Positions 1-64,000 of a stretch of 64,000 nt of DNA are shown piece by piece (within the stretch, counting starts at the first letter, position 1; the number at the start of each line of letters is the position of its first letter). Location: the NCBI RefSeq assembly GCF_001434145.1, contig NZ_AZED01000013.1, positions 168,742 through 232,741 of the forward strand. The letters run 5' to 3'. A program made the translations under genes and the position numbers. Below the pieces are notes generated by a model that was not told the DNA's origin, ran no database searches, and saw only the letters and a list, made by a program, of their open reading frames with translations. Origin of the DNA: Lentilactobacillus otakiensis DSM 19908 = JCM 15040 (GTDB taxonomy: Bacteria; Bacillota; Bacilli; Lactobacillales; Lactobacillaceae).

Positions 1-405
1 AGTTATTTTGTTAATATTTTTGTCCAAGCCTTTGACGCCACTGGAATTGGTCAGTTGCCAGTTTGGGTTCGGGCACTTCTGTCGTGCTTAGGAATTATCT
101 TCTTCTGTACTGCAATTTCACTATATCAACGCGCAAATCTTTTGATGCACCCCAACGATGATACCACCAACATTTTGCGCTTTATGTATCTTAATAAGAG
201 CGCCATTGCCTCGCAGTTAGTTGACTTCATACCGCCGATTATTGCGATGATCATTTCGTTTGCGATCACCAAGAATCTTTATGCTGTCAATATCGGAACC
301 ATCTTTTCGATTTTATTTAATGGGCTCATCATTCAAACGGCGGATCGCTTGGTTTGGCCAACTTTGAAGCATAACTTCAAAACACTTGGGAATCATAATC
401 ATTAA
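1..405 (+). CDS. YczE-like integral membrane protein (C-terminal part)
   Basis: The reading frame is open to the left window edge, so the true start lies outside; an internal TTG at 55 is not credible as the start. The visible 134 residues hold about three hydrophobic segments (VRALLSCLGIIFFCTAISLY, an IIAMIISFAI segment, and a final FSILFNGLIIQTAD segment) and end in a short basic tail. The NIGTIFSILFNGLII stretch resembles the last helix of YczE/YitT-type membrane proteins of Firmicutes. Function is unknown in the family; transport or regulation is only guessed. It is followed 60 bp later by a separate RBS and a transporter gene. Confidence 0.6.
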   Translation, partial: SYFVNIFVQAFDATGIGQLPVWVRALLSCLGIIFFCTAISLYQRANLLMHPNDDTTNILRFMYLNKSAIASQLVDFIPPIIAMIISFAITKNLYAVNIGTIFSILFNGLIIQTADRLVWPTLKHNFKTLGNHNH

Positions 406-465
406 AACCTGACACCATGAATTGCGACAGATTCATGGTTCATTTAATATGAGGAGGATGATTAT

Positions 466-1365
466 TTGAAACGTTATGCACCACTGTTCGTTGCCCTTGG
501 CGCAATCAGTTACGGTATTCCTGGATCATTATTTAAAATGGCACGGGCTGATCAGGTTACCGACAGCTTACTATTAAGTATGACATTTTTAATTGCCTTT
601 ATCATTTTCTCTTTTGCCCGGAGGCTGCTCAAACCAGATGATCGCTATGTTGCGGATCGAAAGCTCAAATGGTTGGTCATCATTTCCGGGAGCTCCATGG
701 GGTTCACGAATACCTTTTATCTGTTGTCATTAGCCTACGTTCCAGTGGCAATCGCAGCCGTCATGATGATGCAGTCAGTTTGGCTCTCGATTGCCATCTC
801 GTGTTTAATACACCGTCAGTTTCCGACCGTCACCCAAGCAATCAGTGTCATCACAATTTTGATTGGCACTGTATTAGCCACGGGTCTATTCCCACTCCAT
901 CAAAATGTTTCGTGGAAAGGAATGGGACTCAGCTTTCTTTCAGCCCTCGCCTATGCTTTGACGATTCAATTTACCGGCAATGTTGGGTCCAACCTCCATC
1001 CGCTCACCAAAGCGCAACTCATGAGTGGTGGCGCTTTGATCGTAATTTTAGTCATCTGGCTGCCGACTATTTTACCAGTTCATCACTTGATCACTGGTAT
1101 TCAATGGGGCGGGATCACATCATTCTTTGCAATGCTGCTGCCCCTTACCTGCTTCTCGTTCTTCATGCCCCACTTATCATTAGGCATTGGGCCAATCATT
1201 TCATCATTAGAATTACCATCTTCGGTTGTATTTGCCTTCATATTGTTGGGAGAAGCCGTTACCATCAGCCAAATCGTGGGGGTTTGTTTAATTATTCTAG
1301 CTGTCATCCTTTCCAACATTTTGCCGTTTCGACTTCATGGACAATACCAACAAATGCGCCCATAA
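466..1365 (+). CDS. EamA/DMT-superfamily transporter
   Basis: A 299-residue protein with ten predicted membrane helices, the typical size and topology of two fused EamA domains (about residues 5-140 and 150-290). Such proteins export or import small metabolites across the cytoplasmic membrane; the substrate cannot be read from sequence. The start is TTG, chosen because a strong GAGGAGG lies about 8 nt upstream and the protein then begins MKRYAPLFVALGAISYG, a normal DMT N terminus. A long overlapping frame inside it is a shadow. Confidence 0.85.
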   Translation: MKRYAPLFVALGAISYGIPGSLFKMARADQVTDSLLLSMTFLIAFIIFSFARRLLKPDDRYVADRKLKWLVIISGSSMGFTNTFYLLSLAYVPVAIAAVMMMQSVWLSIAISCLIHRQFPTVTQAISVITILIGTVLATGLFPLHQNVSWKGMGLSFLSALAYALTIQFTGNVGSNLHPLTKAQLMSGGALIVILVIWLPTILPVHHLITGIQWGGITSFFAMLLPLTCFSFFMPHLSLGIGPIISSLELPSSVVFAFILLGEAVTISQIVGVCLIILAVILSNILPFRLHGQYQQMRP

Positions 1366-1468
1366 AATATTGACCATATTCATTAAATACCCTTGCATCT
1401 CGACTAAAGTATGGTAAATTTAACTTGAATTGATTGATTGCCATTCAACAAGGAAAGGAACCTTAACG

Positions 1469-1684
1469 ATGATCATTACACTGCTTATGATTCTTCTATT
1501 TGGCTATTTGCTCATCAACCTCAGCTGGCTGTTTGTTAAGGCCTCGGTGTGGCTGGTGTTACTGATGGTTGGTTTCTTCATTGTTTCAAAGCTCTTGCTA
1601 GTTGGTTTGATTGTTGCTGCCGTTTATGCAGTTTATGTGTTCATTCAACGTTCACAGATGCAGCCATATAAGAATCGTCATTAA
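1469..1684 (+). CDS. Small two-helix membrane protein, unknown function
   Basis: A 71-residue, very hydrophobic protein starting MIITLLMILLFGYLL, with two predicted membrane helices and a short basic C terminus (YKNRH). The ATG at 1469 is preferred over an upstream in-frame ATG at 1430 because AAGGAAAGG lies just before it at the right distance and the extra residues are polar. I do not recognise a family. It stands alone between the EamA transporter and a strong hairpin terminator, so it may have its own promoter. Confidence 0.6.
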   Translation: MIITLLMILLFGYLLINLSWLFVKASVWLVLLMVGFFIVSKLLLVGLIVAAVYAVYVFIQRSQMQPYKNRH

Positions 1685-1712
1685 CCAATTATTTGAAAAT
1701 AATTTACATGCT

Positions 1713-1760
1713 GGAGGTTAGCCAAAAGAAGATGTCTTTTGGCTAACCTCCTTTTTATTT
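1713..1760. terminator. Perfect 17-bp hairpin terminator
   Basis: GGAGGTTAGCCAAAAGA (1713-1729) pairs perfectly with 1735-1751 across a 5-nt loop and is followed by TTTTTATTT. It ends the small membrane protein gene on the plus strand and could also have ended the relic gene on the minus strand at 1757-1947. Confidence 0.85.
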
Positions 1761-1947
1761 AACAACCCAGTTACGTAAAAAACGAGTATAATGCCCAATC
1801 TTAGCTGTTCCCAGATTTTTTTGATTGCTCCATCGGTACACAATCAGTTGATTTCCATATATACCATGATCGGTCTACCCGATGTGCCACTGTAAACTTT
1901 AGGTTTTTCTTAACTTTGTAACCGTTTTGATAGAAAATTTCTTTCAT
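1757..1947 (-). pseudogene. Possible relic of an exported or surface protein
   Basis: This stretch lacks an intact gene, yet the minus strand reads as protein-like in two frames. One frame gives MKEIFYQNGYKVKK then FTVAHRV and SWYIWKS, ending at TAA 1801-1803. The next frame gives GNQLIVYRW, GTAKIGHYTRF and LRNWVVK, ending at TAA just before the terminator. The wording resembles wall-binding SH3-like modules of Lactobacillaceae, and the two pieces look like one gene broken by a frameshift. No ribosome binding site is visible. This is pattern reading only and could be chance. Confidence 0.3.
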
Positions 1948-1995
1948 AAGGTATAGAATTACTGTTATCAATTAAAGTTGAGGAGAGTCTTGAAT

Positions 1996-2850
1996 ATGAA
2001 TTTAATTATTGCGTTACTTCCCGCCCTTGGCTGGGGATTAATGCCACTTATAACCGGTAAAGTTGGGGGAACGCCAGCCAACCAGATCTTTGGAATCGGT
2101 GCTGGAACCACCATTATTGGATTAATCGTCTTTGTGGTAACCCGTCCCGCTGTGAATCTCACTGCGTTCCTGTTTGCAATCGTTTGCGGGGCGTTGTGGA
2201 CAATTGGTCAAATTGGTCAATTTATTTCCTTCAAACGGATCGGCGTATCAAACACCTACCCCTTATCAACTGTCTTTCAGTTAGTTGGTAACTCAATTCT
2301 AGGTGTTTTGATCTTCGGTGATTGGCAGGGAACTCAATCAAAAATCATTGGGGTCATTGCGTTGATTATCGTGATTGCCGGGGCGCTGTTAACCTCTGTC
2401 AGTGACGAAAAAGGCGGTAAAATCACCTTTAAAGATGCCATGTTCCTATTGTGTACGACCGTTGGTTACTGGATTTATTCATCGTTTCCAAACATTCCAA
2501 TCATCAAGGCGCAGAGTGGAACTGCCGTTTTCCTGCCAGAAATGATGGGAATTCTGATTGGTGCCATTATTTTCGGTTTGTTCACTGACCGCCGTTCCTT
2601 CATGCAAAAAGAGCAATACTTGAACATCATTGCCGGTTTGCTCTGGGGATTTGCTGCACTTTCGTATATTTATTCCGCTCAAGCAAACGGCAATACCTCA
2701 GCATTTATCTGGACTCAGTTAAGTGTTATTATTGCCACATTTGGCGGAATCACCATCCTGCACGAACATAAGAGTCGCCGTGAGATGATTTTTACCATCG
2801 CCGGGATTCTATTGATTGTGGTTGGAAGTATCGCAACATCATTTGCTTAA
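1996..2850 (+). CDS. GRP-family sugar uptake protein (GlcU/RbsU-like)
   Basis: A 284-residue membrane protein with ten predicted helices and the glucose/ribose porter look: MNLIIALLPALGWGLMPLI, then GKVGGTPANQIFG, then an ISFKRIGVSNTYPLS segment. GlcU and RbsU proteins import glucose, ribose or related sugars by proton symport without phosphorylation. The ATG at 1996 is chosen because GGAGAG sits 8 nt upstream; an upstream TTG at 1978 would overlap that RBS. No kinase or sugar operon flanks it, so the substrate is open. A bidirectional hairpin follows at 2872. Confidence 0.82.
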   Translation: MNLIIALLPALGWGLMPLITGKVGGTPANQIFGIGAGTTIIGLIVFVVTRPAVNLTAFLFAIVCGALWTIGQIGQFISFKRIGVSNTYPLSTVFQLVGNSILGVLIFGDWQGTQSKIIGVIALIIVIAGALLTSVSDEKGGKITFKDAMFLLCTTVGYWIYSSFPNIPIIKAQSGTAVFLPEMMGILIGAIIFGLFTDRRSFMQKEQYLNIIAGLLWGFAALSYIYSAQANGNTSAFIWTQLSVIIATFGGITILHEHKSRREMIFTIAGILLIVVGSIATSFA

Positions 2851-2871
2851 AGTAATTTAATCAGCTAAATC

Positions 2872-2909
2872 AAAAACGGCCACCAAGCAGAGTGCTTGAT
2901 GGCCGTTTT
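2872..2909. terminator. Bidirectional terminator between convergent genes
   Basis: AAAAACGGCCACCAAGCA pairs with TGCTTGATGGCCGTTTT around a 3-nt loop, with one C-A mismatch read on plus that becomes G-U on minus. A-rich and T-rich flanks let it serve both the GlcU-like gene and the YhgE gene running towards it. Confidence 0.8.
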
Positions 2910-2921
2910 CTTGTTCATTTT

Positions 2922-5090
2922 TTACGGTTGCCCAATCCCACTCTTGGTAAAATCGTTGAGCAGTCTGGCCGTGACCCGTTTGAAGAAGTCCTTCATAAAC
3001 AGGCCGACGATCAATCCACCAATCAGCATACAGATCAGAACGAAGAAATCTAACACAACTGTTCCGACATTCGGGCCACCGACAGCTTCCCGAAAGCCAC
3101 TGACACTGTATGAAAACGGGAAAATTGGTTGAATGATTCTTAAGAACAGTGGATTCAACTGGACTGGGTAAATTGCCCCACTACCAGCCAACTGAAAGGC
3201 CACCATCATCACAGCAAGGGCCTTCCCCAGGTTGCCAAACACTGACGCCATCGTATACACGATTACCGAGAACGTCAGCGATGAGACCACGCCGATCATC
3301 ACCATCAGAAATAAACTTTCCACGTGAACTCTGAGAATAAAAACCGTTGAGAACACAATAATCATCGTTTGAATCATTGATAAGGTGTTAAAAAGCAGCA
3401 TCTTGCCAATATATTCTTCACGCGGTCGTAGATTCTTGAAACGGTGATATTTGGGTGCGGAAGTGTGCAGCACCGCGACCAGCATCGCACAGCCAACCCA
3501 GATCGACAGTGCCATGTAAGTTGGGGCAAACGCCTCACCAAATGAACTCACGCGATAGATATTTTCGTTCTTAACGTTAAATGGTTGTGCCAAGGCATTC
3601 CCCATTAACTTTGGATTATTCTGGAGAATACTGATGATATCGGCAATATTATTATCAGAGGTCAATTTCAGTTGATTGCTGGCTTGAAGGATCACCCCTT
3701 TGTATTGTAAAAGCTGATTCTCCAAATCACCGGTAGAACTGCTGACCAATTTGTTGCCAGAAATCACGGTATCCAAAGACTTCTCGTTTAAATTCTGAAT
3801 GTCGTTCACATTGTTCAAAATGCCTGAAGCTTTACTGCTGGCAGACATCAAATTTTGCTGAATGCCATTCAGTTCTGATTTGACCTGCTGGTTATAACTG
3901 GAAAGTGAATGATTCAGCTTGGCAACTGTTGAATATGATTGGCTGGAAATTTGATGGAGTGCATTCGCATTGGCAGTATTGCCCGCACTTAGACTGCGCT
4001 CTAGCTGCGAAACTTGATGCGATTGGCTATCCAAAATATTTTTAACATCGTTCAATTGACTGATGAGATTGGTGACACCTGCCAGATGACGATTTTTATT
4101 GATCGTTTGGAGATACGAAATCAACGGTGTAATCTGCCCTCGCAAAAGTTGAATCTGTGAACGAATCTGGCCGGCAAGCGAGTTCGCCTGCCCACGACTG
4201 GTTGCAGATGTCATTTTGCTCAATTGATCGGTCTGGGTTTGTAGCCGTTTGGCATCTGTTTGAACGCTGTTCAGACTGGTTTGAACGGTGCCAAATGATT
4301 GGTTGACTGAGTGATTAACGCTTTGAATCAAGTCTTTGTTGGAAGATCCAATGGCTTGATTAATATTAACGTCTTGGGAAGTCGCAATGACTGGTTTAAG
4401 TTCAGAAAAGACCATCGCCAATCCACTGGAGGTCTCGCTAATATCACCCAAGGTGTTGGTAGCGAGTTCCATACTGTCCCCAAGATTAATGATCAAATCT
4501 TTTAAATTGAGAATTTCTGATTCGTTATCCCCCGCCTTCTTACCAGCGATATTTAGATAAGAAAAGATGGTGCTGTTCACTTGATACACAAATTGCTTTT
4601 TGATCGTATTCAAAAGGGTCTTAGAGGCCGCTTCGGTGATCTTGTAGCTCATCGGGCTGGCCTTGGTATCGGCAATGTAATCAATATGCGCTTTCTTTGG
4701 ATTTGAACTAATGATGCTTCCCAGATCAGTTGAAAAATTCTTTGGGATTCGAATCTCAGCGTAATATTTACCAGCGCGGACTTTTTTCTGAGCGGGCTTG
4801 GCATCGACAAACCGCCAGCCGATTTGATTGTTGTGCTTTAATTGGGCAATAATCTGATTACCCAAGTTCATTTGCTTCCCCTGCACGGTTGTCCCCTGAT
4901 CATTATTCACGACTGCAACGGGAATTTTGCTGACTTCTTGTGATGTATAAGGATTCCAGATTGCTTTTACGTTTACCAGCGTGTATAAGCACGGCAGAAA
5001 ACAAAGCGCGGTGATTGTGAGCAAAGCGGCCTTGTATTTAAAAATCGATTTTAAATCACGTTGGTAAATCAGTTTAATATTTTTAAACAT
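2922..5090 (-). CDS. YhgE/Pip family membrane protein (first of a divergent pair)
   Basis: A 722-residue protein with YhgE/Pip architecture: one N-terminal helix (about residues 22-42), the hallmark WNPYTSQEVSKIPVAVVNND region, a long extracytoplasmic helical region to about residue 520 rich in Ser, Asn and Gln with coiled-coil character, and a C-terminal block of five or six helices of the ABC-2 permease type. Relatives include the Lactococcus phage infection protein Pip and proteins linked to type VII secretion; the native role is unsettled. It lies back to back with a secreted protein and a second YhgE gene. The 137-bp gap holds a shared regulatory palindrome. Confidence 0.88.
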   Translation of the reverse strand: MFKNIKLIYQRDLKSIFKYKAALLTITALCFLPCLYTLVNVKAIWNPYTSQEVSKIPVAVVNNDQGTTVQGKQMNLGNQIIAQLKHNNQIGWRFVDAKPAQKKVRAGKYYAEIRIPKNFSTDLGSIISSNPKKAHIDYIADTKASPMSYKITEAASKTLLNTIKKQFVYQVNSTIFSYLNIAGKKAGDNESEILNLKDLIINLGDSMELATNTLGDISETSSGLAMVFSELKPVIATSQDVNINQAIGSSNKDLIQSVNHSVNQSFGTVQTSLNSVQTDAKRLQTQTDQLSKMTSATSRGQANSLAGQIRSQIQLLRGQITPLISYLQTINKNRHLAGVTNLISQLNDVKNILDSQSHQVSQLERSLSAGNTANANALHQISSQSYSTVAKLNHSLSSYNQQVKSELNGIQQNLMSASSKASGILNNVNDIQNLNEKSLDTVISGNKLVSSSTGDLENQLLQYKGVILQASNQLKLTSDNNIADIISILQNNPKLMGNALAQPFNVKNENIYRVSSFGEAFAPTYMALSIWVGCAMLVAVLHTSAPKYHRFKNLRPREEYIGKMLLFNTLSMIQTMIIVFSTVFILRVHVESLFLMVMIGVVSSLTFSVIVYTMASVFGNLGKALAVMMVAFQLAGSGAIYPVQLNPLFLRIIQPIFPFSYSVSGFREAVGGPNVGTVVLDFFVLICMLIGGLIVGLFMKDFFKRVTARLLNDFTKSGIGQP

Positions 5091-5118
5091 TGTTCAATTC
5101 CTCAAATTTTCTGATGAC

Positions 5119-5201
5119 TTGTTTCTCTAAAAAAATGCATTATACTGATAATAACGCGTATGCGAATGATTAACAATGGTAACTATAGTTAACAACATTA
5201 A
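5119..5201 (+). promoter_or_regulatory. Divergent promoter region with TetR-type palindrome
   Basis: On plus, TTGTTT (5119-5124) and TATACT (5141-5146) are 16 bp apart. Just downstream TAACTATAGTTA (5180-5191) is a perfect 12-bp palindrome inside a longer imperfect dyad from TTAACA at 5170 to CATTAA at 5201. This size and symmetry suit a TetR-like dimer, but no such regulator is encoded nearby. Both flanking transcription units could be controlled from here. Confidence 0.45.
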
Positions 5202-5227
5202 CCTAACTTTATGAGGAGATTTAAAAA

Positions 5228-5920
5228 ATGAAGCATTCAATCATGATAAATTGGGTAGTTGGACTGGCAATCTTATTTGGAATCGGCCTGTCTCAACCAA
5301 CCACCGTTTCGGCAAAATCAACTGCTGTCAAAGTCACCAACACACAGTCTTTGACCAAGGCACCCTATCGTGCGGTCAGTGGCTATCTGTACAGTTCCGC
5401 GAAATTAACCAAGAAAGTTCATAATGCGGACAACTACCCGTTGACCACATTTTACGCTTACAAATCAGCCAGCATCCAGCGTGCCAACGGGAACAAGGCC
5501 GTGTATTACTATGTCAAGAACGGCAATGGCAAGGTGAAGGGCTGGATCTGGAGTGGCCACTTGGTTCGACTGATTAACATCAGTCAGCAACGCAAACAGG
5601 TTAACCAAATTATTGGGCTAATCGATACGTTGTCGACCGACAACAAAAATAATGTCATTTCGATTCTGAACTTGATGAACCGACAAAGTACCCTGCCAGA
5701 TTTATTGACCCAGCTTAACAATTTGGCACAATCAATTAATAACAATCCAGACATCGTCAAACTCAATCAAATTATAAAAATGATCAAATCTGATGGCCAA
5801 ACTCTCAATTATTTATTCAGCGAAGGCATCAACAAACTTTATCCAAAGATTGTTGCCATCCATCATTTAAATAACCGAGTGTTTGCGTTGGCCCAAGGAT
5901 TACTAGATCGAATCAACTGA
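5228..5920 (+). CDS. Secreted protein with SH3-like wall-binding module
   Basis: A 230-residue protein with a Sec signal peptide (about residues 1-29, cleavage near VSAKS). Residues 45-115 read like the SH3/GW-like repeat of lactobacillar exoproteins (GYLYSSAKLTKKVHN, FYAYKSASIQR, GWIWSGHLV). The rest is a predicted helical tail rich in Asn, Gln and Leu. It has a good GAGGAG RBS and is followed after only 13 bp by the second YhgE gene, so the two are very likely co-transcribed. The pairing suggests it works at the cell surface with the YhgE proteins; that is inference. Confidence 0.72.
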   Translation: MKHSIMINWVVGLAILFGIGLSQPTTVSAKSTAVKVTNTQSLTKAPYRAVSGYLYSSAKLTKKVHNADNYPLTTFYAYKSASIQRANGNKAVYYYVKNGNGKVKGWIWSGHLVRLINISQQRKQVNQIIGLIDTLSTDNKNNVISILNLMNRQSTLPDLLTQLNNLAQSINNNPDIVKLNQIIKMIKSDGQTLNYLFSEGINKLYPKIVAIHHLNNRVFALAQGLLDRIN

Positions 5921-5933
5921 AAAGGACCCATTT

Positions 5934-8096
5934 ATGCGAACAATATTTACCTTACTCAAACGTGATCTACAAAGAATATTTCATAGCCGGCCGGTGTGGA
6001 TCACCCTGCTGGCTTTTTGTCTGATTCCAGCAATCTACGCTGTACCAAATATTATGGTGTCATGGGATCCGTATTCTAAGGCCAATACCAGCCGGCTGCC
6101 GATTGCCGTAGTGAATAACGACGAAGGCAGTACCGTTAACGGTAAGCAGCTTAACGTCGGCAAGCAAATTGTTAGCCAACTTAAACAAAATCACCAGATC
6201 AATTGGATCATGACCAACGATTGGCAAGGCAATAATGGCTTAGATGAAGGAAAGTATTACTCGATCATCGAAATTCCCAATGACTTCTCCAGCAAGCTGG
6301 CCACCTTGGTTTCCAAAAATCCGGAAAAACCAAATATCATTTATAAGTCCAATGAAAAATTAAACCCGGCTGCCACTAAGATTACTGGACAAGCAGTCGA
6401 TACCCTGACCGAACAGGTTCGGGATAGTTTCATCAAAATCAGTTCCAAGGCTGCTCTGAAAGAAATGAATGCTGCAGGTGAGAAAATCAACACCCACAAG
6501 CCAGAAATCTTGCAGATTCGGTCTTCCTTGATGGACGCCATTAATACCGTTAAGAAAACCAAGGGTTATTTGAACCGTGCCAACAAGGATTCAGCGGATG
6601 TTCAAAAGTATTTGCAGACCGTTCAGGGCGACATTCCCAAAGTCTCCAGCCAGATTACCAATCTCCAAAATGTTGTCAATCATGGTCGTGACTTAACCAA
6701 AGCCACAAAAGAGTCGCTCAATTCAGCCCAGAATGATTTGACCAGCGGCATTAACGACTTGCAGTCAGACAACAATCGGATGCGTTCATTGGTTGATGAT
6801 ATGAATTTGGGCGGTCACTCGTCCAGTAAATCCTTGCTTAATAGTGAAATTAACCAGCTGGAAAGTCTCAATTCCAGCACGATCAGCCATCTCAATAATG
6901 CGCTGCGAGTGGCTGATATCGTCAATAACATTCTCCCAAGTAATCAAACCGTGTCATTGATTAAGGGATTGAGCAATGCTAAAAAGCACATCCATCAGCA
7001 GCAACGAAACCTGGCAAGTCTAAAAACTGCTAATTCCGGCAGGTCGCAAAGATCCATCAATCGGCTCATTAAACAGCTGGCATCGACTGCCAATGCATTT
7101 GGTAACAGCATCGACAATGCCGGTTCCACATTTAACAACACCGTCAATCAAAGTATTGATAGCTTGAGCGACACAATGGATACCCAATTAAGCGGCGACG
7201 ATGACGTTCTTGAATCGCTGCGAACGTTGTTGCCGCAACTGAATGCGTTGACGGCCGCCGGGAAAGCAATTAGCAAAATTTCCGTCTCGCAAATTGACCG
7301 AATCAAACACCGATTAGATGGAATTGAGGATAAACTCAACGATTTAAATGAGCAAACAAAATTTGTGAACGAACAAAACCTCAACAAACTAATCAATGTA
7401 CTGGGCGAGAGCCCAAAAGTTTCCAACTTACTGGCTTCGCCGATCACTCTCAAGCAGAAGCAACTCTACAATATGGGGCTGTTTGGCTATGGGATGGCAC
7501 CGTTTTATACCGTTCTATCCATGTGGGTCGGCGTTCTGCTGCTGACAACGATTGTGTCATGGAAGTATGTTATTCCGGAAAATGAACGGTTCCCGAAGGC
7601 CAACCTTGTTCAGAAATACGTTGGGAAATTGTTGTTGTACCTAACCTTATCCTTCACCCAAACAACGTTTATCATGCTTGGTGAATTACTCATCATTGGG
7701 TTACGGCCACGAAGTCTCTTGGCAATGTTGGCGACTGCTTACCTGGCAACGACCGTCTTCACGATTATTATGTTCACGTTTGTGTATATGTTCGGCAATA
7801 TTGGCAAGGTCTTTAGTGTCCTACTGATGATTGCCCAACTGTTCGGAACCGGTGGCGTCTACCCACTGGAACTAATTCCATCACATTTGGCAAATCTAGC
7901 GCCGTTTTTGCCGTTTACTTACGTCATTCAAGCATTCCGGGAAGCGATCGCGGGCCCCATCCCAAGCGTTTACTGGCATGCCATGCTCATGCTGGCGGCG
8001 TTTGGTGGTGGCTTCTTACTGATTGCACCATTGCGAAGAGTCTTTGTTAAGCCACTCTCGAAGATGGAAAATGGATTTCATAAGTCACAGTTATAA
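5934..8096 (+). CDS. YhgE/Pip family membrane protein (second of pair)
   Basis: A 720-residue paralogue of the 2922-5090 protein, nearly the same length and plan: N-terminal helix (ITLLAFCLIPAIYAVPNI), SWDPYSKANTSRLPIAVVNND, a long extracytoplasmic coiled region to about residue 515, then a block of membrane helices ending GGGFLLIAPLRRVFVKPL. The two proteins probably form a complex or alternative partners. AAAGGACCC precedes the ATG and the gene follows the secreted protein closely. A strong hairpin ends the unit. Confidence 0.88.
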   Translation: MRTIFTLLKRDLQRIFHSRPVWITLLAFCLIPAIYAVPNIMVSWDPYSKANTSRLPIAVVNNDEGSTVNGKQLNVGKQIVSQLKQNHQINWIMTNDWQGNNGLDEGKYYSIIEIPNDFSSKLATLVSKNPEKPNIIYKSNEKLNPAATKITGQAVDTLTEQVRDSFIKISSKAALKEMNAAGEKINTHKPEILQIRSSLMDAINTVKKTKGYLNRANKDSADVQKYLQTVQGDIPKVSSQITNLQNVVNHGRDLTKATKESLNSAQNDLTSGINDLQSDNNRMRSLVDDMNLGGHSSSKSLLNSEINQLESLNSSTISHLNNALRVADIVNNILPSNQTVSLIKGLSNAKKHIHQQQRNLASLKTANSGRSQRSINRLIKQLASTANAFGNSIDNAGSTFNNTVNQSIDSLSDTMDTQLSGDDDVLESLRTLLPQLNALTAAGKAISKISVSQIDRIKHRLDGIEDKLNDLNEQTKFVNEQNLNKLINVLGESPKVSNLLASPITLKQKQLYNMGLFGYGMAPFYTVLSMWVGVLLLTTIVSWKYVIPENERFPKANLVQKYVGKLLLYLTLSFTQTTFIMLGELLIIGLRPRSLLAMLATAYLATTVFTIIMFTFVYMFGNIGKVFSVLLMIAQLFGTGGVYPLELIPSHLANLAPFLPFTYVIQAFREAIAGPIPSVYWHAMLMLAAFGGGFLLIAPLRRVFVKPLSKMENGFHKSQL

Positions 8097-8122
8097 GCAA
8101 AATCAGCTACCTTCGAAATACA

Positions 8123-8165
8123 AAAAGAGCTCACAAAATCATTTTTTGATTTTGTGAGCTCTTTT
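8123..8165. terminator. Strong 19-bp hairpin terminator
   Basis: AAAAGAGCTCACAAAATCA (8123-8141) pairs perfectly with 8147-8165 around a 5-T loop. It lies between the convergent YhgE and YitT genes and can act on both strands. Confidence 0.85.
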
Positions 8166-8193
8166 AATCTACATGAATCAATTTGTTTAATTA

Positions 8194-9057
8194 CTAAAGA
8201 ATTCTTCGCATATCCAATCCTCTGGCACTTCGAATGTTTTCAACGACAATTAATGCATTCTTGTCTTCACGCTCAATAATTGGAACCAATCTGGTCACCC
8301 GCCGTGGACTCGCAATCATGTAAAGCATATGCTGGTCAGCATCGCTGTAATAACCAGTACCATTAAAAATGGTCATTTCCTGATCTAATTCTTTTGAGAT
8401 TGTCACCGCAATTTGGCGATATTTTGGCGAAACAACTAAGACGGCCTTTTTGGCGCCGATATTGGCTAAAAATTGGTTAGTAAATACTGAATACACATAC
8501 AGATAGATGACCGTTAGAACGGTATTGGTAAACCCAATGATCATGATAAATGGGATTACAATGAACAAGTCAAACACTAAACTGCCTGTTCCAATCGAAA
8601 TGCCAAAGAAATAATTGAGAATTTTACCGATGATCGTGTCACCCGCGATGGTACCATTGTATCGAAAAATCAATCCAATGGAAATTCCCGTCAATGCGCC
8701 AGCTAAAAGCGTCGGGACAATGAGTTCATGAGTGTGATAGGTATAGAATACCGGAATTTTCAGAAAAACCGTCATCCAGGCAATTGCCCAAATTGTCAAA
8801 TAAGTCGTCTTTTTTTCAAACAATTTATATCCAACCACGATCAGAACAGCATTTATCAGCAAATTGGACAGATAGGATGGTACACCAAATGCATAGTACA
8901 ACAAGGCTGTGATTCCCATCGCCCCGCCTTCACCAAGATGGGATGGTAACAATAAATAATTATAAGTCATCGAATAGATGAATGCGCCGACAGCAACCCC
9001 AATCAGTTCTGTGGATTTGATATTCAGTCGCTGCCAATATTTCCAAATTGAATTCAT
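8194..9057 (-). CDS. YitT family membrane protein (DUF161 + DUF2179)
   Basis: A 287-residue protein with five or six N-terminal membrane helices (LLLPSHLGEGGAMGITALLYY is typical of YitT) and a soluble C-terminal DUF2179 domain from about residue 205 (GAKKAVLVVSPKYRQIA through RGLDMRRIL). DUF2179 domains are thought to bind a small ligand and regulate the membrane part; substrate unknown. The ATG at 9057 is used because GAGGTG lies 6 nt upstream; an upstream TTG would overlap the RBS. It is a single-gene unit. Confidence 0.85.
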   Translation of the reverse strand: MNSIWKYWQRLNIKSTELIGVAVGAFIYSMTYNYLLLPSHLGEGGAMGITALLYYAFGVPSYLSNLLINAVLIVVGYKLFEKKTTYLTIWAIAWMTVFLKIPVFYTYHTHELIVPTLLAGALTGISIGLIFRYNGTIAGDTIIGKILNYFFGISIGTGSLVFDLFIVIPFIMIIGFTNTVLTVIYLYVYSVFTNQFLANIGAKKAVLVVSPKYRQIAVTISKELDQEMTIFNGTGYYSDADQHMLYMIASPRRVTRLVPIIEREDKNALIVVENIRSARGLDMRRIL

Positions 9058-9157
9058 TTTACACCTCAAAAATTATGTATGAGTTTCATTCTAACATCAA
9101 TACTACAAATTTGGGATACTCTTTTCATTGATGATATCCCAATAAAAAATTCGTGAA

Positions 9158-9196
9158 AAAAAGAGGCCAAAATCAAAATTCGATTTTGGACTCTTT
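9158..9196 (-). terminator. Terminator of guaA
   Basis: On minus, AAAGAGTCCAAAATC pairs with GATTTTGGCCTCTTT (one mismatch, 6-nt loop) and runs into a T tract. It lies about 18 nt after the guaA stop. Confidence 0.8.
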
Positions 9197-9213
9197 GCGC
9201 ATTTATAAAATGA

Positions 9214-10767
9214 TTATTCCCATTCAATTGTTGCCGGTGGCTTGCTCGTAATGTCATACACTACGCGGTTAATGCCATCAACTTCGTTTACGATCCGAGT
9301 TGAAATGTTCTGCAGAACATCCCAAGGAATTCTTGCAAAGTCGGCAGTCATACCATCAACAGAGTTCACACCCCGGATAGCGATGGTGTAGTCGTAAGTC
9401 CGACCATCACCCATGACACCAACACTTCTAAAGCCTGGTAAAACAGTGAAGTATTGCCAGATATCACGATCAAGGCCGGCCTTTTTGATTTCATCTCTCA
9501 AAACCCAGTCACTATCGCGGACAATCTTCAACTTTTCAGGAGTGACTTCACCAAGTACACGAATTCCAAGACCTGGGCCTGGGAACGGCTGGCGCCATAC
9601 CAGGTTTTCAGGCATTCCCAGCTTTTCACCAATCTCACGAGCCTCATCTTTGAACAAGGTGTTCAGAGGTTCGATCAACTTGAACTTCATGTCCTTTGGC
9701 AATCCACCAACGTTATGGTGAGACTTAATTGTCTGAGCAGTATCAGTCCCACTTTCAACGACGTCGGTATAAAGTGTACCTTGGGCAAGAAAATCAATGC
9801 CGTCAAGTTTCTTGGCTTCATCGTTAAATACTTGAATAAATTCGTTACCGATGATCTTCCGTTTCTTTTCAGGATCGGAGACACCCTTTAATTTGGATAA
9901 GAATCGGTCCTGAGCATCGACTTTAATGATGTTCAAGCCAAACTTACCAACCAGGCTGTCCATGACTTCATCAGCCTCGTTCTTACGTAACAAACCGTGG
10001 TCAACAAAAATACTTGTCAGCTGGGTTCCAATTGCTTTATGCAAAAGAACACCAACAACACTTGAGTCAACGCCACCAGAAAGGCCCAGCAAGACCTTCT
10101 TGTCGCCGACTTCTTTTCTGATATGTTCGATCTGCAAATCAATGAAATCATCCATTGACCAGTTTGCTTCTGCGTGACAAACATTAAAGGCAAAGTTCTT
10201 CAAAATCTCGTTACCATACTTGGTATTCCGAACTTCAGCATGGAATTGAATTCCGTAGAAATTGCGGTCAGTATCCTGCATCGCAGAAATTGGACAGTTA
10301 CGGCTGGTTGCCACTGAGGTAAATCCGGTTGGTACTTCATTAACCAGATCACCATGACTCATCCATACCGGCTGCTCTCTTGGCAAACCTTTAAACAAAA
10401 CGGCATCATCTGAAGTGATCTGAATGTCTGCATGACCATATTCTGAGTCATCAGCCTTCTCCACTTCCCCATCAAGGGTATATGCCATAATCTGCATACC
10501 ATAACAGATTCCCAGGATTGGAATTCCCAGCTTAAAGATGTCTGGATCAACCTTCAAAGCGCCATCTTCGTACACACTATTTGGACCACCAGAGAAAATA
10601 ATTCCCTTGGGGTTCATGTCTTTAATCTGTTTTGCGGACAATGCGTGGGACTTAAGCTCTGAATATACGCCTAAGTCACGGATCCGTCTTGTAATCAGTT
10701 GGTTATACTGACTACCGAAATCCAGCACTAAAATCTTATCGAAGCTTGATAAGTCAACGTTTGCCAA
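9214..10767 (-). CDS. guaA: GMP synthase (glutamine-hydrolysing)
   Basis: Converts XMP, ATP and glutamine to GMP in the cytoplasm, the last step of guanine nucleotide synthesis. The class I amidotransferase domain has Cys88 (GICYGMQ), His176 and Glu178 (FHAEV). The ATP pyrophosphatase domain carries SGGVDSS (about 230-236), and the C-terminal dimerisation domain ends in the standard ATIEWE. I start at a TTG (10767): AAAGG lies 9 nt before it, giving [20 protein letters not shown] and 517 residues, matching lactobacillar GuaA. The upstream GTG at 10776 abuts the RBS and is unlikely. It sits 82 bp downstream of coaA; no purine riboswitch fits in that gap. Confidence 0.97.
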
Positions 10768-10849
10768 ATCATACACCCTTTCAAAGTTCTTACATAAATA
10801 ATAAACGATTCAACTAGGTTTGGTCAACATTATTCTGAAAATCCAAACA

Positions 10850-11779
10850 TTAATATTTTCTCAGGTACAATCGATCGATCAAATGATTGTCCGTCTTATG
10901 CATTATCATATCAGCTCGTGACCGAGTTGGCAGGATATTTGCTCGAAGGTTCGGCAAGTCAATTGTGTCCCACACGCGGCGTGCCACGGCGAAAGCCTCG
11001 TCACGGTCGCCCTGAGCATAGTCATAATAATAGTTATCCGGATCTTGAAACGCCGTGTCCATCAGACGGCCAAACCGTTCCAAGTACCATTTTTCGATCA
11101 AATGCACATCAGCATCCATGTAAATTGAAAAATCAGTGAAATCGCTGACGTAAATCTGCTCATTACTTGGAAGCTGTAAGGTATTAATCCCTTCGATAAT
11201 TAGAACATCCGGGCGGTCAACCAGTTCAAACCGGTTGGGAATGATGTCATAGCTTTGATGGGAATATACCGGCGATTTAGTCACCGGCACTCCTGACTTA
11301 ACCTCATTTAAAAAGGCGATCAACTTCCGCATATCATAGCTCTCAGGGAATCCTTTTTTGTCATAAATGCCGCGTTTCTTCAATTCCGCATTTGAATACA
11401 GGAATCCATCGGTGGTAATTAACTTGATCGTCTCACCAGTGAAATAATTGGAAAGCAATTCCTCAAGCACCCGGGCAGTCGTTGATTTGCCGACAGCCAC
11501 GCTTCCGGAAATTCCGATAATAAATGGCACGGTTCGGACCTTTTTGCGCAGGAAGCGCGCCTTAGTCGTCTGCCATTGATCAAAATTATTCTTCTGCAAG
11601 CGAATCATATGCACCAATGGCTTATAAATGTCAGCCACATCCTGCAACGAAATTTGATCATTAAACGCCTTAATGTGTCGTAATTCATTGGAAGTCAACG
11701 GCAGATCAACTTCACTGTCATTATTAAAATGTTTCCATTCATTTTTGGTGAACGAATAATAATTAATTAAATCATCCAT
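10850..11779 (-). CDS. coaA: Type I pantothenate kinase
   Basis: Phosphorylates pantothenate with ATP, the first and controlling step of coenzyme A synthesis. The 309-residue length and N terminus (YYSFTKNEWKHF) are standard for bacterial CoaA. It has the P-loop GSVAVGKST (about residues 91-99), the LITTDGFLY segment with the catalytic Asp, the YSHQSYDI segment, and DVLIIEGINTLQ. GGAG lies 7 nt before the ATG. It is transcribed in the same direction as guaA with no clear terminator between them. Confidence 0.96.
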   Translation of the reverse strand: MDDLINYYSFTKNEWKHFNNDSEVDLPLTSNELRHIKAFNDQISLQDVADIYKPLVHMIRLQKNNFDQWQTTKARFLRKKVRTVPFIIGISGSVAVGKSTTARVLEELLSNYFTGETIKLITTDGFLYSNAELKKRGIYDKKGFPESYDMRKLIAFLNEVKSGVPVTKSPVYSHQSYDIIPNRFELVDRPDVLIIEGINTLQLPSNEQIYVSDFTDFSIYMDADVHLIEKWYLERFGRLMDTAFQDPDNYYYDYAQGDRDEAFAVARRVWDTIDLPNLRANILPTRSRADMIMHKTDNHLIDRLYLRKY

Positions 11780-11900
11780 GCTTTTTCTCCGGTATCCTTT
11801 ACTTAACCTAACAAGTATAACATTTAGTACTCACTCCATGTTGACTCACAATCCACAAATTAATTACAAAAAAATCGGACCATTACGATCCGATTACTGA

Positions 11901-14195
11901 CTAATTGAGTTCGTATTCATCTTTTGGAACCGTATCGAAAATCGGTGATAGTTCTTTGATTGCCACCACTGTCAATCGATGCATGGCCCGAGTAGCAATC
12001 GTATACACAAGCTGCCGATCACTTTCATCTGGGTAGCATGCCTTGGAGGCATCCCACATGATGACGCTATCGAATTCCAACCCTTTGGCAAGATAGGATG
12101 GCACAACGATAATGCCTTTGACCAGCCGCTGGTTCTCAGTTCGAATCAATGTCGACTTAACACCAAGTTCGGCTAATTTACCGCTCAGTTCTTTACACTC
12201 TTTCAAAGTTTTACCAATGATGGCAGTCGTTTCATGATCAGCCAGATTCAGATCAGATTGCTGCTTAACTTGTTCGACCGCGGCATCCATCCCATCCTTA
12301 ACGTAAATGTGAGGCAGGTCGCCTTGCCGGTTAAATGGAATGATGTTTTCACCGTTGGTAAGCAAATGTTTGGTAAAGTTGGTAATCTGCTCGGTTGAAC
12401 GATATGATTTGGTCAATTGTACGACTCGCGTCTTATCCTCAGGGAACATGCTGCCAAGTTCGCCTAACAGCTTCCGGCTGTTTTCATGGGTAAAAATGGC
12501 TTGATTCAAATCGCCAAGCAACGTAAATCGGGTTCTTGGGAAACTGAACTTTAAGAATGCCAGTTGAAATGCCGAATAATCCTGCACTTCATCAATAAAC
12601 AGATACCGGATATCCTTATCGCCACGTTTACCAGTCATTAAATCATACAGGTAAATATACGTTGACGCGTCAGCCAATGATAATCGCCCCTTCTTCAAAC
12701 GACCAACTGTCGCTTTAATTTCTTCCTGCCACATGTCATCGGTGATATCAAAATCAGTTAACTTGATGATCTTCGGAATGGCCCGCAACATATGGACAAA
12801 TTGATTATTGATACTCAGCCAGTGATTCCGGGCAATTTGCCGTTGAACTTTTCTAAATGATTTGATCACAATTCTTCGAGCGAGGAACTTAAACTCTTTG
12901 TCAGAATTCAAGATTTCTTCTTCACCCTCTGAGTGGAATTGCTGAATCTCTTCTTTTGATAGGTTTTGGACAGCATCTTCAACCCACTTTTTCTTCATTT
13001 CAACGTGAATCTTTCGGTTCAGAATCTTCATCAATTCTTCTTTGGTCGATTCCAACCGGTTACGCAAGTTGTAGTTCTCATTGAAGCCATAATAAATTTC
13101 AGCAATCTTTTCCTTAGGGATCAACACAGTTCCATTAAACATCAAGTTTCTAAAGCGCATGTCTTCCTTGTTCAAATGATTGGCATAAGCGCTGACTGCC
13201 CGGAAGTAATCCAAGCTGCCCTTGATATCATTGAGCTTTTGAGCCTGCTTGTCCAGTTGTTCGGTGAACCGTTCAGACAAAGTTTCGACTTGCACGCTCG
13301 GCAAACGATGGGAACTATATTGAAAGAAAGTCATTTGGACCATGTTTTGCTCACCTAATTCGGGGAGCACTTGGTTGATGTAGTCGTTAAACAACTGGTT
13401 AGGTGAGAACAAAATAATTTGGCCGGAATGCAAATTGCCACGATATTGGTAAAGCAGGAAGGCGACCCGCTGCAGAACTGCGGCAGTTTTCCCTGAACCA
13501 GCCGATCCTTGAACGAACAGCAAATCAGAATCGGTATCCCGAATAATCTGGTTTTGTTCCTTTTGAATGGTGGTGACAATACTCTTCATCTTGGTGTCAG
13601 AACGATTGCTTAAAGCATCCAGCAACATTTGATCGCCGACCACTTCTTCAGTATCGAAGACGGTCTTGATTTTTGAATTTTCAATTTGGAATTGACGCTT
13701 TAATTTCACGTCAACGGTCTGTTCACCATCGGGCGTCATGTAAGTGACATCACCGATTCCACCGTTATAGTAGATACTCGAGATTGGTGCCCGCCAGTCG
13801 TAAATTAAATAATGATCCGGCTGGTCAGTAAATGAAGCCATCCCAATATAGATGGTCTCATCACGTTTCTCGTCTCCTTCACGGAAATCAATCCGTGCAA
13901 AATAAGGATTCTTCTCAAGCTTGTTGAGAGTACCAAGTTCTCGGGCGGCATGTTCCTGGCGATTTTCACGTTCGGAAAGCATCTGCTGTTGCTGCCGAAT
14001 AGACATGGCAGTTTCCATCATTCCGCTGTAGGTTTCCGTCTTGAGACGCACATCATTATTAAAATTTCTGTTGATATCCTTCACATCACGCTTGGTTGAC
14101 TTGATCTTTTTCTCAAGGTCCTTTTGTGAAATATGAATCTCATCAATGACGTGGTCCAAGTGGTGTTGTTCTTGTGTTTTGATATTATCTGCCAT
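11901..14195 (-). CDS. helD: HelD-like RNA polymerase recycling helicase
   Basis: A 764-residue superfamily 1 ATPase close in size to Bacillus HelD (774). The N terminus (about 1-100) is a charged antiparallel coiled coil of the sort that inserts into RNA polymerase. Walker A is GSAGSGKTA (about 231-239), Walker B is FIDEVQDYS, and later motifs GDLNQAIF, LTKSYRST and AKGLEFDSV are present. HelD frees stalled RNA polymerase from DNA and nucleic acid. It is a single-gene unit. A UvrD-type DNA repair helicase is the alternative, but the coiled-coil start and length favour HelD. Confidence 0.88.
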   Translation of the reverse strand: MADNIKTQEQHHLDHVIDEIHISQKDLEKKIKSTKRDVKDINRNFNNDVRLKTETYSGMMETAMSIRQQQQMLSERENRQEHAARELGTLNKLEKNPYFARIDFREGDEKRDETIYIGMASFTDQPDHYLIYDWRAPISSIYYNGGIGDVTYMTPDGEQTVDVKLKRQFQIENSKIKTVFDTEEVVGDQMLLDALSNRSDTKMKSIVTTIQKEQNQIIRDTDSDLLFVQGSAGSGKTAAVLQRVAFLLYQYRGNLHSGQIILFSPNQLFNDYINQVLPELGEQNMVQMTFFQYSSHRLPSVQVETLSERFTEQLDKQAQKLNDIKGSLDYFRAVSAYANHLNKEDMRFRNLMFNGTVLIPKEKIAEIYYGFNENYNLRNRLESTKEELMKILNRKIHVEMKKKWVEDAVQNLSKEEIQQFHSEGEEEILNSDKEFKFLARRIVIKSFRKVQRQIARNHWLSINNQFVHMLRAIPKIIKLTDFDITDDMWQEEIKATVGRLKKGRLSLADASTYIYLYDLMTGKRGDKDIRYLFIDEVQDYSAFQLAFLKFSFPRTRFTLLGDLNQAIFTHENSRKLLGELGSMFPEDKTRVVQLTKSYRSTEQITNFTKHLLTNGENIIPFNRQGDLPHIYVKDGMDAAVEQVKQQSDLNLADHETTAIIGKTLKECKELSGKLAELGVKSTLIRTENQRLVKGIIVVPSYLAKGLEFDSVIMWDASKACYPDESDRQLVYTIATRAMHRLTVVAIKELSPIFDTVPKDEYELN

Positions 14196-14384
14196 TAATT
14201 TACCCCCTATAACTTGACTTAATAGTTTAGCATAAAAACGTTACCAATACAAAAAACATTATCGTTTTGGTCTTAAAGTTAACAATTCATGCCACAATTG
14301 TAAGATTGGTATACTTGTAAATGTTGCGTTATGATATGATATAATTTAGATGTTTTAAATAATTGTATACTTAGGAGGACGCTC

Positions 14385-15038
14385 ATGACTATTTCACTAT
14401 ATTTCGTTCGACATGGCCAGACGTATTTAAACAAATATCACCGCATTCAAGGTGTCATCGACTCCCCGTTAACTGACAAGGGAATTGCCGATGCCATCGA
14501 TGCCGGGAAACGCCTCAAACAGATTCCCTTTGACGCGGCTTATAGCAGTGATACCTCCAGAGCAATGAAAACTGGAGCATTAATTTTAAAAGAAAATCCA
14601 TCTGAAGTAAAGAATCCTGTTCCAGTCAGCGCCTTTCGTGAACTGAACTTCGGTTACTACGAAGGTGAAGATGATGTGAAGACCTGGCATACAATTGGTG
14701 GCCCAATCGGCGTCAACTCATTCCATGGTCTGATTGCCAAATTTGGTATCAGCAAGGCCGAGGACATGATTGCCGCAGCTGATCCCTACAAAGATGCCGA
14801 GAGCGGCGAAGCGTTCTGGAATCGGCTCAAACCTGCCATTGATCAAGTGGTTGCCAATGCCGAAGATGGTGACAAAATCTTGCTGGCCACTCATGGCACT
14901 TTGATTCGAAACGTAGTTGCCAAGTGGAGCGATATTCCAGTGGATGTTTCAACCAAGAACGGCAGTGTTACCAAGGTTAACTGGGATGGGAAGAACTATT
15001 CCGTTGAGTATTTTAATAATGTGAGTGAAGATTTATAA
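14385..15038 (+). CDS. Histidine phosphatase family protein
   Basis: A 217-residue phosphoglycerate-mutase-like phosphatase. FVRHGQTYLN (about residues 7-16) carries the phospho-accepting His in the RHG motif; YSSDTSRAMKTG, FRELNFGYYEGE and the second catalytic His in LLATHGTLIRN are in place. The family removes phosphate from small metabolites or proteins; the substrate is unknown. AGGAGG lies 7 nt before the ATG. It is followed after 16 bp by a small antitoxin-like gene and then a terminator, so the two are one operon. Confidence 0.88.
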   Translation: MTISLYFVRHGQTYLNKYHRIQGVIDSPLTDKGIADAIDAGKRLKQIPFDAAYSSDTSRAMKTGALILKENPSEVKNPVPVSAFRELNFGYYEGEDDVKTWHTIGGPIGVNSFHGLIAKFGISKAEDMIAAADPYKDAESGEAFWNRLKPAIDQVVANAEDGDKILLATHGTLIRNVVAKWSDIPVDVSTKNGSVTKVNWDGKNYSVEYFNNVSEDL

Positions 15039-15054
15039 ACTGTGAGGTCAGCAA

Positions 15055-15237
15055 ATGAAAGATTCAACTACTTCAAGCCAAGACCTAATTAATCACTTTT
15101 CTCATTATTCTGATCAAATAATTGACTTAAACAAAGCTTTAATTGTAAAGAGGCCAAATAACAAAAATGTTGTCTTGGTTCCTCAATCCGAATTTAACGC
15201 TTGGATTAAATCAGAACAAGTTTCTAACAACGACTAG
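15055..15237 (+). CDS. Orphan Phd/YefM-like antitoxin
   Basis: A 60-residue protein whose centre matches the plan of Phd/YefM antitoxins: LINHFSHYSDQI (dimer and DNA-binding helix region), then ALIVKRPNNKNVVLVPQSEFNAW, where YefM has a similar VTRKxxKNVVxxSxxEYN stretch. The C-terminal toxin-neutralising tail is very short (about ten residues). No RelE, YoeB or Doc-like toxin lies next to it. It may be a remnant, or a stand-alone repressor acting with the upstream phosphatase gene. GAGGTC serves as RBS. Confidence 0.6.
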   Translation: MKDSTTSSQDLINHFSHYSDQIIDLNKALIVKRPNNKNVVLVPQSEFNAWIKSEQVSNND

Positions 15238-15245
15238 CCTTTAAA

Positions 15246-15280
15246 GACCGTGAGCAAATACAACTCACGGCCTTTTTTAT
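15246..15280 (+). terminator. Terminator of phosphatase/antitoxin operon
   Basis: CCGTGAG (15248-15254) pairs with CTCACGG (15264-15270) over a 9-nt loop and is followed by CCTTTTTTAT. Confidence 0.8.
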
Positions 15281-15370
15281 GGAATTTATTAAACCACAAG
15301 AATTTGAAGAAAATGTGAACGTGTGCGAGTGCCAGGCTCTGTTATAATATAGGCGACAGGGGGTCACATC

Positions 15371-16561
15371 ATGAAGAAAATTCTACCTTTAATTGCCGTT
15401 GGTCTGGCAGGCGTCCTTTTGCTTGCAGGCTGTGGCCACAAAAAAGCCGACATGGAAGATGCCACGACGGCACCCAGCAATTCGACTAAATTAAACAATT
15501 TGCTCACACCCGCAAAGGTTAAGGTGCCCGAAGACTCGCAGACTTCTAACAATGATCAATTGTATTCCCAGTTCTATAAAAAAGATGGTCAATGGTACTG
15601 GAAGTTGACGTCACAACAAGATGGCACTATTGACAATAGTCAGATTAAATCACTGAAATCAACTAACCAAACTGACGTTTATAATTTCTCAATGGTCAGC
15701 AATCAAAACAAAAAGTACAATTTAAAGTTTAATTGGATTAACGGTGGCCACCAGGCCTACACGGTCAATGCCGCCTATCATAACGTTGACAGCAACTTCA
15801 TTCTCGCTGATGCCAAGGTTTCTGGGCAATGGCAGACAGGTGCACCAGAGGCTATTCAGGGCACTTGGGCAACCGATTTTGCCAACAATTCAGGCAGTGA
15901 TGCCCAAAAACTGCCATTTACCAAGCAATTCTTGAATATTACCGCCAGTGCCACTAGCAGTTTCCTCAACGAGTATGACAGCAATCACCGTCTATACAAC
16001 TCCGAAACCAGCAATAAGACCACTAATTTATTCTATAAAGAAAATGGTAATGACAGTTATGTACTTAAATCATACAATGCCAACCAAACACCGGTTGTTT
16101 ACAGCATTTCTGTCGTCAACAATAATCAGATCAAAGTCGACGGACTAACAACTGGAAGCCTGATAATGTCTAAATCAGCAACCAGCTCCACCACCGCAGC
16201 GTCCGCCTCATCAGCCAGTTCTCAATCCGGGTCGGTGGCAAGCAGCACCACTACTAATGCCAACAGCAACCACTTAACTGACCAGCAGGTGGTTAACTGG
16301 ATTTGGCCATACGTTCAGGCAAAATATCCCAATATGAATGTCGCCTCAACTGACTTCACCTACATGCCACAGATGAAAGACGGCCAACTTTATGTCAATG
16401 TCCTTGAAAACCATAATGCCGCTGCCTTCAAGAAGAGTGGCGTCGACACTGGCACCAATCCACAAGTTGCCAGCTTCAGAGTGACTGCCAGTGGTGCTTT
16501 GCAGCAGATGAACGCGACAACTGGTGATTGGACCACCGTTTCGAGTGGTTACAATGGCTAA
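15371..16561 (+). CDS. Lipoprotein of unknown function
   Basis: A 396-residue exported lipoprotein: basic start MKKILPLIAVGLAGVLLLAGCG, with lipobox LLAGC and Cys21 as the lipidated residue. Residues 50-265 form a beta-rich region (FYKKDGQWYWKL, KYNLKFNWINGG), then a Ser/Ala/Thr-rich linker (about 268-300), then a C-terminal domain (about 302-396, LTDQQVVNWIWPYV to TTVSSGYNG). The two-domain pattern is common in lactobacillar lipoproteins with DUF assignments, but I cannot name the family. An AGGGGG RBS precedes the ATG; the gene is monocistronic. Confidence 0.8.
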   Translation: MKKILPLIAVGLAGVLLLAGCGHKKADMEDATTAPSNSTKLNNLLTPAKVKVPEDSQTSNNDQLYSQFYKKDGQWYWKLTSQQDGTIDNSQIKSLKSTNQTDVYNFSMVSNQNKKYNLKFNWINGGHQAYTVNAAYHNVDSNFILADAKVSGQWQTGAPEAIQGTWATDFANNSGSDAQKLPFTKQFLNITASATSSFLNEYDSNHRLYNSETSNKTTNLFYKENGNDSYVLKSYNANQTPVVYSISVVNNNQIKVDGLTTGSLIMSKSATSSTTAASASSASSQSGSVASSTTTNANSNHLTDQQVVNWIWPYVQAKYPNMNVASTDFTYMPQMKDGQLYVNVLENHNAAAFKKSGVDTGTNPQVASFRVTASGALQQMNATTGDWTTVSSGYNG

Positions 16562-16563
16562 TA

Positions 16564-16593
16564 TTTAAGCATCAATTTAAGCATCAATTTAAG
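16564..16593. repeat. Short 12-bp tandem repeat
   Basis: TTTAAGCATCAA occurs twice in a row (16564-16587) followed by a partial third copy, immediately after the lipoprotein stop codon. No role is evident; probably slippage. Confidence 0.6.
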
Positions 16594-16669
16594 TGTTAAT
16601 TGGTTTTTGAACAGTTTCTTAAACAGCTATGTTTGATTACACTGGTATTGAATTGTCACTAAAACTAAC

Positions 16670-16714
16670 AAAGAACTGGAATCCGGCCTTTAGTCGGAGA
16701 TCCCAGTTCTTTTT
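16670..16714. terminator. Bidirectional terminator, lipoprotein/marR
   Basis: AAAGAACTGG and flanking bases (16670-16685) pair with 16695-16712 and are followed by TTTTTATTTTT. It separates convergent genes; the marR stop codon overlaps its T tract. Confidence 0.8.
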
Positions 16715-17216
16715 ATTTTTCCTTCCCCTTCGTTACCATTGCTAAAAAGCTCTGGCGCATACTTGCTAGTCTTTGTTTGTCATTTGGACCATTATATTTT
16801 GCTGCCATCCCAGCAATTATGGTCTGAAATAGTTTAGCAAGTTTATCCTGATCAGCATCACTCAATAAATTCCAGCCCGAAATTTCAGATTGATGTCCTT
16901 CGCTGATTACTTGTTTCCCAGCAGCAGTCAAATTAATTAATGTCACTCGCTTATCCTTCTTTGAGTGATTTTTCTGAACCAATCCCTTTTTGACCAGCTT
17001 GTTCACAAATTCAGTAACCGACGGCGCTGAGATTGATAACCCCTCAGCCAATTCCTTTTGGGATTGACCATCCCGCTCACTTAGTGCATAGAGAATGTTT
17101 CCTTGGCCTTGGTAGAATAAGTCTGGACTATCTTTCCCGCGCATCTCCAAAGCAAAATATAATAGCAAATCAAAAAAATTTTCAGTTAGTTCATGTTGCT
17201 TTAATTCGTCAGACAT
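16713..17216 (-). CDS. MarR family transcriptional regulator
   Basis: A 167-residue winged-helix regulator: helical dimer segments at both ends and the wHTH at about residues 45-110 (QKELAEGLSISAPSVTEFVNKLVKKGLV recognition region, wing KKDKRVTLINLT). It lies divergent from an alpha/beta hydrolase gene, and the shared 163-bp gap holds a 15-bp inverted repeat over the hydrolase promoter. That arrangement indicates repression of both genes, relieved by a small ligand. GAGGAATT is the RBS. Confidence 0.9.
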   Translation of the reverse strand: MSDELKQHELTENFFDLLLYFALEMRGKDSPDLFYQGQGNILYALSERDGQSQKELAEGLSISAPSVTEFVNKLVKKGLVQKNHSKKDKRVTLINLTAAGKQVISEGHQSEISGWNLLSDADQDKLAKLFQTIIAGMAAKYNGPNDKQRLASMRQSFLAMVTKGKEK

Positions 17217-17268
17217 TCTAATTCCTCCGCTATTTTTTAAATTAGTATAACATAATTTCGGTTTATAG

Positions 17269-17317
17269 TAAGGGCCCCTAAATTTTTATTGACATTTTAT
17301 TTAGGGGGCCTTATTAT
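17269..17317 (+). promoter_or_regulatory. Hydrolase promoter with MarR-type operator
   Basis: TTGACA (17289-17294) and TATTAT (17312-17317) are exactly 17 bp apart. TAAGGGCCCCTAAAT (17269-17283) and ATTTAGGGGGCCTTA (17299-17313) form an inverted repeat with one mismatch; the first arm lies just upstream of -35 and the second fills the spacer into -10. A minus-strand TTACTA/TATACT pair for marR overlaps the first arm. The GC-rich arms stand out in an AT-rich gap. Confidence 0.75.
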
Positions 17318-17379
17318 ATTTGGGTACCAAGATGACCCAATCGTCATTTAATAAAATTTGATTTGCGAGGTGTTCCATT

Positions 17380-18552
17380 ATGAAATTAATATTTAATGAC
17401 CCAACATTTTCCTTCGAAACAATCAGGACATTAGGTTACAGCGCTTATGGCGGTTCTGACCTCAGTGAGGTTGTTACAACTGCCAACAAAATTAATGATG
17501 GTGACTTTGAAAGTTGGTACACCAACTGGAATGCATTAGCAGTACATGTCAATAACCGGGCAAAGTCATTCGAAAATTCCGGTGAGCTTTTGAGCGCCGG
17601 ACAAAATTATCTGAAAGCTTCCAACTATTTTCGGACGGCTGAATTCTTCTTACATGGCCGTCCAGACGATCCCCGTTTAATATCAACCTGGGAAAATAGC
17701 CGAGAAACGTTTAGAACGGGTATTCAGCTTTCCGCCCAAAACGTGGAATTTGTTGAAATCCCATACGAAAATACAACCATGCCAGGATATTTCTATTGGC
17801 TGGATGACAAGCCACGCCCAACATTACTTGTTCATGGTGGCTATGATTCTACTGGCGAGGAACTATATTTTCAAATTGTTATTGATGCCCTGGCTCATGG
17901 CTACAACATTCTGACCTTTGAAGGACCAGGCCAAGGTGAAATGGTCCGAAAGCAGAAGCTTGCATTCCGTCCCGACTGGGAAAACGTCGTCTCACCTGCA
18001 ATCGACTTTCTGGAAACAAAACCGGTTGTTGATAACAAACGGATCGCGTTAATGGGAATTAGCTTCGGCGGATTGCTTGCCCCACGAGCTGCTGCATTTG
18101 ATCACCGGATTGCTGCTGTAATTGCAGACGACGGACTATTCTCTTTTGATTTTTTTGATGCGTTTGCGGCACGCGGACATCACACACACGACTTCGGTGG
18201 GATAGAAAAAATCATTCAAAAGTTGATGGCTGAAAGTACGCAAGTTCGCTGGGTTATTGAGAATGGTATGTTTACATTTGGAGCTAAATCTGTACAAGAG
18301 CTATTTCAGCTAACACAAAAGTATACGTTGAAAAATGTTGCCGAAAAAATCGAGTGCCCCGTGTTAGTATGTGATGCAGCCAATGATGGCTTCTTCAAAG
18401 GACAGCCAGAATTATTGTATAGTCATCTAAAATCTTCGAAAACGTTGATGAAATTTGATCAGACTGACGGCGCACAGGAGCATTGTCAAATAGGGGCAAT
18501 CAAATATTATAATCAGAAGGTGTTTCAATGGTTGAATAAAAGCCTCAAATAA
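17380..18552 (+). CDS. Alpha/beta hydrolase (FrsA/DUF1100-like)
   Basis: A 390-residue hydrolase with a helical N-terminal cap (about 1-120) and an alpha/beta core. The catalytic triad is visible: Ser228 in GISFGG, an Asp in VCDAANDGF (332 or 336) and His368 in AQEHCQIG; the oxyanion segment is LLVHGGYDST. This plan matches the group that includes 2,6-dihydroxypseudooxynicotine hydrolase and FrsA-like proteins, acting on small esters or C-C bonds; the substrate is unknown. The divergent MarR regulator and operator suggest induction by an aromatic or ester compound. Confidence 0.85.
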   Translation: MKLIFNDPTFSFETIRTLGYSAYGGSDLSEVVTTANKINDGDFESWYTNWNALAVHVNNRAKSFENSGELLSAGQNYLKASNYFRTAEFFLHGRPDDPRLISTWENSRETFRTGIQLSAQNVEFVEIPYENTTMPGYFYWLDDKPRPTLLVHGGYDSTGEELYFQIVIDALAHGYNILTFEGPGQGEMVRKQKLAFRPDWENVVSPAIDFLETKPVVDNKRIALMGISFGGLLAPRAAAFDHRIAAVIADDGLFSFDFFDAFAARGHHTHDFGGIEKIIQKLMAESTQVRWVIENGMFTFGAKSVQELFQLTQKYTLKNVAEKIECPVLVCDAANDGFFKGQPELLYSHLKSSKTLMKFDQTDGAQEHCQIGAIKYYNQKVFQWLNKSLK

Positions 18553-18608
18553 TAAGTTTCTCTTCTAAGATGTCTTTCTCAGTAATCGCGCCACCCTTTT
18601 AAATAAGT

Positions 18609-18671
18609 AAAAAACGCATTGATTCAATTTGTGAGAATTCAAATTCTCCAAATCAATTCAATGCGTTTTTC
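18609..18671. terminator. Long bidirectional terminator hairpin
   Basis: AAAAACGCATTGATTCAATTTG pairs with CAAATCAATTCAATGCGTTTTT (few mismatches); the intervening bases contain a further GAGAATT/AATTCTC hairpin. It serves the hydrolase (plus) and merR (minus). Confidence 0.8.
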
Positions 18672-19051
18672 TAATGTTTACCCATTTTACCTTCGTAATC
18701 CTTATCAATCTTCTCATAATGATCAACCTTATATTTCAGCTTATTATAAGATTTCTGCATCTTGGCTAATCGCGCACTCACTATTTCCAGTTGATCGTTC
18801 AGCAATTCCTTGCGTGCCTGGACTGTCTGCTTACCCTGCTTAAATAATGAAATATAGTCAATCAGATATTCGACGCTCACCCCAGCATCCCGCATGCACA
18901 TTGCAAAAGACACCCAGTCTAAGTCTTCGTTATCATAGTTCCGATAGCCAGCTGAATCACGGGTCACAGCTGGAATGGCACCAACGCGTTCCCAATATCG
19001 GAGCGTATCCGATGCGATATGATACTTTTTTGAAACTTCGTTAATTTTCAT
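18671..19051 (-). CDS. AdhR/NmlR-like MerR family regulator
   Basis: A 126-residue MerR protein: wHTH at 1-70 (KINEVSKKYHIASDTLRYWERVG, then YRNYDNEDL) and a coiled-coil dimer helix at about 80-120. Cys52 in AMCMRDAG falls at the position of the redox/aldehyde-sensing Cys52 known in Bacillus AdhR, and no metal-binding Cys cluster is present, so electrophile or aldehyde sensing is the best guess. GGTGAT is the RBS. It lies behind a promoter with a 19-bp spacer and is followed directly by a terminator, so no effector gene shares its transcript. Confidence 0.88.
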   Translation of the reverse strand: MKINEVSKKYHIASDTLRYWERVGAIPAVTRDSAGYRNYDNEDLDWVSFAMCMRDAGVSVEYLIDYISLFKQGKQTVQARKELLNDQLEIVSARLAKMQKSYNKLKYKVDHYEKIDKDYEGKMGKH

Positions 19052-19077
19052 TTAATCACCTCATCAATTACACCACT

Positions 19078-19108
19078 ATCATAAACCTTAGAGTGGACTT
19101 TAAGGCAA
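19078..19108 (-). promoter_or_regulatory. MerR-type promoter with 19-bp spacer and operator
   Basis: Read on minus: -35 TTGCCT (19108-19103) and -10 TATGAT (19083-19078), spacer 19 bp. The dyad CCTTAGAGTGGACTTTAAGG (19086-19105) lies in the spacer, with half-sites CTTAGAG and CTTTAAG. An over-long spacer with a central dyad is the signature of promoters twisted into shape by MerR proteins, so merR is very likely self-regulated. Confidence 0.8.
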
Positions 19109-19162
19109 GACATGTCCATAAAAAATGAAACCAGCATCAACATGTCAGCTTCATCATTCATA

Positions 19163-19213
19163 TTATTCTGAAATTGGTTTCAACTTCTGAATGACTTTGG
19201 CAGGGACGCCACT
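19163..19213 (-). pseudogene. Tail remnant of a sugar O-acetyltransferase
   Basis: The minus strand reads SGVPAKVIQKLKPISE then TAA (19165-19163). GVPAKVI followed by basic residues is the usual C-terminal motif of hexapeptide-repeat maltose/galactoside acetyltransferases. Upstream of it the frame meets a stop within about 15 codons and then runs into the 19248-19505 gene, so only the last coil survives. It appears to be the stub of a deleted gene. Confidence 0.5.
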
Positions 19214-19247
19214 CAAGCAATCGTTGTCTGGGCTATGATCTTAGTGA

Positions 19248-19505
19248 TCATTCTGTTACTGGCACCTGCCAGCCATTGTCGAGCATCTGATGGTATTTCC
19301 GACCCACCGGCACCCATAGTTTGGAACGCATGATTCTTTTCATTGAATCCCAAAACAAAGGGTCCTGCTTCTCTTTAGTTGATAAATTAAGCTGCCAGTA
19401 TTGCCCATCTTCGGTTTTAATCAAAACAAACGGATAGAATACCTTGGCAAGCTGTGCTGAAACAATGTTGTTAATCATTTTAGTATCGTCTATTAATGCG
19501 GTCAT
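19248..19505 (-). CDS. Small protein of unknown function
   Basis: An 85-residue soluble protein (MTALIDDTKMINNIV, then FYPFVLIKTEDGQYWQLNLS, ending NGWQVPVTE). I recognise no family. The ATG at 19505 is preferred: AAGAAAGG lies 11 nt upstream, while the upstream GTG abuts that RBS. It has no close partner: a gene remnant lies downstream and a repeat block upstream. Length, RBS and balanced composition argue it is real. Confidence 0.55.
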   Translation of the reverse strand: MTALIDDTKMINNIVSAQLAKVFYPFVLIKTEDGQYWQLNLSTKEKQDPLFWDSMKRIMRSKLWVPVGRKYHQMLDNGWQVPVTE

Positions 19506-19652
19506 TTTTGATGTCACCTTTCTTAGTTACTTTGATTAACTGAATGATATCAGCAACGGCTTAAACGAAGATTAAAATAAAAACACTTCCAAAATTTGGA
19601 AGTGCTTTTGAATATTTGCTTTTGTTTACGTTGTGTTTTGTGGTTGGTGTTA

Positions 19653-19823
19653 GGCTACCTAGCCGAATCGTGCTCCACCAAGCAGAGACTTGCATCTAAG
19701 GGGCTTTAGGCAAAAATCAAACTCAATTTTCGCCGTCTTGAAGGCCACCTAGCCGAATCGTGCTCCACCAAGCAGGGACTTGCATCTAAGAGTACTTAAG
19801 CAAAAATCAAACTCGATTTTCGC
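19653..19823. repeat. Two 80-bp direct repeats, 90 bp apart
   Basis: GGCTACCTAGCCGAATCGTG at 19653 recurs as GGCCACCTAGCCGAATCGTG at 19743. The similarity runs through CTCCACCAAGCAG(A/G)GACT, TGCATCTAAG, then a diverged 9-12 nt, then CAAAAATCAAACTC(A/G)ATTTTCGC. Unit length is about 80 bp with few differences outside the diverged part. They fill the 356-bp stretch between the unknown gene and oppF that has no coding potential. Confidence 0.85.
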
Positions 19824-19849
19824 TTAAGTACTCTTAGATGCAAGTCCCT
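19774..19849. repeat. 28-bp perfect inverted repeat (long hairpin)
   Basis: 19774-19801 (starts AGGGACTTGCATCTAAGAG) is the exact reverse complement of 19822-19849. The 20-nt loop itself has AAAATC/GATTTT, so the RNA stem can extend to about 34 bp; outer CCAAGC/GCTTGG adds more with mismatches. It begins inside the second direct repeat and lies just downstream of oppF, where it could end or stabilise the opp transcript. There is no T tract on the minus side. Confidence 0.85.
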
Positions 19850-19873
19850 AACCGCTTGGTTCCGCACACTACA

Positions 19874-20836
19874 CTACTTCTTCAGTCTCGAATCCTCTTG
19901 CGCACGCTTCTTATACATCGGGATTTCATCCTCGCTGGCACGTACCCAGTGATGCGGGACGATTTCCACTAGCGAACGTTCTTTATCGTCAAATTCTTGA
20001 CTAGCATCGTATGGGATTTGTACCCGGGCCCGCTCGTACTCTGGATCAGGCACTGGAACCGCCGACAATAAGCTGGCGGTATAATCATGCAATGGATGGG
20101 CATAGATTTCATCTGAACTGGCAATTTCCAGCATTCTACCATAATGCATAACCCCAATTCGGTCAGAAATATACTTAACCATTGAAAGGTCATGGGCAAT
20201 GAACAGATAGGTCAGATTACGTTCACGCTGCAGCTTCTTCAACAAGTTAACCACTTGGGCCTGGATGGAAACATCCAGCGCTGAAATGGGCTCATCAGCG
20301 ATAATAAACTGTGGTTGAACGGCCAACGCTCTAGCAATTCCAATCCGTTGACGCTGACCACCTGAAAATTCATGTGGATAACGACTGGAATGGTCTTTGT
20401 TCAAACCAACGGTCTCAAGCAAATCTTCAACTTGTTTGGAACGATCAGCATCATCTTTAGCCAAATGATTAATATCAATTCCTTCAGCAACAATATCCTT
20501 AACCTTCATCCGTGGATTCAGAGAAGCATATGGATCTTGGAAAATCATCTGCATGTCTCGGCGGAACGTCTGCTTCTGTTTTTTAGAATCCAGCTTGGAA
20601 ACATCCTGACCATCAAAGATGATTTTACCTGAAGTCGGTTCGTACAGATGAATGATTGCGCGACCGGTCGTGGTTTTACCAGAACCGGATTCACCAACTA
20701 ACCCAAATGTTTCACCACGGTACACGTCAAAGGTGATGTCGTCAACCGCACGGACTTCATTGGGTTTGCCAATGTTGAAGTATTGTTTCAGGTGTTCAAC
20801 TTGCAATATTTTGTTTTCTTCTGAATAGTCAATCAC
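19874..20836 (-). CDS. oppF: Oligopeptide ABC transporter ATP-binding protein OppF
   Basis: A 320-residue ABC ATPase that powers peptide import with OppD at the inner face of the membrane. Walker [11 protein letters not shown]-loop [13 protein letters not shown], signature [14 protein letters not shown], Walker [12 protein letters not shown] and the switch His in FIAHDLSMV are intact. The C-terminal oligopeptide-transporter extension ([19 protein letters not shown]) is present. It starts with GTG overlapping the oppD stop (CTGTGA), so translation is coupled. It is the last gene of the opp operon. Confidence 0.96.
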
Positions 20837-21930
20837 AGTTGTTCCTCCTGTTCTTCAACATGATTCCCCTTGCTCTTGTTAATTTCTTGATGAACAAGTT
20901 CAGCATAGTGTTTCTGACGTTCGATGATCGGTGCCGGTGGCGTCACTTTTGGCGCTCTGGGGTCCAACAGCCAAGTTGCAGCATAGTGGGTATCAGACAC
21001 CTTAAAGAACGGCGGCTGCTTTTCTGTGTCGATTTTAAGGGCATATTTGTTTCGGGCAGCAAAAGCATCCCCTACTGGTGGATCCAATAAATCTGGTGGT
21101 GTTCCGGGAATTGATGGTAATTCAGTACCACTCGTATCCATCGTCGGCATGGAGTTCAAAAGGCCCCAAGTGTATGGATGCTTTGGATTATAGAAGATTT
21201 CATCAACCGTACCGTATTCGACAATCTTGCCGGCATACATAACGGCAACTCGATCGGCCATCCCGGCAACAACCCCCAAATCATGGGTAATGAAAATGAT
21301 TGACGTGTTGGTCTTAGCCTGCAATTCCTTCATCAGATCCAAAATCTGAGCTTGAATGGTTACATCCAAGGCAGTTGTTGGCTCATCAGCAATCAAAATT
21401 TCAGGGTAGTTAACCAAGGCGATTGCAATCACAATCCGTTGTCTCATCCCACCTGAAAATTGGTGAGGATAGTTGTTAATCCGCTGTTCAGCGTTTTCAA
21501 TCCCAACTAATTTCATCATTTCCAAGGCTTGAGCATATGCTTTCTCACGCTTCATACCCTTATGGATAATCAGCGGTTCAGCAATTTGCTTGCCAATCTT
21601 CATCGTTGGATCAAGTGAAGTCATCGGGTCCTGGAAGATTTCGGCGATGTCTCGTCCACGAATCTGGTCCATTTGTTTCCGTGACTTCTTCAATAAATCT
21701 TGACCCTTGAACATAATTGTTCCACTGTCAATGACAGCGTTGGGCGAATTTAATCCCATAATACTTCTTGTGGTAACAGTCTTGCCTGAACCGGATTCCC
21801 CAACAATCGCCAAGGTTTCCCCTTTTCTCAGGTCAAAGCTGACATCTCGAATCGCTTTAACACTACCAGCATAAGTATTGAAGTTGATTTTGAGATTTCT
21901 TACCTCAAGAACATCTTTTTCGTTTTCCAT
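20833..21930 (-). CDS. oppD: Oligopeptide ABC transporter ATP-binding protein OppD
   Basis: A 365-residue ABC ATPase, partner of OppF. Walker [23 protein letters not shown], signature SGGMRQRIVIAIAL, Walker B ILIADEPTTALD and IFITHDLGVV are all intact; the C-terminal region (HPYTWGLLNSMP) is typical. I start at the ATG at 21930 (MENEKDVLEVRNLKI) with GTAGGTG 8 nt upstream. A longer in-frame start would run back into oppC and add hydrophobic residues unlike OppD. It begins 10 bp after the oppC stop. Confidence 0.95.
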   Translation of the reverse strand: MENEKDVLEVRNLKINFNTYAGSVKAIRDVSFDLRKGETLAIVGESGSGKTVTTRSIMGLNSPNAVIDSGTIMFKGQDLLKKSRKQMDQIRGRDIAEIFQDPMTSLDPTMKIGKQIAEPLIIHKGMKREKAYAQALEMMKLVGIENAEQRINNYPHQFSGGMRQRIVIAIALVNYPEILIADEPTTALDVTIQAQILDLMKELQAKTNTSIIFITHDLGVVAGMADRVAVMYAGKIVEYGTVDEIFYNPKHPYTWGLLNSMPTMDTSGTELPSIPGTPPDLLDPPVGDAFAARNKYALKIDTEKQPPFFKVSDTHYAATWLLDPRAPKVTPPAPIIERQKHYAELVHQEINKSKGNHVEEQEEQL

Positions 21931-21940
21931 CTCAAAACAC

Positions 21941-22969
21941 CTACTCTCTACTCTTTGGATCAAGGGCATCACGAAGCCCATCACCCAAGATATTAAATGC
22001 AATCATCAAGACTGAAAGCACGATCGCTGGATACCACATTTGATAAGGCAAGAACTGGAAGTTTTTCTGGCCATCATTGATCAAAGTACCAAGTGAAGCT
22101 TGTGGTGCACTAATACCAATACCAATGTATGACAGGAAGGCTTCGAAGAAGATTGCTGTTGGAATGGTGAACATCAAGTTAATGATGATGACACTACTCA
22201 AGTTAGGCAATAAATGCTTAAAAGCAATCTTCCAGGAACTCTCACCCAGCGTTCGAGCCGCCAGGATAAATTCCTGGTTCTTGAGCTCCAGAGTTTGCGC
22301 CCGGACCAGCCGGGCCATGTTAATCCAACTGGTAATCGCAATTGAAAGGATGATCGCAGTCATACCTGGTTTTAATACCAAGATCAACAGAACCATGACA
22401 ACCAAGTTAGGAATTGACAACATGATTTCAATGATTCGTTGCATCAAAGTATCAACCCGGCCGCCGATCCAGCCTGAAGTGATGCCGTAAACAACACCGA
22501 ATGCCAAATCGAAGAAACTGGCAATCAACGCAATTTCAAGGGAGATTCGAGTTCCATACAAAATTCTTGAGAACAAGTCACGGCCAAGATAATCAGTTCC
22601 TAGAAGGTACCAGTTATTGCCTGCATGAGCTTGGGCATATGCGTTAACTCGTTCGCCTGATTGATCAAGCGTCCCGTTAAGGCCATTAATGTCAATGCCA
22701 GGAATCTTTGGTGGTAAATTGGCAAAATTAGGATTGGTTGCGTTTGGATTATGTGTTTCAAAGAAATGAGATCCAAAAGCAAGAATGAATAAAATGATCA
22801 GAAGTACCAGAGCAATCATTGCTGCTTTATTTTTACGTAATCGACGCCACGAGTCTTGTAAGAAAGTTAAAGATGGCGTTGCGATTTTTTCGTCATCCAG
22901 CTTGGCACGATCGGCACCGGCAATCGGTGTGAAATCGTCAGCTGAAGTTTGTTTTGCATTGTCTGCCAT
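21941..22969 (-). CDS. oppC: Oligopeptide ABC transporter permease OppC
   Basis: A 342-residue permease: N-terminal cytoplasmic segment with the OppC_N motif (LTFLQDSWRRLRKNKAAMIAL), a first helix, an extracellular loop (ETHNPNATNPNFAN), then the BPD_transp_1 domain with the ATPase-contacting EAA loop (AARTLGESSWKIAFKHLLPN). Six helices are expected. It pairs with OppB to form the peptide channel, and lies 14 bp downstream of oppB. Confidence 0.95.
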   Translation of the reverse strand: MADNAKQTSADDFTPIAGADRAKLDDEKIATPSLTFLQDSWRRLRKNKAAMIALVLLIILFILAFGSHFFETHNPNATNPNFANLPPKIPGIDINGLNGTLDQSGERVNAYAQAHAGNNWYLLGTDYLGRDLFSRILYGTRISLEIALIASFFDLAFGVVYGITSGWIGGRVDTLMQRIIEIMLSIPNLVVMVLLILVLKPGMTAIILSIAITSWINMARLVRAQTLELKNQEFILAARTLGESSWKIAFKHLLPNLSSVIIINLMFTIPTAIFFEAFLSYIGIGISAPQASLGTLINDGQKNFQFLPYQMWYPAIVLSVLMIAFNILGDGLRDALDPKSRE

Positions 22970-22983
22970 TATTTTTCTCCCTC

Positions 22984-23904
22984 CTACTTATTAATTCTGA
23001 TTCGTGGATCAATTAATCCATAAACAATGTCAGTGATCAACAGCACAACACAAAGCATCGCACTATACACGATCGTCAGTCCCATGATAGTTGGGTAATC
23101 GTTGGTCAAAATTGACTTAACGAATTGTTCACCAATACCAGGAATTGAGAAGATGTTTTCAACAACCATCGAACCGGTCATGATGTTAACGGCCAAAGGT
23201 CCAATGATGGTAACAACTGGAATTAAACTGTTACGCAGTGCGTGATGATAAATAATTCCGACTTTATTGAGTCCCTTGGCTTTTGCAAGTTCAATATAAT
23301 CCGAACTCAACACGTCCACCATTTCCGTCCGCATAAACCGAGCGGTTTCAGCTAACGGCGACGCGGCCAGCGCCAAGGTCGGCAGGACGGTATACATAAA
23401 TCCGCCCCAGTCAGCGATTGGGAACAATCTCAGCTTCAAGCCCAGGTAGTACTGCAACAGTACCGCCAAAACGAATGAAGGAATTGAGATGAACAGGATT
23501 GAAATGATGGTAGCTGAAGTATCAACCCAAGTGTTAGCCTTGATTGCACCAACAGCACCAACAATCAGCCCTGCAAGAACCCCAAGTACCATTCCTTGGC
23601 CACCAATAATCAGTGATGGTCCAAGACGACTGGAAATCAGGTATGAAACCGGCTGGTTACTGAACTGGAATGAAGTACCAAAATTACCATGAATCACTCC
23701 ACCCAGATATACCAGGTATTGCTGCCAGACGGGCTTATCCAACCCATACTGCTTATAAATCTGATGAATTTGTGTCGGTGTCAGCTTGGCTTGGTTGGTC
23801 AATGGAGTACCTGGCATTAATTTCATCAAGAAAAAGGTAATTGTAGTGACGATAAACAAGGTCAGAATAATGTAAAATATTCGTTTTCCCAAGTATTTTG
23901 CCAT
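22984..23904 (-). CDS. oppB: Oligopeptide ABC transporter permease OppB
   Basis: A 306-residue permease with six helices. The N terminus MAKYLGKRIFYIILTLFIVTTITFFLMKLMPGTPL is the family pattern, and the EAA loop is LAKAKGLNKVGIIYHHALRNS. I start at the ATG at 23904 because GAGAGGA lies 6 nt upstream; an ATG five codons earlier overlaps that RBS. A weak hairpin separates it from oppA, which should lower expression of the permeases relative to the binding protein. Confidence 0.95.
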   Translation of the reverse strand: MAKYLGKRIFYIILTLFIVTTITFFLMKLMPGTPLTNQAKLTPTQIHQIYKQYGLDKPVWQQYLVYLGGVIHGNFGTSFQFSNQPVSYLISSRLGPSLIIGGQGMVLGVLAGLIVGAVGAIKANTWVDTSATIISILFISIPSFVLAVLLQYYLGLKLRLFPIADWGGFMYTVLPTLALAASPLAETARFMRTEMVDVLSSDYIELAKAKGLNKVGIIYHHALRNSLIPVVTIIGPLAVNIMTGSMVVENIFSIPGIGEQFVKSILTNDYPTIMGLTIVYSAMLCVVLLITDIVYGLIDPRIRINK

Positions 23905-23969
23905 AAGTGTTCCTCTCATTTCTAATTATGTTGTAACTATTTTTTCATAAACCCCATAATAATGTAAAA

Positions 23970-23995
23970 GAGGCCGGATTTCAATAACCAGCCTC
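23970..23995 (-). terminator. Leaky terminator between oppA and oppB
   Basis: On minus, GAGGCTGG (23995-23988) pairs with CCGGCCTC (23977-23970) with one G-U pair and a 10-nt loop, followed by only TTTT. It lies between the oppA stop and the oppB RBS, where partial termination would yield excess OppA. Confidence 0.65.
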
Positions 23996-24022
23996 AAATA
24001 CATCGAACTGTTCATTTAATAA

Positions 24023-25639
24023 TTACTTAACGTAAGCCTTACTAAAGTCATATTGTGGTGATGTTGTAAAGGCTTGAACGCCCTTAACAGATGAACGTAC
24101 CAATGCGGCTTGTCCTTGTTGATAAAGTGGAACAATTCCTTGGTCATTCATCAAAATCTTTTCAGCAGCAACCATATCGTTCCAACGAGCGGTTTCGTTG
24201 TTGGCATCAGTTGATTCAGACTTCTTGATCAAAGCATCGTATTGTTTGTTATTCCACTTACCATCATTGTAAGAGTTGCTTGATGTCATCAAGTCCAAGA
24301 AGTTACTTGGATCTGGGTAATCGGCAATCCATGCTGATGTAACCAAATCAAATTGTTGATCTTCTGAACGAGTCAATTTTGACTTAAATGGAATACTTTG
24401 AACGGTAATCTTCAAGCCAGGCAATTTTTCAAGTTGACTTTGAATAAATTCGCTTGCCCGCTTGCTGTCATCGTCATCTGAACCCAATAGGCTTAAGCTC
24501 AATGACTTCTTGCCCTCTTGTTTCAAACCTTTTGCGAATAAGGTCTTAGCTTCTTTCAAATCATAGTCGGTACCATCCTTGACGTAAGCTTGGGAAGCAA
24601 AGTCTTTGCCGTTATGCTTAGCCATGCTTGCAGGAACAAATCCCTTAGGTGCGATATCCCCACCCTGCATAACTTTATTAACCATTTGTTTCTTGTCAAT
24701 CGAAAGTGCCATCGCTTTACGAATGTTAACATTTCTTAAAGCCTTGATCTTCTTTTGGTTGAATTCCAAGTAAGAAGTTGATGCTTGTGGGAACACCGTG
24801 TATGCTTTGTTCTTCTTATTGTTGGCAGCTAGAGTACCACTTAAGGTGGTGTAATCAAGCTTGTTGCTGTTGAAACTGTTCAAACCAGTTGATGGTGTCT
24901 TAACTGCTTGGAAGTTCACAGTGTCAACCTTGACCTTTTTAGCATCCCAGTACTTGGTGTTCTTAACAAGTTTCCAAGTATCGTTGGTACCGTTCCATCC
25001 CTTAAGAATGAATGGTCCATTATAGCTGTTCTTTGTGGAATTAGTTCCAAAACCACTACCATACTTGGCAACTGTCTTAGGATTCTGTGGGAAGAATTCT
25101 GGCTGGGTAACCATGTACTTAAAGTAACTTTGTGGCTTTACCAAACTAACAACGAACTTGTAGTTACCTTCGGCTTTAACACCTAATTTTGAAGGTGACA
25201 TCTTACCGGCGTTAATCTTGGCTGCATTCTTAATGTTGGCAAATATGTATGCATATTGTGAAGCCGTCTTTGGCTTAACAGTTCTTTGCCATGAGAATAC
25301 GAAGTCTTTAGCGGTAACAGCAGAGCCATCGTTCCACTTAGAATGACGTAGATTAAATGTCCATGTTAAACCATCTTTTGAGACGTTATAACTCTTGGCA
25401 ACACCTGGGTCGACTTTGTTGTCCTTAGCCATACGAAGAAGACCTTCGTTAGTACCATTGGCAACTTGAGCTGAATACAAATCAATCATCTTTGAAGTAT
25501 CCATAGTTGAAATTGCGGCTGGCGTGCTCCAATTGATCTCCTGTTTCTTTGATTGTGATGACTTACTACCACACCCTGCAAGGATAAGTACTGATACGAG
25601 TGCTACCCCACCGAGCTTCGCTAATGAATTAATTTTCAT
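24023..25639 (-). CDS. oppA: Oligopeptide-binding lipoprotein OppA
   Basis: A 538-residue extracellular peptide-binding lipoprotein: signal MKINSLAKLGGVALVSVLILAGCGS with lipobox and Cys23. SBP_bac_5 landmarks follow: INWSTPAAISTMD, NEGLLRM, YNVSKDGLTWTFNLR, WNDGSAVTAKDFVFSWQRT, and late DYPDPSNFLD. It captures oligopeptides and hands them to OppBC. It is the first gene of the opp operon, behind its own promoter at 25691-25719. The second OppA gene upstream is clearly paralogous. Confidence 0.95.
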   Translation of the reverse strand: MKINSLAKLGGVALVSVLILAGCGSKSSQSKKQEINWSTPAAISTMDTSKMIDLYSAQVANGTNEGLLRMAKDNKVDPGVAKSYNVSKDGLTWTFNLRHSKWNDGSAVTAKDFVFSWQRTVKPKTASQYAYIFANIKNAAKINAGKMSPSKLGVKAEGNYKFVVSLVKPQSYFKYMVTQPEFFPQNPKTVAKYGSGFGTNSTKNSYNGPFILKGWNGTNDTWKLVKNTKYWDAKKVKVDTVNFQAVKTPSTGLNSFNSNKLDYTTLSGTLAANNKKNKAYTVFPQASTSYLEFNQKKIKALRNVNIRKAMALSIDKKQMVNKVMQGGDIAPKGFVPASMAKHNGKDFASQAYVKDGTDYDLKEAKTLFAKGLKQEGKKSLSLSLLGSDDDDSKRASEFIQSQLEKLPGLKITVQSIPFKSKLTRSEDQQFDLVTSAWIADYPDPSNFLDLMTSSNSYNDGKWNNKQYDALIKKSESTDANNETARWNDMVAAEKILMNDQGIVPLYQQGQAALVRSSVKGVQAFTTSPQYDFSKAYVK

Positions 25640-25690
25640 GTTGCGATACTTCCCTTCTTAAATATGAAATACTTATTTTGTGATGCCCTT

Positions 25691-25719
25691 ATTTTAAATT
25701 AAAATTTGATTAAAAGCAA
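25691..25719 (-). promoter_or_regulatory. oppA promoter
   Basis: On minus: -35 TTGCTT (25719-25714), 17-bp spacer, -10 TAAAAT (25696-25691). The spacer AATCAAATTTTAATT-like sequence is almost identical to that before the second oppA gene and contains an AATTTT-type dyad that loosely resembles a CodY box. The rest of 25720-26045 shows no gene or structure that I can support. Confidence 0.65.
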
Positions 25720-26045
25720 ACACTATCTTGGCATTTATGACATTTGTTCGGTCGACAATTGGTATGGTTGGTTAATTGTGAAATAGAGATTGCTTAACCA
25801 GCAGTGGCTTACGCGTTGCGTTTCACTTTTGAGCTTTTGAAAAATTTATTGGTAGAAAAGATTTAAAGAGAGAAATACTTACCAATTATTCCAGATGATC
25901 GCACCACGAGTATATCAATTCACAGAATGAATCAATCTGTTACTCACAATATTAGGAGGGTACTAGGACGTAGATATGCACGTTTATATGCATAAAGAGA
26001 GTGAGAAAAAAGGCGTTTTGACTAAGTAATCATGAAACCACTAAA

Positions 26046-26088
26046 AAGAGGCTGGAGCAAAAGTTCGCACTTTTGTTCCAGCCTTCTT
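26046..26088 (-). terminator. Terminator of the second oppA gene
   Basis: On minus, AAGAAGGCTGGAACAAAAGT pairs with ACTTTTGCTCCAGCCTCTT, 4-nt loop, followed by TTTTTAG. It separates the two oppA genes into distinct transcripts. Confidence 0.85.
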
Positions 26089-26100
26089 GTAGATTAACGA

Positions 26101-27723
26101 TTATTTAACAGAGATCTTGCTCCAATCCCACTGTGGTGCAGTTGGGAAGAATTGAACGCCTTGAATCTTTGGCTTCATCAATGTTGAAATTGCGGGTTGA
26201 TACAATGGCACAATTCCTTGATCATTCATCAAGATCTTTTCAGCCTGAACCATGTCGTTCCAACGAGCGTTTTCATTGGCAGCATCGACACCTTCCGACT
26301 TCTTAACTAAAGCATCGTATTGCGCATTGCTCCATTTACCATTGTTGTATGCATTCTTGGAAGTCAAGATATCCAAGAAGTTGCTTGGATCTGGGTAGTC
26401 AGCGTTCCATGCAGTGATAACCAAATCAAATTGACCACTGGCTGAACGGGCAAGACGTGTCTTATAAGGAACGTTTTGGTTCGTGATCTTCACACCAGGC
26501 AACTTAGTCAACTGACTTTGAACAAATTCAGTTGAACGCTTAGCCACATCGGTATCGTCTGAAAGCAAGGTCAAGTTAACCGACTTCTTGCCAGTTTCCT
26601 TCAAACCTTTGGCCCAGTATTTCTTGGCTTCAGCCAAATTGTAATCAACCGCGCTCTTAACGTATGATTGATCGGCAAAGTCCTTACCATTGTGTTGTGA
26701 CATGTCGTCGGCAACAAATCCCTTAGGTGCCTGTGAACCGTCAGCAAGCACTTTGTTGGCAAGTTGTTTCTTATCAATTGCCAATGAGAAGGCCTTACGA
26801 AGGTTCTTATTCTTAAACATTGGGAATTTCTTTTCGTTCATTTCCAAGTAATAGATAGATGCTTGCTTGTATACATGGTAGTTCTTGTCATTCTTGTATT
26901 GCTTAACTTGGGTGCCACTCAACGTCGTGAAGTCCAGCTTGCCACTTTGGTAACCATTCAAAGCAGTGTTTGGATCCTTGATTGCTTGAATGTTTAAAGT
27001 GTCGAGCTTAATTGACTTGGCATTCCAGTACTTAGGGTTCTTAACCAATTTCCAATTATCGTTGGTACCGTTCCAACCCTTCAATACAAATGGACCGTTG
27101 TAACCATTCTTTTGTGCGTTGGTTCCATATGCTGAACCATACTTCTTAACAACAGACGTTTCTTCTGGGAAATAATAACTTTGAGAAACCATGTACTTGA
27201 AGTAACTTTGTGGCTTGATCAAATGGACAACCAGTTTGTAGTTGCCCTCGGCTTTAACACCCAGCTTTGAAAGAGCCATCTTACCGGCATTAATTTTTTC
27301 AGCATTTTCGATGTTATTGAAAATGTATGAATACTGTGATGCCGTTTTTGGATTAACTGTTCGTTGCCAAGAGTTGACAAAGTCGCTGGCAACAACCGGC
27401 TTGCCATCATTCCATTTAGAATGACGCAAATTGAAGGTCCATGTCTTGCCATCCTTTGAAACCGTGTAATTTTTGGCAACTCCGGGAACAACTGAGTTAT
27501 TCTTGGACATTCTCAAAAGTCCTTCATTAGTTGCGTTGATGTTTTGACTGGAAATCAAATCAGTCATTTTTGAAGCATCCATAGTGTTGATGTTTGCGGC
27601 CACCATCCAGTTGGCAGTCTGCTTCTTAGCACCTGAATCAGAAGATTTGCTACCGCAACCTGCCAGTACAAGTGCGGCGAGTAAGCCAACTCCTCCGATT
27701 TTTAATAGCGATTTAGTCCTCAT
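26101..27723 (-). CDS. Second oligopeptide-binding lipoprotein (OppA paralogue)
   Basis: A 540-residue lipoprotein (signal MRTKSLLKIGGVGLLAALVLAGCGS, lipobox Cys23) highly similar to OppA along its whole length: same WNDGKPVVASDFVNSWQRT, KGWNGTND, and DYPDPSNFLD segments. It forms a single-gene unit with its own promoter and terminator, and has no permease or ATPase of its own, so it most likely feeds peptides to the adjacent OppBCDF with a different specificity. A tandem duplication including the promoter is the simplest origin. Confidence 0.93.
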   Translation of the reverse strand: MRTKSLLKIGGVGLLAALVLAGCGSKSSDSGAKKQTANWMVAANINTMDASKMTDLISSQNINATNEGLLRMSKNNSVVPGVAKNYTVSKDGKTWTFNLRHSKWNDGKPVVASDFVNSWQRTVNPKTASQYSYIFNNIENAEKINAGKMALSKLGVKAEGNYKLVVHLIKPQSYFKYMVSQSYYFPEETSVVKKYGSAYGTNAQKNGYNGPFVLKGWNGTNDNWKLVKNPKYWNAKSIKLDTLNIQAIKDPNTALNGYQSGKLDFTTLSGTQVKQYKNDKNYHVYKQASIYYLEMNEKKFPMFKNKNLRKAFSLAIDKKQLANKVLADGSQAPKGFVADDMSQHNGKDFADQSYVKSAVDYNLAEAKKYWAKGLKETGKKSVNLTLLSDDTDVAKRSTEFVQSQLTKLPGVKITNQNVPYKTRLARSASGQFDLVITAWNADYPDPSNFLDILTSKNAYNNGKWSNAQYDALVKKSEGVDAANENARWNDMVQAEKILMNDQGIVPLYQPAISTLMKPKIQGVQFFPTAPQWDWSKISVK

Positions 27724-27772
27724 AAATATGAAACTTCCCTTCTTGTATTATGTATTATCTGTGAACCCATTC

Positions 27773-27801
27773 ATTTTAAATTAAAATTTAATTAAAATCA
27801 A
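27773..27801 (-). promoter_or_regulatory. Promoter of the second oppA gene
   Basis: On minus: -35 TTGATT (27801-27796), 17-bp spacer, -10 TAAAAT (27778-27773). The 25-nt core differs from the oppA promoter at one base and lies at almost the same distance (about 50 nt) from the start codon. Confidence 0.7.
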
Positions 27802-27980
27802 TCCCATTTTAGTGTTATTATTATTCCTGTTTGCCGGCGTTTGTAACAAATGCAATGAGATCAATGATATGAAGTATGAATTTTGAATAATAAATTTACT
27901 TTATTTCTCTAATATTCCGACAGACAGTCCTGATATCTCAGCCAATCAAGTGCACTTTGTCCACTATTTATTTACATTTG

Positions 27981-27999
27981 TGTGTTATACTTGAACACA
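27981..27999 (+). promoter_or_regulatory. hflX promoter with TGTGTT/AACACA dyad
   Basis: TGTTATACT (27983-27991) is an extended -10 element. TGTGTT (27981-27986) and AACACA (27994-27999) form a 6-bp inverted repeat straddling it, a possible repressor site. The -35 is not clear. An AGGAGG RBS follows before the ATG at 28021. Confidence 0.4.
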
Positions 28000-28020
28000 T
28001 AATTTATTAGGAGGCACCAC

Positions 28021-29307
28021 ATGGATTTACAAGAAACTTTAACTCCTGTTGTCACGATTGGATTGAATCGAAACACCAATAGCTTTGAATATTCAATGAC
28101 CGAACTGAACAACTTGGCCGAGGCCAATAATATGAAGGTTGTTGAAACCTTGGTTCAGAAATTAGACCGTCCCGATCCCGCCACTTACTTTGGTAAGGGC
28201 AAGATTGAGGAGTTGGCTCAAGTTGTCATTGATGATGGTGTTGACACCATCGTGGTGAACGATGAACTGTCACCCAGTCAAATTCGAAACATTGAGAAAA
28301 ATACCCGGGCCCGAATCATTGACCGGACCGGATTGATTCTGGAAATTTTCGCCAACCGTGCTCAATCCAGGGAAGCCAAACTTCAAGTTGAATTAGCAAA
28401 ATTAAAATATCAGCTGCCCCGGCTCCATACCAGTGCCAGCCAACGTCTGGATCAGCAGACCGGTACCAGTAGTGGTGCCGGTGGGGCTACCAACCGTGGT
28501 GCCGGTGAATCTCAATACGAGTTGAACCGTCGGACGCTTGAAAAACGCATCACCCACGTTAATCAGGAACTTAAGGAAACTGCTAAAGCAGACCAAACGA
28601 AGCGTAAGCAGCGTGATCGCAGTGAGATGCCCACCGTTGCGCTGGTTGGTTATACCAATGCCGGTAAATCAACCGTTATGAACGGCATGATTAACCTGTT
28701 TGGCGAGAATGAAGACAAACAAGTGATGGTTAAGAACATGCTGTTCGCTACTTTGGACACATCAGTCCGCAAATTAACCCTGCCCGATCAAAAACGTTTC
28801 CTATTGAGTGATACAGTTGGATTTGTCAGTCAATTACCCCACCAATTGGTTCAAGCCTTCAAGTCAACTTTGGCAGAAGCTGCCAATGCCGACTTGCTCA
28901 TTCAAGTCGTCGATTATTCAGATCCCCATCGTGAATTGATGATGAAGACCACCGAAGATACCTTGGCTGAAATCGGCGTCACTGGGGTCCCCATGATCGT
29001 TGCTTTGAATAAAGCCGACAAGATGGAGGTTTCGTTTCCATCTCGTGAAGGCGACAATTTGATCATGTCTGCGATGGATGAAAAGTCCCTGCAGGAATTG
29101 ACCACAATGATTAAAGAAAAGATTTTTAAAAACTACCAGAAACTGACATTGCTCATTCCATTTAATGCCGGTGATGTCGTTTCTTATTTGAATGAAAACA
29201 CCAACATCGAAAAGACCGATTACCGTGACGACGGAACAGTCATCACGGCCGAGTTAAATGATGCTGATGCCAAAAGATTTGAAAAATATATTTTAGCAAC
29301 CGAATAA
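28021..29307 (+). CDS. hflX: Ribosome-splitting GTPase HflX
   Basis: A 428-residue GTPase that binds and splits stalled or idle 70S ribosomes under stress. The N-terminal HflX domain spans about 1-190 and includes ATYFGKGKIEEL and a Gly-rich linker (GTSSGAGGATNRGAGES) before a coiled coil. The G domain has G1 GYTNAGKST (about 211-219), G3 DTVGFVSQLPH, G4 NKAD. The C-terminal domain ends near residue 425. Length and motifs are standard. An APC transporter follows after 76 bp. Confidence 0.95.
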   Translation: MDLQETLTPVVTIGLNRNTNSFEYSMTELNNLAEANNMKVVETLVQKLDRPDPATYFGKGKIEELAQVVIDDGVDTIVVNDELSPSQIRNIEKNTRARIIDRTGLILEIFANRAQSREAKLQVELAKLKYQLPRLHTSASQRLDQQTGTSSGAGGATNRGAGESQYELNRRTLEKRITHVNQELKETAKADQTKRKQRDRSEMPTVALVGYTNAGKSTVMNGMINLFGENEDKQVMVKNMLFATLDTSVRKLTLPDQKRFLLSDTVGFVSQLPHQLVQAFKSTLAEAANADLLIQVVDYSDPHRELMMKTTEDTLAEIGVTGVPMIVALNKADKMEVSFPSREGDNLIMSAMDEKSLQELTTMIKEKIFKNYQKLTLLIPFNAGDVVSYLNENTNIEKTDYRDDGTVITAELNDADAKRFEKYILATE

Positions 29308-29383
29308 ATTGTTCGTTCAAAATAATTTATTTTGATATTATTTGTGTTCACATTTTTATGATGAGAAGAGAGGAAGAAACCCC

Positions 29384-30736
29384 ATGAAAGAACAGAAAGA
29401 AGTCACGCTGGACAGAGACCTTGGCCTTTGGTCAGCGTTAGCCCTTGTTATTGGAACGATTATTGGTGCCGGTGTCTTTGTTAGACAATCTGCCGTTTTA
29501 GATGATGCCGGCTCAACGTCAATGGCCTTATTTGCCTGGCTGGCTGGTGGTATTTTAACCATCACTGCCGGATTGACCATTGCTGAAATTGCTTCACAGA
29601 TGCCCGAAACCGGTGGTCTTTACGTTTATATGGAACGAATCTACGGTAAGCTTTGGGGATTTCTCTCCGGCTGGATGCAGATCATTATTTACGGACCCGC
29701 AATGATTGCCTCACTTGGTGCCTACCTGGCAATTCTATTATCTGATTTCTTCGGATTCCCAAGTAAATACAATGCGATGCTCGCAATCGGAACCATTATT
29801 TTAGTTGGTATTTTAAATTTATTTTCGAACCGTTATGGTGCAACGTTTGCTATTATCACAACTATTTGTAAATTGGTTCCAGTTGCGGCTTTGATCATCT
29901 TTGGTCTCTTCTTTGGTAACGAGAGTGCCTTCGGTCAAAGTTTGGTTCATGTTCATCAATCTGCCGGAAACTTCGGAGTTGCCATCTTAGCTACCCTGTT
30001 CGCCTTTGACGGCTGGATCTTGGTCGCCAACCTGGGTGGTGAAATCAAGAACCCAAGAAAGCTGCTGCCACAAGCCATCACCCTTGGTATCTTGGCCGTG
30101 TTAGTGATCTACTTATTGGTTTCCTATGGTGTTTACCGTTCAGTCCCCGCAGAACAAATTCATCGTCTGGGAACCAGTGCCATCCCTTACATCGCTAACC
30201 AAGCATTTGGTGAAGTTGGTGGTAAAATCCTCAGTATCGGAATCATTATCTCGATTGTCGGCTGTATGAATGGTAAGATCATGACTTTTCCACGGATTAT
30301 GTACGCCATGGCCAAACGTGGTCAACTGCCATTCTCAAAGACTTTGTCATACTTACATCCAAAGTCACATACTCCAATTTTCTCAACTGTTGCCGAATTG
30401 ATCATCGTTACAATCATGATCATCTTCTCCAACGCCGACCGTTTATCAGAATTATGTATCTTCACGGTTTATTGTTTCTATGTGATGGCCTTCGTTGGTG
30501 TCTTCTTATTAAGAAAACGCAATCCAAACCAACATCGAGTTTTCTCAACGCCACTCTTCCCAATCACACCAATCTTGGCAATCGGTGGTTCACTGTTCGT
30601 CATTGTCAGTGAAATCATGTCCGATCTCCCTGGTGTGTTAACATCCTTTATCTTCGTTGCAGTTGGAATTCCAGTCTTTTATTACGAAAGTAAGAAGTAC
30701 CGTGAGCGCCAAGCTGAATTGAATGATGAAGATTAA
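29384..30736 (+). CDS. APC family amino acid transporter (SteT/LAT-like)
   Basis: A 450-residue protein with twelve predicted helices. The first helix signature IGTIIGAGVFVRQSAVL and TGGLYVYMERIYGKLWGFLSGW match the amino acid exchangers related to Bacillus SteT and eukaryotic LATs. It moves neutral amino acids by exchange or proton symport; the exact substrate is unknown. GAGAGGAAG lies before the ATG at 29384; the in-frame codons upstream are polar and lack an RBS. It is followed by a clean terminator. Confidence 0.88.
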   Translation: MKEQKEVTLDRDLGLWSALALVIGTIIGAGVFVRQSAVLDDAGSTSMALFAWLAGGILTITAGLTIAEIASQMPETGGLYVYMERIYGKLWGFLSGWMQIIIYGPAMIASLGAYLAILLSDFFGFPSKYNAMLAIGTIILVGILNLFSNRYGATFAIITTICKLVPVAALIIFGLFFGNESAFGQSLVHVHQSAGNFGVAILATLFAFDGWILVANLGGEIKNPRKLLPQAITLGILAVLVIYLLVSYGVYRSVPAEQIHRLGTSAIPYIANQAFGEVGGKILSIGIIISIVGCMNGKIMTFPRIMYAMAKRGQLPFSKTLSYLHPKSHTPIFSTVAELIIVTIMIIFSNADRLSELCIFTVYCFYVMAFVGVFLLRKRNPNQHRVFSTPLFPITPILAIGGSLFVIVSEIMSDLPGVLTSFIFVAVGIPVFYYESKKYRERQAELNDED

Positions 30737-30752
30737 TTCTTTAAAATAGACG

Positions 30753-30785
30753 AAAGCCCACAAGCGCAATGCTTGTGGGCTTTTT
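30753..30785 (+). terminator. Terminator after APC transporter
   Basis: AAAGCCCACAAGC (30753-30765) pairs with GCTTGTGGGCTTT (30771-30783), 5-nt loop, T5 tail. Confidence 0.9.
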
Positions 30786-30831
30786 GATTGCTTTCATGTT
30801 ATTTTGTGGAAACGTGATTTGCCAGCCACTC

Positions 30832-31785
30832 TTATGGTAAAACGACTACCTTACCAAAGCTGTTATGACCATCCAGATAGGTCTGGGCATCAGCCGTATG
30901 CTTCAAATCAAAGACTTTAGTTGGTGACACGTCGATTTGGTTATCGTTAATAATATCAAATAAATCATCGAACATGTGCTGATCGAGCGCGCCCGACTCA
31001 AAGCTGGTTAAGTAACCGCCATTCAGCTGGGAAATTGGTTCGAAATGAGTTAGATCCCACACCCCGCCAAGTTCTCCGGTAACACAGGCAACTCCGTTTT
31101 CCTTAATAAATTGCATTGAGTTCGTTAATGTGAGTGCACCAACCAGTTCAAGAATTCGGTCGTACTTCTCACCGTCGGCTTGTAACTGGTTATCTTTATC
31201 CAAAACAACTTCATCAAAACCGGCCTTTTTAAGAGCGTCAGCTTTTTCCAAGTGCCGGGTTGAACCAACCAGTTTAATCGATGGCACCATTGCCCGGGCT
31301 AATTTGCCGGCAGCAACGCCGACGCCACTGGTTGCCCCACGAATGAGCAGTGAATCAGCTTCATCAAGGTGCAACTTGAGCAGTGACCCATATGCCGTGC
31401 CATAGGTCTCTGGCACGGCTGCCAAATCTTGAATGGCAAGCTGAGTGTTAACCGAGTAGATATGGTCATTGGGCAGTAAAGTATATTCTGCATAACTGCC
31501 GTCAAACGCTCGGCCCATGCCACCCATAACCGAAACCACAATTTGACCTTTTTGAAGGCGTTCAGGATCCGTTGTCTCAACAACTTCGCCCACACATTCA
31601 ATACCTAAAATTCTGGGCAGTTTTACTGAAGGTGACCAGCCGTTTCTGGTAAAAATTTCAGACCGGTTAATGCCAAAGCCCTTCACTTTCAACAGCGTCC
31701 AGCCTTCTTTAACCTTCGGCATTGGCGCATCTTCATAAGATAAGGCGGTTGGTCCGCCCGGGTGTCGTAATACAATTGCTTTCAT
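30832..31785 (-). CDS. NADPH:quinone oxidoreductase / zinc-type alcohol dehydrogenase family
   Basis: A 317-residue medium-chain dehydrogenase/reductase. GroES-like domain at 1-115 (VKGFGINRSEIFTRNG; no zinc ligand cluster), then a Rossmann domain with IRGATSGVGVAAGKLA (about 148-163). These zinc-lacking QOR-type enzymes reduce quinones or enals with NADPH. AGGAGG is the RBS. It lies 11 bp after the broken LacI gene, in the same orientation, and so shares its transcript. Confidence 0.88.
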   Translation of the reverse strand: MKAIVLRHPGGPTALSYEDAPMPKVKEGWTLLKVKGFGINRSEIFTRNGWSPSVKLPRILGIECVGEVVETTDPERLQKGQIVVSVMGGMGRAFDGSYAEYTLLPNDHIYSVNTQLAIQDLAAVPETYGTAYGSLLKLHLDEADSLLIRGATSGVGVAAGKLARAMVPSIKLVGSTRHLEKADALKKAGFDEVVLDKDNQLQADGEKYDRILELVGALTLTNSMQFIKENGVACVTGELGGVWDLTHFEPISQLNGGYLTSFESGALDQHMFDDLFDIINDNQIDVSPTKVFDLKHTADAQTYLDGHNSFGKVVVLP

Positions 31786-31796
31786 ACAAAACCCTC

Positions 31797-32783
31797 CTAG
31801 ACACTTTCACGTTCCACAATTTTGATCGGTGTATACATCGAATAAAAGTCCTTAAACGACTCGCTGACCAACATATCCATCCCTTTGGCGCCCATTTCAA
31901 AGAAAGATTGGGTCAGACTCGTCAGCTTCGGTCGGACAATGTCACATAACTGAGTGCCATCAACTGTGAGGATGGCTAATCTATCAGGTACTTTCATTCC
32001 ATAATTCATTGCCTGATTCAAAACGCCAATCCCTGCCAAATCACTGGAAGCAATTATCGCCGTAAGTTCCGTTTGCTTACCAAACTTTTTCATGGCATTG
32101 ACCCCATCCATGTATCTGAAATGACCATGTTGTACCCAATCGTCGTTGAATTCCAGTTGATTATCACGCATGGCATCCCGATAGCCTTCATATCAGAGGT
32201 TACCGACAAATGAGTGCAGGTCTGTGGCAACGAAGCCGATTTTGCGATGGCCCTTGCTAATTAAATACTTGGTGGCCTTGTAGCCAATGTCAAAATCATT
32301 TGAAGAAATGAATGGGAATTCGGTGTTTTTCAATGTCATTGAGAGAAACAGAAACGGAATATTCGCACTTTCCAATAAATCGTCGTTTTCCGGATCCAGA
32401 TCAATCGCAACCAATAAAATTCCCATCACCGATCTTTCAATCACGGTTTGAATTGCTTTTGCCTGGACTGCTGCATCCCCCTCACCTGCATAGATAATCA
32501 TGACACTTAGATTGCGGGCTTGAGCCTGTTGCTGAATACCTCTTAAAATCTGGTCAGAAAAGTTGGTTTCTGTTGAGCTGACCAGCACCGCAATCACATT
32601 GCTGTGCTGGGTAACCAATTCAACGGCATTTTGATTTCGCTGGTAACCCAATTTTTTAGCAACTTCACGGACTTTTTTGGCAGTCTTCTCTGAATAGAAT
32701 TCTTTTTGATTGGATAGGACTCTTGAGACTGTCGCCGGTGAAACACCTGAAATTCTGGCAATATCTTTAATTGTTGCAGCCAT
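31797..32783 (-). pseudogene. LacI family regulator interrupted by in-frame TGA
   Basis: Read through one stop, this is a normal 328-codon LacI/GalR repressor: HTH at 1-60 (ATIKDIARISGVSPATVSRVLSNQ), periplasmic-binding-like sensor to the end (LAILTVDGTQLCDIVRPKLTSL, then PIKIVERESV). Codon 197 is TGA (32195-32193) where the family usually has a basic residue (NL-R-YEGYRDAM); CGA to TGA would explain it. The frame is the same on both sides, so this is a point nonsense change and not a frameshift. The truncated 196-residue product would keep the DNA-binding domain but lose half the sensor. It is divergent from the alpha-glucosidase gene, its likely target. Confidence 0.85.
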
Positions 32784-32856
32784 ATGATCACCTCTTAACC
32801 CGCATTATTTCAGATAAATCTCTGTTAATAATTATAACATAGGGGGTGCCTTGTTT

Positions 32857-32884
32857 TTTACTCAAACGTTTGTGATACGATAAT
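32857..32884 (+). promoter_or_regulatory. Alpha-glucosidase promoter with LacI-type operator
   Basis: -35 TTTACT (32857-32862), -10 GATAAT (32879-32884), 16-bp spacer. The palindrome CAAACGTTTG (32863-32872) with the central CG typical of LacI-family sites starts directly after -35. Binding here would block RNA polymerase. Confidence 0.65.
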
Positions 32885-32961
32885 ACGGGGATTGAAAACC
32901 CACCTCACAGATGTTAATATCAACGAAAAGGCCCACTATACTATTGGAGGTACATATACTT

Positions 32962-34629
32962 ATGACACACAAATGGTGGCAAAACGCGGTTGTTTATCAA
33001 ATTTACCCACAAAGCTTTCAAGACAGTAACCATGACGGAATCGGTGACCTTCCCGGTATCGTTAGTCGACTTCCCTACCTGCAAAAATTAGGTGTTGACG
33101 TCTTGTGGCTCAACCCAATCTATGATTCACCGTTAAAAGATAACGGTTATGACATTGCCGACTATGAAAAAATTCTACCAACTTACGGCTCAATGGCTGA
33201 TTTCGACAAGATGCTTCAAGAGATTCACACTCATCATATGAAACTCTTAATGGACTTGGTCGTTAATCATACTTCAGCCCAACATCGCTGGTTCCAAGAA
33301 AGCAAGCAATCAAAAGACAACAAATATGCCAATTACTACATTTGGCGCGATCCGGTTGATGGACACGCACCCAACAACTGGAACGCTGCATTCGGTGGAC
33401 CAGCTTGGACCTATGTGCCGGAACGTGGCCAATACTATCTTCATTTATTTGCGCCAGGCCAACCGGATTTAAATTGGGAAAATCCGCAAGTCCGTGAATC
33501 CGTTTGGAACATCATGCGTTTTTGGCTGGATAAAGGTGTTGATGGTTTCAGAATGGACGTTATTAACCTTATTTCCAAGCCAGCTGGATTACCCGATGCA
33601 CCGGAGCCAGCCACTTATGGACTTGTTGAAAATTTCGTTGCCGACGGCCCTAAACTAAACGATTATTTGCATGAAATGAATGACAAGGTACTTTCCCACT
33701 ACAACGTCATGACAGTTGGGGAAATGCCTGGTTCAACACCAGAAGACGCGATTGCTTATACTGGTCTGAACAGCCACGAACTGAACATGGTTTTCCAATT
33801 CGAACATGTTCAGCTTGCAGGTAATTCCGACCCTCGTTTGGGTAAATGGAACGACACCCCAGTCAAGCTACCCGAACTCAAACAGGCACTGTCCCGTTGG
33901 CAGAAAGCACTTGACGGCAAAGGTTGGAACAGTCTCTATTGGAATAACCATGATCAACCACGGGCAGTATCGCGATTTGCCACAGATGATCCGAAGTATC
34001 GGGTTCGCACTGCCAAGATGCTCGGCACAACCCTTCACATGATGCAGGGCACCCCATTCGTCTATGAGGGTGAAGAACTGGGAATGACCAACGTGCACTA
34101 CACCAGTTTGGATCAATACGAAGACTTGGAAGTTTTCAATTCCTGGCATGAATTGGTGGATCAAGAAAAGTTGGTCGATCCACAAACAATGCTCAAATAC
34201 CTCAACAGTCGTTCACGTGATCACGCCAGAACACCTATGCAATGGGATAATAGCCAAAATGCCGGCTTTACAGATGCCAAGCCATGGTTCGCGTTGAATC
34301 CCAACTATCAAGATATCAACGCCAAAAAGGCCATTGCCGACAAACAATCGGTCTTCTACCATTATCAAAGATTGATTCAGTTACGTCATGAGTCTGATTT
34401 GATCAAATTTGGAACCTACGACGAAATTGACCCAGACGATGCCCAAGTATTCGCATATCGTCGTCACTATCAAGGTAAGATGCTCTTGGTCATCAGTAAC
34501 TTTACTGATCAAACTGTTCGTCGTGATTACAATCAAGCAAAATCTTCAGAACTGCTCATCAGTAATTACAACGATGATCAGGACACGGAACTGCGGCCTT
34601 ATGAAAGTAAAGTTTATCTATTTGAATAA
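32962..34629 (+). CDS. GH13 alpha-glucosidase (oligo-1,6-glucosidase type)
   Basis: A 555-residue cytoplasmic glycosidase that frees glucose from isomaltose or other alpha-glucosides. The (beta/alpha)8 barrel has nucleophile Asp199 (GFRMDVIN), acid/base Glu254 (VGEMPG) and Asp331 (NNHDQPR). Val200, next to the nucleophile, is the residue associated with alpha-1,6 preference in GH13 subfamily 31, as opposed to Thr in alpha-1,4 enzymes. GGAGG lies 10 nt before the ATG at 32962; an earlier in-frame start lacks an RBS. It is divergent from the broken LacI gene, with no sugar transporter next to it. Confidence 0.93.
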   Translation: MTHKWWQNAVVYQIYPQSFQDSNHDGIGDLPGIVSRLPYLQKLGVDVLWLNPIYDSPLKDNGYDIADYEKILPTYGSMADFDKMLQEIHTHHMKLLMDLVVNHTSAQHRWFQESKQSKDNKYANYYIWRDPVDGHAPNNWNAAFGGPAWTYVPERGQYYLHLFAPGQPDLNWENPQVRESVWNIMRFWLDKGVDGFRMDVINLISKPAGLPDAPEPATYGLVENFVADGPKLNDYLHEMNDKVLSHYNVMTVGEMPGSTPEDAIAYTGLNSHELNMVFQFEHVQLAGNSDPRLGKWNDTPVKLPELKQALSRWQKALDGKGWNSLYWNNHDQPRAVSRFATDDPKYRVRTAKMLGTTLHMMQGTPFVYEGEELGMTNVHYTSLDQYEDLEVFNSWHELVDQEKLVDPQTMLKYLNSRSRDHARTPMQWDNSQNAGFTDAKPWFALNPNYQDINAKKAIADKQSVFYHYQRLIQLRHESDLIKFGTYDEIDPDDAQVFAYRRHYQGKMLLVISNFTDQTVRRDYNQAKSSELLISNYNDDQDTELRPYESKVYLFE

Positions 34630-34639
34630 TGGGCGTCGC

Positions 34640-34669
34640 AAAAGGCAACCAATTGCGGTTGTCTTTTTT
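34640..34669 (+). terminator. Terminator after alpha-glucosidase
   Basis: AAAAGGCAACC (34640-34650) pairs with GGTTGTCTTTT (34657-34667, one G-U), 6-nt loop, T6 tail. Confidence 0.85.
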
Positions 34670-34729
34670 GTATCCCCAATAACCTTGGCGTTATAATTAA
34701 GGAAATTATTCAGTAAAGGAGGGGTGCCC

Positions 34730-35416
34730 ATGACCGCATACGTGTTATACCAACTAGAATGGATTTTAAGGCTGTTTGTGGCCGCCATATGCGGTGGTCT
34801 GGTCGGTTATGAGCGAAAGGTCCGATTGAAAACAGCCGGCATTAGAACACATATGCTGGTGGCAGTTGGATCGGCCCTGTTCATGATTATTTCCAAATAT
34901 GGTTTTTTTGATGTGATTAATCACGCTGATGTCAGTCTCGACCCTTCGCGGATTGCCTCACAAGTTGTAACTGGAATTGGGTTCATTGGCGCCGGAGCGA
35001 TTATCACTCGGAACCATAAGATTGATGGTTTGACGACCGCAGCCGGTTTGTGGGCTACTGCCGCCATCGGTCTAGCGATCGGAGCCAATATGTATGTCAT
35101 TGGGATTGCTGGAACGCTTTGTATTCTGGTGACCCAGACGATTGTCCGTCAAATCCGTGCATTTAAACGTTATCCCAACCGTTCACTGCTTCGCCTACAA
35201 GTTACCTTTCATGGGGAATTGGCGTCCATGGACGAGCTCCCAGATCGTCTGAGAGACATTGGCAGTGCGGATCTGAAGATGAGAATTCTCGCTTACAAAC
35301 CAGATTCATTTTCGTTGGAAGTCCGCGTAAAGTTGCGCCATAAGATGGATCCGGATGAGTTTATTCGCCAGATGAGTGATTTGGTGGATGTTCGGCGGAT
35401 TGAGGTGTTGGATTAA
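34730..35416 (+). CDS. MgtC/SapB family membrane protein
   Basis: A 228-residue protein with four or five N-terminal helices and the MgtC core: GGLVGYERKVRLKTAGIRTHMLVAVGSALF, then SQVVTGIGFIGAGAIIT and GLTTAAGLWATAAIGLAIG. A C-terminal cytoplasmic ACT-like domain (about 150-228) follows. Family members act in magnesium limitation and acid stress, in some cases by binding the F-ATPase; the role here is unknown. The ATG at 34730 has GGAGG 6 nt upstream. Confidence 0.9.
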   Translation: MTAYVLYQLEWILRLFVAAICGGLVGYERKVRLKTAGIRTHMLVAVGSALFMIISKYGFFDVINHADVSLDPSRIASQVVTGIGFIGAGAIITRNHKIDGLTTAAGLWATAAIGLAIGANMYVIGIAGTLCILVTQTIVRQIRAFKRYPNRSLLRLQVTFHGELASMDELPDRLRDIGSADLKMRILAYKPDSFSLEVRVKLRHKMDPDEFIRQMSDLVDVRRIEVLD

Positions 35417-35423
35417 GATTAGA

Positions 35424-35535
35424 GTGCAGCAGTAGGCGTTTTGATCCCAGAATTTAAGGAGATAAATCGATTATTCCCGTTTTTGGAATGATTGATTTAT
35501 CTCCTTAAATGGCCGGGATCAGCCGATTGCTGCAC
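35424..35535. repeat. 112-nt near-perfect long hairpin
   Basis: GTGCAGCA (35424) pairs with TGCTGCAC (ending 35535), TGATCCC with GGGATCA, and ATTTAAGGAGATAAATC (35452-35468) with its exact complement (35494-35510), with a further ATTCC/GGAAT near the 7-nt apex. Small mismatched bulges separate the blocks. It directly follows the MgtC-like gene; no T tract follows. A palindromic intergenic element or RNA-stabilising hairpin is likely. Confidence 0.8.
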
Positions 35536-35566
35536 GTTTTAGCTAGGTAATATGAGTGTACTCAAA

Positions 35567-35607
35567 AAGAGGTCGAGACAAAGGTTAATGCTTTTGTCCG
35601 GCCTCTT
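35567..35607. terminator. Bidirectional terminator
   Basis: AAGAGGTCGAGACAAAG pairs with CTTTTGTCCGGCCTCTT with two mismatches; read on minus it is followed by TTTTTGAG. It lies 14 nt after the stop of the 29-codon gene at 35621. Confidence 0.75.
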
Positions 35608-35620
35608 CGTTGTACATTTC

Positions 35621-35710
35621 TTATAATCCCAACGAAAATCCAATCAGGAATGCCAATATTAGAAGTAATATGATTGGTCCTATGAAGCGGATGAATTTGA
35701 TTAGTTCCAT
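35621..35710 (-). CDS. 29-residue hydrophobic membrane peptide
   Basis: A short gene: MELIKFIRFIGPIILLLILAFLIGFSLGL, here quoted as MELIKFIRFIG, PIILLLILAF and LIGFSLGL. One charged N-terminal turn (Glu, Lys, Arg) is followed by a single helix that would span the membrane. AAAGGA lies 8 nt before the ATG, and a terminator lies 14 nt after the TAA, which together make a complete small transcription unit. The function is unknown; small membrane regulator or type I toxin-like peptide are the possibilities. I see no clear promoter or antisense RNA. Confidence 0.55.
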   Translation of the reverse strand: MELIKFIRFIGPIILLLILAFLIGFSLGL

Positions 35711-35837
35711 ATGGTATTTCCTTTTATGAGTTGGCGAATAGTTCACGGTTATTTAGTGATTTTACTTTGTGGGGAACGATAGTTGATCGCTCCACTTGTA
35801 CATAGATTAAACGTGTTCCGACGACCCAGATGCTAAC

Positions 35838-35898
35838 TTCTAAGGGAACTTTAATTAAAGTCTCAAACCCAGGGACTTCAATCAAAGTACCCTTAGAA
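35838..35898 (-). terminator. Imperfect long hairpin downstream of glnP
   Basis: TTCTAAGGGAACTTTAATTAAAGTC (35838-35862) pairs with 35874-35898 with about four mismatches around an 11-nt loop. It lies just past the glnP stop, but without a good T tract. Its TCTAAG-GTACTT motif is shared with the hairpin at 19774-19849. Confidence 0.5.
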
Positions 35899-35925
35899 AC
35901 CGCCTCACCCGTTACTCGTCACACT

Positions 35926-36630
35926 CTATCGTTCTGCTCCCTGCACCACTTCTTCGACTTCGCCCGACTTCTTGGCTGTTCCCAGTCTGTGGTCGAGGTA
36001 CTGTGACAATAGTGACAGTGAGTAACATACGATGAAGTACATGACGGATAATGCCAAGAACATTGGAATCGTGTAATTGGTGTTCTGGCCGTAGATGATT
36101 TGCGCATGGTTCATCAAATCTGGCAGCACAATGATGGTAGCCAATGACGTATCCTTCACCAAAGAAATGAATTGACTAACAATCGCTGGAATCATGTTCT
36201 TAATGGCTTGCGGCAAAATGATGTATCTCAACGCCTGCCAATAAGTCATTCCAGTTGATCTGGCACCTTCCATTTGCCCAGTTGGAATTGAGACAATTCC
36301 AGCACGGACAATTTCGGCCACCATCGCCGATTCGAATACCGCCATCGCAATCACTGACGCCCAAATTGGATCCGGCTTGAAGCCGATATTTGGTAATCCA
36401 AAGTAGGTAAAGAAGATAATCAGGATTAACGGTAAGTTACGAATGATATCAATCACAAAACCGACAATCGCTGATACATATTTAATTTCAACGTATCTGA
36501 TAATTCCTAAAATTACCCCGAATATGTAGCTCAGGATAATCGAACATACAGAAACCAGGATCGTAACCCAAGCCCCTTCAAGAAGGAACCTGATATTAAT
36601 CCATGAATAAGCACCTAAGACTGTTAACAT
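35926..36630 (-). CDS. glnP: Polar amino acid ABC transporter permease (GlnP type)
   Basis: A 234-residue permease of the His/Glu/Gln transport family with five predicted helices and the EAA loop GARSTGMTYWQALRYIILPQAIKN. It pairs with the permease 15 bp upstream to form the channel. The C terminus is longer and more charged (RLGTAKKSGEVEEVVQ) than usual. It is the last gene of the operon glnQ-glnH-glnM-glnP. The substrate (glutamine, glutamate, aspartate or cystine) cannot be fixed from sequence. Confidence 0.9.
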   Translation of the reverse strand: MLTVLGAYSWINIRFLLEGAWVTILVSVCSIILSYIFGVILGIIRYVEIKYVSAIVGFVIDIIRNLPLILIIFFTYFGLPNIGFKPDPIWASVIAMAVFESAMVAEIVRAGIVSIPTGQMEGARSTGMTYWQALRYIILPQAIKNMIPAIVSQFISLVKDTSLATIIVLPDLMNHAQIIYGQNTNYTIPMFLALSVMYFIVCYSLSLLSQYLDHRLGTAKKSGEVEEVVQGAER

Positions 36631-36645
36631 ATCTCGATTCCTCCT

Positions 36646-37284
36646 TTATGCCAATTTCTTTTCAAGATAACGCATGTAGTAACTCAGCGGCAAAGTCAAA
36701 ATCAAGTACAGAACACCAACACAAAGGTAAGTGCTCATACTTTGCAGCGAATCAGATGCGATAACGTTACCTTGATACATTAAATCAAATCCGGCAACAA
36801 AGGCTAAGACTGAAGAGTTCTTAACCAAGTTGATGAACTGGTTGCCCAGTGGAGGAATAACATATCTAAAGGCTTGTGGCAAAACGATGTAACGCATTGC
36901 CTGCCAGAAGGTTAACCCGTTGGCACGGGCACCTTCCATTTGACCGGGATCAACGGATTGAATTCCTGAACGAACCGTTTCAGCGATAAATGCTGAAGAG
37001 TAAAGAATCAATCCAATGGTACCGGAAGCAAACCCACTAATTTCAACGATGTACATTGGAATAACAACGTAGAAGAACATCGTGATAACCAGCAATGGAA
37101 TGTTCCGGAATACTTCGATATAAACTCTTGCAATCACTCTAAGAAATTTATTGGGTACAACTTCCAGGATGGCAAAGCCTGAACCGATAACTAACGCGAA
37201 AACCAATGCGATAATACTGCACAAAAGCGTTTGACCTAATCCATAAAGGAGTGTACTTCCATAATTTTGAAAAATGCTTATCAT
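36646..37284 (-). CDS. glnM: Polar amino acid ABC transporter permease (GlnM type)
   Basis: A 212-residue permease, paralogue of the next gene, with five helices and EAA loop GARANGLTFWQAMRYIVLPQAFR. Its ATG overlaps the stop codon of the binding-protein gene (ATGA), so the two are translationally coupled. It forms the second half of the membrane channel. Confidence 0.9.
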   Translation of the reverse strand: MISIFQNYGSTLLYGLGQTLLCSIIALVFALVIGSGFAILEVVPNKFLRVIARVYIEVFRNIPLLVITMFFYVVIPMYIVEISGFASGTIGLILYSSAFIAETVRSGIQSVDPGQMEGARANGLTFWQAMRYIVLPQAFRYVIPPLGNQFINLVKNSSVLAFVAGFDLMYQGNVIASDSLQSMSTYLCVGVLYLILTLPLSYYMRYLEKKLA

Positions 37285-38111
37285 CGTTCTGCCCCCTTAA
37301 AGTCAAATCCTTTAACCTTGTGGAACCACTTGTAAAGGAGCTTGTTATATTGACCAGAGTTTTCAACTTTGGTCAAAGCTTCGTTCATGGCATCCCGCAT
37401 CTTACCTTGACCTTTATCAACGGCAATTCCGTAAGGCTCTTTGGTAAATGTGCCGCCGACAACTGAGTACCCCGGGTTTTCAATTGACATACCATAAAGG
37501 ATACCGTTATCAGTGGTTAAAGCATCACCTTGGCCAGACTTCAAAGCAGTTAATGCTTGAGAGTAGTCAGACAATTGCAGCACTTTAGCCTTAGGCGCGA
37601 ACTTCTTAATGTTTTGAACAGAGTTTGAACCAACAACCCCTAACACAACGGCGCCTTTATGATTCAAGCCTCTAACATTTTTAATGGGACTACCATTCTT
37701 AACGAGGATGGCTTGCCCGGCATCAAAGTATGAGCGTGAGAAATCAACTTGTTCAGCACGTTGTGGGGTGATAGTCATAGTCGCCATAATGGCGTCAATG
37801 TTACCGTTTCTAAGTAAAGGCATCCGGGTTTGACTAGTAACTTGAATGAATCTCGCCTTACCGTCTTTACCCAGAATCTGTTTGGTCATTGCTTTGGCCA
37901 AATCAATTTCAAATCCCTTAATCTGGTTATCACGCACGTCCATCAAACCAAATAGTTTGGTGTCGGCTTTAACTCCCCAAGTGATCGTCTTTGTTTGCTT
38001 GTCGTCACGCAGCACATTTTTTTGTGACGCTGAACTTGAACAGGCACTCAAAGTTACGACCGTTAAGAGTAAGGTCAATAATAACCCAATTCTTGATATG
38101 ATCTTTTTCAT
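37281..38111 (-). CDS. glnH: Polar amino acid-binding lipoprotein
   Basis: A 276-residue extracellular binding lipoprotein: MKKIISRIGLLLTLLLTVVTLSACSS (lipobox, Cys24), then an SBP_bac_3 domain with IKGFEIDLAKAM, AIMATMTITPQRAEQVDFSRSYFDAGQA and the Arg-containing ligand segment. It captures an acidic or amide amino acid. The ATG at 38111 has GGAGG 7 nt upstream. It lies between the ATPase and permease genes of one operon. Confidence 0.92.
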   Translation of the reverse strand: MKKIISRIGLLLTLLLTVVTLSACSSSASQKNVLRDDKQTKTITWGVKADTKLFGLMDVRDNQIKGFEIDLAKAMTKQILGKDGKARFIQVTSQTRMPLLRNGNIDAIMATMTITPQRAEQVDFSRSYFDAGQAILVKNGSPIKNVRGLNHKGAVVLGVVGSNSVQNIKKFAPKAKVLQLSDYSQALTALKSGQGDALTTDNGILYGMSIENPGYSVVGGTFTKEPYGIAVDKGQGKMRDAMNEALTKVENSGQYNKLLYKWFHKVKGFDFKGAER

Positions 38112-38137
38112 GATGCGACCTCCCAATAATGAAATTT

Positions 38138-38878
38138 TTAATGCGTAATAATTTTTCCAAGAAATTGTCGTGCACGTTCATTGGAGGGTTCGCCATCGAA
38201 GAACTTTTCACTTGTGTCATCTTCCAAGATCTGACCATCATCCATAAAGATAACCCGGTTGGCAACTTCACGAGCGAATCCCATTTCATGAGTCACAACC
38301 AACATGGTCATATCTGAATCTTGCGCAATATCTTTCATAACGTTCAAAACATCATCAATCATTTCAGGGTCCAACGCACTGGTTGGTTCATCAAACAAGA
38401 GGCACTTAGGCTTCATTGCCAATGAACGGGCAATTGCAATACGTTGTTGTTGACCACCAGATAATTGAGCAGGCAGCTTGTTGGCTTGGCTTTGAAGACC
38501 AACTTGATCCAACAATTGCATTGCAAATTTTTTGTTTTCAGCTTCTGGTCGTTTCAACACAATTCGAGGAGCCAACATGATGTTTTCAAGCACCGTCTTG
38601 TTTGCATACAAATTAAAATGCTGGAAAACCATGCCGACGTTTTTACGGATTCGGTTAGGGTCGGTCTTCTTGTTGGCCAAATCTTGACCATTAACAATTA
38701 ACTTACCTTCTTGTATAGGTTCCAATCCATTAACCGTTCGAATCAAAGTGGACTTACCAGAACCTGAAGGGCCGATTAACACAACGGTTTCGCCTGCTTC
38801 AATCTTTAAATTGATATCCTTTAAAGCATGGAAATCGCCATAATACTTTTGTACGTCTTGAAATTCGATCATTGCCAT
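38138..38878 (-). CDS. glnQ: Polar amino acid ABC transporter ATP-binding protein
   Basis: A 246-residue ABC ATPase: Walker A GPSGSGKST, Q-loop MVFQHFNLYANKTVLEN, signature LSGGQQQRIAIARSL, Walker B LLFDEPTSALDPE, switch His in VVTHEMGFA. The HFNLY Q-loop is characteristic of the polar amino acid class. The ATG at 38878 is chosen because GGAGGA lies 7 nt upstream; the TTG five codons earlier overlaps the RBS. First gene of the operon, behind a good promoter. Confidence 0.94.
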   Translation of the reverse strand: MAMIEFQDVQKYYGDFHALKDINLKIEAGETVVLIGPSGSGKSTLIRTVNGLEPIQEGKLIVNGQDLANKKTDPNRIRKNVGMVFQHFNLYANKTVLENIMLAPRIVLKRPEAENKKFAMQLLDQVGLQSQANKLPAQLSGGQQQRIAIARSLAMKPKCLLFDEPTSALDPEMIDDVLNVMKDIAQDSDMTMLVVTHEMGFAREVANRVIFMDDGQILEDDTSEKFFDGEPSNERARQFLGKIITH

Positions 38879-38940
38879 GTCATTTTCCTCCAATGCTTTT
38901 GGGCTAATTATTAAAATCGCCTAAGAATGATACTACATCC

Positions 38941-38969
38941 ATAATATGTTAAAAATTTTGATAGGTCAA
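38941..38969 (-). promoter_or_regulatory. Promoter of the glnQHMP operon
   Basis: On minus: -35 TTGACC (38969-38964), 17-bp spacer, -10 TATTAT (38946-38941), about 65 nt before the glnQ start. The remaining 38970-39185 is AT-rich and shows no gene or structure that I can support. Confidence 0.75.
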
Positions 38970-39187
38970 AAAAATGTAACAAAAAGTTTATTCTCATGTC
39001 ACATTTTCTATCAAGCACTTAATTTAAGTAACCCGGGCACCTAGCGTATGTAACAGTTCTGGATGAATATTTTTGAGTAATTATCTAATTATAATTCATG
39101 ATAAGTGAAAATGGAAACCTAATTTGTATAAAATTTAATTGGAGTTTCATTTTGTGGCCAAAAAATGAGAATAAAAAGCCAGAAAAA

Positions 39188-39228
39188 ATAAGGCTTAATC
39201 CACCATCCAAGAAATGGCAGATTAAGCC
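39188..39228. terminator. Hairpin after the amidotransferase gene
   Basis: GGCTTAATC (39188-39196) pairs with GATTAAGCC, with an inner CCAT/ATGG. On minus it lies after the amidotransferase stop and is followed by TTTTTTCTGG, supporting termination. Confidence 0.7.
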
Positions 39229-39244
39229 CCATAAATTATAAAAC

Positions 39245-39916
39245 TTATTGATTTTCAGAGATATAATCCAATATCTGAAACATGACATTTTTATTTTCAG
39301 CAGGTACCTGACGCGCTAAGATTTCCTCAGCAGTCTGATTTAACACCGAGCCTTGAATGTAAGCCGAGTCGTTCACGACCATCTCACGAACGTTGTCTTC
39401 TTTGGGTTCAAAGTGAAATTGGAGACCAACGACTTGGTGATTCAAGACAAAGCCTTGATTCTTCAAGTTGTCACTTGAGAACAACAAGTCAGCGCCATCA
39501 GGAATCTCAAAGGTCTCTTCATGCCAATGCAGTGCCGTTAATTGTTCCGGCAAACCTGGAATGACGTCAGATTTTCGATACACCGGCGCCCAACCAACTT
39601 CTTTGGCAGGTCCTTTGGTGACCAAATAGCCGAGGGTTTTAGCAATCTGCTGAGCACCAAAACAAGCACCGAAGATTGGCGTGTGGTTATTTAATAATTC
39701 CTTGATCAACACACGTTCCTGCTTGATCCATGGCAAATCATCGTTGGGACTCATCGGTCCACCCAACACCACCAGCATGTCGGTTTCGTCGGCCGTTGGC
39801 AGGTGACCAAATTGGTCAGGATGATAAATGTACATTTGATGACCTTTTGAGTGTGCCCAATCCTGGATTGATCCCGGCCCCTCATCGGAGGCATGCTGCA
39901 AAACATTGATTCTCAT
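39245..39916 (-). CDS. Class I glutamine amidotransferase-like protein
   Basis: A 223-residue stand-alone amidotransferase domain resembling the GuaA N-terminal half: nucleophile Cys85 in FGACFGAQQ, His168 and Glu170 in LQFHFEP. Such proteins hydrolyse glutamine or gamma-glutamyl compounds; the acceptor is unknown. It lies 16 bp after the membrane protein gene of a three-gene unit (41362 to 39245), though the functional link is unclear. Confidence 0.85.
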   Translation of the reverse strand: MRINVLQHASDEGPGSIQDWAHSKGHQMYIYHPDQFGHLPTADETDMLVVLGGPMSPNDDLPWIKQERVLIKELLNNHTPIFGACFGAQQIAKTLGYLVTKGPAKEVGWAPVYRKSDVIPGLPEQLTALHWHEETFEIPDGADLLFSSDNLKNQGFVLNHQVVGLQFHFEPKEDNVREMVVNDSAYIQGSVLNQTAEEILARQVPAENKNVMFQILDYISENQ

Positions 39917-39932
39917 GTTGGATCCCTTTCAT

Positions 39933-40757
39933 TTACAGTTTCTTATAAGCCAGCATTGCCCGCAGCTTGAAGTCTTGCGGGGCTTCAATCACACCCGCAC
40001 GGCCAATCTGTTTATACGGTCCACCGACTAGGGTTACAGAGGCTAAATATAGTTTGACTTGAGTGAGATCGAGTGATTTCACGGACTGCAAGCCAACCCG
40101 CTTAATTTCACCCACCGGATAAATTTCGGCTTGGTTCAAACCACAATAAACGATCAGTGATGACCCCTGCTTTTTCATTTCAAAGTAAGGCATCAACACG
40201 CCCTTGCCAATCGCATAAACCGGCTTGCTGTTGACCTTCAGCAATTCAAAAATCTTGCGGTCATTCATGCCGTTATAATCAGCTTGGAACAACTGCTGCT
40301 GTTCCATTTGGGCAACTAACCGATCGATATTGGCCTGTTGAGTTGGACTGACTTCAATCTTGGCAGGTAGTAAATGCTGATCATCGAATAAACCATTGGC
40401 TGGAACATTTCGTTCCTCAGAAATCACCGTGGTGCCCATTTTGGATTCCACTTGTGTTTCCCGTGGGTGTTCCTGGATGTGCAGCGCTTTGGCAATCTTG
40501 GGTGAAATATCAAACCACGGCTGTTTCTTTGTGAAATAGTAGTAGAAGTTGCAGACGGTAAAGTACAGCAAAATAATTGCCACTAATAAGATTGGAATGC
40601 CTTTGGTAAACATCTGATTCTGCAGAAAACGGAAACTGATGTAGAACAGGTAAATATCGCCAAAGAAGCCCAAAACCGTGTATATCCGGCTTTTAAGGGT
40701 TACGTTGATGTTAAAGTAACCCAGGTAGTGGTTAACCATGTCCAAAAAACTAAACAT
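39933..40757 (-). CDS. Lactobacillaceae membrane protein of unknown function (DUF6681-like)
   Basis: A 274-residue protein with two predicted helices near the N terminus (TVLGFFGDIYLFYISFRFL and GIPILLVAIILLYFTVCNFYYYF) and a long cytoplasmic domain (about 85-274). It resembles an uncharacterised lactobacillar family that I recall as DUF6681, but I hold that loosely. Its ATG shares one base with the stop of the upstream gene (TAATG), so expression is coupled to that low-complexity protein. Confidence 0.7.
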   Translation of the reverse strand: MFSFLDMVNHYLGYFNINVTLKSRIYTVLGFFGDIYLFYISFRFLQNQMFTKGIPILLVAIILLYFTVCNFYYYFTKKQPWFDISPKIAKALHIQEHPRETQVESKMGTTVISEERNVPANGLFDDQHLLPAKIEVSPTQQANIDRLVAQMEQQQLFQADYNGMNDRKIFELLKVNSKPVYAIGKGVLMPYFEMKKQGSSLIVYCGLNQAEIYPVGEIKRVGLQSVKSLDLTQVKLYLASVTLVGGPYKQIGRAGVIEAPQDFKLRAMLAYKKL

Positions 40758-41362
40758 TAGTCAGTCCCCTCCCCTGTATCGCTAGTCGTTACGTCAGCGT
40801 TGGCGTCATTATTATTTTGGGTCGTCGTCCCGCCAGTTGTCCCAGTGGTCGTGTTGCCACTGCTACTGCTGGTTTGGGAATTTTGATTTGAATTATTATT
40901 ATTGGAATTATTGGTACTGCCACCAGTGGTTGTACCTTTATTGGTCGTAGTGCCCTTGTTCGTAGTGGTTCCTTTGTTGGTCGTTGTCCCATTGTTTGTA
41001 TTGGTATCCGTGTTGTTATCTGTATTATTGTCAGTCGTCTGATCATCAGATGAGCTGGCATTCTTTTCACTCTCAGCTTTTTCAGACGAAGCTTTGGCCG
41101 CAGAAGATTCTTCTGCCGCCTTTTTCTTTTCGGATTCTTCCTTTGCTTTTTCAGCTTTTTCTTTGGCATCAGAATCATCGGTCTTTTTCTTCTTACCGTA
41201 AATTGAGTCCGAAATCTTCTTTTGATTGGTCGTTTGAGTGGTCCTAGGGGTTCCCTCGTTGGTGGACGTCACATTGTTGACCACAACGTTGGTAGCGCCG
41301 AGTGCCAAAGAAATTGAGAGAATGGCAAATGGCGTGATTAATGGTGGAATTCTATTATCCAT
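40757..41362 (-). CDS. Membrane-anchored low-complexity Ser/Thr/Asn-rich protein
   Basis: A 201-residue protein: one N-terminal helix (PPLITPFAILSISLALGATNVVV), a charged Lys/Glu/Ser-rich segment (about 60-100, coiled-coil-like KEKAEKAKEESEKKK), then a Thr/Asn/Gly/Ser-rich tail with GTTTNK repeats. No catalytic domain is visible. It probably projects from the membrane as a flexible spacer. It is coupled to the following DUF6681-like gene by a one-base overlap, so the two may form a complex. Confidence 0.75.
   Translation of the reverse strand: MDNRIPPLITPFAILSISLALGATNVVVNNVTSTNEGTPRTTQTTNQKKISDSIYGKKKKTDDSDAKEKAEKAKEESEKKKAAEESSAAKASSEKAESEKNASSSDDQTTDNNTDNNTDTNTNNGTTTNKGTTTNKGTTTNKGTTTGGSTNNSNNNNSNQNSQTSSSSGNTTTGTTGGTTTQNNNDANADVTTSDTGEGTD
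40926..40991 (-). repeat. 18-bp tandem repeat coding GTTTNK
   Basis: Three full 18-nt units and a partial fourth encode GTTTNK three times then GTTT. The DNA copies differ at synonymous positions, so the protein repeat is kept by selection or is old. Unit length is a multiple of three, so copy changes would not shift frame. Confidence 0.75.
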
Positions 41363-41436
41363 TCAAAAAACTTCCTTACTAAAATTTTGTAGCCTCAATT
41401 ATCGCACATGAATATGAACGAAAGCTAAATAATTCG

Positions 41437-41880
41437 TTAATTATTCATTAAGTTGACGCACTGAGGGCACAAACCGTAAATCTGGAATAGATGGCCGGTG
41501 ACTTCACAGCCAGCCAGCTGGGAAGTAATCTCAGGACTCAATGGGCAGTCTTTGAGTTCAATCACTTTACCGCAGTTACTACAGATAAAGTGATGGTGAT
41601 GTTCATGCTGAAAATCACATTGGAATTTGACGGATGCCCGATCGCCCTGAACCTGTCGTTCAACAATCCCCAGGTTTGCGAATTCGGAAATGTTTCGATA
41701 AATCGTGTTGTGGCTCATATTGGGAAATGTTTTGCGCATAAAATCATCGATACTGGTAACTTCGACAAATTTATGCGTGGCAGTTCCAACCAAGAATTCG
41801 ATCATTGCCCGGCGTTGTTTGGTAATCTTAAAATTATTTTCTTTTAATACTTTGGTAGCTTGTTCGATTTCAGCAGGCAT
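41437..41880 (-). CDS. Fur family metalloregulator
   Basis: A 147-residue Fur/PerR/Zur protein. The DNA-binding wHTH covers about 10-80 (FKITKQRRAMIEFL, SHNTIYRNISEFANLGIVERQ) and the dimer domain holds HEHHHHFICSNCGKVIE. Structural zinc Cys pairs are Cys100/Cys103 and Cys138/Cys141. The sequence alone does not tell iron, zinc or peroxide sensing. ATG at 41880 is preferred, with GAGGTG 6 nt upstream. It is a single-gene unit, with no metal transporter beside it. Confidence 0.9.
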   Translation of the reverse strand: MPAEIEQATKVLKENNFKITKQRRAMIEFLVGTATHKFVEVTSIDDFMRKTFPNMSHNTIYRNISEFANLGIVERQVQGDRASVKFQCDFQHEHHHHFICSNCGKVIELKDCPLSPEITSQLAGCEVTGHLFQIYGLCPQCVNLMNN

Positions 41881-41948
41881 ACTGTTCACCTCTAATAAGT
41901 AATTATTACTGTTTATTGCATACTACCATAATCCACAGTCTGCAACAA

Positions 41949-42518
41949 CTATCCTGCCGGCTCATTGCGGTACTTCTCAACGATCTGATCAATCTGAGCC
42001 CGTGTCTGCTGCCAATCGTGATTAATTACTTTGTACGCTTTACCCTCTAATTCATAAGGCATCTGTAAATCGCGGTTATATTCTTTGCTGTTAACGCGTT
42101 TGGCAACCATGTCGGCATTGTCGCCGCGGCCCTGCATTCGACGCTGGAGTTCTTCGGTATCGCCAACTTGGAGGAAGATAATGACTGCCTTGTCACCCAG
42201 CTTTTCTTTGTATGTAATGGCACCAGCCGTATCCAACACAATGGTTGCAAATGGTGATTTCTCCCAGGCGTTTTCCAAGCCTTCATACGATGAACCATAG
42301 TAATGGCCGGCATAGTGAACCGATTCCAGAAAATGGTTGTCAAAAAATGACTTGTCATCTTCGAAATAGTAGTCGACCCCATCGCGTTCATACGCCCGTG
42401 GTGCCCGAGTTGTATGGGTGATGACCCGCGCCATCTTATATTGGTCATGTAAATAATCACGGACGGTCGTCTTACCGCTGCCAGCCGCGCCAGTGATTAC
42501 AAATACTCGATTGTTCAT
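41949..42518 (-). CDS. Guanylate kinase-like nucleotide kinase
   Basis: A 189-residue P-loop kinase: GAAGSGKTT (about 10-18), then ITHTTRAPRAYERDGVDYYFED, which mirrors the GMP-binding region of guanylate kinase (TTRxPRxGExxGxDYxF), and the lid region RRMQGRGDNADMVAKRV. It is likely a second guanylate kinase-like protein; housekeeping Gmk is usually slightly longer. It lies 2 bp after the Nudix gene in the same operon, which hints at nucleotide homeostasis. Confidence 0.82.
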   Translation of the reverse strand: MNNRVFVITGAAGSGKTTVRDYLHDQYKMARVITHTTRAPRAYERDGVDYYFEDDKSFFDNHFLESVHYAGHYYGSSYEGLENAWEKSPFATIVLDTAGAITYKEKLGDKAVIIFLQVGDTEELQRRMQGRGDNADMVAKRVNSKEYNRDLQMPYELEGKAYKVINHDWQQTRAQIDQIVEKYRNEPAG

Positions 42519-42520
42519 CG

Positions 42521-42949
42521 CTATTCCTCGATATTTTCTTTATTGCGAATATAGTCTTCAGCTTTTTTGAGCAATGCCCGTAAATTGTCGTAAGTCAGCT
42601 TTTCGTAAGCATCCGCATAGTCAAACCAGCCAAATGAATTAATCTCTTCATCCTGCTTGCGAACCTTAACTTCCGGTGCCACCCGACTGACGAAAAACGT
42701 CACATCTTTGTGATGGCCATTTTTCATGTCATACTCAACTTTTTCTTTAAAATTTGAGTCAATCTGGGTCTTCAAACTGGTCTCTTCGCGAATTTCACGG
42801 ACGGCCGTTTGGATGAGATTTTCATTTTTTTCAACGTGCCCTTTGGGTAATCCCCAAAAATCAGAAGTCGCACTTTGAAGTAACAAGTACCAAATTTTGC
42901 CATCCCTGATCTGATAAACAACTGCACCACTTGCATATTCAGTAACCAT
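42521..42949 (-). CDS. Nudix hydrolase (Ap4A hydrolase-like)
   Basis: A 142-residue Nudix enzyme. The Nudix box spans Gly37 to Leu59: G-x5-E43-x7-R51-E52-x2-E55-E56, all metal-binding residues present. The N terminus (VTEYASGAVVYQI) and FWGLPKGHVE are typical of diadenosine tetraphosphate hydrolases. It would cleave dinucleoside polyphosphates or clean up nucleotide derivatives. It lies between napA (13 bp) and the guanylate-kinase-like gene (2 bp). Confidence 0.88.
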   Translation of the reverse strand: MVTEYASGAVVYQIRDGKIWYLLLQSATSDFWGLPKGHVEKNENLIQTAVREIREETSLKTQIDSNFKEKVEYDMKNGHHKDVTFFVSRVAPEVKVRKQDEEINSFGWFDYADAYEKLTYDNLRALLKKAEDYIRNKENIEE

Positions 42950-42962
42950 AATTTGTCTCCTT

Positions 42963-44102
42963 TTAGACTTTCATTGTTTTCTTGAGTAACATTGGGGCCA
43001 CAATCGTCGACAGAACGATTACGATAATGATTTCAGAGTACAGGTTTTTGGCCATTAAATTAGCCGATAACCCGATCTGCGCAATGATCAGTGCCATTTC
43101 GCCTCGTGAGACCATTCCGGAACCGACGATAAACGCACTGCTCCAATTCATCTTGGTGATCCAAGCGCCCAGCGCACCACCAAAGAGTTTTGTGGCAATC
43201 GCCAACAACGTCATGATGACAATGAATCCCAGGTTCTTGAGGACGTTGTTAAACTCCATGTCTAAGCCGATGCTGACAAAGAAGATCGGAATGAAGAATG
43301 TGTAACCGACTGAGCTGACGCTGCTGGAAATTTCATCTTGGAATTTGGTTTGTGAAACCGCGACACCAGCGAAGAAAGCCCCCACAACCGAGCTCAAGCC
43401 CAGCGCATCAGCTGACCAGGCCATCGTCAGACAAATCACTAACGATGTGATGGCAACGGATCCATGAACCGGCAGGCGTTCTGCGACTCGCAAGACAACC
43501 GGTGCCACCCATTTGACCAGCACAATCACACCTAAGAAGTAGAGCAATTGGTAGAGCGTGGCGACCAACAGATTGGATGAACCGCCGCCCCCGACGCCAA
43601 ATGAGCTGACGAAAATACTCAGCAGGATCACGGCGATAATATCATCGACCACCGCCGCCCCCAGGATTGTGGCGCCTTCTTTAGTATTAAGCTTCTTGAA
43701 TTCCCGGAGAACTTCCACACTGATTGATACAGAAGTGGCCGCAAAGATAACACCCCAGAATATTGAGCGCTCGAATCCCTGACCCATCATTTGGCCATAA
43801 ATATAGAAGACAATCATCGGGAACAGGACACCGATCGCGGCAACACTGATCGCCGGCTTGAAATATTTCTTCAACAGATCAAGGTCACTTTCAATCCCGG
43901 CAATGAACATTAAAATGATCACGCCAATTTCGGCGCCGGCATGCATCAGTTCAGTGTTTTGAAGCACCCCTAAAATACCGGGGCCCAAAATGACCCCCGC
44001 AATTAATTGACCAATCACGGCAGGCATCCCCAATCGTTGACTGATCGCTGCTGCCAGCAATGTCGCAATTAAAATTAATGCAATTTGACCCACAAACGCC
44101 AT
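42963..44102 (-). CDS. napA: NapA-type Na+/H+ antiporter (CPA2)
   Basis: A 379-residue membrane antiporter with about twelve helices and no C-terminal TrkA domain, the size of Enterococcus NapA. It has the paired aspartates of electrogenic CPA2 exchangers in AAVVDDIIAVILL (about residue 150) and the unwound-helix region ATSVSISVEVLRE. It expels sodium in exchange for protons, aiding salt and pH homeostasis. First gene of an operon with Nudix and kinase genes. Confidence 0.88.
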   Translation of the reverse strand: MAFVGQIALILIATLLAAAISQRLGMPAVIGQLIAGVILGPGILGVLQNTELMHAGAEIGVIILMFIAGIESDLDLLKKYFKPAISVAAIGVLFPMIVFYIYGQMMGQGFERSIFWGVIFAATSVSISVEVLREFKKLNTKEGATILGAAVVDDIIAVILLSIFVSSFGVGGGGSSNLLVATLYQLLYFLGVIVLVKWVAPVVLRVAERLPVHGSVAITSLVICLTMAWSADALGLSSVVGAFFAGVAVSQTKFQDEISSSVSSVGYTFFIPIFFVSIGLDMEFNNVLKNLGFIVIMTLLAIATKLFGGALGAWITKMNWSSAFIVGSGMVSRGEMALIIAQIGLSANLMAKNLYSEIIIVIVLSTIVAPMLLKKTMKV

Positions 44103-44208
44103 CTAAAAACCCTTTCTTTTCATTCACATTTTGTCATGTTCTATTGTTATTAGTTTACCATACCGATTGAGTGGGTTCATTGGTGAGGCAGGTAAATTTG
44201 AGAAGTAT

Positions 44209-44256
44209 ATTTCACAATCAGGGTTCTTTTATAACTTGTGAAATGTTTGGTATAAT
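44209..44256 (+). promoter_or_regulatory. Promoter with 9-bp inverted repeat, surface protein gene
   Basis: An extended -10, TGGTATAAT (TATAAT at 44251-44256), has a weak -35 TTATAA 16 bp upstream. ATTTCACAA (44209-44217) and TTGTGAAAT (44236-44244) form a perfect inverted repeat with an 18-nt gap across the -35 region: a candidate operator. Confidence 0.5.
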
Positions 44257-44304
44257 GGAAGCGATTACAGAGGGAGAATTTTTATACATGGGGGTGTAAA
44301 TATC

Positions 44305-46449
44305 ATGAAGATGTTTAAAAGGTTATTCAAAATCGTCTTATTAGTGGGCGCGACTGCATTGTTTTCAATTGCCGGAAGCACTGTGATCAACCAAATACCA
44401 ATAACAATGAATGTCAGTGCTGCTTCCATTCAGGACCAAGAAGCAGTTAAACGAATCATGCCAAACGAGAAACTCCGGCAATTAGTTTTGGTGAATATGA
44501 AAAGCGAAGGAATTATTAAAGATTCGGACTTTAAAGTAAGCGATTTTACTGAACAAGCTTTTATTGATGATTTACAGCAGCTTAAAGCCTTAACGTGGTT
44601 TGTCGGATCATCGAACGCTCAAATAGACACACAGGATCCTGTATATGGTGGTAACGGATCGCTTGGTCCCAATAACAAAGGTGATTATTCTCTAGAGGGA
44701 CTTCAACACTGCACGAGTCTAACCCAAATCAATCTAGGTTACGATTTGGACAGGGGTCATGGATTCTGGCATAACGACATTACCGACGTTTCACCATTAC
44801 AAAACTTAACTAAATTAACGTACATCGATCTTTCCGGAAATCGAATTACTAACATTTCACCAATTGCAAAATTGCCGGATGTCACGACCTTGTACATCAA
44901 CGGTAATTGTATTACTAATTTAAATACACTGAATGCAGAACAATATACTAATGGATTCAACTTTTTGGGGCAGACGGTTATCTTCCCTCTGGAGACACTT
45001 CACTCAAACACATATACTTGGAAAGCACCCTTTGTGAATTCATTACCTCAAAATGCTAAAACGGAACCAGCAAGGCTTTACCAGCCTTATCAGCGAGAGT
45101 TCTTACGACCCGGAACATCAGCATACGGCACTTTTACTGACTCCGACCAAACGTCGCTCGATGTCTTCCGCAATGGCACCCAAGGTAAAAACGTACCGCA
45201 GGGAACAACCAAGATCACTGGTGACGACTTTACTTACACAAACTTAGCGCCACAAATTACCCCCACGGATCCAACAAATCCATGGGCAAGTTCCTATCCG
45301 AAAGCAACTGTGGTCAACAATGACTACACCTACTACATGATTGCTGAATACAATTTCTATCCTGAAACACCTCTCTATCCAGTATTTGTCTACCTCATGC
45401 CCTATGAAATTACGCCAGAAGAAGCCCAACCAGTCACAGTCGAATATGTCGATGCCAACGGTAAACAAATCCACGCATCAACAACAATTACCGGAGAAAT
45501 CGATAAAGCCTTCGATCTTTCAACCACGGACTACAAGTTGAACATCCCTGGCTACACATTTTCCAAGTATGATCCAGCTCAAACTGGTAAGATCACCGGA
45601 CAAAAACAGACCTATAAACTGATTTACACCAAGAATTCCACACCAGTCACTCCCAACCCACCGGTTACGCCAAATCCGACACCACCAACTAATCCAGAAG
45701 TGCCAACCTTCCCAATTCATCCAACCCCGCCAAGTGGCACCCAGTTACCAAATTACGCTAAGACCACCGGTGAGGTTGTCTACTCATTGAAGAAGATCTA
45801 TTTGTACAAGAATTCGACTTTCAAAAAATCGGATCGACTTGTTGGCTACGTCAAGAAGCCACGGGTGTTCCGACCGATGTTCGTCGTTGCCGGCTACAAA
45901 TACTCAAATGCTGGCCGGCTACGTTTCAAAGTCGTTGATGTCAACCATGACAGCAAGACTGCTGGTATGACTGGCTACATCACCACCAAATCAAGTTATG
46001 TCTCACCGGTTTACTACAAAGCAGTTCCCAAAGTTATTACCGTCATCAATCCTGATGGGGTCGTTGAATACAACGAAAAGGACCTCACCAAACCAGTCAA
46101 GACGTTCAAACAAGGGACTGTCTTGAAGGTGGAATCAATCACCACCCACAATTTGACGACTCGTTACATGCTTGGTAATGGCAACTTCATTACCGCCAAC
46201 CGAAAACTAGTTGTAAACGGTAAAAAGAAGCAGCCTAAACGCGTCGTGGTCAAAAAAGCCATCAACCGCTACACCACCGCCAACTTCACCAAGAAGAACG
46301 GCCACTACAAGAAACGCACCAAGATCAAAGTCAAGTTCTACACCTACAGCCATGCCAAATCAGTTACCAAGTCCGGTACCAAGCGCTTCGCTGTCAAAGG
46401 TGGTTACATCACCGCTAATCCAAAGTTTGTTAAGGTGTATTACAAATAA
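44305..46449 (+). CDS. Secreted leucine-rich-repeat surface protein with MucBP and DUF5776-like domains
   Basis: A 714-residue exoprotein. Order: signal peptide (about 1-41), helical cap, internalin-like leucine-rich repeats (about 125-230: SLTQINLGYDL, NLTKLTYIDLSGNRI, LPDVTTLYINGN), a beta domain, a MucBP-like module (about 375-445: VTVEYVDANGKQIHAS, LIYTK), a Pro-rich linker (447-485), a DUF5776-like domain (about 495-570: KKIYLYKNSTFKKSDRL, FVVAGYK, VVDVNHDSKTAG), and two Lys-rich SLAP-like repeats to the end. No LPXTG is present; the very basic C terminus probably binds wall polymers. The role in adhesion is inferred. GGGGG 10 nt upstream of the ATG. Confidence 0.88.
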   Translation: MKMFKRLFKIVLLVGATALFSIAGSTVINQIPITMNVSAASIQDQEAVKRIMPNEKLRQLVLVNMKSEGIIKDSDFKVSDFTEQAFIDDLQQLKALTWFVGSSNAQIDTQDPVYGGNGSLGPNNKGDYSLEGLQHCTSLTQINLGYDLDRGHGFWHNDITDVSPLQNLTKLTYIDLSGNRITNISPIAKLPDVTTLYINGNCITNLNTLNAEQYTNGFNFLGQTVIFPLETLHSNTYTWKAPFVNSLPQNAKTEPARLYQPYQREFLRPGTSAYGTFTDSDQTSLDVFRNGTQGKNVPQGTTKITGDDFTYTNLAPQITPTDPTNPWASSYPKATVVNNDYTYYMIAEYNFYPETPLYPVFVYLMPYEITPEEAQPVTVEYVDANGKQIHASTTITGEIDKAFDLSTTDYKLNIPGYTFSKYDPAQTGKITGQKQTYKLIYTKNSTPVTPNPPVTPNPTPPTNPEVPTFPIHPTPPSGTQLPNYAKTTGEVVYSLKKIYLYKNSTFKKSDRLVGYVKKPRVFRPMFVVAGYKYSNAGRLRFKVVDVNHDSKTAGMTGYITTKSSYVSPVYYKAVPKVITVINPDGVVEYNEKDLTKPVKTFKQGTVLKVESITTHNLTTRYMLGNGNFITANRKLVVNGKKKQPKRVVVKKAINRYTTANFTKKNGHYKKRTKIKVKFYTYSHAKSVTKSGTKRFAVKGGYITANPKFVKVYYK

Positions 46450-46464
46450 TTGAACTGACACTAC

Positions 46465-46503
46465 AAAGGGATCCTCGACTTCAACAGCCGAGGATCCCTT
46501 TTC
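46465..46503. terminator. Bidirectional terminator, surface protein/pntB
   Basis: AAAGGGATCCTCG (46465-46477) pairs exactly with CGAGGATCCCTTT (46489-46501), 11-nt loop, T4 tail. Convergent genes flank it. Confidence 0.85.
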
Positions 46504-46523
46504 ATTCATAAAACATATTAACT

Positions 46524-47942
46524 TTAATCCAGATACCCTTTCGTAGCTGCAATGATTTCCTGCAAGCCCTTCTTGGCATCCGAGAACATCATGCTGGTCT
46601 GATCTTCACTGAACAATGGGTTTTGAACACCGGCATAACCGGTACTCATTGAACGTTTAATGACGACGACCGACTTGGATTTATCGACATCCAGAATTGG
46701 CATCCCTGAAATGGCATTACCCTTTTCACGAGCCAATGGATTGGTAACATCATTGGCACCAATGACCAGTGAAACGTCGGTATTTTCAAACATTGAGTTA
46801 GCTTCATCCAGCTGCTTCATTTGATCATAAGGCACATTGACATCAGCTAACAAAACGTTCATATGACCAGGCATTCGGCCGGCAACTGGGTGAATCGCGT
46901 AGTTGACGTTAATCCCGGCATCGGTCAGCAATTTGGCCAACTCAGCAACTTCGTGTTGGGCTTGAGCGGCGGCGAGACCGTACCCAGGGACAATCATGAC
47001 GTTGTGTGCATAGGCCAGCTGCATGCCGACATCGTCTGGCGTGGTCTTCTTGATGTTGGTTGGCACTTCTGCTCCAGCACCGGTTGAACTATCAGAGTCC
47101 CCGCTACCAAAGCCACCGGCAATGATATTGGCAACTGATCGGTTCATTGCTTCGGCCATTTGCAAGGTCAAGATTGTTCCGGCGGCCCCAACTAAGGCAC
47201 CAGCGATGATCAAGACTTGATTATCAATGACAAATCCGGCAAAGGCAACTGCCAGACCGGTAAAGGCGTTCAAAAGTGAAACCACAACCGGCATATCAGC
47301 CCCACCAATTGGTAAGGTCATCAACAAACCGAAAATCAGGCTGGCACATAAAGCAAGCACCATTGGCCAATAGGCGGAAGGAAAACCAATCATCCAAACA
47401 CCGGCAACAATAATTGCAAGAACTGCCAGACCATTAATCAATTTATCTCCGGGAAATGAAATTGGTTTGCCGGGAACGTGACCCGATAATTTTCCAGTCG
47501 CAATCAGCGAACCTGAGAAGGTGATCCCACCAATAATAATATCGAGTAGCACTGGAATCGAAAATGCCAGGCTCAGTGAAGTGCCTAAAGCTTCGTGGGT
47601 ATAATCAAAAATACCAATCGTGGCGGCGGCACCACCGCCAACGGCGTTGAACAATGAAACCAGCTGTGGCACATCGGTCATCGGCACTTTACGAGCTTTA
47701 ATGACACCATAAAGAATTCCGATTAGCAGACCCGCAAACAAGACGGTCCAACCGATCAAGGTAATTTGACCCTTGGCAATAATTTCGATCAGGATCATGA
47801 CCACAGCCATTGCCATCCCAAGTCCGGACAGCAGGTTACCATTCCGAGCGGTTTTTGGTGAACGCATCATATGAACACCCATGACGTAGCACACCGCTGA
47901 CAGCAAATAAATCAATGAAGCAATCGTTTTAAGAAGTGACAT
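46524..47942 (-). CDS. pntB: NAD(P) transhydrogenase subunit beta
   Basis: A 472-residue subunit: about nine membrane helices (1-270) then the NADP-binding domain III (about 300-472), with VGMQLAYAHNVMIVPGYGLAAAQAQH, HPVAGRMPGHMNVLLADVNVPYD and GANDVTNPLAR typical. With PntAA and PntAB it couples proton entry to reduction of NADP by NADH. It starts on the last base of pntAB (one-base overlap), which couples their translation. Confidence 0.96.
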   Translation of the reverse strand: MSLLKTIASLIYLLSAVCYVMGVHMMRSPKTARNGNLLSGLGMAMAVVMILIEIIAKGQITLIGWTVLFAGLLIGILYGVIKARKVPMTDVPQLVSLFNAVGGGAAATIGIFDYTHEALGTSLSLAFSIPVLLDIIIGGITFSGSLIATGKLSGHVPGKPISFPGDKLINGLAVLAIIVAGVWMIGFPSAYWPMVLALCASLIFGLLMTLPIGGADMPVVVSLLNAFTGLAVAFAGFVIDNQVLIIAGALVGAAGTILTLQMAEAMNRSVANIIAGGFGSGDSDSSTGAGAEVPTNIKKTTPDDVGMQLAYAHNVMIVPGYGLAAAQAQHEVAELAKLLTDAGINVNYAIHPVAGRMPGHMNVLLADVNVPYDQMKQLDEANSMFENTDVSLVIGANDVTNPLAREKGNAISGMPILDVDKSKSVVVIKRSMSTGYAGVQNPLFSEDQTSMMFSDAKKGLQEIIAATKGYLD

Positions 47943-48262
47943 TATTTGTCGCCTCCTTTATCAGAATCATTCGGCTGCTTTTTCGGTCGGTTAAACATCC
48001 CAAGCATCCGGTCGGTGACTGTATAACCACCAGCAACGTTCACGGCAGCAAAGAATGCGGCCAGGAAGGCTAACAAATAAAAGTACCAGTTACTTGCTTC
48101 CGCAGCAATCACAAACGCACCAACAACTACGACGCCGTGAATCGCATTGGCACCAGACATCATTGGCGTCTGCAGGGTTGAGGGAATTTTACTCATAACT
48201 TCAAACCCAACGAGCAGGCTCAAAACAAAAATAGCTAAATTCGTGTACAATTCTTGACTCAT
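47942..48262 (-). CDS. pntAB: NAD(P) transhydrogenase subunit alpha, part 2
   Basis: A 106-residue membrane subunit with three or four helices (YTNLAIFVLSLLVGFEVMSKIPSTLQTPMMSGANAIHGVVVVGA). It is the membrane half of the alpha chain, separated from the NAD-binding half as in Rhodospirillum and many Firmicutes; in E. coli the two are fused. It lies 5 bp after pntAA and overlaps pntB by one base. Confidence 0.95.
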   Translation of the reverse strand: MSQELYTNLAIFVLSLLVGFEVMSKIPSTLQTPMMSGANAIHGVVVVGAFVIAAEASNWYFYLLAFLAAFFAAVNVAGGYTVTDRMLGMFNRPKKQPNDSDKGGDK

Positions 48263-48267
48263 AATGA

Positions 48268-49470
48268 TTAATCCCCCTTCTCAGCTGACTTTTCATCGGC
48301 AGGTGCGGCTTCTTCTTTGGCAGGCTGCTTATCCGGTAAATTAAGGGCTTTACGGACTCTGTCAGAAATAATTTCACCATGGTCGGTTGCGACTAATTGG
48401 CTCATGACATCATCCGCAAGGTCAATCGTAATTTTGGCATCCTTATCAGCAACGTCGTTAATCACTGCCTGAACATTCTTCGAGAACATTTCAGAAGCAG
48501 AAGTTGCCATTTCACTGGCCAAGTTGCCGGCACCAATCAGCTGGGCACCTGAGTCAGTGACCACAGTTTGATCTGGCTTCGAGCCAGCCACGTTACCACC
48601 CAAATCACTGGCGGCCAAATCAACGAAGACACTCCCTGGTTTGGCATTATCAACTGCTGCTTGAGGAACCAGCAGCGGTGGCTTCTTGCCAGGCACTTGA
48701 GCGGTCGTGATGACGATATCATTTTGTTTGATAAAGCCAATCAGTTCATCTTGCTGCTGTTTTTGTTCATCAGCGGACAACTGACGGGCATAACCACCTT
48801 CACCAACGGCACTAACTGAACTGGTTAGAAATTCGGCACCTAGTGATTCAACTTCACCTCGTGAGGCTGGTCGAACATCGTAGCCGGAGACAATTGCCCC
48901 CAATCGTTTGGCGGTCCCGATGGCTTGCAAACCGGCAACTCCGGTTCCTAACACCAGCACCTTGGCTGGTTTAGCAGTCCCGGCGGCGGTAATCATCATT
49001 GGAAAATACCGGGCAAATTTGTCGGCCGCAACCAACGCTGCTTTGTACCCCGCAATCGAAGCTTGTGAACTCAAAACATCCATACTTTGGGCTCGAGAAA
49101 TTGTCCGTGGCAACAGCTCAAACGAAAGTGCAGTGACCTTCTGTTTGGCAAGTTGTTGAATAGAATCGAGGTCGGTCAAAGCTTTCAATAAACCAATCAA
49201 GATCTGCCCTTCCTTAATCTTACCCAACGTCTCTTTATCCGGTTGATTAATCACGGCAATCACGTTGGCCTTGCTAATCGCATCATCGCGGCTAACAACC
49301 TGTGCGCCAGCGTCTGTGTATGCTTGGTCAGAGAAAAATGCGTTTTGACCAGCACCCTTTTCAACCAACACTTCGAAGTTGCTGTGGATTAATTTTGCGG
49401 CAACGTCCGGCGTAATTGCCACACGGTTTTCATCGCCGGATTCTTTCAAAGTAGAAATAATCGTTGACAT
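48268..49470 (-). CDS. pntAA: NAD(P) transhydrogenase subunit alpha, part 1
   Basis: A 400-residue soluble NAD-binding domain I, related to alanine dehydrogenase: STLKESGDENRVAITPDVAAKL, then VLVLGTGVAGLQAIGTAKRLGAIVSGYDVRP (Rossmann) and the mobile loop region. ATG at 49470 is chosen because AAGGGGG lies 9 nt upstream; an upstream in-frame start would add a His/Lys-rich extension unlike the family. First gene of the pnt operon. A cre-like sequence (49497-49510, 12 of 14) lies just upstream. Confidence 0.95.
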   Translation of the reverse strand: MSTIISTLKESGDENRVAITPDVAAKLIHSNFEVLVEKGAGQNAFFSDQAYTDAGAQVVSRDDAISKANVIAVINQPDKETLGKIKEGQILIGLLKALTDLDSIQQLAKQKVTALSFELLPRTISRAQSMDVLSSQASIAGYKAALVAADKFARYFPMMITAAGTAKPAKVLVLGTGVAGLQAIGTAKRLGAIVSGYDVRPASRGEVESLGAEFLTSSVSAVGEGGYARQLSADEQKQQQDELIGFIKQNDIVITTAQVPGKKPPLLVPQAAVDNAKPGSVFVDLAASDLGGNVAGSKPDQTVVTDSGAQLIGAGNLASEMATSASEMFSKNVQAVINDVADKDAKITIDLADDVMSQLVATDHGEIISDRVRKALNLPDKQPAKEEAAPADEKSAEKGD

Positions 49471-49580
49471 TAAAGCTACCCCCTTCACAATATGCTTGTA
49501 AACGCTTAATACAGTTCCAAGGGTAGGCTTCTTAAACCGTAAATGCAATAGATTGTGATAGGTTATACAAGTCATAAATA

Positions 49581-49613
49581 AACCGGACTGAAATATGATT
49601 TTTCAGTCCGGTT
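49581..49613 (-). terminator. Terminator of the beta-glucuronidase gene
   Basis: AACCGGACTGAAA (49581-49593) pairs exactly with TTTCAGTCCGGTT (49601-49613), 7-nt loop. It lies 11 nt past the gus stop on minus. Confidence 0.85.
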
Positions 49614-49624
49614 AAGGTGGTTAT

Positions 49625-51436
49625 TTACTTTTTATATCCAAAATTAGGAATCTTGGTCCAACGATCTTTCAAATAACGGACAACCATCTTGGGCTCTCGT
49701 GATCTGGTGAAGATCCCCTTTTTATTTCCTTGAACCCGCTGAATTCCAAATTTCGTCTGGAAGTCTGCAAAGTTCCACAACTGTTCACCAACAAAGTGTG
49801 GGCACTCATCAAAGACTCTGCTGGACATACGATAGTAATCTTCCTGGAATTCCTCTGAGAATGGCTCGTCATAATTACTGTGCAGACCAGGAATCGTGTC
49901 GGCCCCATATTCCGTGTACATAATCGGCTTATCTGGGAACTTCTCGGAATATTCTTTCAATTCGTCTCGGGTTGCCTTCTCGGCTGTGACAAGATCACCG
50001 TTGCCGATGTACCAACCATAGTACCGGTTTAAGGCAATCACATCGACCAATGAAATGCAATTGTCAGTCTTGGGATTAGCCATCATAATGCTGGTATAAG
50101 TGCATGGACGTTCCTGGGGGTCCAACTGACGAGCTTCGTCAAAAAGCGGTTTGAAGTATTCATAAGCCCCTTTGGAAAATGTCGCTGCTTCATTGGCAAT
50201 CGACCACATAGCAACACAGGCATGATTTTTATCTCGATCAATGATTTCTTTAATGACTTGCTTGTGAGCGTCGGCAGTCTTTAATTTGGTCCAAGTGTCA
50301 TCGTGGTAGTCGTCACTTTCGAGCATGGAAACATCAAAACCAAAAGTGACCATCAACCCCACTGCGGGCGTCTCATCAATCACGACAATCCCTTCTCGAT
50401 CACATAGACGCATCATTTCCTCAGAATATGGATAGTGGGATGTCCGGAATGAATTGGCGCCCATATCCTTCATGAGATTAATGTCTAAAATGTTGACCGG
50501 TTGGTTAATCCCTCGGCCGTGGACGTATGAATCTTCATGCTTACCAAAGCCTTTAAAGTAAAATGGCTGGCCGTTAATTAAGAACTGGGCATTTTTAACT
50601 TCAATCTTACGAACCCCGAATTCTTCAGAATAAGTATCGATCACTTCGCCATTTTTGCTGGCCTCAACTTTGGCGGTATAAAGGTAGGCTTTTAACGGCT
50701 GCCATAGATGGACATGTTCAAGATGGAGAATCTGGTCAGTTGAACTCCCACTGATTACTGGATTACCGGCTTGATCCAAAATGGTTACTTTAACCGCATC
50801 AAAGTCGCCTTCAGTCGCAACTTGAACATGAACATCGGCACTAGATTCTGACAGATGAACATCTGGGACAACCGTAATGTCACTAATATAATCAGTTGGA
50901 GTTGAATAAATTTTCACCGGTCGCTGCAAACCTGCATAGTTGAAGAAATCAAAGTTCTCATCAACGTGGCGTTGTTTGTGACCATTTTCATCGGTTGGTT
51001 CTGAGTAATTTCCAACTGGTAAAGTCGTGTAATCAAGAATATTGCTTAATTTGACTGTCAACCGATTATTACTGTCTTTCAAATAATCGTTTATTTTAAC
51101 CTCAAATGGTGTAAAACCACCTTTATGATGGGTGATTTCTTGACCATTCAAGTATACCCATGCTTCATGAGTGGCAGAACCGAATCGCAGTACGAGGCGC
51201 TGATCTCTTAAAGGCTTGGCGATATCAAAGTTGGTTTCATACCAGACAAAACCATTGTGCTCACGGATCTTCTTGGAAGCAGTTTGATCGTTAAACGAAG
51301 CCGGTACGGAAATGACATTATCAGTTGGTAATGGTTGTGTAGGATCAATTGGTGTTATTTCTTCATCAATCATAAATTTCCAAAGGCCTGACAAATCTAA
51401 AATTGTTCTGCTGGGTGTTGTTAAAGGATATAACAT
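49625..51436 (-). CDS. gusA: Beta-glucuronidase (GH2)
   Basis: A 603-residue cytoplasmic glycosidase that removes glucuronate from beta-glucuronides. It follows E. coli UidA closely: MLYPLTTPSRTILDLSGLW, sugar-binding domain (VLRFGSATHEAWVYLNGQE), FDFFNYAGLQRPV, then the barrel with acid/base Glu416 (SIANEAATF) and nucleophile Glu509 (YTEYGAD), and VGEQLWNFADFQTKFGIQRVQGNKKGIFTR. The Asn-x-Lys motif (NKK) that selects glucuronate is present, which separates it from beta-galactosidases. It is divergent from an AraC regulator and has no neighbouring transporter or uronate pathway gene. Confidence 0.95.
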   Translation of the reverse strand: MLYPLTTPSRTILDLSGLWKFMIDEEITPIDPTQPLPTDNVISVPASFNDQTASKKIREHNGFVWYETNFDIAKPLRDQRLVLRFGSATHEAWVYLNGQEITHHKGGFTPFEVKINDYLKDSNNRLTVKLSNILDYTTLPVGNYSEPTDENGHKQRHVDENFDFFNYAGLQRPVKIYSTPTDYISDITVVPDVHLSESSADVHVQVATEGDFDAVKVTILDQAGNPVISGSSTDQILHLEHVHLWQPLKAYLYTAKVEASKNGEVIDTYSEEFGVRKIEVKNAQFLINGQPFYFKGFGKHEDSYVHGRGINQPVNILDINLMKDMGANSFRTSHYPYSEEMMRLCDREGIVVIDETPAVGLMVTFGFDVSMLESDDYHDDTWTKLKTADAHKQVIKEIIDRDKNHACVAMWSIANEAATFSKGAYEYFKPLFDEARQLDPQERPCTYTSIMMANPKTDNCISLVDVIALNRYYGWYIGNGDLVTAEKATRDELKEYSEKFPDKPIMYTEYGADTIPGLHSNYDEPFSEEFQEDYYRMSSRVFDECPHFVGEQLWNFADFQTKFGIQRVQGNKKGIFTRSREPKMVVRYLKDRWTKIPNFGYKK

Positions 51437-51561
51437 GTTTTACGTTCCTCCATTTATTGGGCAAATTTCTAAAGAGCATCTTTTCAATGATTCTAATATA
51501 GACTAGAATCAAGTTACATACTTATCTTATTTTTACTTTTATTATCTTTTAATGACTTTTA

Positions 51562-51575
51562 TGTAACCGTTAACA
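51562..51575 (+). promoter_or_regulatory. Consensus catabolite-responsive element (cre)
   Basis: TGTAACCGTTAACA matches the CcpA consensus TGWNANCGNTNWCA at all fixed positions. It lies 16 bp before the AraC start codon, in the gus/araC divergent gap, where CcpA could block the regulator's transcription under rich sugar and so indirectly lower gus. Confidence 0.75.
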
Positions 51576-51590
51576 AAGAGGAGCTTAATT

Positions 51591-52814
51591 ATGGGATTCA
51601 AGGATTATCAATCAATTGCTGAACTAATCCATTCACTGACCCAAATTGATGTGGTGATCTTTCAAACAGACGGCACTCCGGCGGTTCGAGTCCAGGAAAA
51701 CACATTGCCGGCATTCCAACGATTGTCAGAACTCCGAGAAATTCTGGCTCGAACACGCCGACTTCAAACTAACGATTTTCTCACCTTTATTGATTCTGCT
51801 CAATTAACGTATCTAGCCGTCGTCCTCCCATCGTTCAGTATTGGTGGCACAGTCATCTTAGGACCGTTTCTAACAACCATATTGTCAACGAACGAAATCA
51901 ATCACATCATGGTTACAAATAACTCCACAGTCAGTGAACGCACCCAGTTGACCCAACTTTATCAAAGTCTGCCAGTTCTCGCAGAAAATCAGGTCACCGA
52001 TTTAGCCAGCCTCACAATCAATTTATTTGCCAAACCACTCACCCCGATCAATTCCAAAGTCAAACTGAGCCATCGCCAGTTCCACGAAAAATCATTCACG
52101 ACAGTCAATGCTGAACATCGCCAACAAATTGAAGCAAATTATGTTAATGAAGATAAAATTACTAACGCCATCGCGTCTGGGGATGAAAACAAAGTCCACG
52201 AGTTGAACGCGACCGTGACCAAGATCTTTGATTCCTTTTCGAATCGGATTCCCGGAAACCCGCTGCGATCAGCCAAAAACATCTGCTTTGTATTCAACAC
52301 GGTTTGTCGAATTGCCGCTCACAAAGGTGGTGTCCATCCCTTTTATTTAAACGATATTTCTGAAAAATACGCACTGTTAATTGAACGACAAAGCACCCTT
52401 CAGGGACTTCATCAATTGGTCACCGACATGACTCACGAATATTGTCAACTGGTCATATCAGTTTCAACTGCCGGATATTCACCCATGATCAAACAAACTG
52501 CCGACTACATCCTGTTGAATCTCGGTCATCCCATCGCCCTCAGTCAGATTGCTGAGTCAATCGGCACCAATCCTTCCTATTTGTCTCGGAAGTTTAAACA
52601 GGAAACCGGTATGACGATCACCGACTATATCAACTTCAGGCGAATCTCGGTTGCCAAACAATATTTAGTGACCCCAAAACTGGCCATCACAGACATTGCG
52701 CTCATGTCCGGGTTTAACGATTTAAATTACTTCATCCGAGTATTCAAAAAAGTTGTCGGTGAAACGCCCTCGCAGTTTCGCCGCAAGACAACCGGTTCAG
52801 CCATTGAAAAGTAA
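51591..52814 (+). CDS. AraC family transcriptional regulator
   Basis: A 407-residue regulator: a long N-terminal sensor region (about 1-300; GAF/PocR-like appearance, no clear ligand site) and a C-terminal AraC domain with two HTH units (about 310-400: LSQIAESIGTNPSYLSRKFKQETGMTITDYI and ITDIALMSGFNDLNYFIRVFKKVVGETPSQFR). Divergent from gusA, which it most likely activates. It has no membrane helix, so it senses a cytoplasmic signal, perhaps a glucuronide. AGAGGAG RBS. Confidence 0.88.
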   Translation: MGFKDYQSIAELIHSLTQIDVVIFQTDGTPAVRVQENTLPAFQRLSELREILARTRRLQTNDFLTFIDSAQLTYLAVVLPSFSIGGTVILGPFLTTILSTNEINHIMVTNNSTVSERTQLTQLYQSLPVLAENQVTDLASLTINLFAKPLTPINSKVKLSHRQFHEKSFTTVNAEHRQQIEANYVNEDKITNAIASGDENKVHELNATVTKIFDSFSNRIPGNPLRSAKNICFVFNTVCRIAAHKGGVHPFYLNDISEKYALLIERQSTLQGLHQLVTDMTHEYCQLVISVSTAGYSPMIKQTADYILLNLGHPIALSQIAESIGTNPSYLSRKFKQETGMTITDYINFRRISVAKQYLVTPKLAITDIALMSGFNDLNYFIRVFKKVVGETPSQFRRKTTGSAIEK

Positions 52815-52854
52815 GGTATAATAGCGATAACAATCATTTTCCAGGAGGTATTTC

Positions 52855-55284
52855 ATGAAAATTAATCAGTTTGCATACGTTCCCACAGATCATGACCAAA
52901 TTGTCCAAGAATTGGCCGATGTCCACTTTTTGACTGCCAAAACTAAAAAGATGGCCGATCCGGTCATGCTTTATCGCCAATTACTACTGAAATTCTTCAT
53001 CGAGAAGCAAAGTTTGGCGACTCGAATTCAAAAAGTGTCGAATCTAATGGCGACACCGACTTTGAATGCTTATGAGTACACCACTACTCAATCGTCAGTT
53101 TCTAAGATTGCCTTCTATAATGTGGGCTTGCAGCTGTTAGGCTTTGAAGTTGGCTTGGATTTTGAACTGACCGATCCGTTGGCGGCCATGAAAGAATATC
53201 GACTGCCAACCGCAATTGTCGATGACACCATGGATCGCAAGCAAGTGATCGACGCCTGGTACAAACTACTCAATACCCGCACCAAATTTGGCCAAACCTT
53301 GATTGATTACTTGGCCGGTCAAGGTTACTATCACCAATTTTTCGGAACTGATGACCTCAAGCGACCGTTGATTTTTAACGGCAAAACACAGGCAGTTTTT
53401 GATACCAGCAAATTAATCCGCGACGTTGTCTACGTTGAAGCACCATTAGATAATGATCATGATGGCAAACGGGACCTGCTCAAAGCAGAAATTATCCGGC
53501 CAGCTGATACTGAAACCGGGTTGAAGGTACCGGTGGTCTTCACTGCCAGCCCCTATGATCAAGGAACCAACGATAAGCAAGCTGATGATTTAACCCACGA
53601 TGTCAACCAAGAAAAGCTGGTTCGCAAGCAGCCCAACAATTTGATCTATGATGATATTAAATTCGATTATGATAACTCAAATCTGCCGGCGCCACGGGTT
53701 GTGAAGGAAACCAGCCAGGCAGCTGAAGAATCATTTGTCAAAACTTGGACTTACACCCTTAATGATTACTTCCTGGCCCGCGGATTTGCGGTCGTCTACT
53801 CATCTGGTGTTGGTACCAAAGATTCCGACGGTGTCCGGACAACTGGAACTCCAGACGAAACGTTGAGTGCCACTTCGATTATTGAATGGCTGCATGGTGA
53901 TCGAAACGCATTTACCAACCGCAATGATCAAATTGGCATTAAAGCATGGTGGTCCAATGGCAATGTCGGCATGACCGGCCGTTCTTATCTGGGAACCTTG
54001 TCGACCGCAGCCGCAATGACTGGGGTTGACGGCTTAAAAACTGCCGTCGTTGAAGCCGGAATTTCCAACTACTACGATTACTACCGTGAGAACGGATTGG
54101 TGGTTGCACCTGGCGGCTTCCAAGGAGAAGATGCCGATGTCTTGGGCGAGTTGACCTTCAGCCGGGAACAATCGGCAGCCGATTATCTCAAGATCAAAGA
54201 CACTTGGCTTGATCAGCTGAAACACCTCACCAGCGGCCAGGATCGGGCAACCGGCAGTTACAACAGCTTCTGGGATAACCGTAACCTGCTAAAGAACGTC
54301 AACATCAAGGCGGACATGCTGCTGGTTCATGGCTTGAATGACTGGAACGTCAAATTGTCACATGTGTACAATCTGCGCAACACGTTAAAGAAAGAAAACA
54401 TCACTCAAAAATTAGTCTTACATCAAGGCCAACATGAATATCTGAATAATTTCCGATCAGTTGATTTCACTGACATCGTCAATCTCTGGCTGACCAACAA
54501 ATTGCTGGACGTTGACAATCAGGCAAACCAAATTGTACCGGACGTGTTAGTCCAAGATAACGCTGAACCAGAAACCTGGACGACTTATAAGGACTGGGGC
54601 GGACCGGTCGAAGAAATCGCGCTGGATGACAAACGCTGGACAGATCTGAACGAGAATCACAGTTTCAGCGATCAGCTACCAGATGATTTGTTCAAGGAAT
54701 ATATCAGCAACACCAAGAAGTGGCAAAAAGCTTTATTCACCAAGAGCCACTCCAAATTGGACAAGCACAGCGTCAAATTGGTTTCTGAACCGCTGGATCA
54801 CGACATCACAGTTGACGGCCGTCCAGAAATTACTTTGCGGGCTACCAGCAGCGCCGATTTGGGCCTGCTGAGTGCAGCCTTGGTAGATTACGGTGACGAA
54901 AAGCGTTTGACAGCCGTGCCACAAGTCTTGTCAGCCCAACAAATCATCACCGGCTATCAATGGCGCAAGGATGACTTAAAAGAATTCTTACCAGAGAAAA
55001 AAGTAACAGCCTACAAGAAATTTACCGATGCTCATATGAACATGCAGAATCGGACAAATAATTACAAATCCGACGACTTGAAACCCGGCCAATATTACAA
55101 CTTCACAATGGCCTTTCAACCAACCTTCTGGCGCCTGCTTAAAGGCCATCAGCTTGGCATTATCATTTACGCAACCGACATGGATTACACGATCCGCAGC
55201 AATCAGGACATTTCATACACCATCGACCTGGGTGCTTCCAAGATTGAACTTCCGTTGCTCGGTTCCGATGATAATCAGCAGTAA
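52855..55284 (+). CDS. pepX: X-prolyl dipeptidyl aminopeptidase PepX
   Basis: An 809-residue S15 peptidase that removes X-Pro dipeptides from peptide N termini in the cytoplasm, vital for proline-rich casein or plant peptides. It has an N-terminal helical domain, then a catalytic alpha/beta domain with Ser377 (TGRSYLG), Asp496 (LNDWNVK) and His527 (QGQHEY), spaced as in lactococcal PepX (348/468/498), and a C-terminal jelly roll. AGGAGG precedes the ATG. It is followed after 44 bp by pepI in the same direction. Confidence 0.97.
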   Translation: MKINQFAYVPTDHDQIVQELADVHFLTAKTKKMADPVMLYRQLLLKFFIEKQSLATRIQKVSNLMATPTLNAYEYTTTQSSVSKIAFYNVGLQLLGFEVGLDFELTDPLAAMKEYRLPTAIVDDTMDRKQVIDAWYKLLNTRTKFGQTLIDYLAGQGYYHQFFGTDDLKRPLIFNGKTQAVFDTSKLIRDVVYVEAPLDNDHDGKRDLLKAEIIRPADTETGLKVPVVFTASPYDQGTNDKQADDLTHDVNQEKLVRKQPNNLIYDDIKFDYDNSNLPAPRVVKETSQAAEESFVKTWTYTLNDYFLARGFAVVYSSGVGTKDSDGVRTTGTPDETLSATSIIEWLHGDRNAFTNRNDQIGIKAWWSNGNVGMTGRSYLGTLSTAAAMTGVDGLKTAVVEAGISNYYDYYRENGLVVAPGGFQGEDADVLGELTFSREQSAADYLKIKDTWLDQLKHLTSGQDRATGSYNSFWDNRNLLKNVNIKADMLLVHGLNDWNVKLSHVYNLRNTLKKENITQKLVLHQGQHEYLNNFRSVDFTDIVNLWLTNKLLDVDNQANQIVPDVLVQDNAEPETWTTYKDWGGPVEEIALDDKRWTDLNENHSFSDQLPDDLFKEYISNTKKWQKALFTKSHSKLDKHSVKLVSEPLDHDITVDGRPEITLRATSSADLGLLSAALVDYGDEKRLTAVPQVLSAQQIITGYQWRKDDLKEFLPEKKVTAYKKFTDAHMNMQNRTNNYKSDDLKPGQYYNFTMAFQPTFWRLLKGHQLGIIIYATDMDYTIRSNQDISYTIDLGASKIELPLLGSDDNQQ

Positions 55285-55328
55285 ATGTGATATGATTTTT
55301 ATAAATAACAATAAGGATAGGTGATTTT

Positions 55329-56240
55329 ATGAAGACAGGAACAAAGATCATTACTTTGGATAACGGCTATCACTTATGGACCAATACCCAAGGCACTGGC
55401 GACATTCATTTGTTAGCATTACATGGTGGCCCCGGTGGCGAACATGAATATTGGGAAGACGCTGCCAAGCAATTAAAGAAGCAAGGCTTGGACGTTCAAG
55501 TTACTATGTATGACCAATTGGGTTCATGGTACTCTGACAGTCCTGATTTCAGCGATCCTAAGAACCGCAAAGACATTTTAAACTACGATTATTTCTTAAA
55601 CGAAGTTGATGAAGTTCGCGACAAGCTTGGCTTGGACAACTTCTACCTGATCGGTCAATCATGGGGCGGTCTGTTAGTTCAAGAGTACGCCGCCAAATTT
55701 GGTCAACATTTAAAGGGTGCCATCATTTCATCAATGGTTGATCGCATCGATGACTACACCAAACATTTGGAAGAAGTCCGTGAAAAGGCTTTGACTGCTG
55801 ATCAAGTCGCTTACATGAAGGACTGCGAAGCCAAAGGTGACTATGATAACGACAAGTATCAATCATACGTTGATATCTTAAACAAAGGCTACATCGACCG
55901 TAAACAGCCTTCAAAGCTGTCACATTTAATCGATGTTACTAACACCGATATTTATGGTGCTTTCCAAGGCGATAACGAATTTGTTGTCACTGGAAAATTA
56001 GCTGAGTGGAACTTCACAGACCAATTGAAGAACATCAAAGTGCCTACCCTGGTTACATTTGGTGAACATGAAACCATGCCAATCGAAACTGGTAAACGAA
56101 TGGCTAAAATGATTCCAAACGCCAAGTTCGTTTCAACTCCAGAAGGCGGTCACCATCATATGATCGACAACCCGGATGTTTATTATGATCATCTGGCAAC
56201 GTTTATTCGTGAGGTTGAAGCAGGAACATTCAATAAATAA
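55329..56240 (+). CDS. pepI: Proline iminopeptidase PepI
   Basis: A 303-residue S33 aminopeptidase that frees N-terminal proline. It has the oxyanion motif LHGGPGGEHEYW, nucleophile Ser111 in IGQSWGGLL, and His in EGGHHHMIDN. LGSWYSDSPD is also typical of the family. Together with PepX and the Opp system it completes use of proline-rich peptides. Its RBS is AAGGATAGG, and a large terminator hairpin follows. Confidence 0.95.
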   Translation: MKTGTKIITLDNGYHLWTNTQGTGDIHLLALHGGPGGEHEYWEDAAKQLKKQGLDVQVTMYDQLGSWYSDSPDFSDPKNRKDILNYDYFLNEVDEVRDKLGLDNFYLIGQSWGGLLVQEYAAKFGQHLKGAIISSMVDRIDDYTKHLEEVREKALTADQVAYMKDCEAKGDYDNDKYQSYVDILNKGYIDRKQPSKLSHLIDVTNTDIYGAFQGDNEFVVTGKLAEWNFTDQLKNIKVPTLVTFGEHETMPIETGKRMAKMIPNAKFVSTPEGGHHHMIDNPDVYYDHLATFIREVEAGTFNK

Positions 56241-56282
56241 TATTGAAATGAACTATGTCTGAGCTTCACAATCATTAATTTC

Positions 56283-56350
56283 AAAATCGGATTAAACCCG
56301 CTATCACTGATGTTTGAGTCAGTTAGATGGTGGATTTAATCCGATTTTTT
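56283..56350 (+). terminator. Terminator after pepI
   Basis: AAAATCGGATTAAA (56283-56296) pairs exactly with 56335-56348, with inner pairing (ATCA/TGAT-like) and a T6 tail. Confidence 0.85.
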
Positions 56351-56360
56351 GATTTTTAAG

Positions 56361-56415
56361 TTGACAGATGTAGTTTTAAATAATAAGATATAAACAGTTA
56401 AAGTTTACGGATGTA
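56361..56415 (+). promoter_or_regulatory. Copper operon promoter with two cop boxes
   Basis: -35 TTGACA (56361-56366) and -10 TAAGAT (56384-56389), 17-bp spacer. GACAGATGTA (56363-56372) and TACGGATGTA (56406-56415) each resemble the CopY box TACAnnTGTA with one mismatch; the first overlaps -35 and the second lies past -10. CopY itself is not in the window. Confidence 0.65.
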
Positions 56416-56443
56416 GACTTAGAGATGAAATGGAGATGGGCTT

Positions 56444-56812
56444 TTGAAAATAGTTGTCTTGGTTATTGGGCTGTCGGTTATCGGATTTATTGGCTGGTGG
56501 TTCTTTGGGAAGCACGAGGTGGCAGCCGAAAACGCCGAAGTTACCGACGATCGCCAAGTCGTCAATGTTGAAGTCAAGGGTGGCTATTCACCTGAAGTCA
56601 TCATTTTGAAGAAAGGCGTTCCTGCGACCCTCAACTTCACCCGCAAGGATTCGTCGTCATGTTTGGATCGGGTCGTCTTTTCAGACTTTGGGATTAATCA
56701 GGCGCTGCCTCAAGATGAAAGGCAGGCAGTTGAGATTGATACCAACAAGCCCGGTGAATTTCAATGGGCATGCGGTATGGATATGTTTCACGGTAAATTG
56801 GTCATTAAATAA
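56444..56812 (+). CDS. Membrane-anchored cupredoxin-like protein
   Basis: A 122-residue protein: one N-terminal helix (MKIVVLVIGLSVIGFIGWWFFG) then a cupredoxin_1-like domain facing outward. Probable copper ligands are Cys in SSSCLDRV and Cys/Met in ACGMDMFHGK. TTG start at 56444 with GGAGATGGG upstream. First gene of the copper operon. A predicted role is to accept or buffer copper outside the membrane next to the ATPase. Confidence 0.8.
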   Translation: MKIVVLVIGLSVIGFIGWWFFGKHEVAAENAEVTDDRQVVNVEVKGGYSPEVIILKKGVPATLNFTRKDSSSCLDRVVFSDFGINQALPQDERQAVEIDTNKPGEFQWACGMDMFHGKLVIK

Positions 56813-56827
56813 ATGGAGGAATTAATC

Positions 56828-57100
56828 ATGAATGAAGACAAACAATCAATTAACGTCACAGTTGCCGGTGGTTACACCCCTTCCGTTATCAAATTAAAAA
56901 AAGGCGTCCCTGCTGAAATCAATTTCAAGCGAACCAACGCCCAGGGATGTTTGGACGTCGTACATTCTAATGCAATGAATTTCTCAGAGGAACTCCCAAT
57001 TAATGTGACCAAAACCGTCCAAGTTCCGACTGATGAAGCTGGTGAATTCAGCTTCAGCTGCGGGATGGACATGCTCAGTGGGAAAGTTGAGGTGGAATAA
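56828..57100 (+). CDS. Cytoplasmic cupredoxin-like copper protein
   Basis: A 90-residue paralogue of the previous protein without signal or helix: [35 protein letters not shown], and [11 protein letters not shown] hold the same Cys and Met positions. The ATG at 56828 has GGAGGA 7 nt upstream; the ATG at 56813 is part of that RBS. Being cytoplasmic, it may deliver copper to the ATPase in place of CopZ. It overlaps the ATPase start by one base (TAATG). Confidence 0.8.
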
Positions 57101-59025
57101 TGAGCATTACGAAGAGATTTTGGATCTCACTAATCTTCTCACTGCCAATGTTGATCGAAATGATTCTTAAACCATTTGGCTGGATGATGCCTGGTGGTGA
57201 GTGGACCATGTTTACTCTGACCACCGTTGTAATGGTTGTCGCTGCTGGTCCATTCCTGCAGAGTGCTTGGTCATCGTTTAAAAAACATCACTCCAACATG
57301 GATACATTGGTTGCGATTGGGACCACCACTGCCTACGTGTACAGTGTGTATGCAATGGCAACTCACCAAGCGGTTTTCTTCGAGAGTGCTGCTTTTGTGA
57401 CCAACTTCGTTCTCCTCGGTCAAGTATTCGAGGATCGAATGCGAAACAATGCATCAAACGCCGTTGAAAAATTAGTCAACTTACAGGCAAAGGACGCCGA
57501 AGTGGTTCGCGATGGCAAAGTTGTCAAGGTTCCATTATCAGAAATTGTCGTCGGCGACGTCATCAAAGTCCGCCCCGGTGAAAAGATTGCTGTGGATGGT
57601 CAGATTGTCAACGGTTCTTCAACCATCGATGAATCAATGATTACCGGTGAAAGCATGCCGGTCGAGAAAAAAGTCGGTGATTCAGTCGTTGGCGCAACGG
57701 TCAATGGAACGGGAACCTTCACCTTTAAGGCGGGTAAAGTCGGCAAGAACACCATGTTGGCTCAGATTGTTGAACTGGTCAAGAAAGCCCAGAACAGCCA
57801 TGCACCGATTCAAGGTTTAACCGATAAAGTATCGGAAATCTTCGTACCGCTCGTCTTGATGATTGCCATTGCCACCTTCATGATTTGGTACGTCTTCATC
57901 GGTGCGAGTGTGGCCAGCTCATTGATCTTCGCGGTTTCAGTTGTCGTCATTGCCTGCCCATGTGCACTTGGACTGGCTACCCCAACCGCACTGATGGTTG
58001 GAACCGGTCGCAGTGCCCGGATGGGAATTTTGATCAAAAATGGTGAGGTCCTGGAAGCTGTTAACGATGTCAAAACGGTTATTTTTGATAAGACCGGTAC
58101 GATTACTGTTGGCAAGCCTCAGGTGACTGATGTCATCGGCGATAAAGATCAAGTCTTAAGGATTGCTGCAAGTTTGGAAGAGTCTTCAGAGCATCCCTTG
58201 GCAACTGCCATTATCAAAAAAACCAATGAATCTAATTTGGCAATGAGTCCCTCACAAAGTTTCAAAGCAATCGAAGGAAAAGGTGTCCAAGCGACTATCG
58301 ATGGTCAAACTACCTTTGTAGGCAACGATAAATTGCTCAACGACGTGTCAGTCAGTGATGATCTCAAACGTCAGATGACTGAATTGCAAAATCAGGCCAA
58401 AACCGTTGTCTTTGTTGGTCAAGCCGATCGGATCATCGGTCTCATTGCGATTCAAGATGCGCCAAAACCAACTTCCAAAGACGCAATTTCAGCTTTAAAA
58501 TCTCAAGGGTTAAAAACCGTTATGCTAACCGGTGACAATTTGGCCGTCTCACAAGCAATTGCCAATGAGGTTGGGATTGATCAAGTCGTCGCTGACGTGC
58601 TGCCAGCTGATAAAGCCGACCAAGTCAAGAAATTCCAAGAATCCGGTAAAGTCGCCTTCGTTGGTGACGGAATCAACGATGCCCCTGCTTTGAGTACTGC
58701 TGATGTCGGGATCGCCATGGGATCCGGAACCGATATTGCCATTGAATCCGGTGGCATCGTTCTGGTTAAAAATGATCTTCGTGATGTATATAAGGCGTTA
58801 GAATTAAGTAAAAAGACCTTTAACCGCATTAAACTCAACTTGTTCTGGGCGTTTGTCTATAATGTCCTTGGTATTCCCGTCGCTGCTGGTGTCTTCTACT
58901 TCATCGGATTGGCACTGAGCCCCGAGTTGGCTGGCTTGGCAATGGCCTTGAGTTCATTGTCAGTGGTCACGAGTTCAGTGTTGTTGAATCGGGCAAAGAT
59001 TACGCCAAGTGCAGAAGTTGCTTAA
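57100..59025 (+). CDS. Copper-translocating P-type ATPase without N-terminal metal domain
   Basis: A 641-residue P1B ATPase that exports copper. It begins directly at the first membrane helices, lacking the usual CxxC heavy-metal domain. CPC (286-288) in helix 6, Asp330 of DKTGT, TGES, SSEHPLA (the HP motif) and [10 protein letters not shown] are all intact. Eight helices expected. CPC plus the missing HMA domain resembles CopB-like or short CopA forms; ion preference (Cu+ or Cu2+) is not certain. Upstream cupredoxin-like partners likely supply the metal. Confidence 0.93.
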
Positions 59026-59043
59026 TATATGATTGGATAACAA

Positions 59044-59089
59044 AAAATGAGTGGGTCATAGGCTTTCAAGCTTATGATCCACTCATTTT
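59044..59089. terminator. Bidirectional terminator, copper operon/TSUP gene
   Basis: AAAATGAGTGGGTCATA pairs with TATGATCCACTCATTTT with an inner AGGCTT/AAGCTT-like top. It separates convergent units. Confidence 0.85.
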
Positions 59090-59094
59090 AATTT

Positions 59095-59838
59095 TTATAG
59101 ATACGCTTGATATCCCAATACAATCGCTAAGATAACGGCAAAGACACCCACCGCCAACTTAATCACACGCGATGGGATGTACCGAACAATAATCGGCCCA
59201 ATATAGCCACCAGTGAACAAGCCAATCAGCAACGGAATAATAACCGCCCAATCGATCGGAATCGTGAAGATAAACATCGTCGCTGCAACAATGTTATTCA
59301 TAAACGATGCAAAGTTTCGCATTGAATTATAAATCGCATAATTTTCATGAACAATTTTTGACAGCACGGCAATCATCAGAAGACCTGATGCGGCGCCAAA
59401 GTAACCGGTGTAAATTCCCACTAAAAATGTACTGATCCAGCTGACTGCCGTGACCAAACGGGTATTAGTCGCCTGCTTGCCCTTCCGCTTAGGCGTGAGG
59501 ATCAAAATTCCTGCAAGCATGATAAAGACCGGGACTAATTTTTTAAAGCCACTGTTCGTGCTGTGAATGAGAATTAACGCCCCAAAGATACCGCCCATTG
59601 TGTTGAGAATTGCAATCTGAAAGGCCTGTTTCCAGTGACCATGGAGTTCCCTTAACGATGAGGTTACGGTTCCAAGGCCGCCACCAACTTGGGCAACGGT
59701 AATCGTTGCGTTAGCGGTAATCGGAGCGACCCCCACGGATAGCAACACTGGATATAGCGTGAGGGATGCCATCCCCACAATCCCAGTCAAAACACCTGCT
59801 AATAAACTCATCAGTACCAAATAAATAATTGAAAGCAT
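59095..59838 (-). CDS. TSUP (TauE/SafE) family exporter
   Basis: A 247-residue membrane protein with eight predicted helices and TSUP features: LMSLLAGVLTGIVGMASLTLYPVLLSVGV at the N terminus and a repeat in the second half (GIYTGYFGAASGLLMIAVLS). Relatives export sulfite, sulfoacetate or other anions; the substrate is unknown. It lies behind a 240-nt leader with a stable stem, so expression may be controlled at the RNA level. Confidence 0.85.
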   Translation of the reverse strand: MLSIIYLVLMSLLAGVLTGIVGMASLTLYPVLLSVGVAPITANATITVAQVGGGLGTVTSSLRELHGHWKQAFQIAILNTMGGIFGALILIHSTNSGFKKLVPVFIMLAGILILTPKRKGKQATNTRLVTAVSWISTFLVGIYTGYFGAASGLLMIAVLSKIVHENYAIYNSMRNFASFMNNIVAATMFIFTIPIDWAVIIPLLIGLFTGGYIGPIIVRYIPSRVIKLAVGVFAVILAIVLGYQAYL

Positions 59839-60111
59839 ACTTCTCCCCTCACATCAACGGCACTGTTAATTTTGGTTACGCCCGTACTTATCAATATTTA
59901 CTTTATGATAACACTAATCACATGTTGGTTGGGCTGGAGGGATGTGTCGGAAGGAAGTCGCTTCATTCAGAAGTGTTTCCGAGCTGTAATCGCTTCCATC
60001 TTCCCCTATAAAAGAAGTCCAAGGCGCAATAGAACATTCGGGGGAAAACGTGATACGCCTTGAACTCTTCGTTCGATATTTATCTTACAACAAGTTGACG
60101 CCGTAAATCAA
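59839..60111 (-). other. Structured leader upstream of the TSUP gene
   Basis: No gene is visible here. On minus: -35 TTGATT (60111-60106), 18-bp spacer, -10 TAAGAT (60087-60082), then a leader of about 237 nt. AAGAGTTCAAGGCG (60069-60056) pairs with CGCCTTGGACTTCTT (60026-60012), a 14-bp stem with a 29-nt loop containing CCCCC. Further stems are possible (TCGGAA/TTCCGA with inner CTTC/GAAG). No known riboswitch class is recognised. It could be a cis-regulatory RNA or an independent small RNA. Confidence 0.4.
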
Positions 60112-60131
60112 GGACAATTTTAAGTGCAAAA

Positions 60132-60163
60132 AATACCACACAAGTCAAAACTTGTGTGGTATT
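60132..60163 (-). terminator. Terminator of the ABC-F gene
   Basis: AATACCACACAAGT (60132-60145) pairs exactly with 60150-60163, 4-nt loop; on minus it runs into TTTTTTGC. Confidence 0.85.
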
Positions 60164-60177
60164 ATTATTTTAATGTT

Positions 60178-61746
60178 TTATGGTTCTTCACGAATTACTG
60201 GTTTTTCTTTCAAACTCAATTGCTCAACGTTCAGCACCTTATCAACCAAGCCGTCATAAAAACTAGATTCATGGCTGACAATAATCAAGTTGCCGGGGAA
60301 TCGATCGAGTGCCCGTTTCAAGGCTTCCTTGGTCTCTTCGTCCAAATGGTTGGTCGGCTCATCCATGATCAAAAAGTTGGTTGGGGTAAATTCCATCATG
60401 GCCAACTTAACCTTGGTCTGTTCACCACCAGAAAGCTCACCAATTGGTTTGATCGCGTTGGCAGCATCCAGCCCACATTTAGCCAGTTTCGTCCGAATCG
60501 TCCGCTGGTTGAGCTTTGGGAACTTATCAGAGATAATCTGCATAGGCGTCATGCGGTTATTATCCCACTCAAGTTCCTGACTGAAGTAGCTGATATGTGA
60601 CGATGGTGAAAACTTGGCGCTTCCACCCTTGGCAGGCAACTGACCCAAAATTGATTTGATCAAAGTTGATTTACCAACACCGTTAAACCCGGCAAAACCA
60701 AACTTCTCACCCATTGAAATGGTGAAGGTGACCGGTTTAAGCAACGGTTTGTTATAACCAACTGACAAATGATCAACCGTCAGGGCTTCATGTGAGCCAG
60801 TCTCTTCATATGGGAAGTTGAACGATGCCTTAATATTAGTTGAAGGCGGATCGATCTTCTCCATATGGGAAAGCTTTTTCTCCCGTGATTTAGCCATGGT
60901 TGACTTGGAACCGGCTTTGTTTTTGCGAATGAATCGCTCTGCCTTCTCAATTTCAACCTGCTGCTTATCGTACTCACGCTGCTGGAACTCTTCTCGTTCA
61001 GCACGCTGTCTCATCGCCTGCTTGAAACTGCCACGGTATTTGGTAATCTTGCCAAAGGCGACATTGATGATACAGTTGGTGATTTTCTCCAAGAAATCGT
61101 AATCATGGGAAACCACCAGTGCAGAGCCTGAGAAACCGTTCAAGTAATCAATCAGCCAATCAATCTGAGCGGTATCCAAGTAGTTGGTGGGCTCATCCAG
61201 TAAGATGACATCAGGATCGGCCAACAACATCTTGGCTAAAATAATCTTTGAACGCTGACCACCAGACATCTTGCCGACTAAATGGTCTCGGCCAATGTTA
61301 TCTAAGCCCAAGCCGGTAATCGTCTGTTCAATGCGGGTATCAATATTATAGAAATCGCTGGAGTCCAAGATATCTTGGAGTTTACCGGCACGTTCCAATA
61401 ATTTGTCATCCGCCGTTTCAGCATATTTATTGTATAATTCGTTGAGTTGATCGCTGGTCTTATACAAATCAGCAAATGCCGTCCTCAAAAAGTCGATGAG
61501 GGTTAAATCTTCCTCAACGTCGGCATACTGGTCCAAATAACCAATTTTAATATTTTTCTGCCACTTAATATCTCCAGAAAGAGGCAGTTCACTTCCAGTG
61601 ATGATCTTAATCAGTGTTGATTTACCAACCCCATTTTGACCGACCACACCCATGTGCTCGCCCTTTTCAAGCGTAAATTCAGCATCTTTATACAGATCTT
61701 TCTCAGCAAAACTCATGGAAAGATTTGATACGGATAATAATGGCAA
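60178..61746 (-). CDS. ABC-F family ATPase
   Basis: A 522-residue soluble protein with two ABC domains and no membrane part: Walker A GQNGVGKST and GFNGVGKST, signatures MSGGQRSK and LSGGEQTK, Walker B VILLDEPTNYLD and FLIMDEPTNHLD, joined by a charged linker (about 240-310, the P-site tRNA interaction motif). ABC-F proteins act on the ribosome to relieve stalling or protect it from antibiotics; this one looks like a housekeeping member, not a proven resistance factor. TTG start with GGAG 9 nt upstream. Confidence 0.92.
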   Translation of the reverse strand: MPLLSVSNLSMSFAEKDLYKDAEFTLEKGEHMGVVGQNGVGKSTLIKIITGSELPLSGDIKWQKNIKIGYLDQYADVEEDLTLIDFLRTAFADLYKTSDQLNELYNKYAETADDKLLERAGKLQDILDSSDFYNIDTRIEQTITGLGLDNIGRDHLVGKMSGGQRSKIILAKMLLADPDVILLDEPTNYLDTAQIDWLIDYLNGFSGSALVVSHDYDFLEKITNCIINVAFGKITKYRGSFKQAMRQRAEREEFQQREYDKQQVEIEKAERFIRKNKAGSKSTMAKSREKKLSHMEKIDPPSTNIKASFNFPYEETGSHEALTVDHLSVGYNKPLLKPVTFTISMGEKFGFAGFNGVGKSTLIKSILGQLPAKGGSAKFSPSSHISYFSQELEWDNNRMTPMQIISDKFPKLNQRTIRTKLAKCGLDAANAIKPIGELSGGEQTKVKLAMMEFTPTNFLIMDEPTNHLDEETKEALKRALDRFPGNLIIVSHESSFYDGLVDKVLNVEQLSLKEKPVIREEP

Positions 61747-61885
61747 AAAAGTTCACTCCTTAATTAATTCGAATACTACATACATTTTGTTACGTTACTC
61801 TTGTTTCCTATAGTAGTCAAACTAATCGTGCGAAGAAATCACGATGGGTTATAATAGAAACACTACTTTTAAAGGATGAATAACA

Positions 61886-62239
61886 ATGAATATTAGAGAA
61901 ATTGAATACATTACAATCCCCGTATCAGATTTGGAAGCCAGTCTGCGCTTCTATCACGAAGTTTTTGATCTACAAATTGTTGATCTGCCCAATGGTGACA
62001 AAGGTGCTGACCTGAACAAAATGTTCTTGGATTTTCATCAGGAAGCCACCGTTGACAACCCAATTTCATTTGGCTTGATTGCTAAAGACAAAATGACAGA
62101 TATCAAAGCACACCTCATCAACTACTTTGTCGACATTGTCGATGAACCGACACAAAAAACTGAAGTAAGGAGAAACGTTAACTCGATTACCATTCTCGAC
62201 CCTGACAAGAATCGCATCGAAGTGAACGAATTTAGATAA
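61886..62239 (+). CDS. VOC family (glyoxalase-like) protein
   Basis: A 117-residue vicinal oxygen chelate protein: IEYITIPVSDLEASLRFYHEVFDLQIVD at the start and ITILDPDKNRIEVNEFR at the end, the standard single-module beta-alpha-beta-beta-beta pattern. It may be a dioxygenase, glyoxalase-like or binding protein; substrate unknown. It ends 1 bp before the CPBP gene, forming an operon. Confidence 0.85.
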   Translation: MNIREIEYITIPVSDLEASLRFYHEVFDLQIVDLPNGDKGADLNKMFLDFHQEATVDNPISFGLIAKDKMTDIKAHLINYFVDIVDEPTQKTEVRRNVNSITILDPDKNRIEVNEFR

Positions 62240-62240
62240 T

Positions 62241-62915
62241 ATGGACGTAACCAGATATCTCACAACTAAATCGCTGCAGGTTCTGAAGTTCGTGGGATTT
62301 CTGGCTGTCTATCTGATCGCAGAATCGGTCTTCGAGATTGCCAGCACCTACATTAAGGATCCCTTGGCTGCCCGGCATGTGCTGGGATTATCGCTGGTGA
62401 TTATTGCCGGCAGTCTGGCATTGTTGGGGTGGCGATACGGCAAACAACTACAGGCCAACAATCCCAGACAAATCGGCAAGAAAAAGCCAACCAGCAAACG
62501 AATTGCTCAGCTGCTTTGGATCTTTATCCTCATGACGGCTATCCAGGTTATTTGGCAATGGCTGATCTCCAAGCATATTCTTACAATTCCCAGTAATCAA
62601 CAAGCCGTTAATGCCGCTCAAATGAAGAATCCGGTTTGGAATATTTTCTTTGCCGGCTTCTTGGCGCCGATCTTTGAGGAGTTAATTTTCAGAGGGATCT
62701 TTATGAACTATTTCTTTAATAAAGATAATCGACTGAATAACATTCTAGCGGTCTTAGTCAGTGGCTGTATCTTCGGCTTTGCCCACGAAATGAGTTTTGA
62801 TTTTACCTGGATCATGTACTCGGCGCTGGGGTGCTGCCTATCGTTCACTTACATGCACTTTAGAGACATTCGCTACAGCATTGCACTGCACATGATGAAT
62901 AACTTGATACCATAA
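62241..62915 (+). CDS. CPBP family intramembrane metalloprotease
   Basis: A 224-residue membrane protein of the Rce1-like CPBP family with about six helices. Catalytic motifs: EELIFRG (Glu-Glu-x3-Arg, about 146-152) and FGFAHE (His, about 176), with a third conserved His near the C terminus. Such proteins can act in bacteriocin self-immunity or protein processing; no bacteriocin gene is nearby. No clear RBS of its own beyond the coupled upstream stop. Confidence 0.85.
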   Translation: MDVTRYLTTKSLQVLKFVGFLAVYLIAESVFEIASTYIKDPLAARHVLGLSLVIIAGSLALLGWRYGKQLQANNPRQIGKKKPTSKRIAQLLWIFILMTAIQVIWQWLISKHILTIPSNQQAVNAAQMKNPVWNIFFAGFLAPIFEELIFRGIFMNYFFNKDNRLNNILAVLVSGCIFGFAHEMSFDFTWIMYSALGCCLSFTYMHFRDIRYSIALHMMNNLIP

Positions 62916-62918
62916 ATT

Positions 62919-62948
62919 AAGGGACGACCATTGATTTGGCCGTCCCTT
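62919..62948. terminator. Bidirectional terminator, CPBP/YxeA
   Basis: AAGGGACGACCA pairs with TGGCCGTCCCTT; one A-C pair on plus becomes G-U on minus. 6-nt loop. Confidence 0.8.
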
Positions 62949-62960
62949 CTTCATACATAT

Positions 62961-63317
62961 TTATTTCATTGCATCGATCTTGTCGCGTGCTTTCTTGGGA
63001 ATTTGTGAATGTGTCACTTGTTCGTAACTGTTCACTTGCTTAGCCCGAGACCAGCCGATCTTAATGAAGTGGCCTTCCACAAATTTATGGCCAGACATTG
63101 AACCAACTTCCATTTTCTTGTGTTGACCGTCTTTGTTCCAACCGTCGATCATATAAAAGTAGCGATCAGGGTAACCATCCGGCTGCTTCTCTGTTCTTTC
63201 AACCTTACCGACCTGCCCATAATAGTAGGCCCTACCGTAATTATGGTTATACCAGACGCTCCCGATTCCGATCACAATCGCGATCACGGCAATGAAAGTA
63301 ACTGTTCCCTTTTTCAT
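62961..63317 (-). CDS. YxeA-like (DUF1093) exported protein, copy 1
   Basis: A 118-residue protein with an N-terminal signal or anchor helix (MKKGTVTFIAVIAIVIGIGSVWY) and the YxeA fold: YYYGQVGKVERTEKQPDGY, DGWNKDGQHKKMEVGS, KIGWSRAKQVNSYEQV, PKKARDKIDAM. Function unknown in the family. GGAG lies 7 nt before the ATG. It follows copy 2 after 22 bp. Confidence 0.85.
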   Translation of the reverse strand: MKKGTVTFIAVIAIVIGIGSVWYNHNYGRAYYYGQVGKVERTEKQPDGYPDRYFYMIDGWNKDGQHKKMEVGSMSGHKFVEGHFIKIGWSRAKQVNSYEQVTHSQIPKKARDKIDAMK

Positions 63318-63339
63318 TTAAACGCTCCATTCAATCAAT

Positions 63340-63699
63340 CTATTTGGCAGCATCAATTTTTTCTTGAGCAGCCTTAGGAATCTGATTATAAGAGACGCGG
63401 GCAAAGTCCACGACATCTTTAGCATTTGACCAGCCAACTTTGATATAGTGACCCTTCACAAATTTATGACCACCGGTCGATCCTACTTCCATCCGTTGAT
63501 GTTTGCCGTCTTTGTTCCAACCATCGACCTTGTAATAGTACACATTGGGATACCCGGCTGGTGCTTTTTCAGTCCGGATAATCTTGCCGTCAACTTGGCC
63601 GTAGTAATATGTTTTCCCATACATATGATGGTACCACATGCCCCCTAAGACACCAATTACCACAATTACAGACAAAATAATAATGCTTCGTTTCTTCAT
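63340..63699 (-). CDS. YxeA-like (DUF1093) exported protein, copy 2
   Basis: A 119-residue tandem paralogue of the previous protein, with anchor helix (SIIILSVIVVIGVLGGMWY) and the same DGWNKDGKHQRMEVGS and KVGWSNAKDV blocks. GAGGAG lies 7 nt before the ATG at 63699; earlier in-frame ATGs overlap or precede the RBS. Copies 1 and 2 likely form an operon and arose by duplication. Confidence 0.83.
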   Translation of the reverse strand: MKKRSIIILSVIVVIGVLGGMWYHHMYGKTYYYGQVDGKIIRTEKAPAGYPNVYYYKVDGWNKDGKHQRMEVGSTGGHKFVKGHYIKVGWSNAKDVVDFARVSYNQIPKAAQEKIDAAK

Positions 63700-63776
63700 T
63701 TTCATTCTCCTCATAGACATTCTTATTAACAAAGGATAACTAATCAGTAAACCTCTGTCAAACAATTCGACGATGT

Positions 63777-64000
63777 TTAACCGCGGATCATCCGTTCCAA
63801 ATAGCTTTCCAGTTTAGGATCATGTGCATGCAAATACATCCCCTTAATCCCGCGCCGCAACAAAACATTCAACGAATTCCGTAATAATTCAACTTTGCTG
63901 GCTTCATAGTCTTCAGGCGACATGTCGGCACGATGCTTAAAAATTTCCACATCGGTCACTTTGCTGGGATCAACCCCCAAACAGTTGTCGGCAGTTAAGT
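63777..64000 (-). CDS. DUF2075-type ATPase/helicase, C-terminal fragment
   Basis: The frame is open to the right window edge. The visible 74 residues end with LRNSLNVLLRRGIKGMYLHAHDPKLESYLE, which matches the C-terminal motif of DUF2075 DNA/RNA helicase-like proteins (xxYRVLLTRGMKG). The domain core lies outside. The first in-frame TTG (63980) is inside the gene, not its start. Confidence 0.65.
   Translation of the reverse strand, partial: LTADNCLGVDPSKVTDVEIFKHRADMSPEDYEASKVELLRNSLNVLLRRGIKGMYLHAHDPKLESYLERMIRG

Follow-up and report, generated by a model that had tools for sequence, protein, structure and literature searches.

The LacI/GalR-family repressor gene that adjoins an oligo-1,6-glucosidase gene in Lentilactobacillus otakiensis is interrupted by a single in-frame stop codon. 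We consider it probable that this break is a recent loss of the repressor, independent of a second break in the orthologous gene of L. sunkii, and that the glucosidase has been left without sugar-specific control. The window, that is, the whole 64,000-nucleotide stretch of DNA analysed here, holds the gene on its minus strand as follows.

31797-32783, minus strand: interrupted LacI/GalR-family repressor gene (malR-like paralogue), 328 codons, assigned from Pfam matches of the read-through protein and from Lentilactobacillus orthologues
32193-32195, minus strand: in-frame TGA, codon 197 (TCA on the plus strand, TGA on the coding strand)
32193-32783, minus strand: surviving N-terminal frame, 196 aa, with the HTH, the hinge, the first half of the N-subdomain and the start of the C-subdomain
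31797-32171, minus strand: downstream frame from an ATG (codon 205), 124 aa, without the HTH

The interrupted gene and its codon 197

A preliminary description of this DNA had reported a 328-codon LacI gene with one TGA at codon 197 (32193-32195), and our analysis confirmed this and supplied the strand, minus, which had been left unstated. Beyond this TGA, no further stop or frameshift was found in the gene (32783 to 31797), and it is the TGA that deprives the gene of the uninterrupted frame of a complete LacI/GalR repressor. The accompanying claim that both halves retain family sequence also held, since Pfam matches extend over the whole read-through protein, with PF00356 (LacI HTH) at E 2e-15 (56.6 bits against a cut-off of 27) and with PF00532 (Peripla_BP_1, residues 62-272) and PF13377 (Peripla_BP_3, residues 172-309) covering a periplasmic-binding-protein-like core that was scored at full length on the read-through protein only. 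In addition, the read-through protein aligns end to end with the intact genes of other Lentilactobacillus. Two adjacent halves of full homology, in one frame and collinear with the orthologues, indicate that the interrupted gene is not a chance arrangement. The 124-aa downstream frame is a possible restart product, which would probably not be functional. Under the NCBIfam equivalog cut-offs the repressor reached no named equivalog (RbsR, 193 of 382 bits; CcpA, 179 of 442 bits), and the closest solved structure, 3clk, is titled only as a transcription regulator.

The stop occupies the position of a conserved arginine. Arginine stands at position 197 in 11 of the 11 other aligned Lentilactobacillus sequences, which come from 10 genomes (L. 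kefiri, L. sunkii, G004, G005, G006 with two copies, G009, G011, G014, G016 and G017), and in an alignment of the E. coli MG1655 record with 11 relatives residue 197 of the L. otakiensis protein falls on R197 of E. coli LacI. The latter residue forms a hydrogen bond to the inducer, and its substitution gives non-inducible repressors (PMC4632034, PMC12671198). Among the relatives with codons printed, codon 197 reads CGG, CGA or AGG. A single transition converts CGA to TGA, and the earlier suggestion that CGA would restore the frame is supported by these relatives as a CGA-to-TGA type of change at a conserved arginine codon.

Age of the lesion and a second break in L. sunkii

The preliminary description had also offered a recent change as one reading of the stop, and this was borne out by a codon model with branch classes, run with our own script on six species, with stop codons treated as missing data and on the repressor's own tree, as a stable tree was not obtained from the flanking genes. 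The overall omega of the repressor was 0.058. Omega on the L. otakiensis branch was 0.074 against a background of 0.061, a difference that was not significant, and the L. otakiensis and L. sunkii branches together gave 0.064 against 0.056 elsewhere (p = 0.56). When the end of each branch was allowed to evolve neutrally, the best-fitting neutral fraction was 2-3% for L. otakiensis, with an approximate 95% upper limit of ~13%, and 0% for L. sunkii, with an upper limit near 5%; synonymous change is near saturation, so that all of these branch omega and neutral-fraction estimates are rough. These values support the view that the repressor was strongly constrained until late on the L. otakiensis branch and that the lesion is recent. 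An old pseudogene under relaxed constraint was rejected, as the branch test revealed no elevation of omega.

The best match to the repressor in other genomes, at 90% amino acid identity, is that of the nearest sequenced relative, L. sunkii DSM 19904 (G022:C12:25744-26727). It carries arginine at position 197, yet has TAA at codon 70, where the relatives have serine (TCA or TCG), and this TAA appears in two copies of the one assembly (L002 and L006). Judged from one assembly per species, the comparison shows the repressor to have been broken independently in L. sunkii by a different mutation. Internal stops are absent from the repressor of L. kefiri and of the close species G009, G006 and G005, and when 24 genomes were searched across the genus, a close homologue was found in 16, with internal stops in L. 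otakiensis and L. sunkii only.

To place these stops against their surroundings, the L. otakiensis window was compared with ~60 kb each from L. sunkii and L. kefiri. Among ~34 shared genes, over roughly 55 kb of shared order, the repressor was the sole gene with a mid-gene stop in L. otakiensis or L. sunkii; the remaining flags reflected genes that differ at their starts or ends, or a repeat-rich protein. Generally poor assembly or genome-wide decay was rejected for this region on the same grounds. Across six genomes, 3 of 61 LacI-type HTH genes were truncated, namely the L. otakiensis repressor and its orthologue in L. sunkii, with short open frames of 203 and 69, and a separate gene in G005, with one of 188, so that two of the three form the orthologue pair. 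The odds of two single hits falling on one gene by coincidence are roughly 1 in 34 from the shared-gene count and about 1 in 15 from the L. sunkii LacI genes; coincidence is thus unlikely, with a chance that is not negligible.

Alternative readings of the stop

A base-call error, or a mutation confined to the sequenced culture line of a species that normally has an intact repressor, seems unlikely to us. The lesion is one base in a draft assembly of 21 contigs, and the gene is otherwise strongly constrained, as would be expected if it were intact in nature. Random errors, however, would not favour one gene, and the same gene is independently stopped in L. sunkii while no other gene of the window region is interrupted. 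The N-terminal piece of 196 residues might alternatively persist as a constitutive, sugar-blind DNA-binding protein, a reading that we regard as highly improbable and that the preliminary description had raised for the HTH half. In the LacI family, the chain returns from the C-subdomain to complete the N-subdomain. The piece has an intact HTH and hinge, but it ends inside the C-subdomain and would lack both this return segment and most of the dimer interface, which, judged from family architecture, argues against continued DNA binding. Moreover, the stop at codon 70 in L. sunkii leaves little beyond the headpiece and gives no sign of selection for a mini-repressor.

Read-through of the TGA, whether by a suppressor tRNA, recoding or leaky insertion of tryptophan, would supply some full-length repressor, and had likewise been put forward earlier. 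UGA is the leakiest of the stop codons, and the retention of full family sequence in both halves is what read-through would predict. Nevertheless, the anticodon UCA is missing from all 51 tRNA genes that were read in the draft genome (99.99% complete; two further partial tRNA matches), and SelA was not found in the same draft, so the suggestion gained no support. The L. sunkii stop differs in codon and place, which argues against a conserved recoding site, and tryptophan at the inducer-binding arginine would probably yield a non-inducible repressor. We regard read-through as extremely improbable, and recent nonsense loss of the repressor as the explanation that best fits the locus.

The operator region, the glucosidase and the lost transporter

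Upstream of the repressor, the window holds the glucosidase gene and the region through which it would be controlled.

32857-32884, plus strand: promoter-like TTTACT-16-GATAAT, with the candidate operator in its spacer; consensus match only
32863-32872, no strand assigned: CAAACGTTTG palindrome with central CG, candidate operator, from conservation and the CcpA-like LacI operator consensus
32892-32920, plus strand: second promoter-like element, TTGAAA-17-TAATAT; consensus match only
32921-32961, plus strand: approximate junction of the missing transporter gene (about 1.4 kb in relatives), from comparison with relatives
32962-34629, plus strand: intact oligo-1,6-glucosidase-type GH13 gene (malL/dexB type), 555 aa, from Pfam PF00128 and PDB 1uok

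The palindrome and part of its flank are kept upstream of orthologous lacI genes in ten further Lentilactobacillus genomes, and the sequence agrees with the kind of operator known for CcpA-like LacI regulators (PMC2329647). As is characteristic of the LacI/GalR family, this palindromic, central-CG candidate operator lies near the promoter that it would regulate, and its position within the spacer of a promoter-like element facing the glucosidase is the geometry expected for repression. The -10 region of the second promoter-like element resembles one that precedes the transporter gene in G009 and G005. A wider regulon of the repressor was rejected: the sole other near match to the operator (C1:133085, one mismatch) sits between an alcohol dehydrogenase gene and a fructokinase gene, and a reversed control pattern gave as many matches.

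The glucosidase has its best PDB match in the oligo-1,6-glucosidase 1uok (E 1e-202), with full-length coverage of residues 2-552, and the codon model gave an omega of 0.031, indicating strong constraint. In G009, G005 and G011 the gene order is repressor, operator with cre-like sites, GPH/MFS-type transporter and oligo-1,6-glucosidase, and the same order of repressor, transporter and glucosidase is found in G004, G014 and G017, as judged by spacing and homology. The transporter is missing in L. otakiensis, L. sunkii and L. kefiri, where the glucosidase directly follows the promoter region with the candidate operator. This comparison of gene order shows the locus to be the remnant of a cluster, with a transporter loss in the three-species clade that is older than the repressor break. 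A related transporter (59% identity) is encoded elsewhere in the L. otakiensis genome together with a maltose-phosphorylase-type GH65 gene, and another LacI-type gene lies ~8 kb from it on the same contig; with this transporter present, the substrate of the glucosidase may still enter the cell.

The locus is decaying elsewhere in the clade too (G005 and G006). The glucosidase orthologue of G005 (L097 6370-8089) is spread over three frames by two apparent frameshifts, which may be draft error, while its transporter and repressor are intact. At the G006 locus (L096 6939-10842) the transporter and glucosidase are absent, a split quinone oxidoreductase gene lies alongside, and the repressor runs directly into an IS30-type transposase gene at its 3' end, with its last ten codons replaced. 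A second, full cluster is present elsewhere in the G006 genome.

We propose that the clade formed by L. otakiensis, L. sunkii and L. kefiri had already lost the transporter belonging to this cluster when a single-base nonsense change at the codon of the inducer-binding arginine (R197) inactivated the malR-like repressor. The 196-residue product, devoid of most of the C-subdomain and of the segment that completes the N-subdomain, would form no stable dimer and exert no repression. The adjoining oligo-1,6-glucosidase, behind a promoter with the repressor's candidate operator, would then be expressed without sugar-specific control, with CcpA as the likely remaining control. The glucosidase is predicted to be derepressed or constitutive, and as the gene is intact and constrained, constitutive expression is the likely outcome.

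The arrangement resembles that of MalR of Lactobacillus plantarum and Streptococcus pneumoniae, CcpA-like LacI/GalR sugar repressors that likewise combine an HTH with a periplasmic-binding-protein core. MalR-type repressor genes are also divergent from an alpha-glucosidase gene and have a palindromic CcpA-like operator of the same kind (PMC2329647). L. otakiensis departs from those systems in its interrupted coding frame and in the absence of the sugar transporter found alongside the repressor in relatives. As in nonsense or loss-of-function mutants of lacI, a single-base stop in the repressor core is expected to make the target constitutive; unlike those mutants, the present case is natural, in a food-associated Lentilactobacillus, falls on the codon of an inducer-contact arginine and has a counterpart in a sister species, where a different mutation breaks the gene. 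The glucosidase shares full-length homology with 1uok, DexB and MalL of the GH13 oligo-1,6-glucosidases and dextran glucosidases; unlike in their systems, it follows the candidate operator on its own, with no transporter gene beside it.

Losing a sugar repressor to a nonsense mutation is in itself ordinary. What the locus adds is a readable order of events, in which the transporter was lost first, the enzyme was kept and the repressor was broken twice by different stops, making it a small, testable case of sugar operon decay. Sunki pickle is the source from which both L. otakiensis and L. sunkii were described, and this common origin would make the parallel loss of the repressor ecologically suggestive. 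We put forward, tentatively and as a possibility that we do not favour, that once the transporter was gone repressor loss became advantageous or neutral and was repeated within the clade, leaving a retained glucosidase under constitutive expression; such repeated repressor loss would be a second, foreseeable stage in the decay of the operon. A literature search found nothing direct on repressor loss in these species or on their maltose regulation. In practice, the strain should not carry an annotation of inducible control over this glucosidase.

Three further features of the window were noted. Most relatives have the mgtC-like gene that comes after the glucosidase (34724-35416), but no orthologue turned up in the 60 kb of L. 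sunkii sequence that was covered. The protein encoded at 40757-41362 has a conserved N-terminus and a low-complexity tail rich in Ser, Thr and Asn that diverges strongly among L. otakiensis, L. sunkii and L. kefiri. Finally, two similar genes for OppA-type peptide-binding lipoproteins are arranged in tandem at 24023-25639 and 26101-27723.
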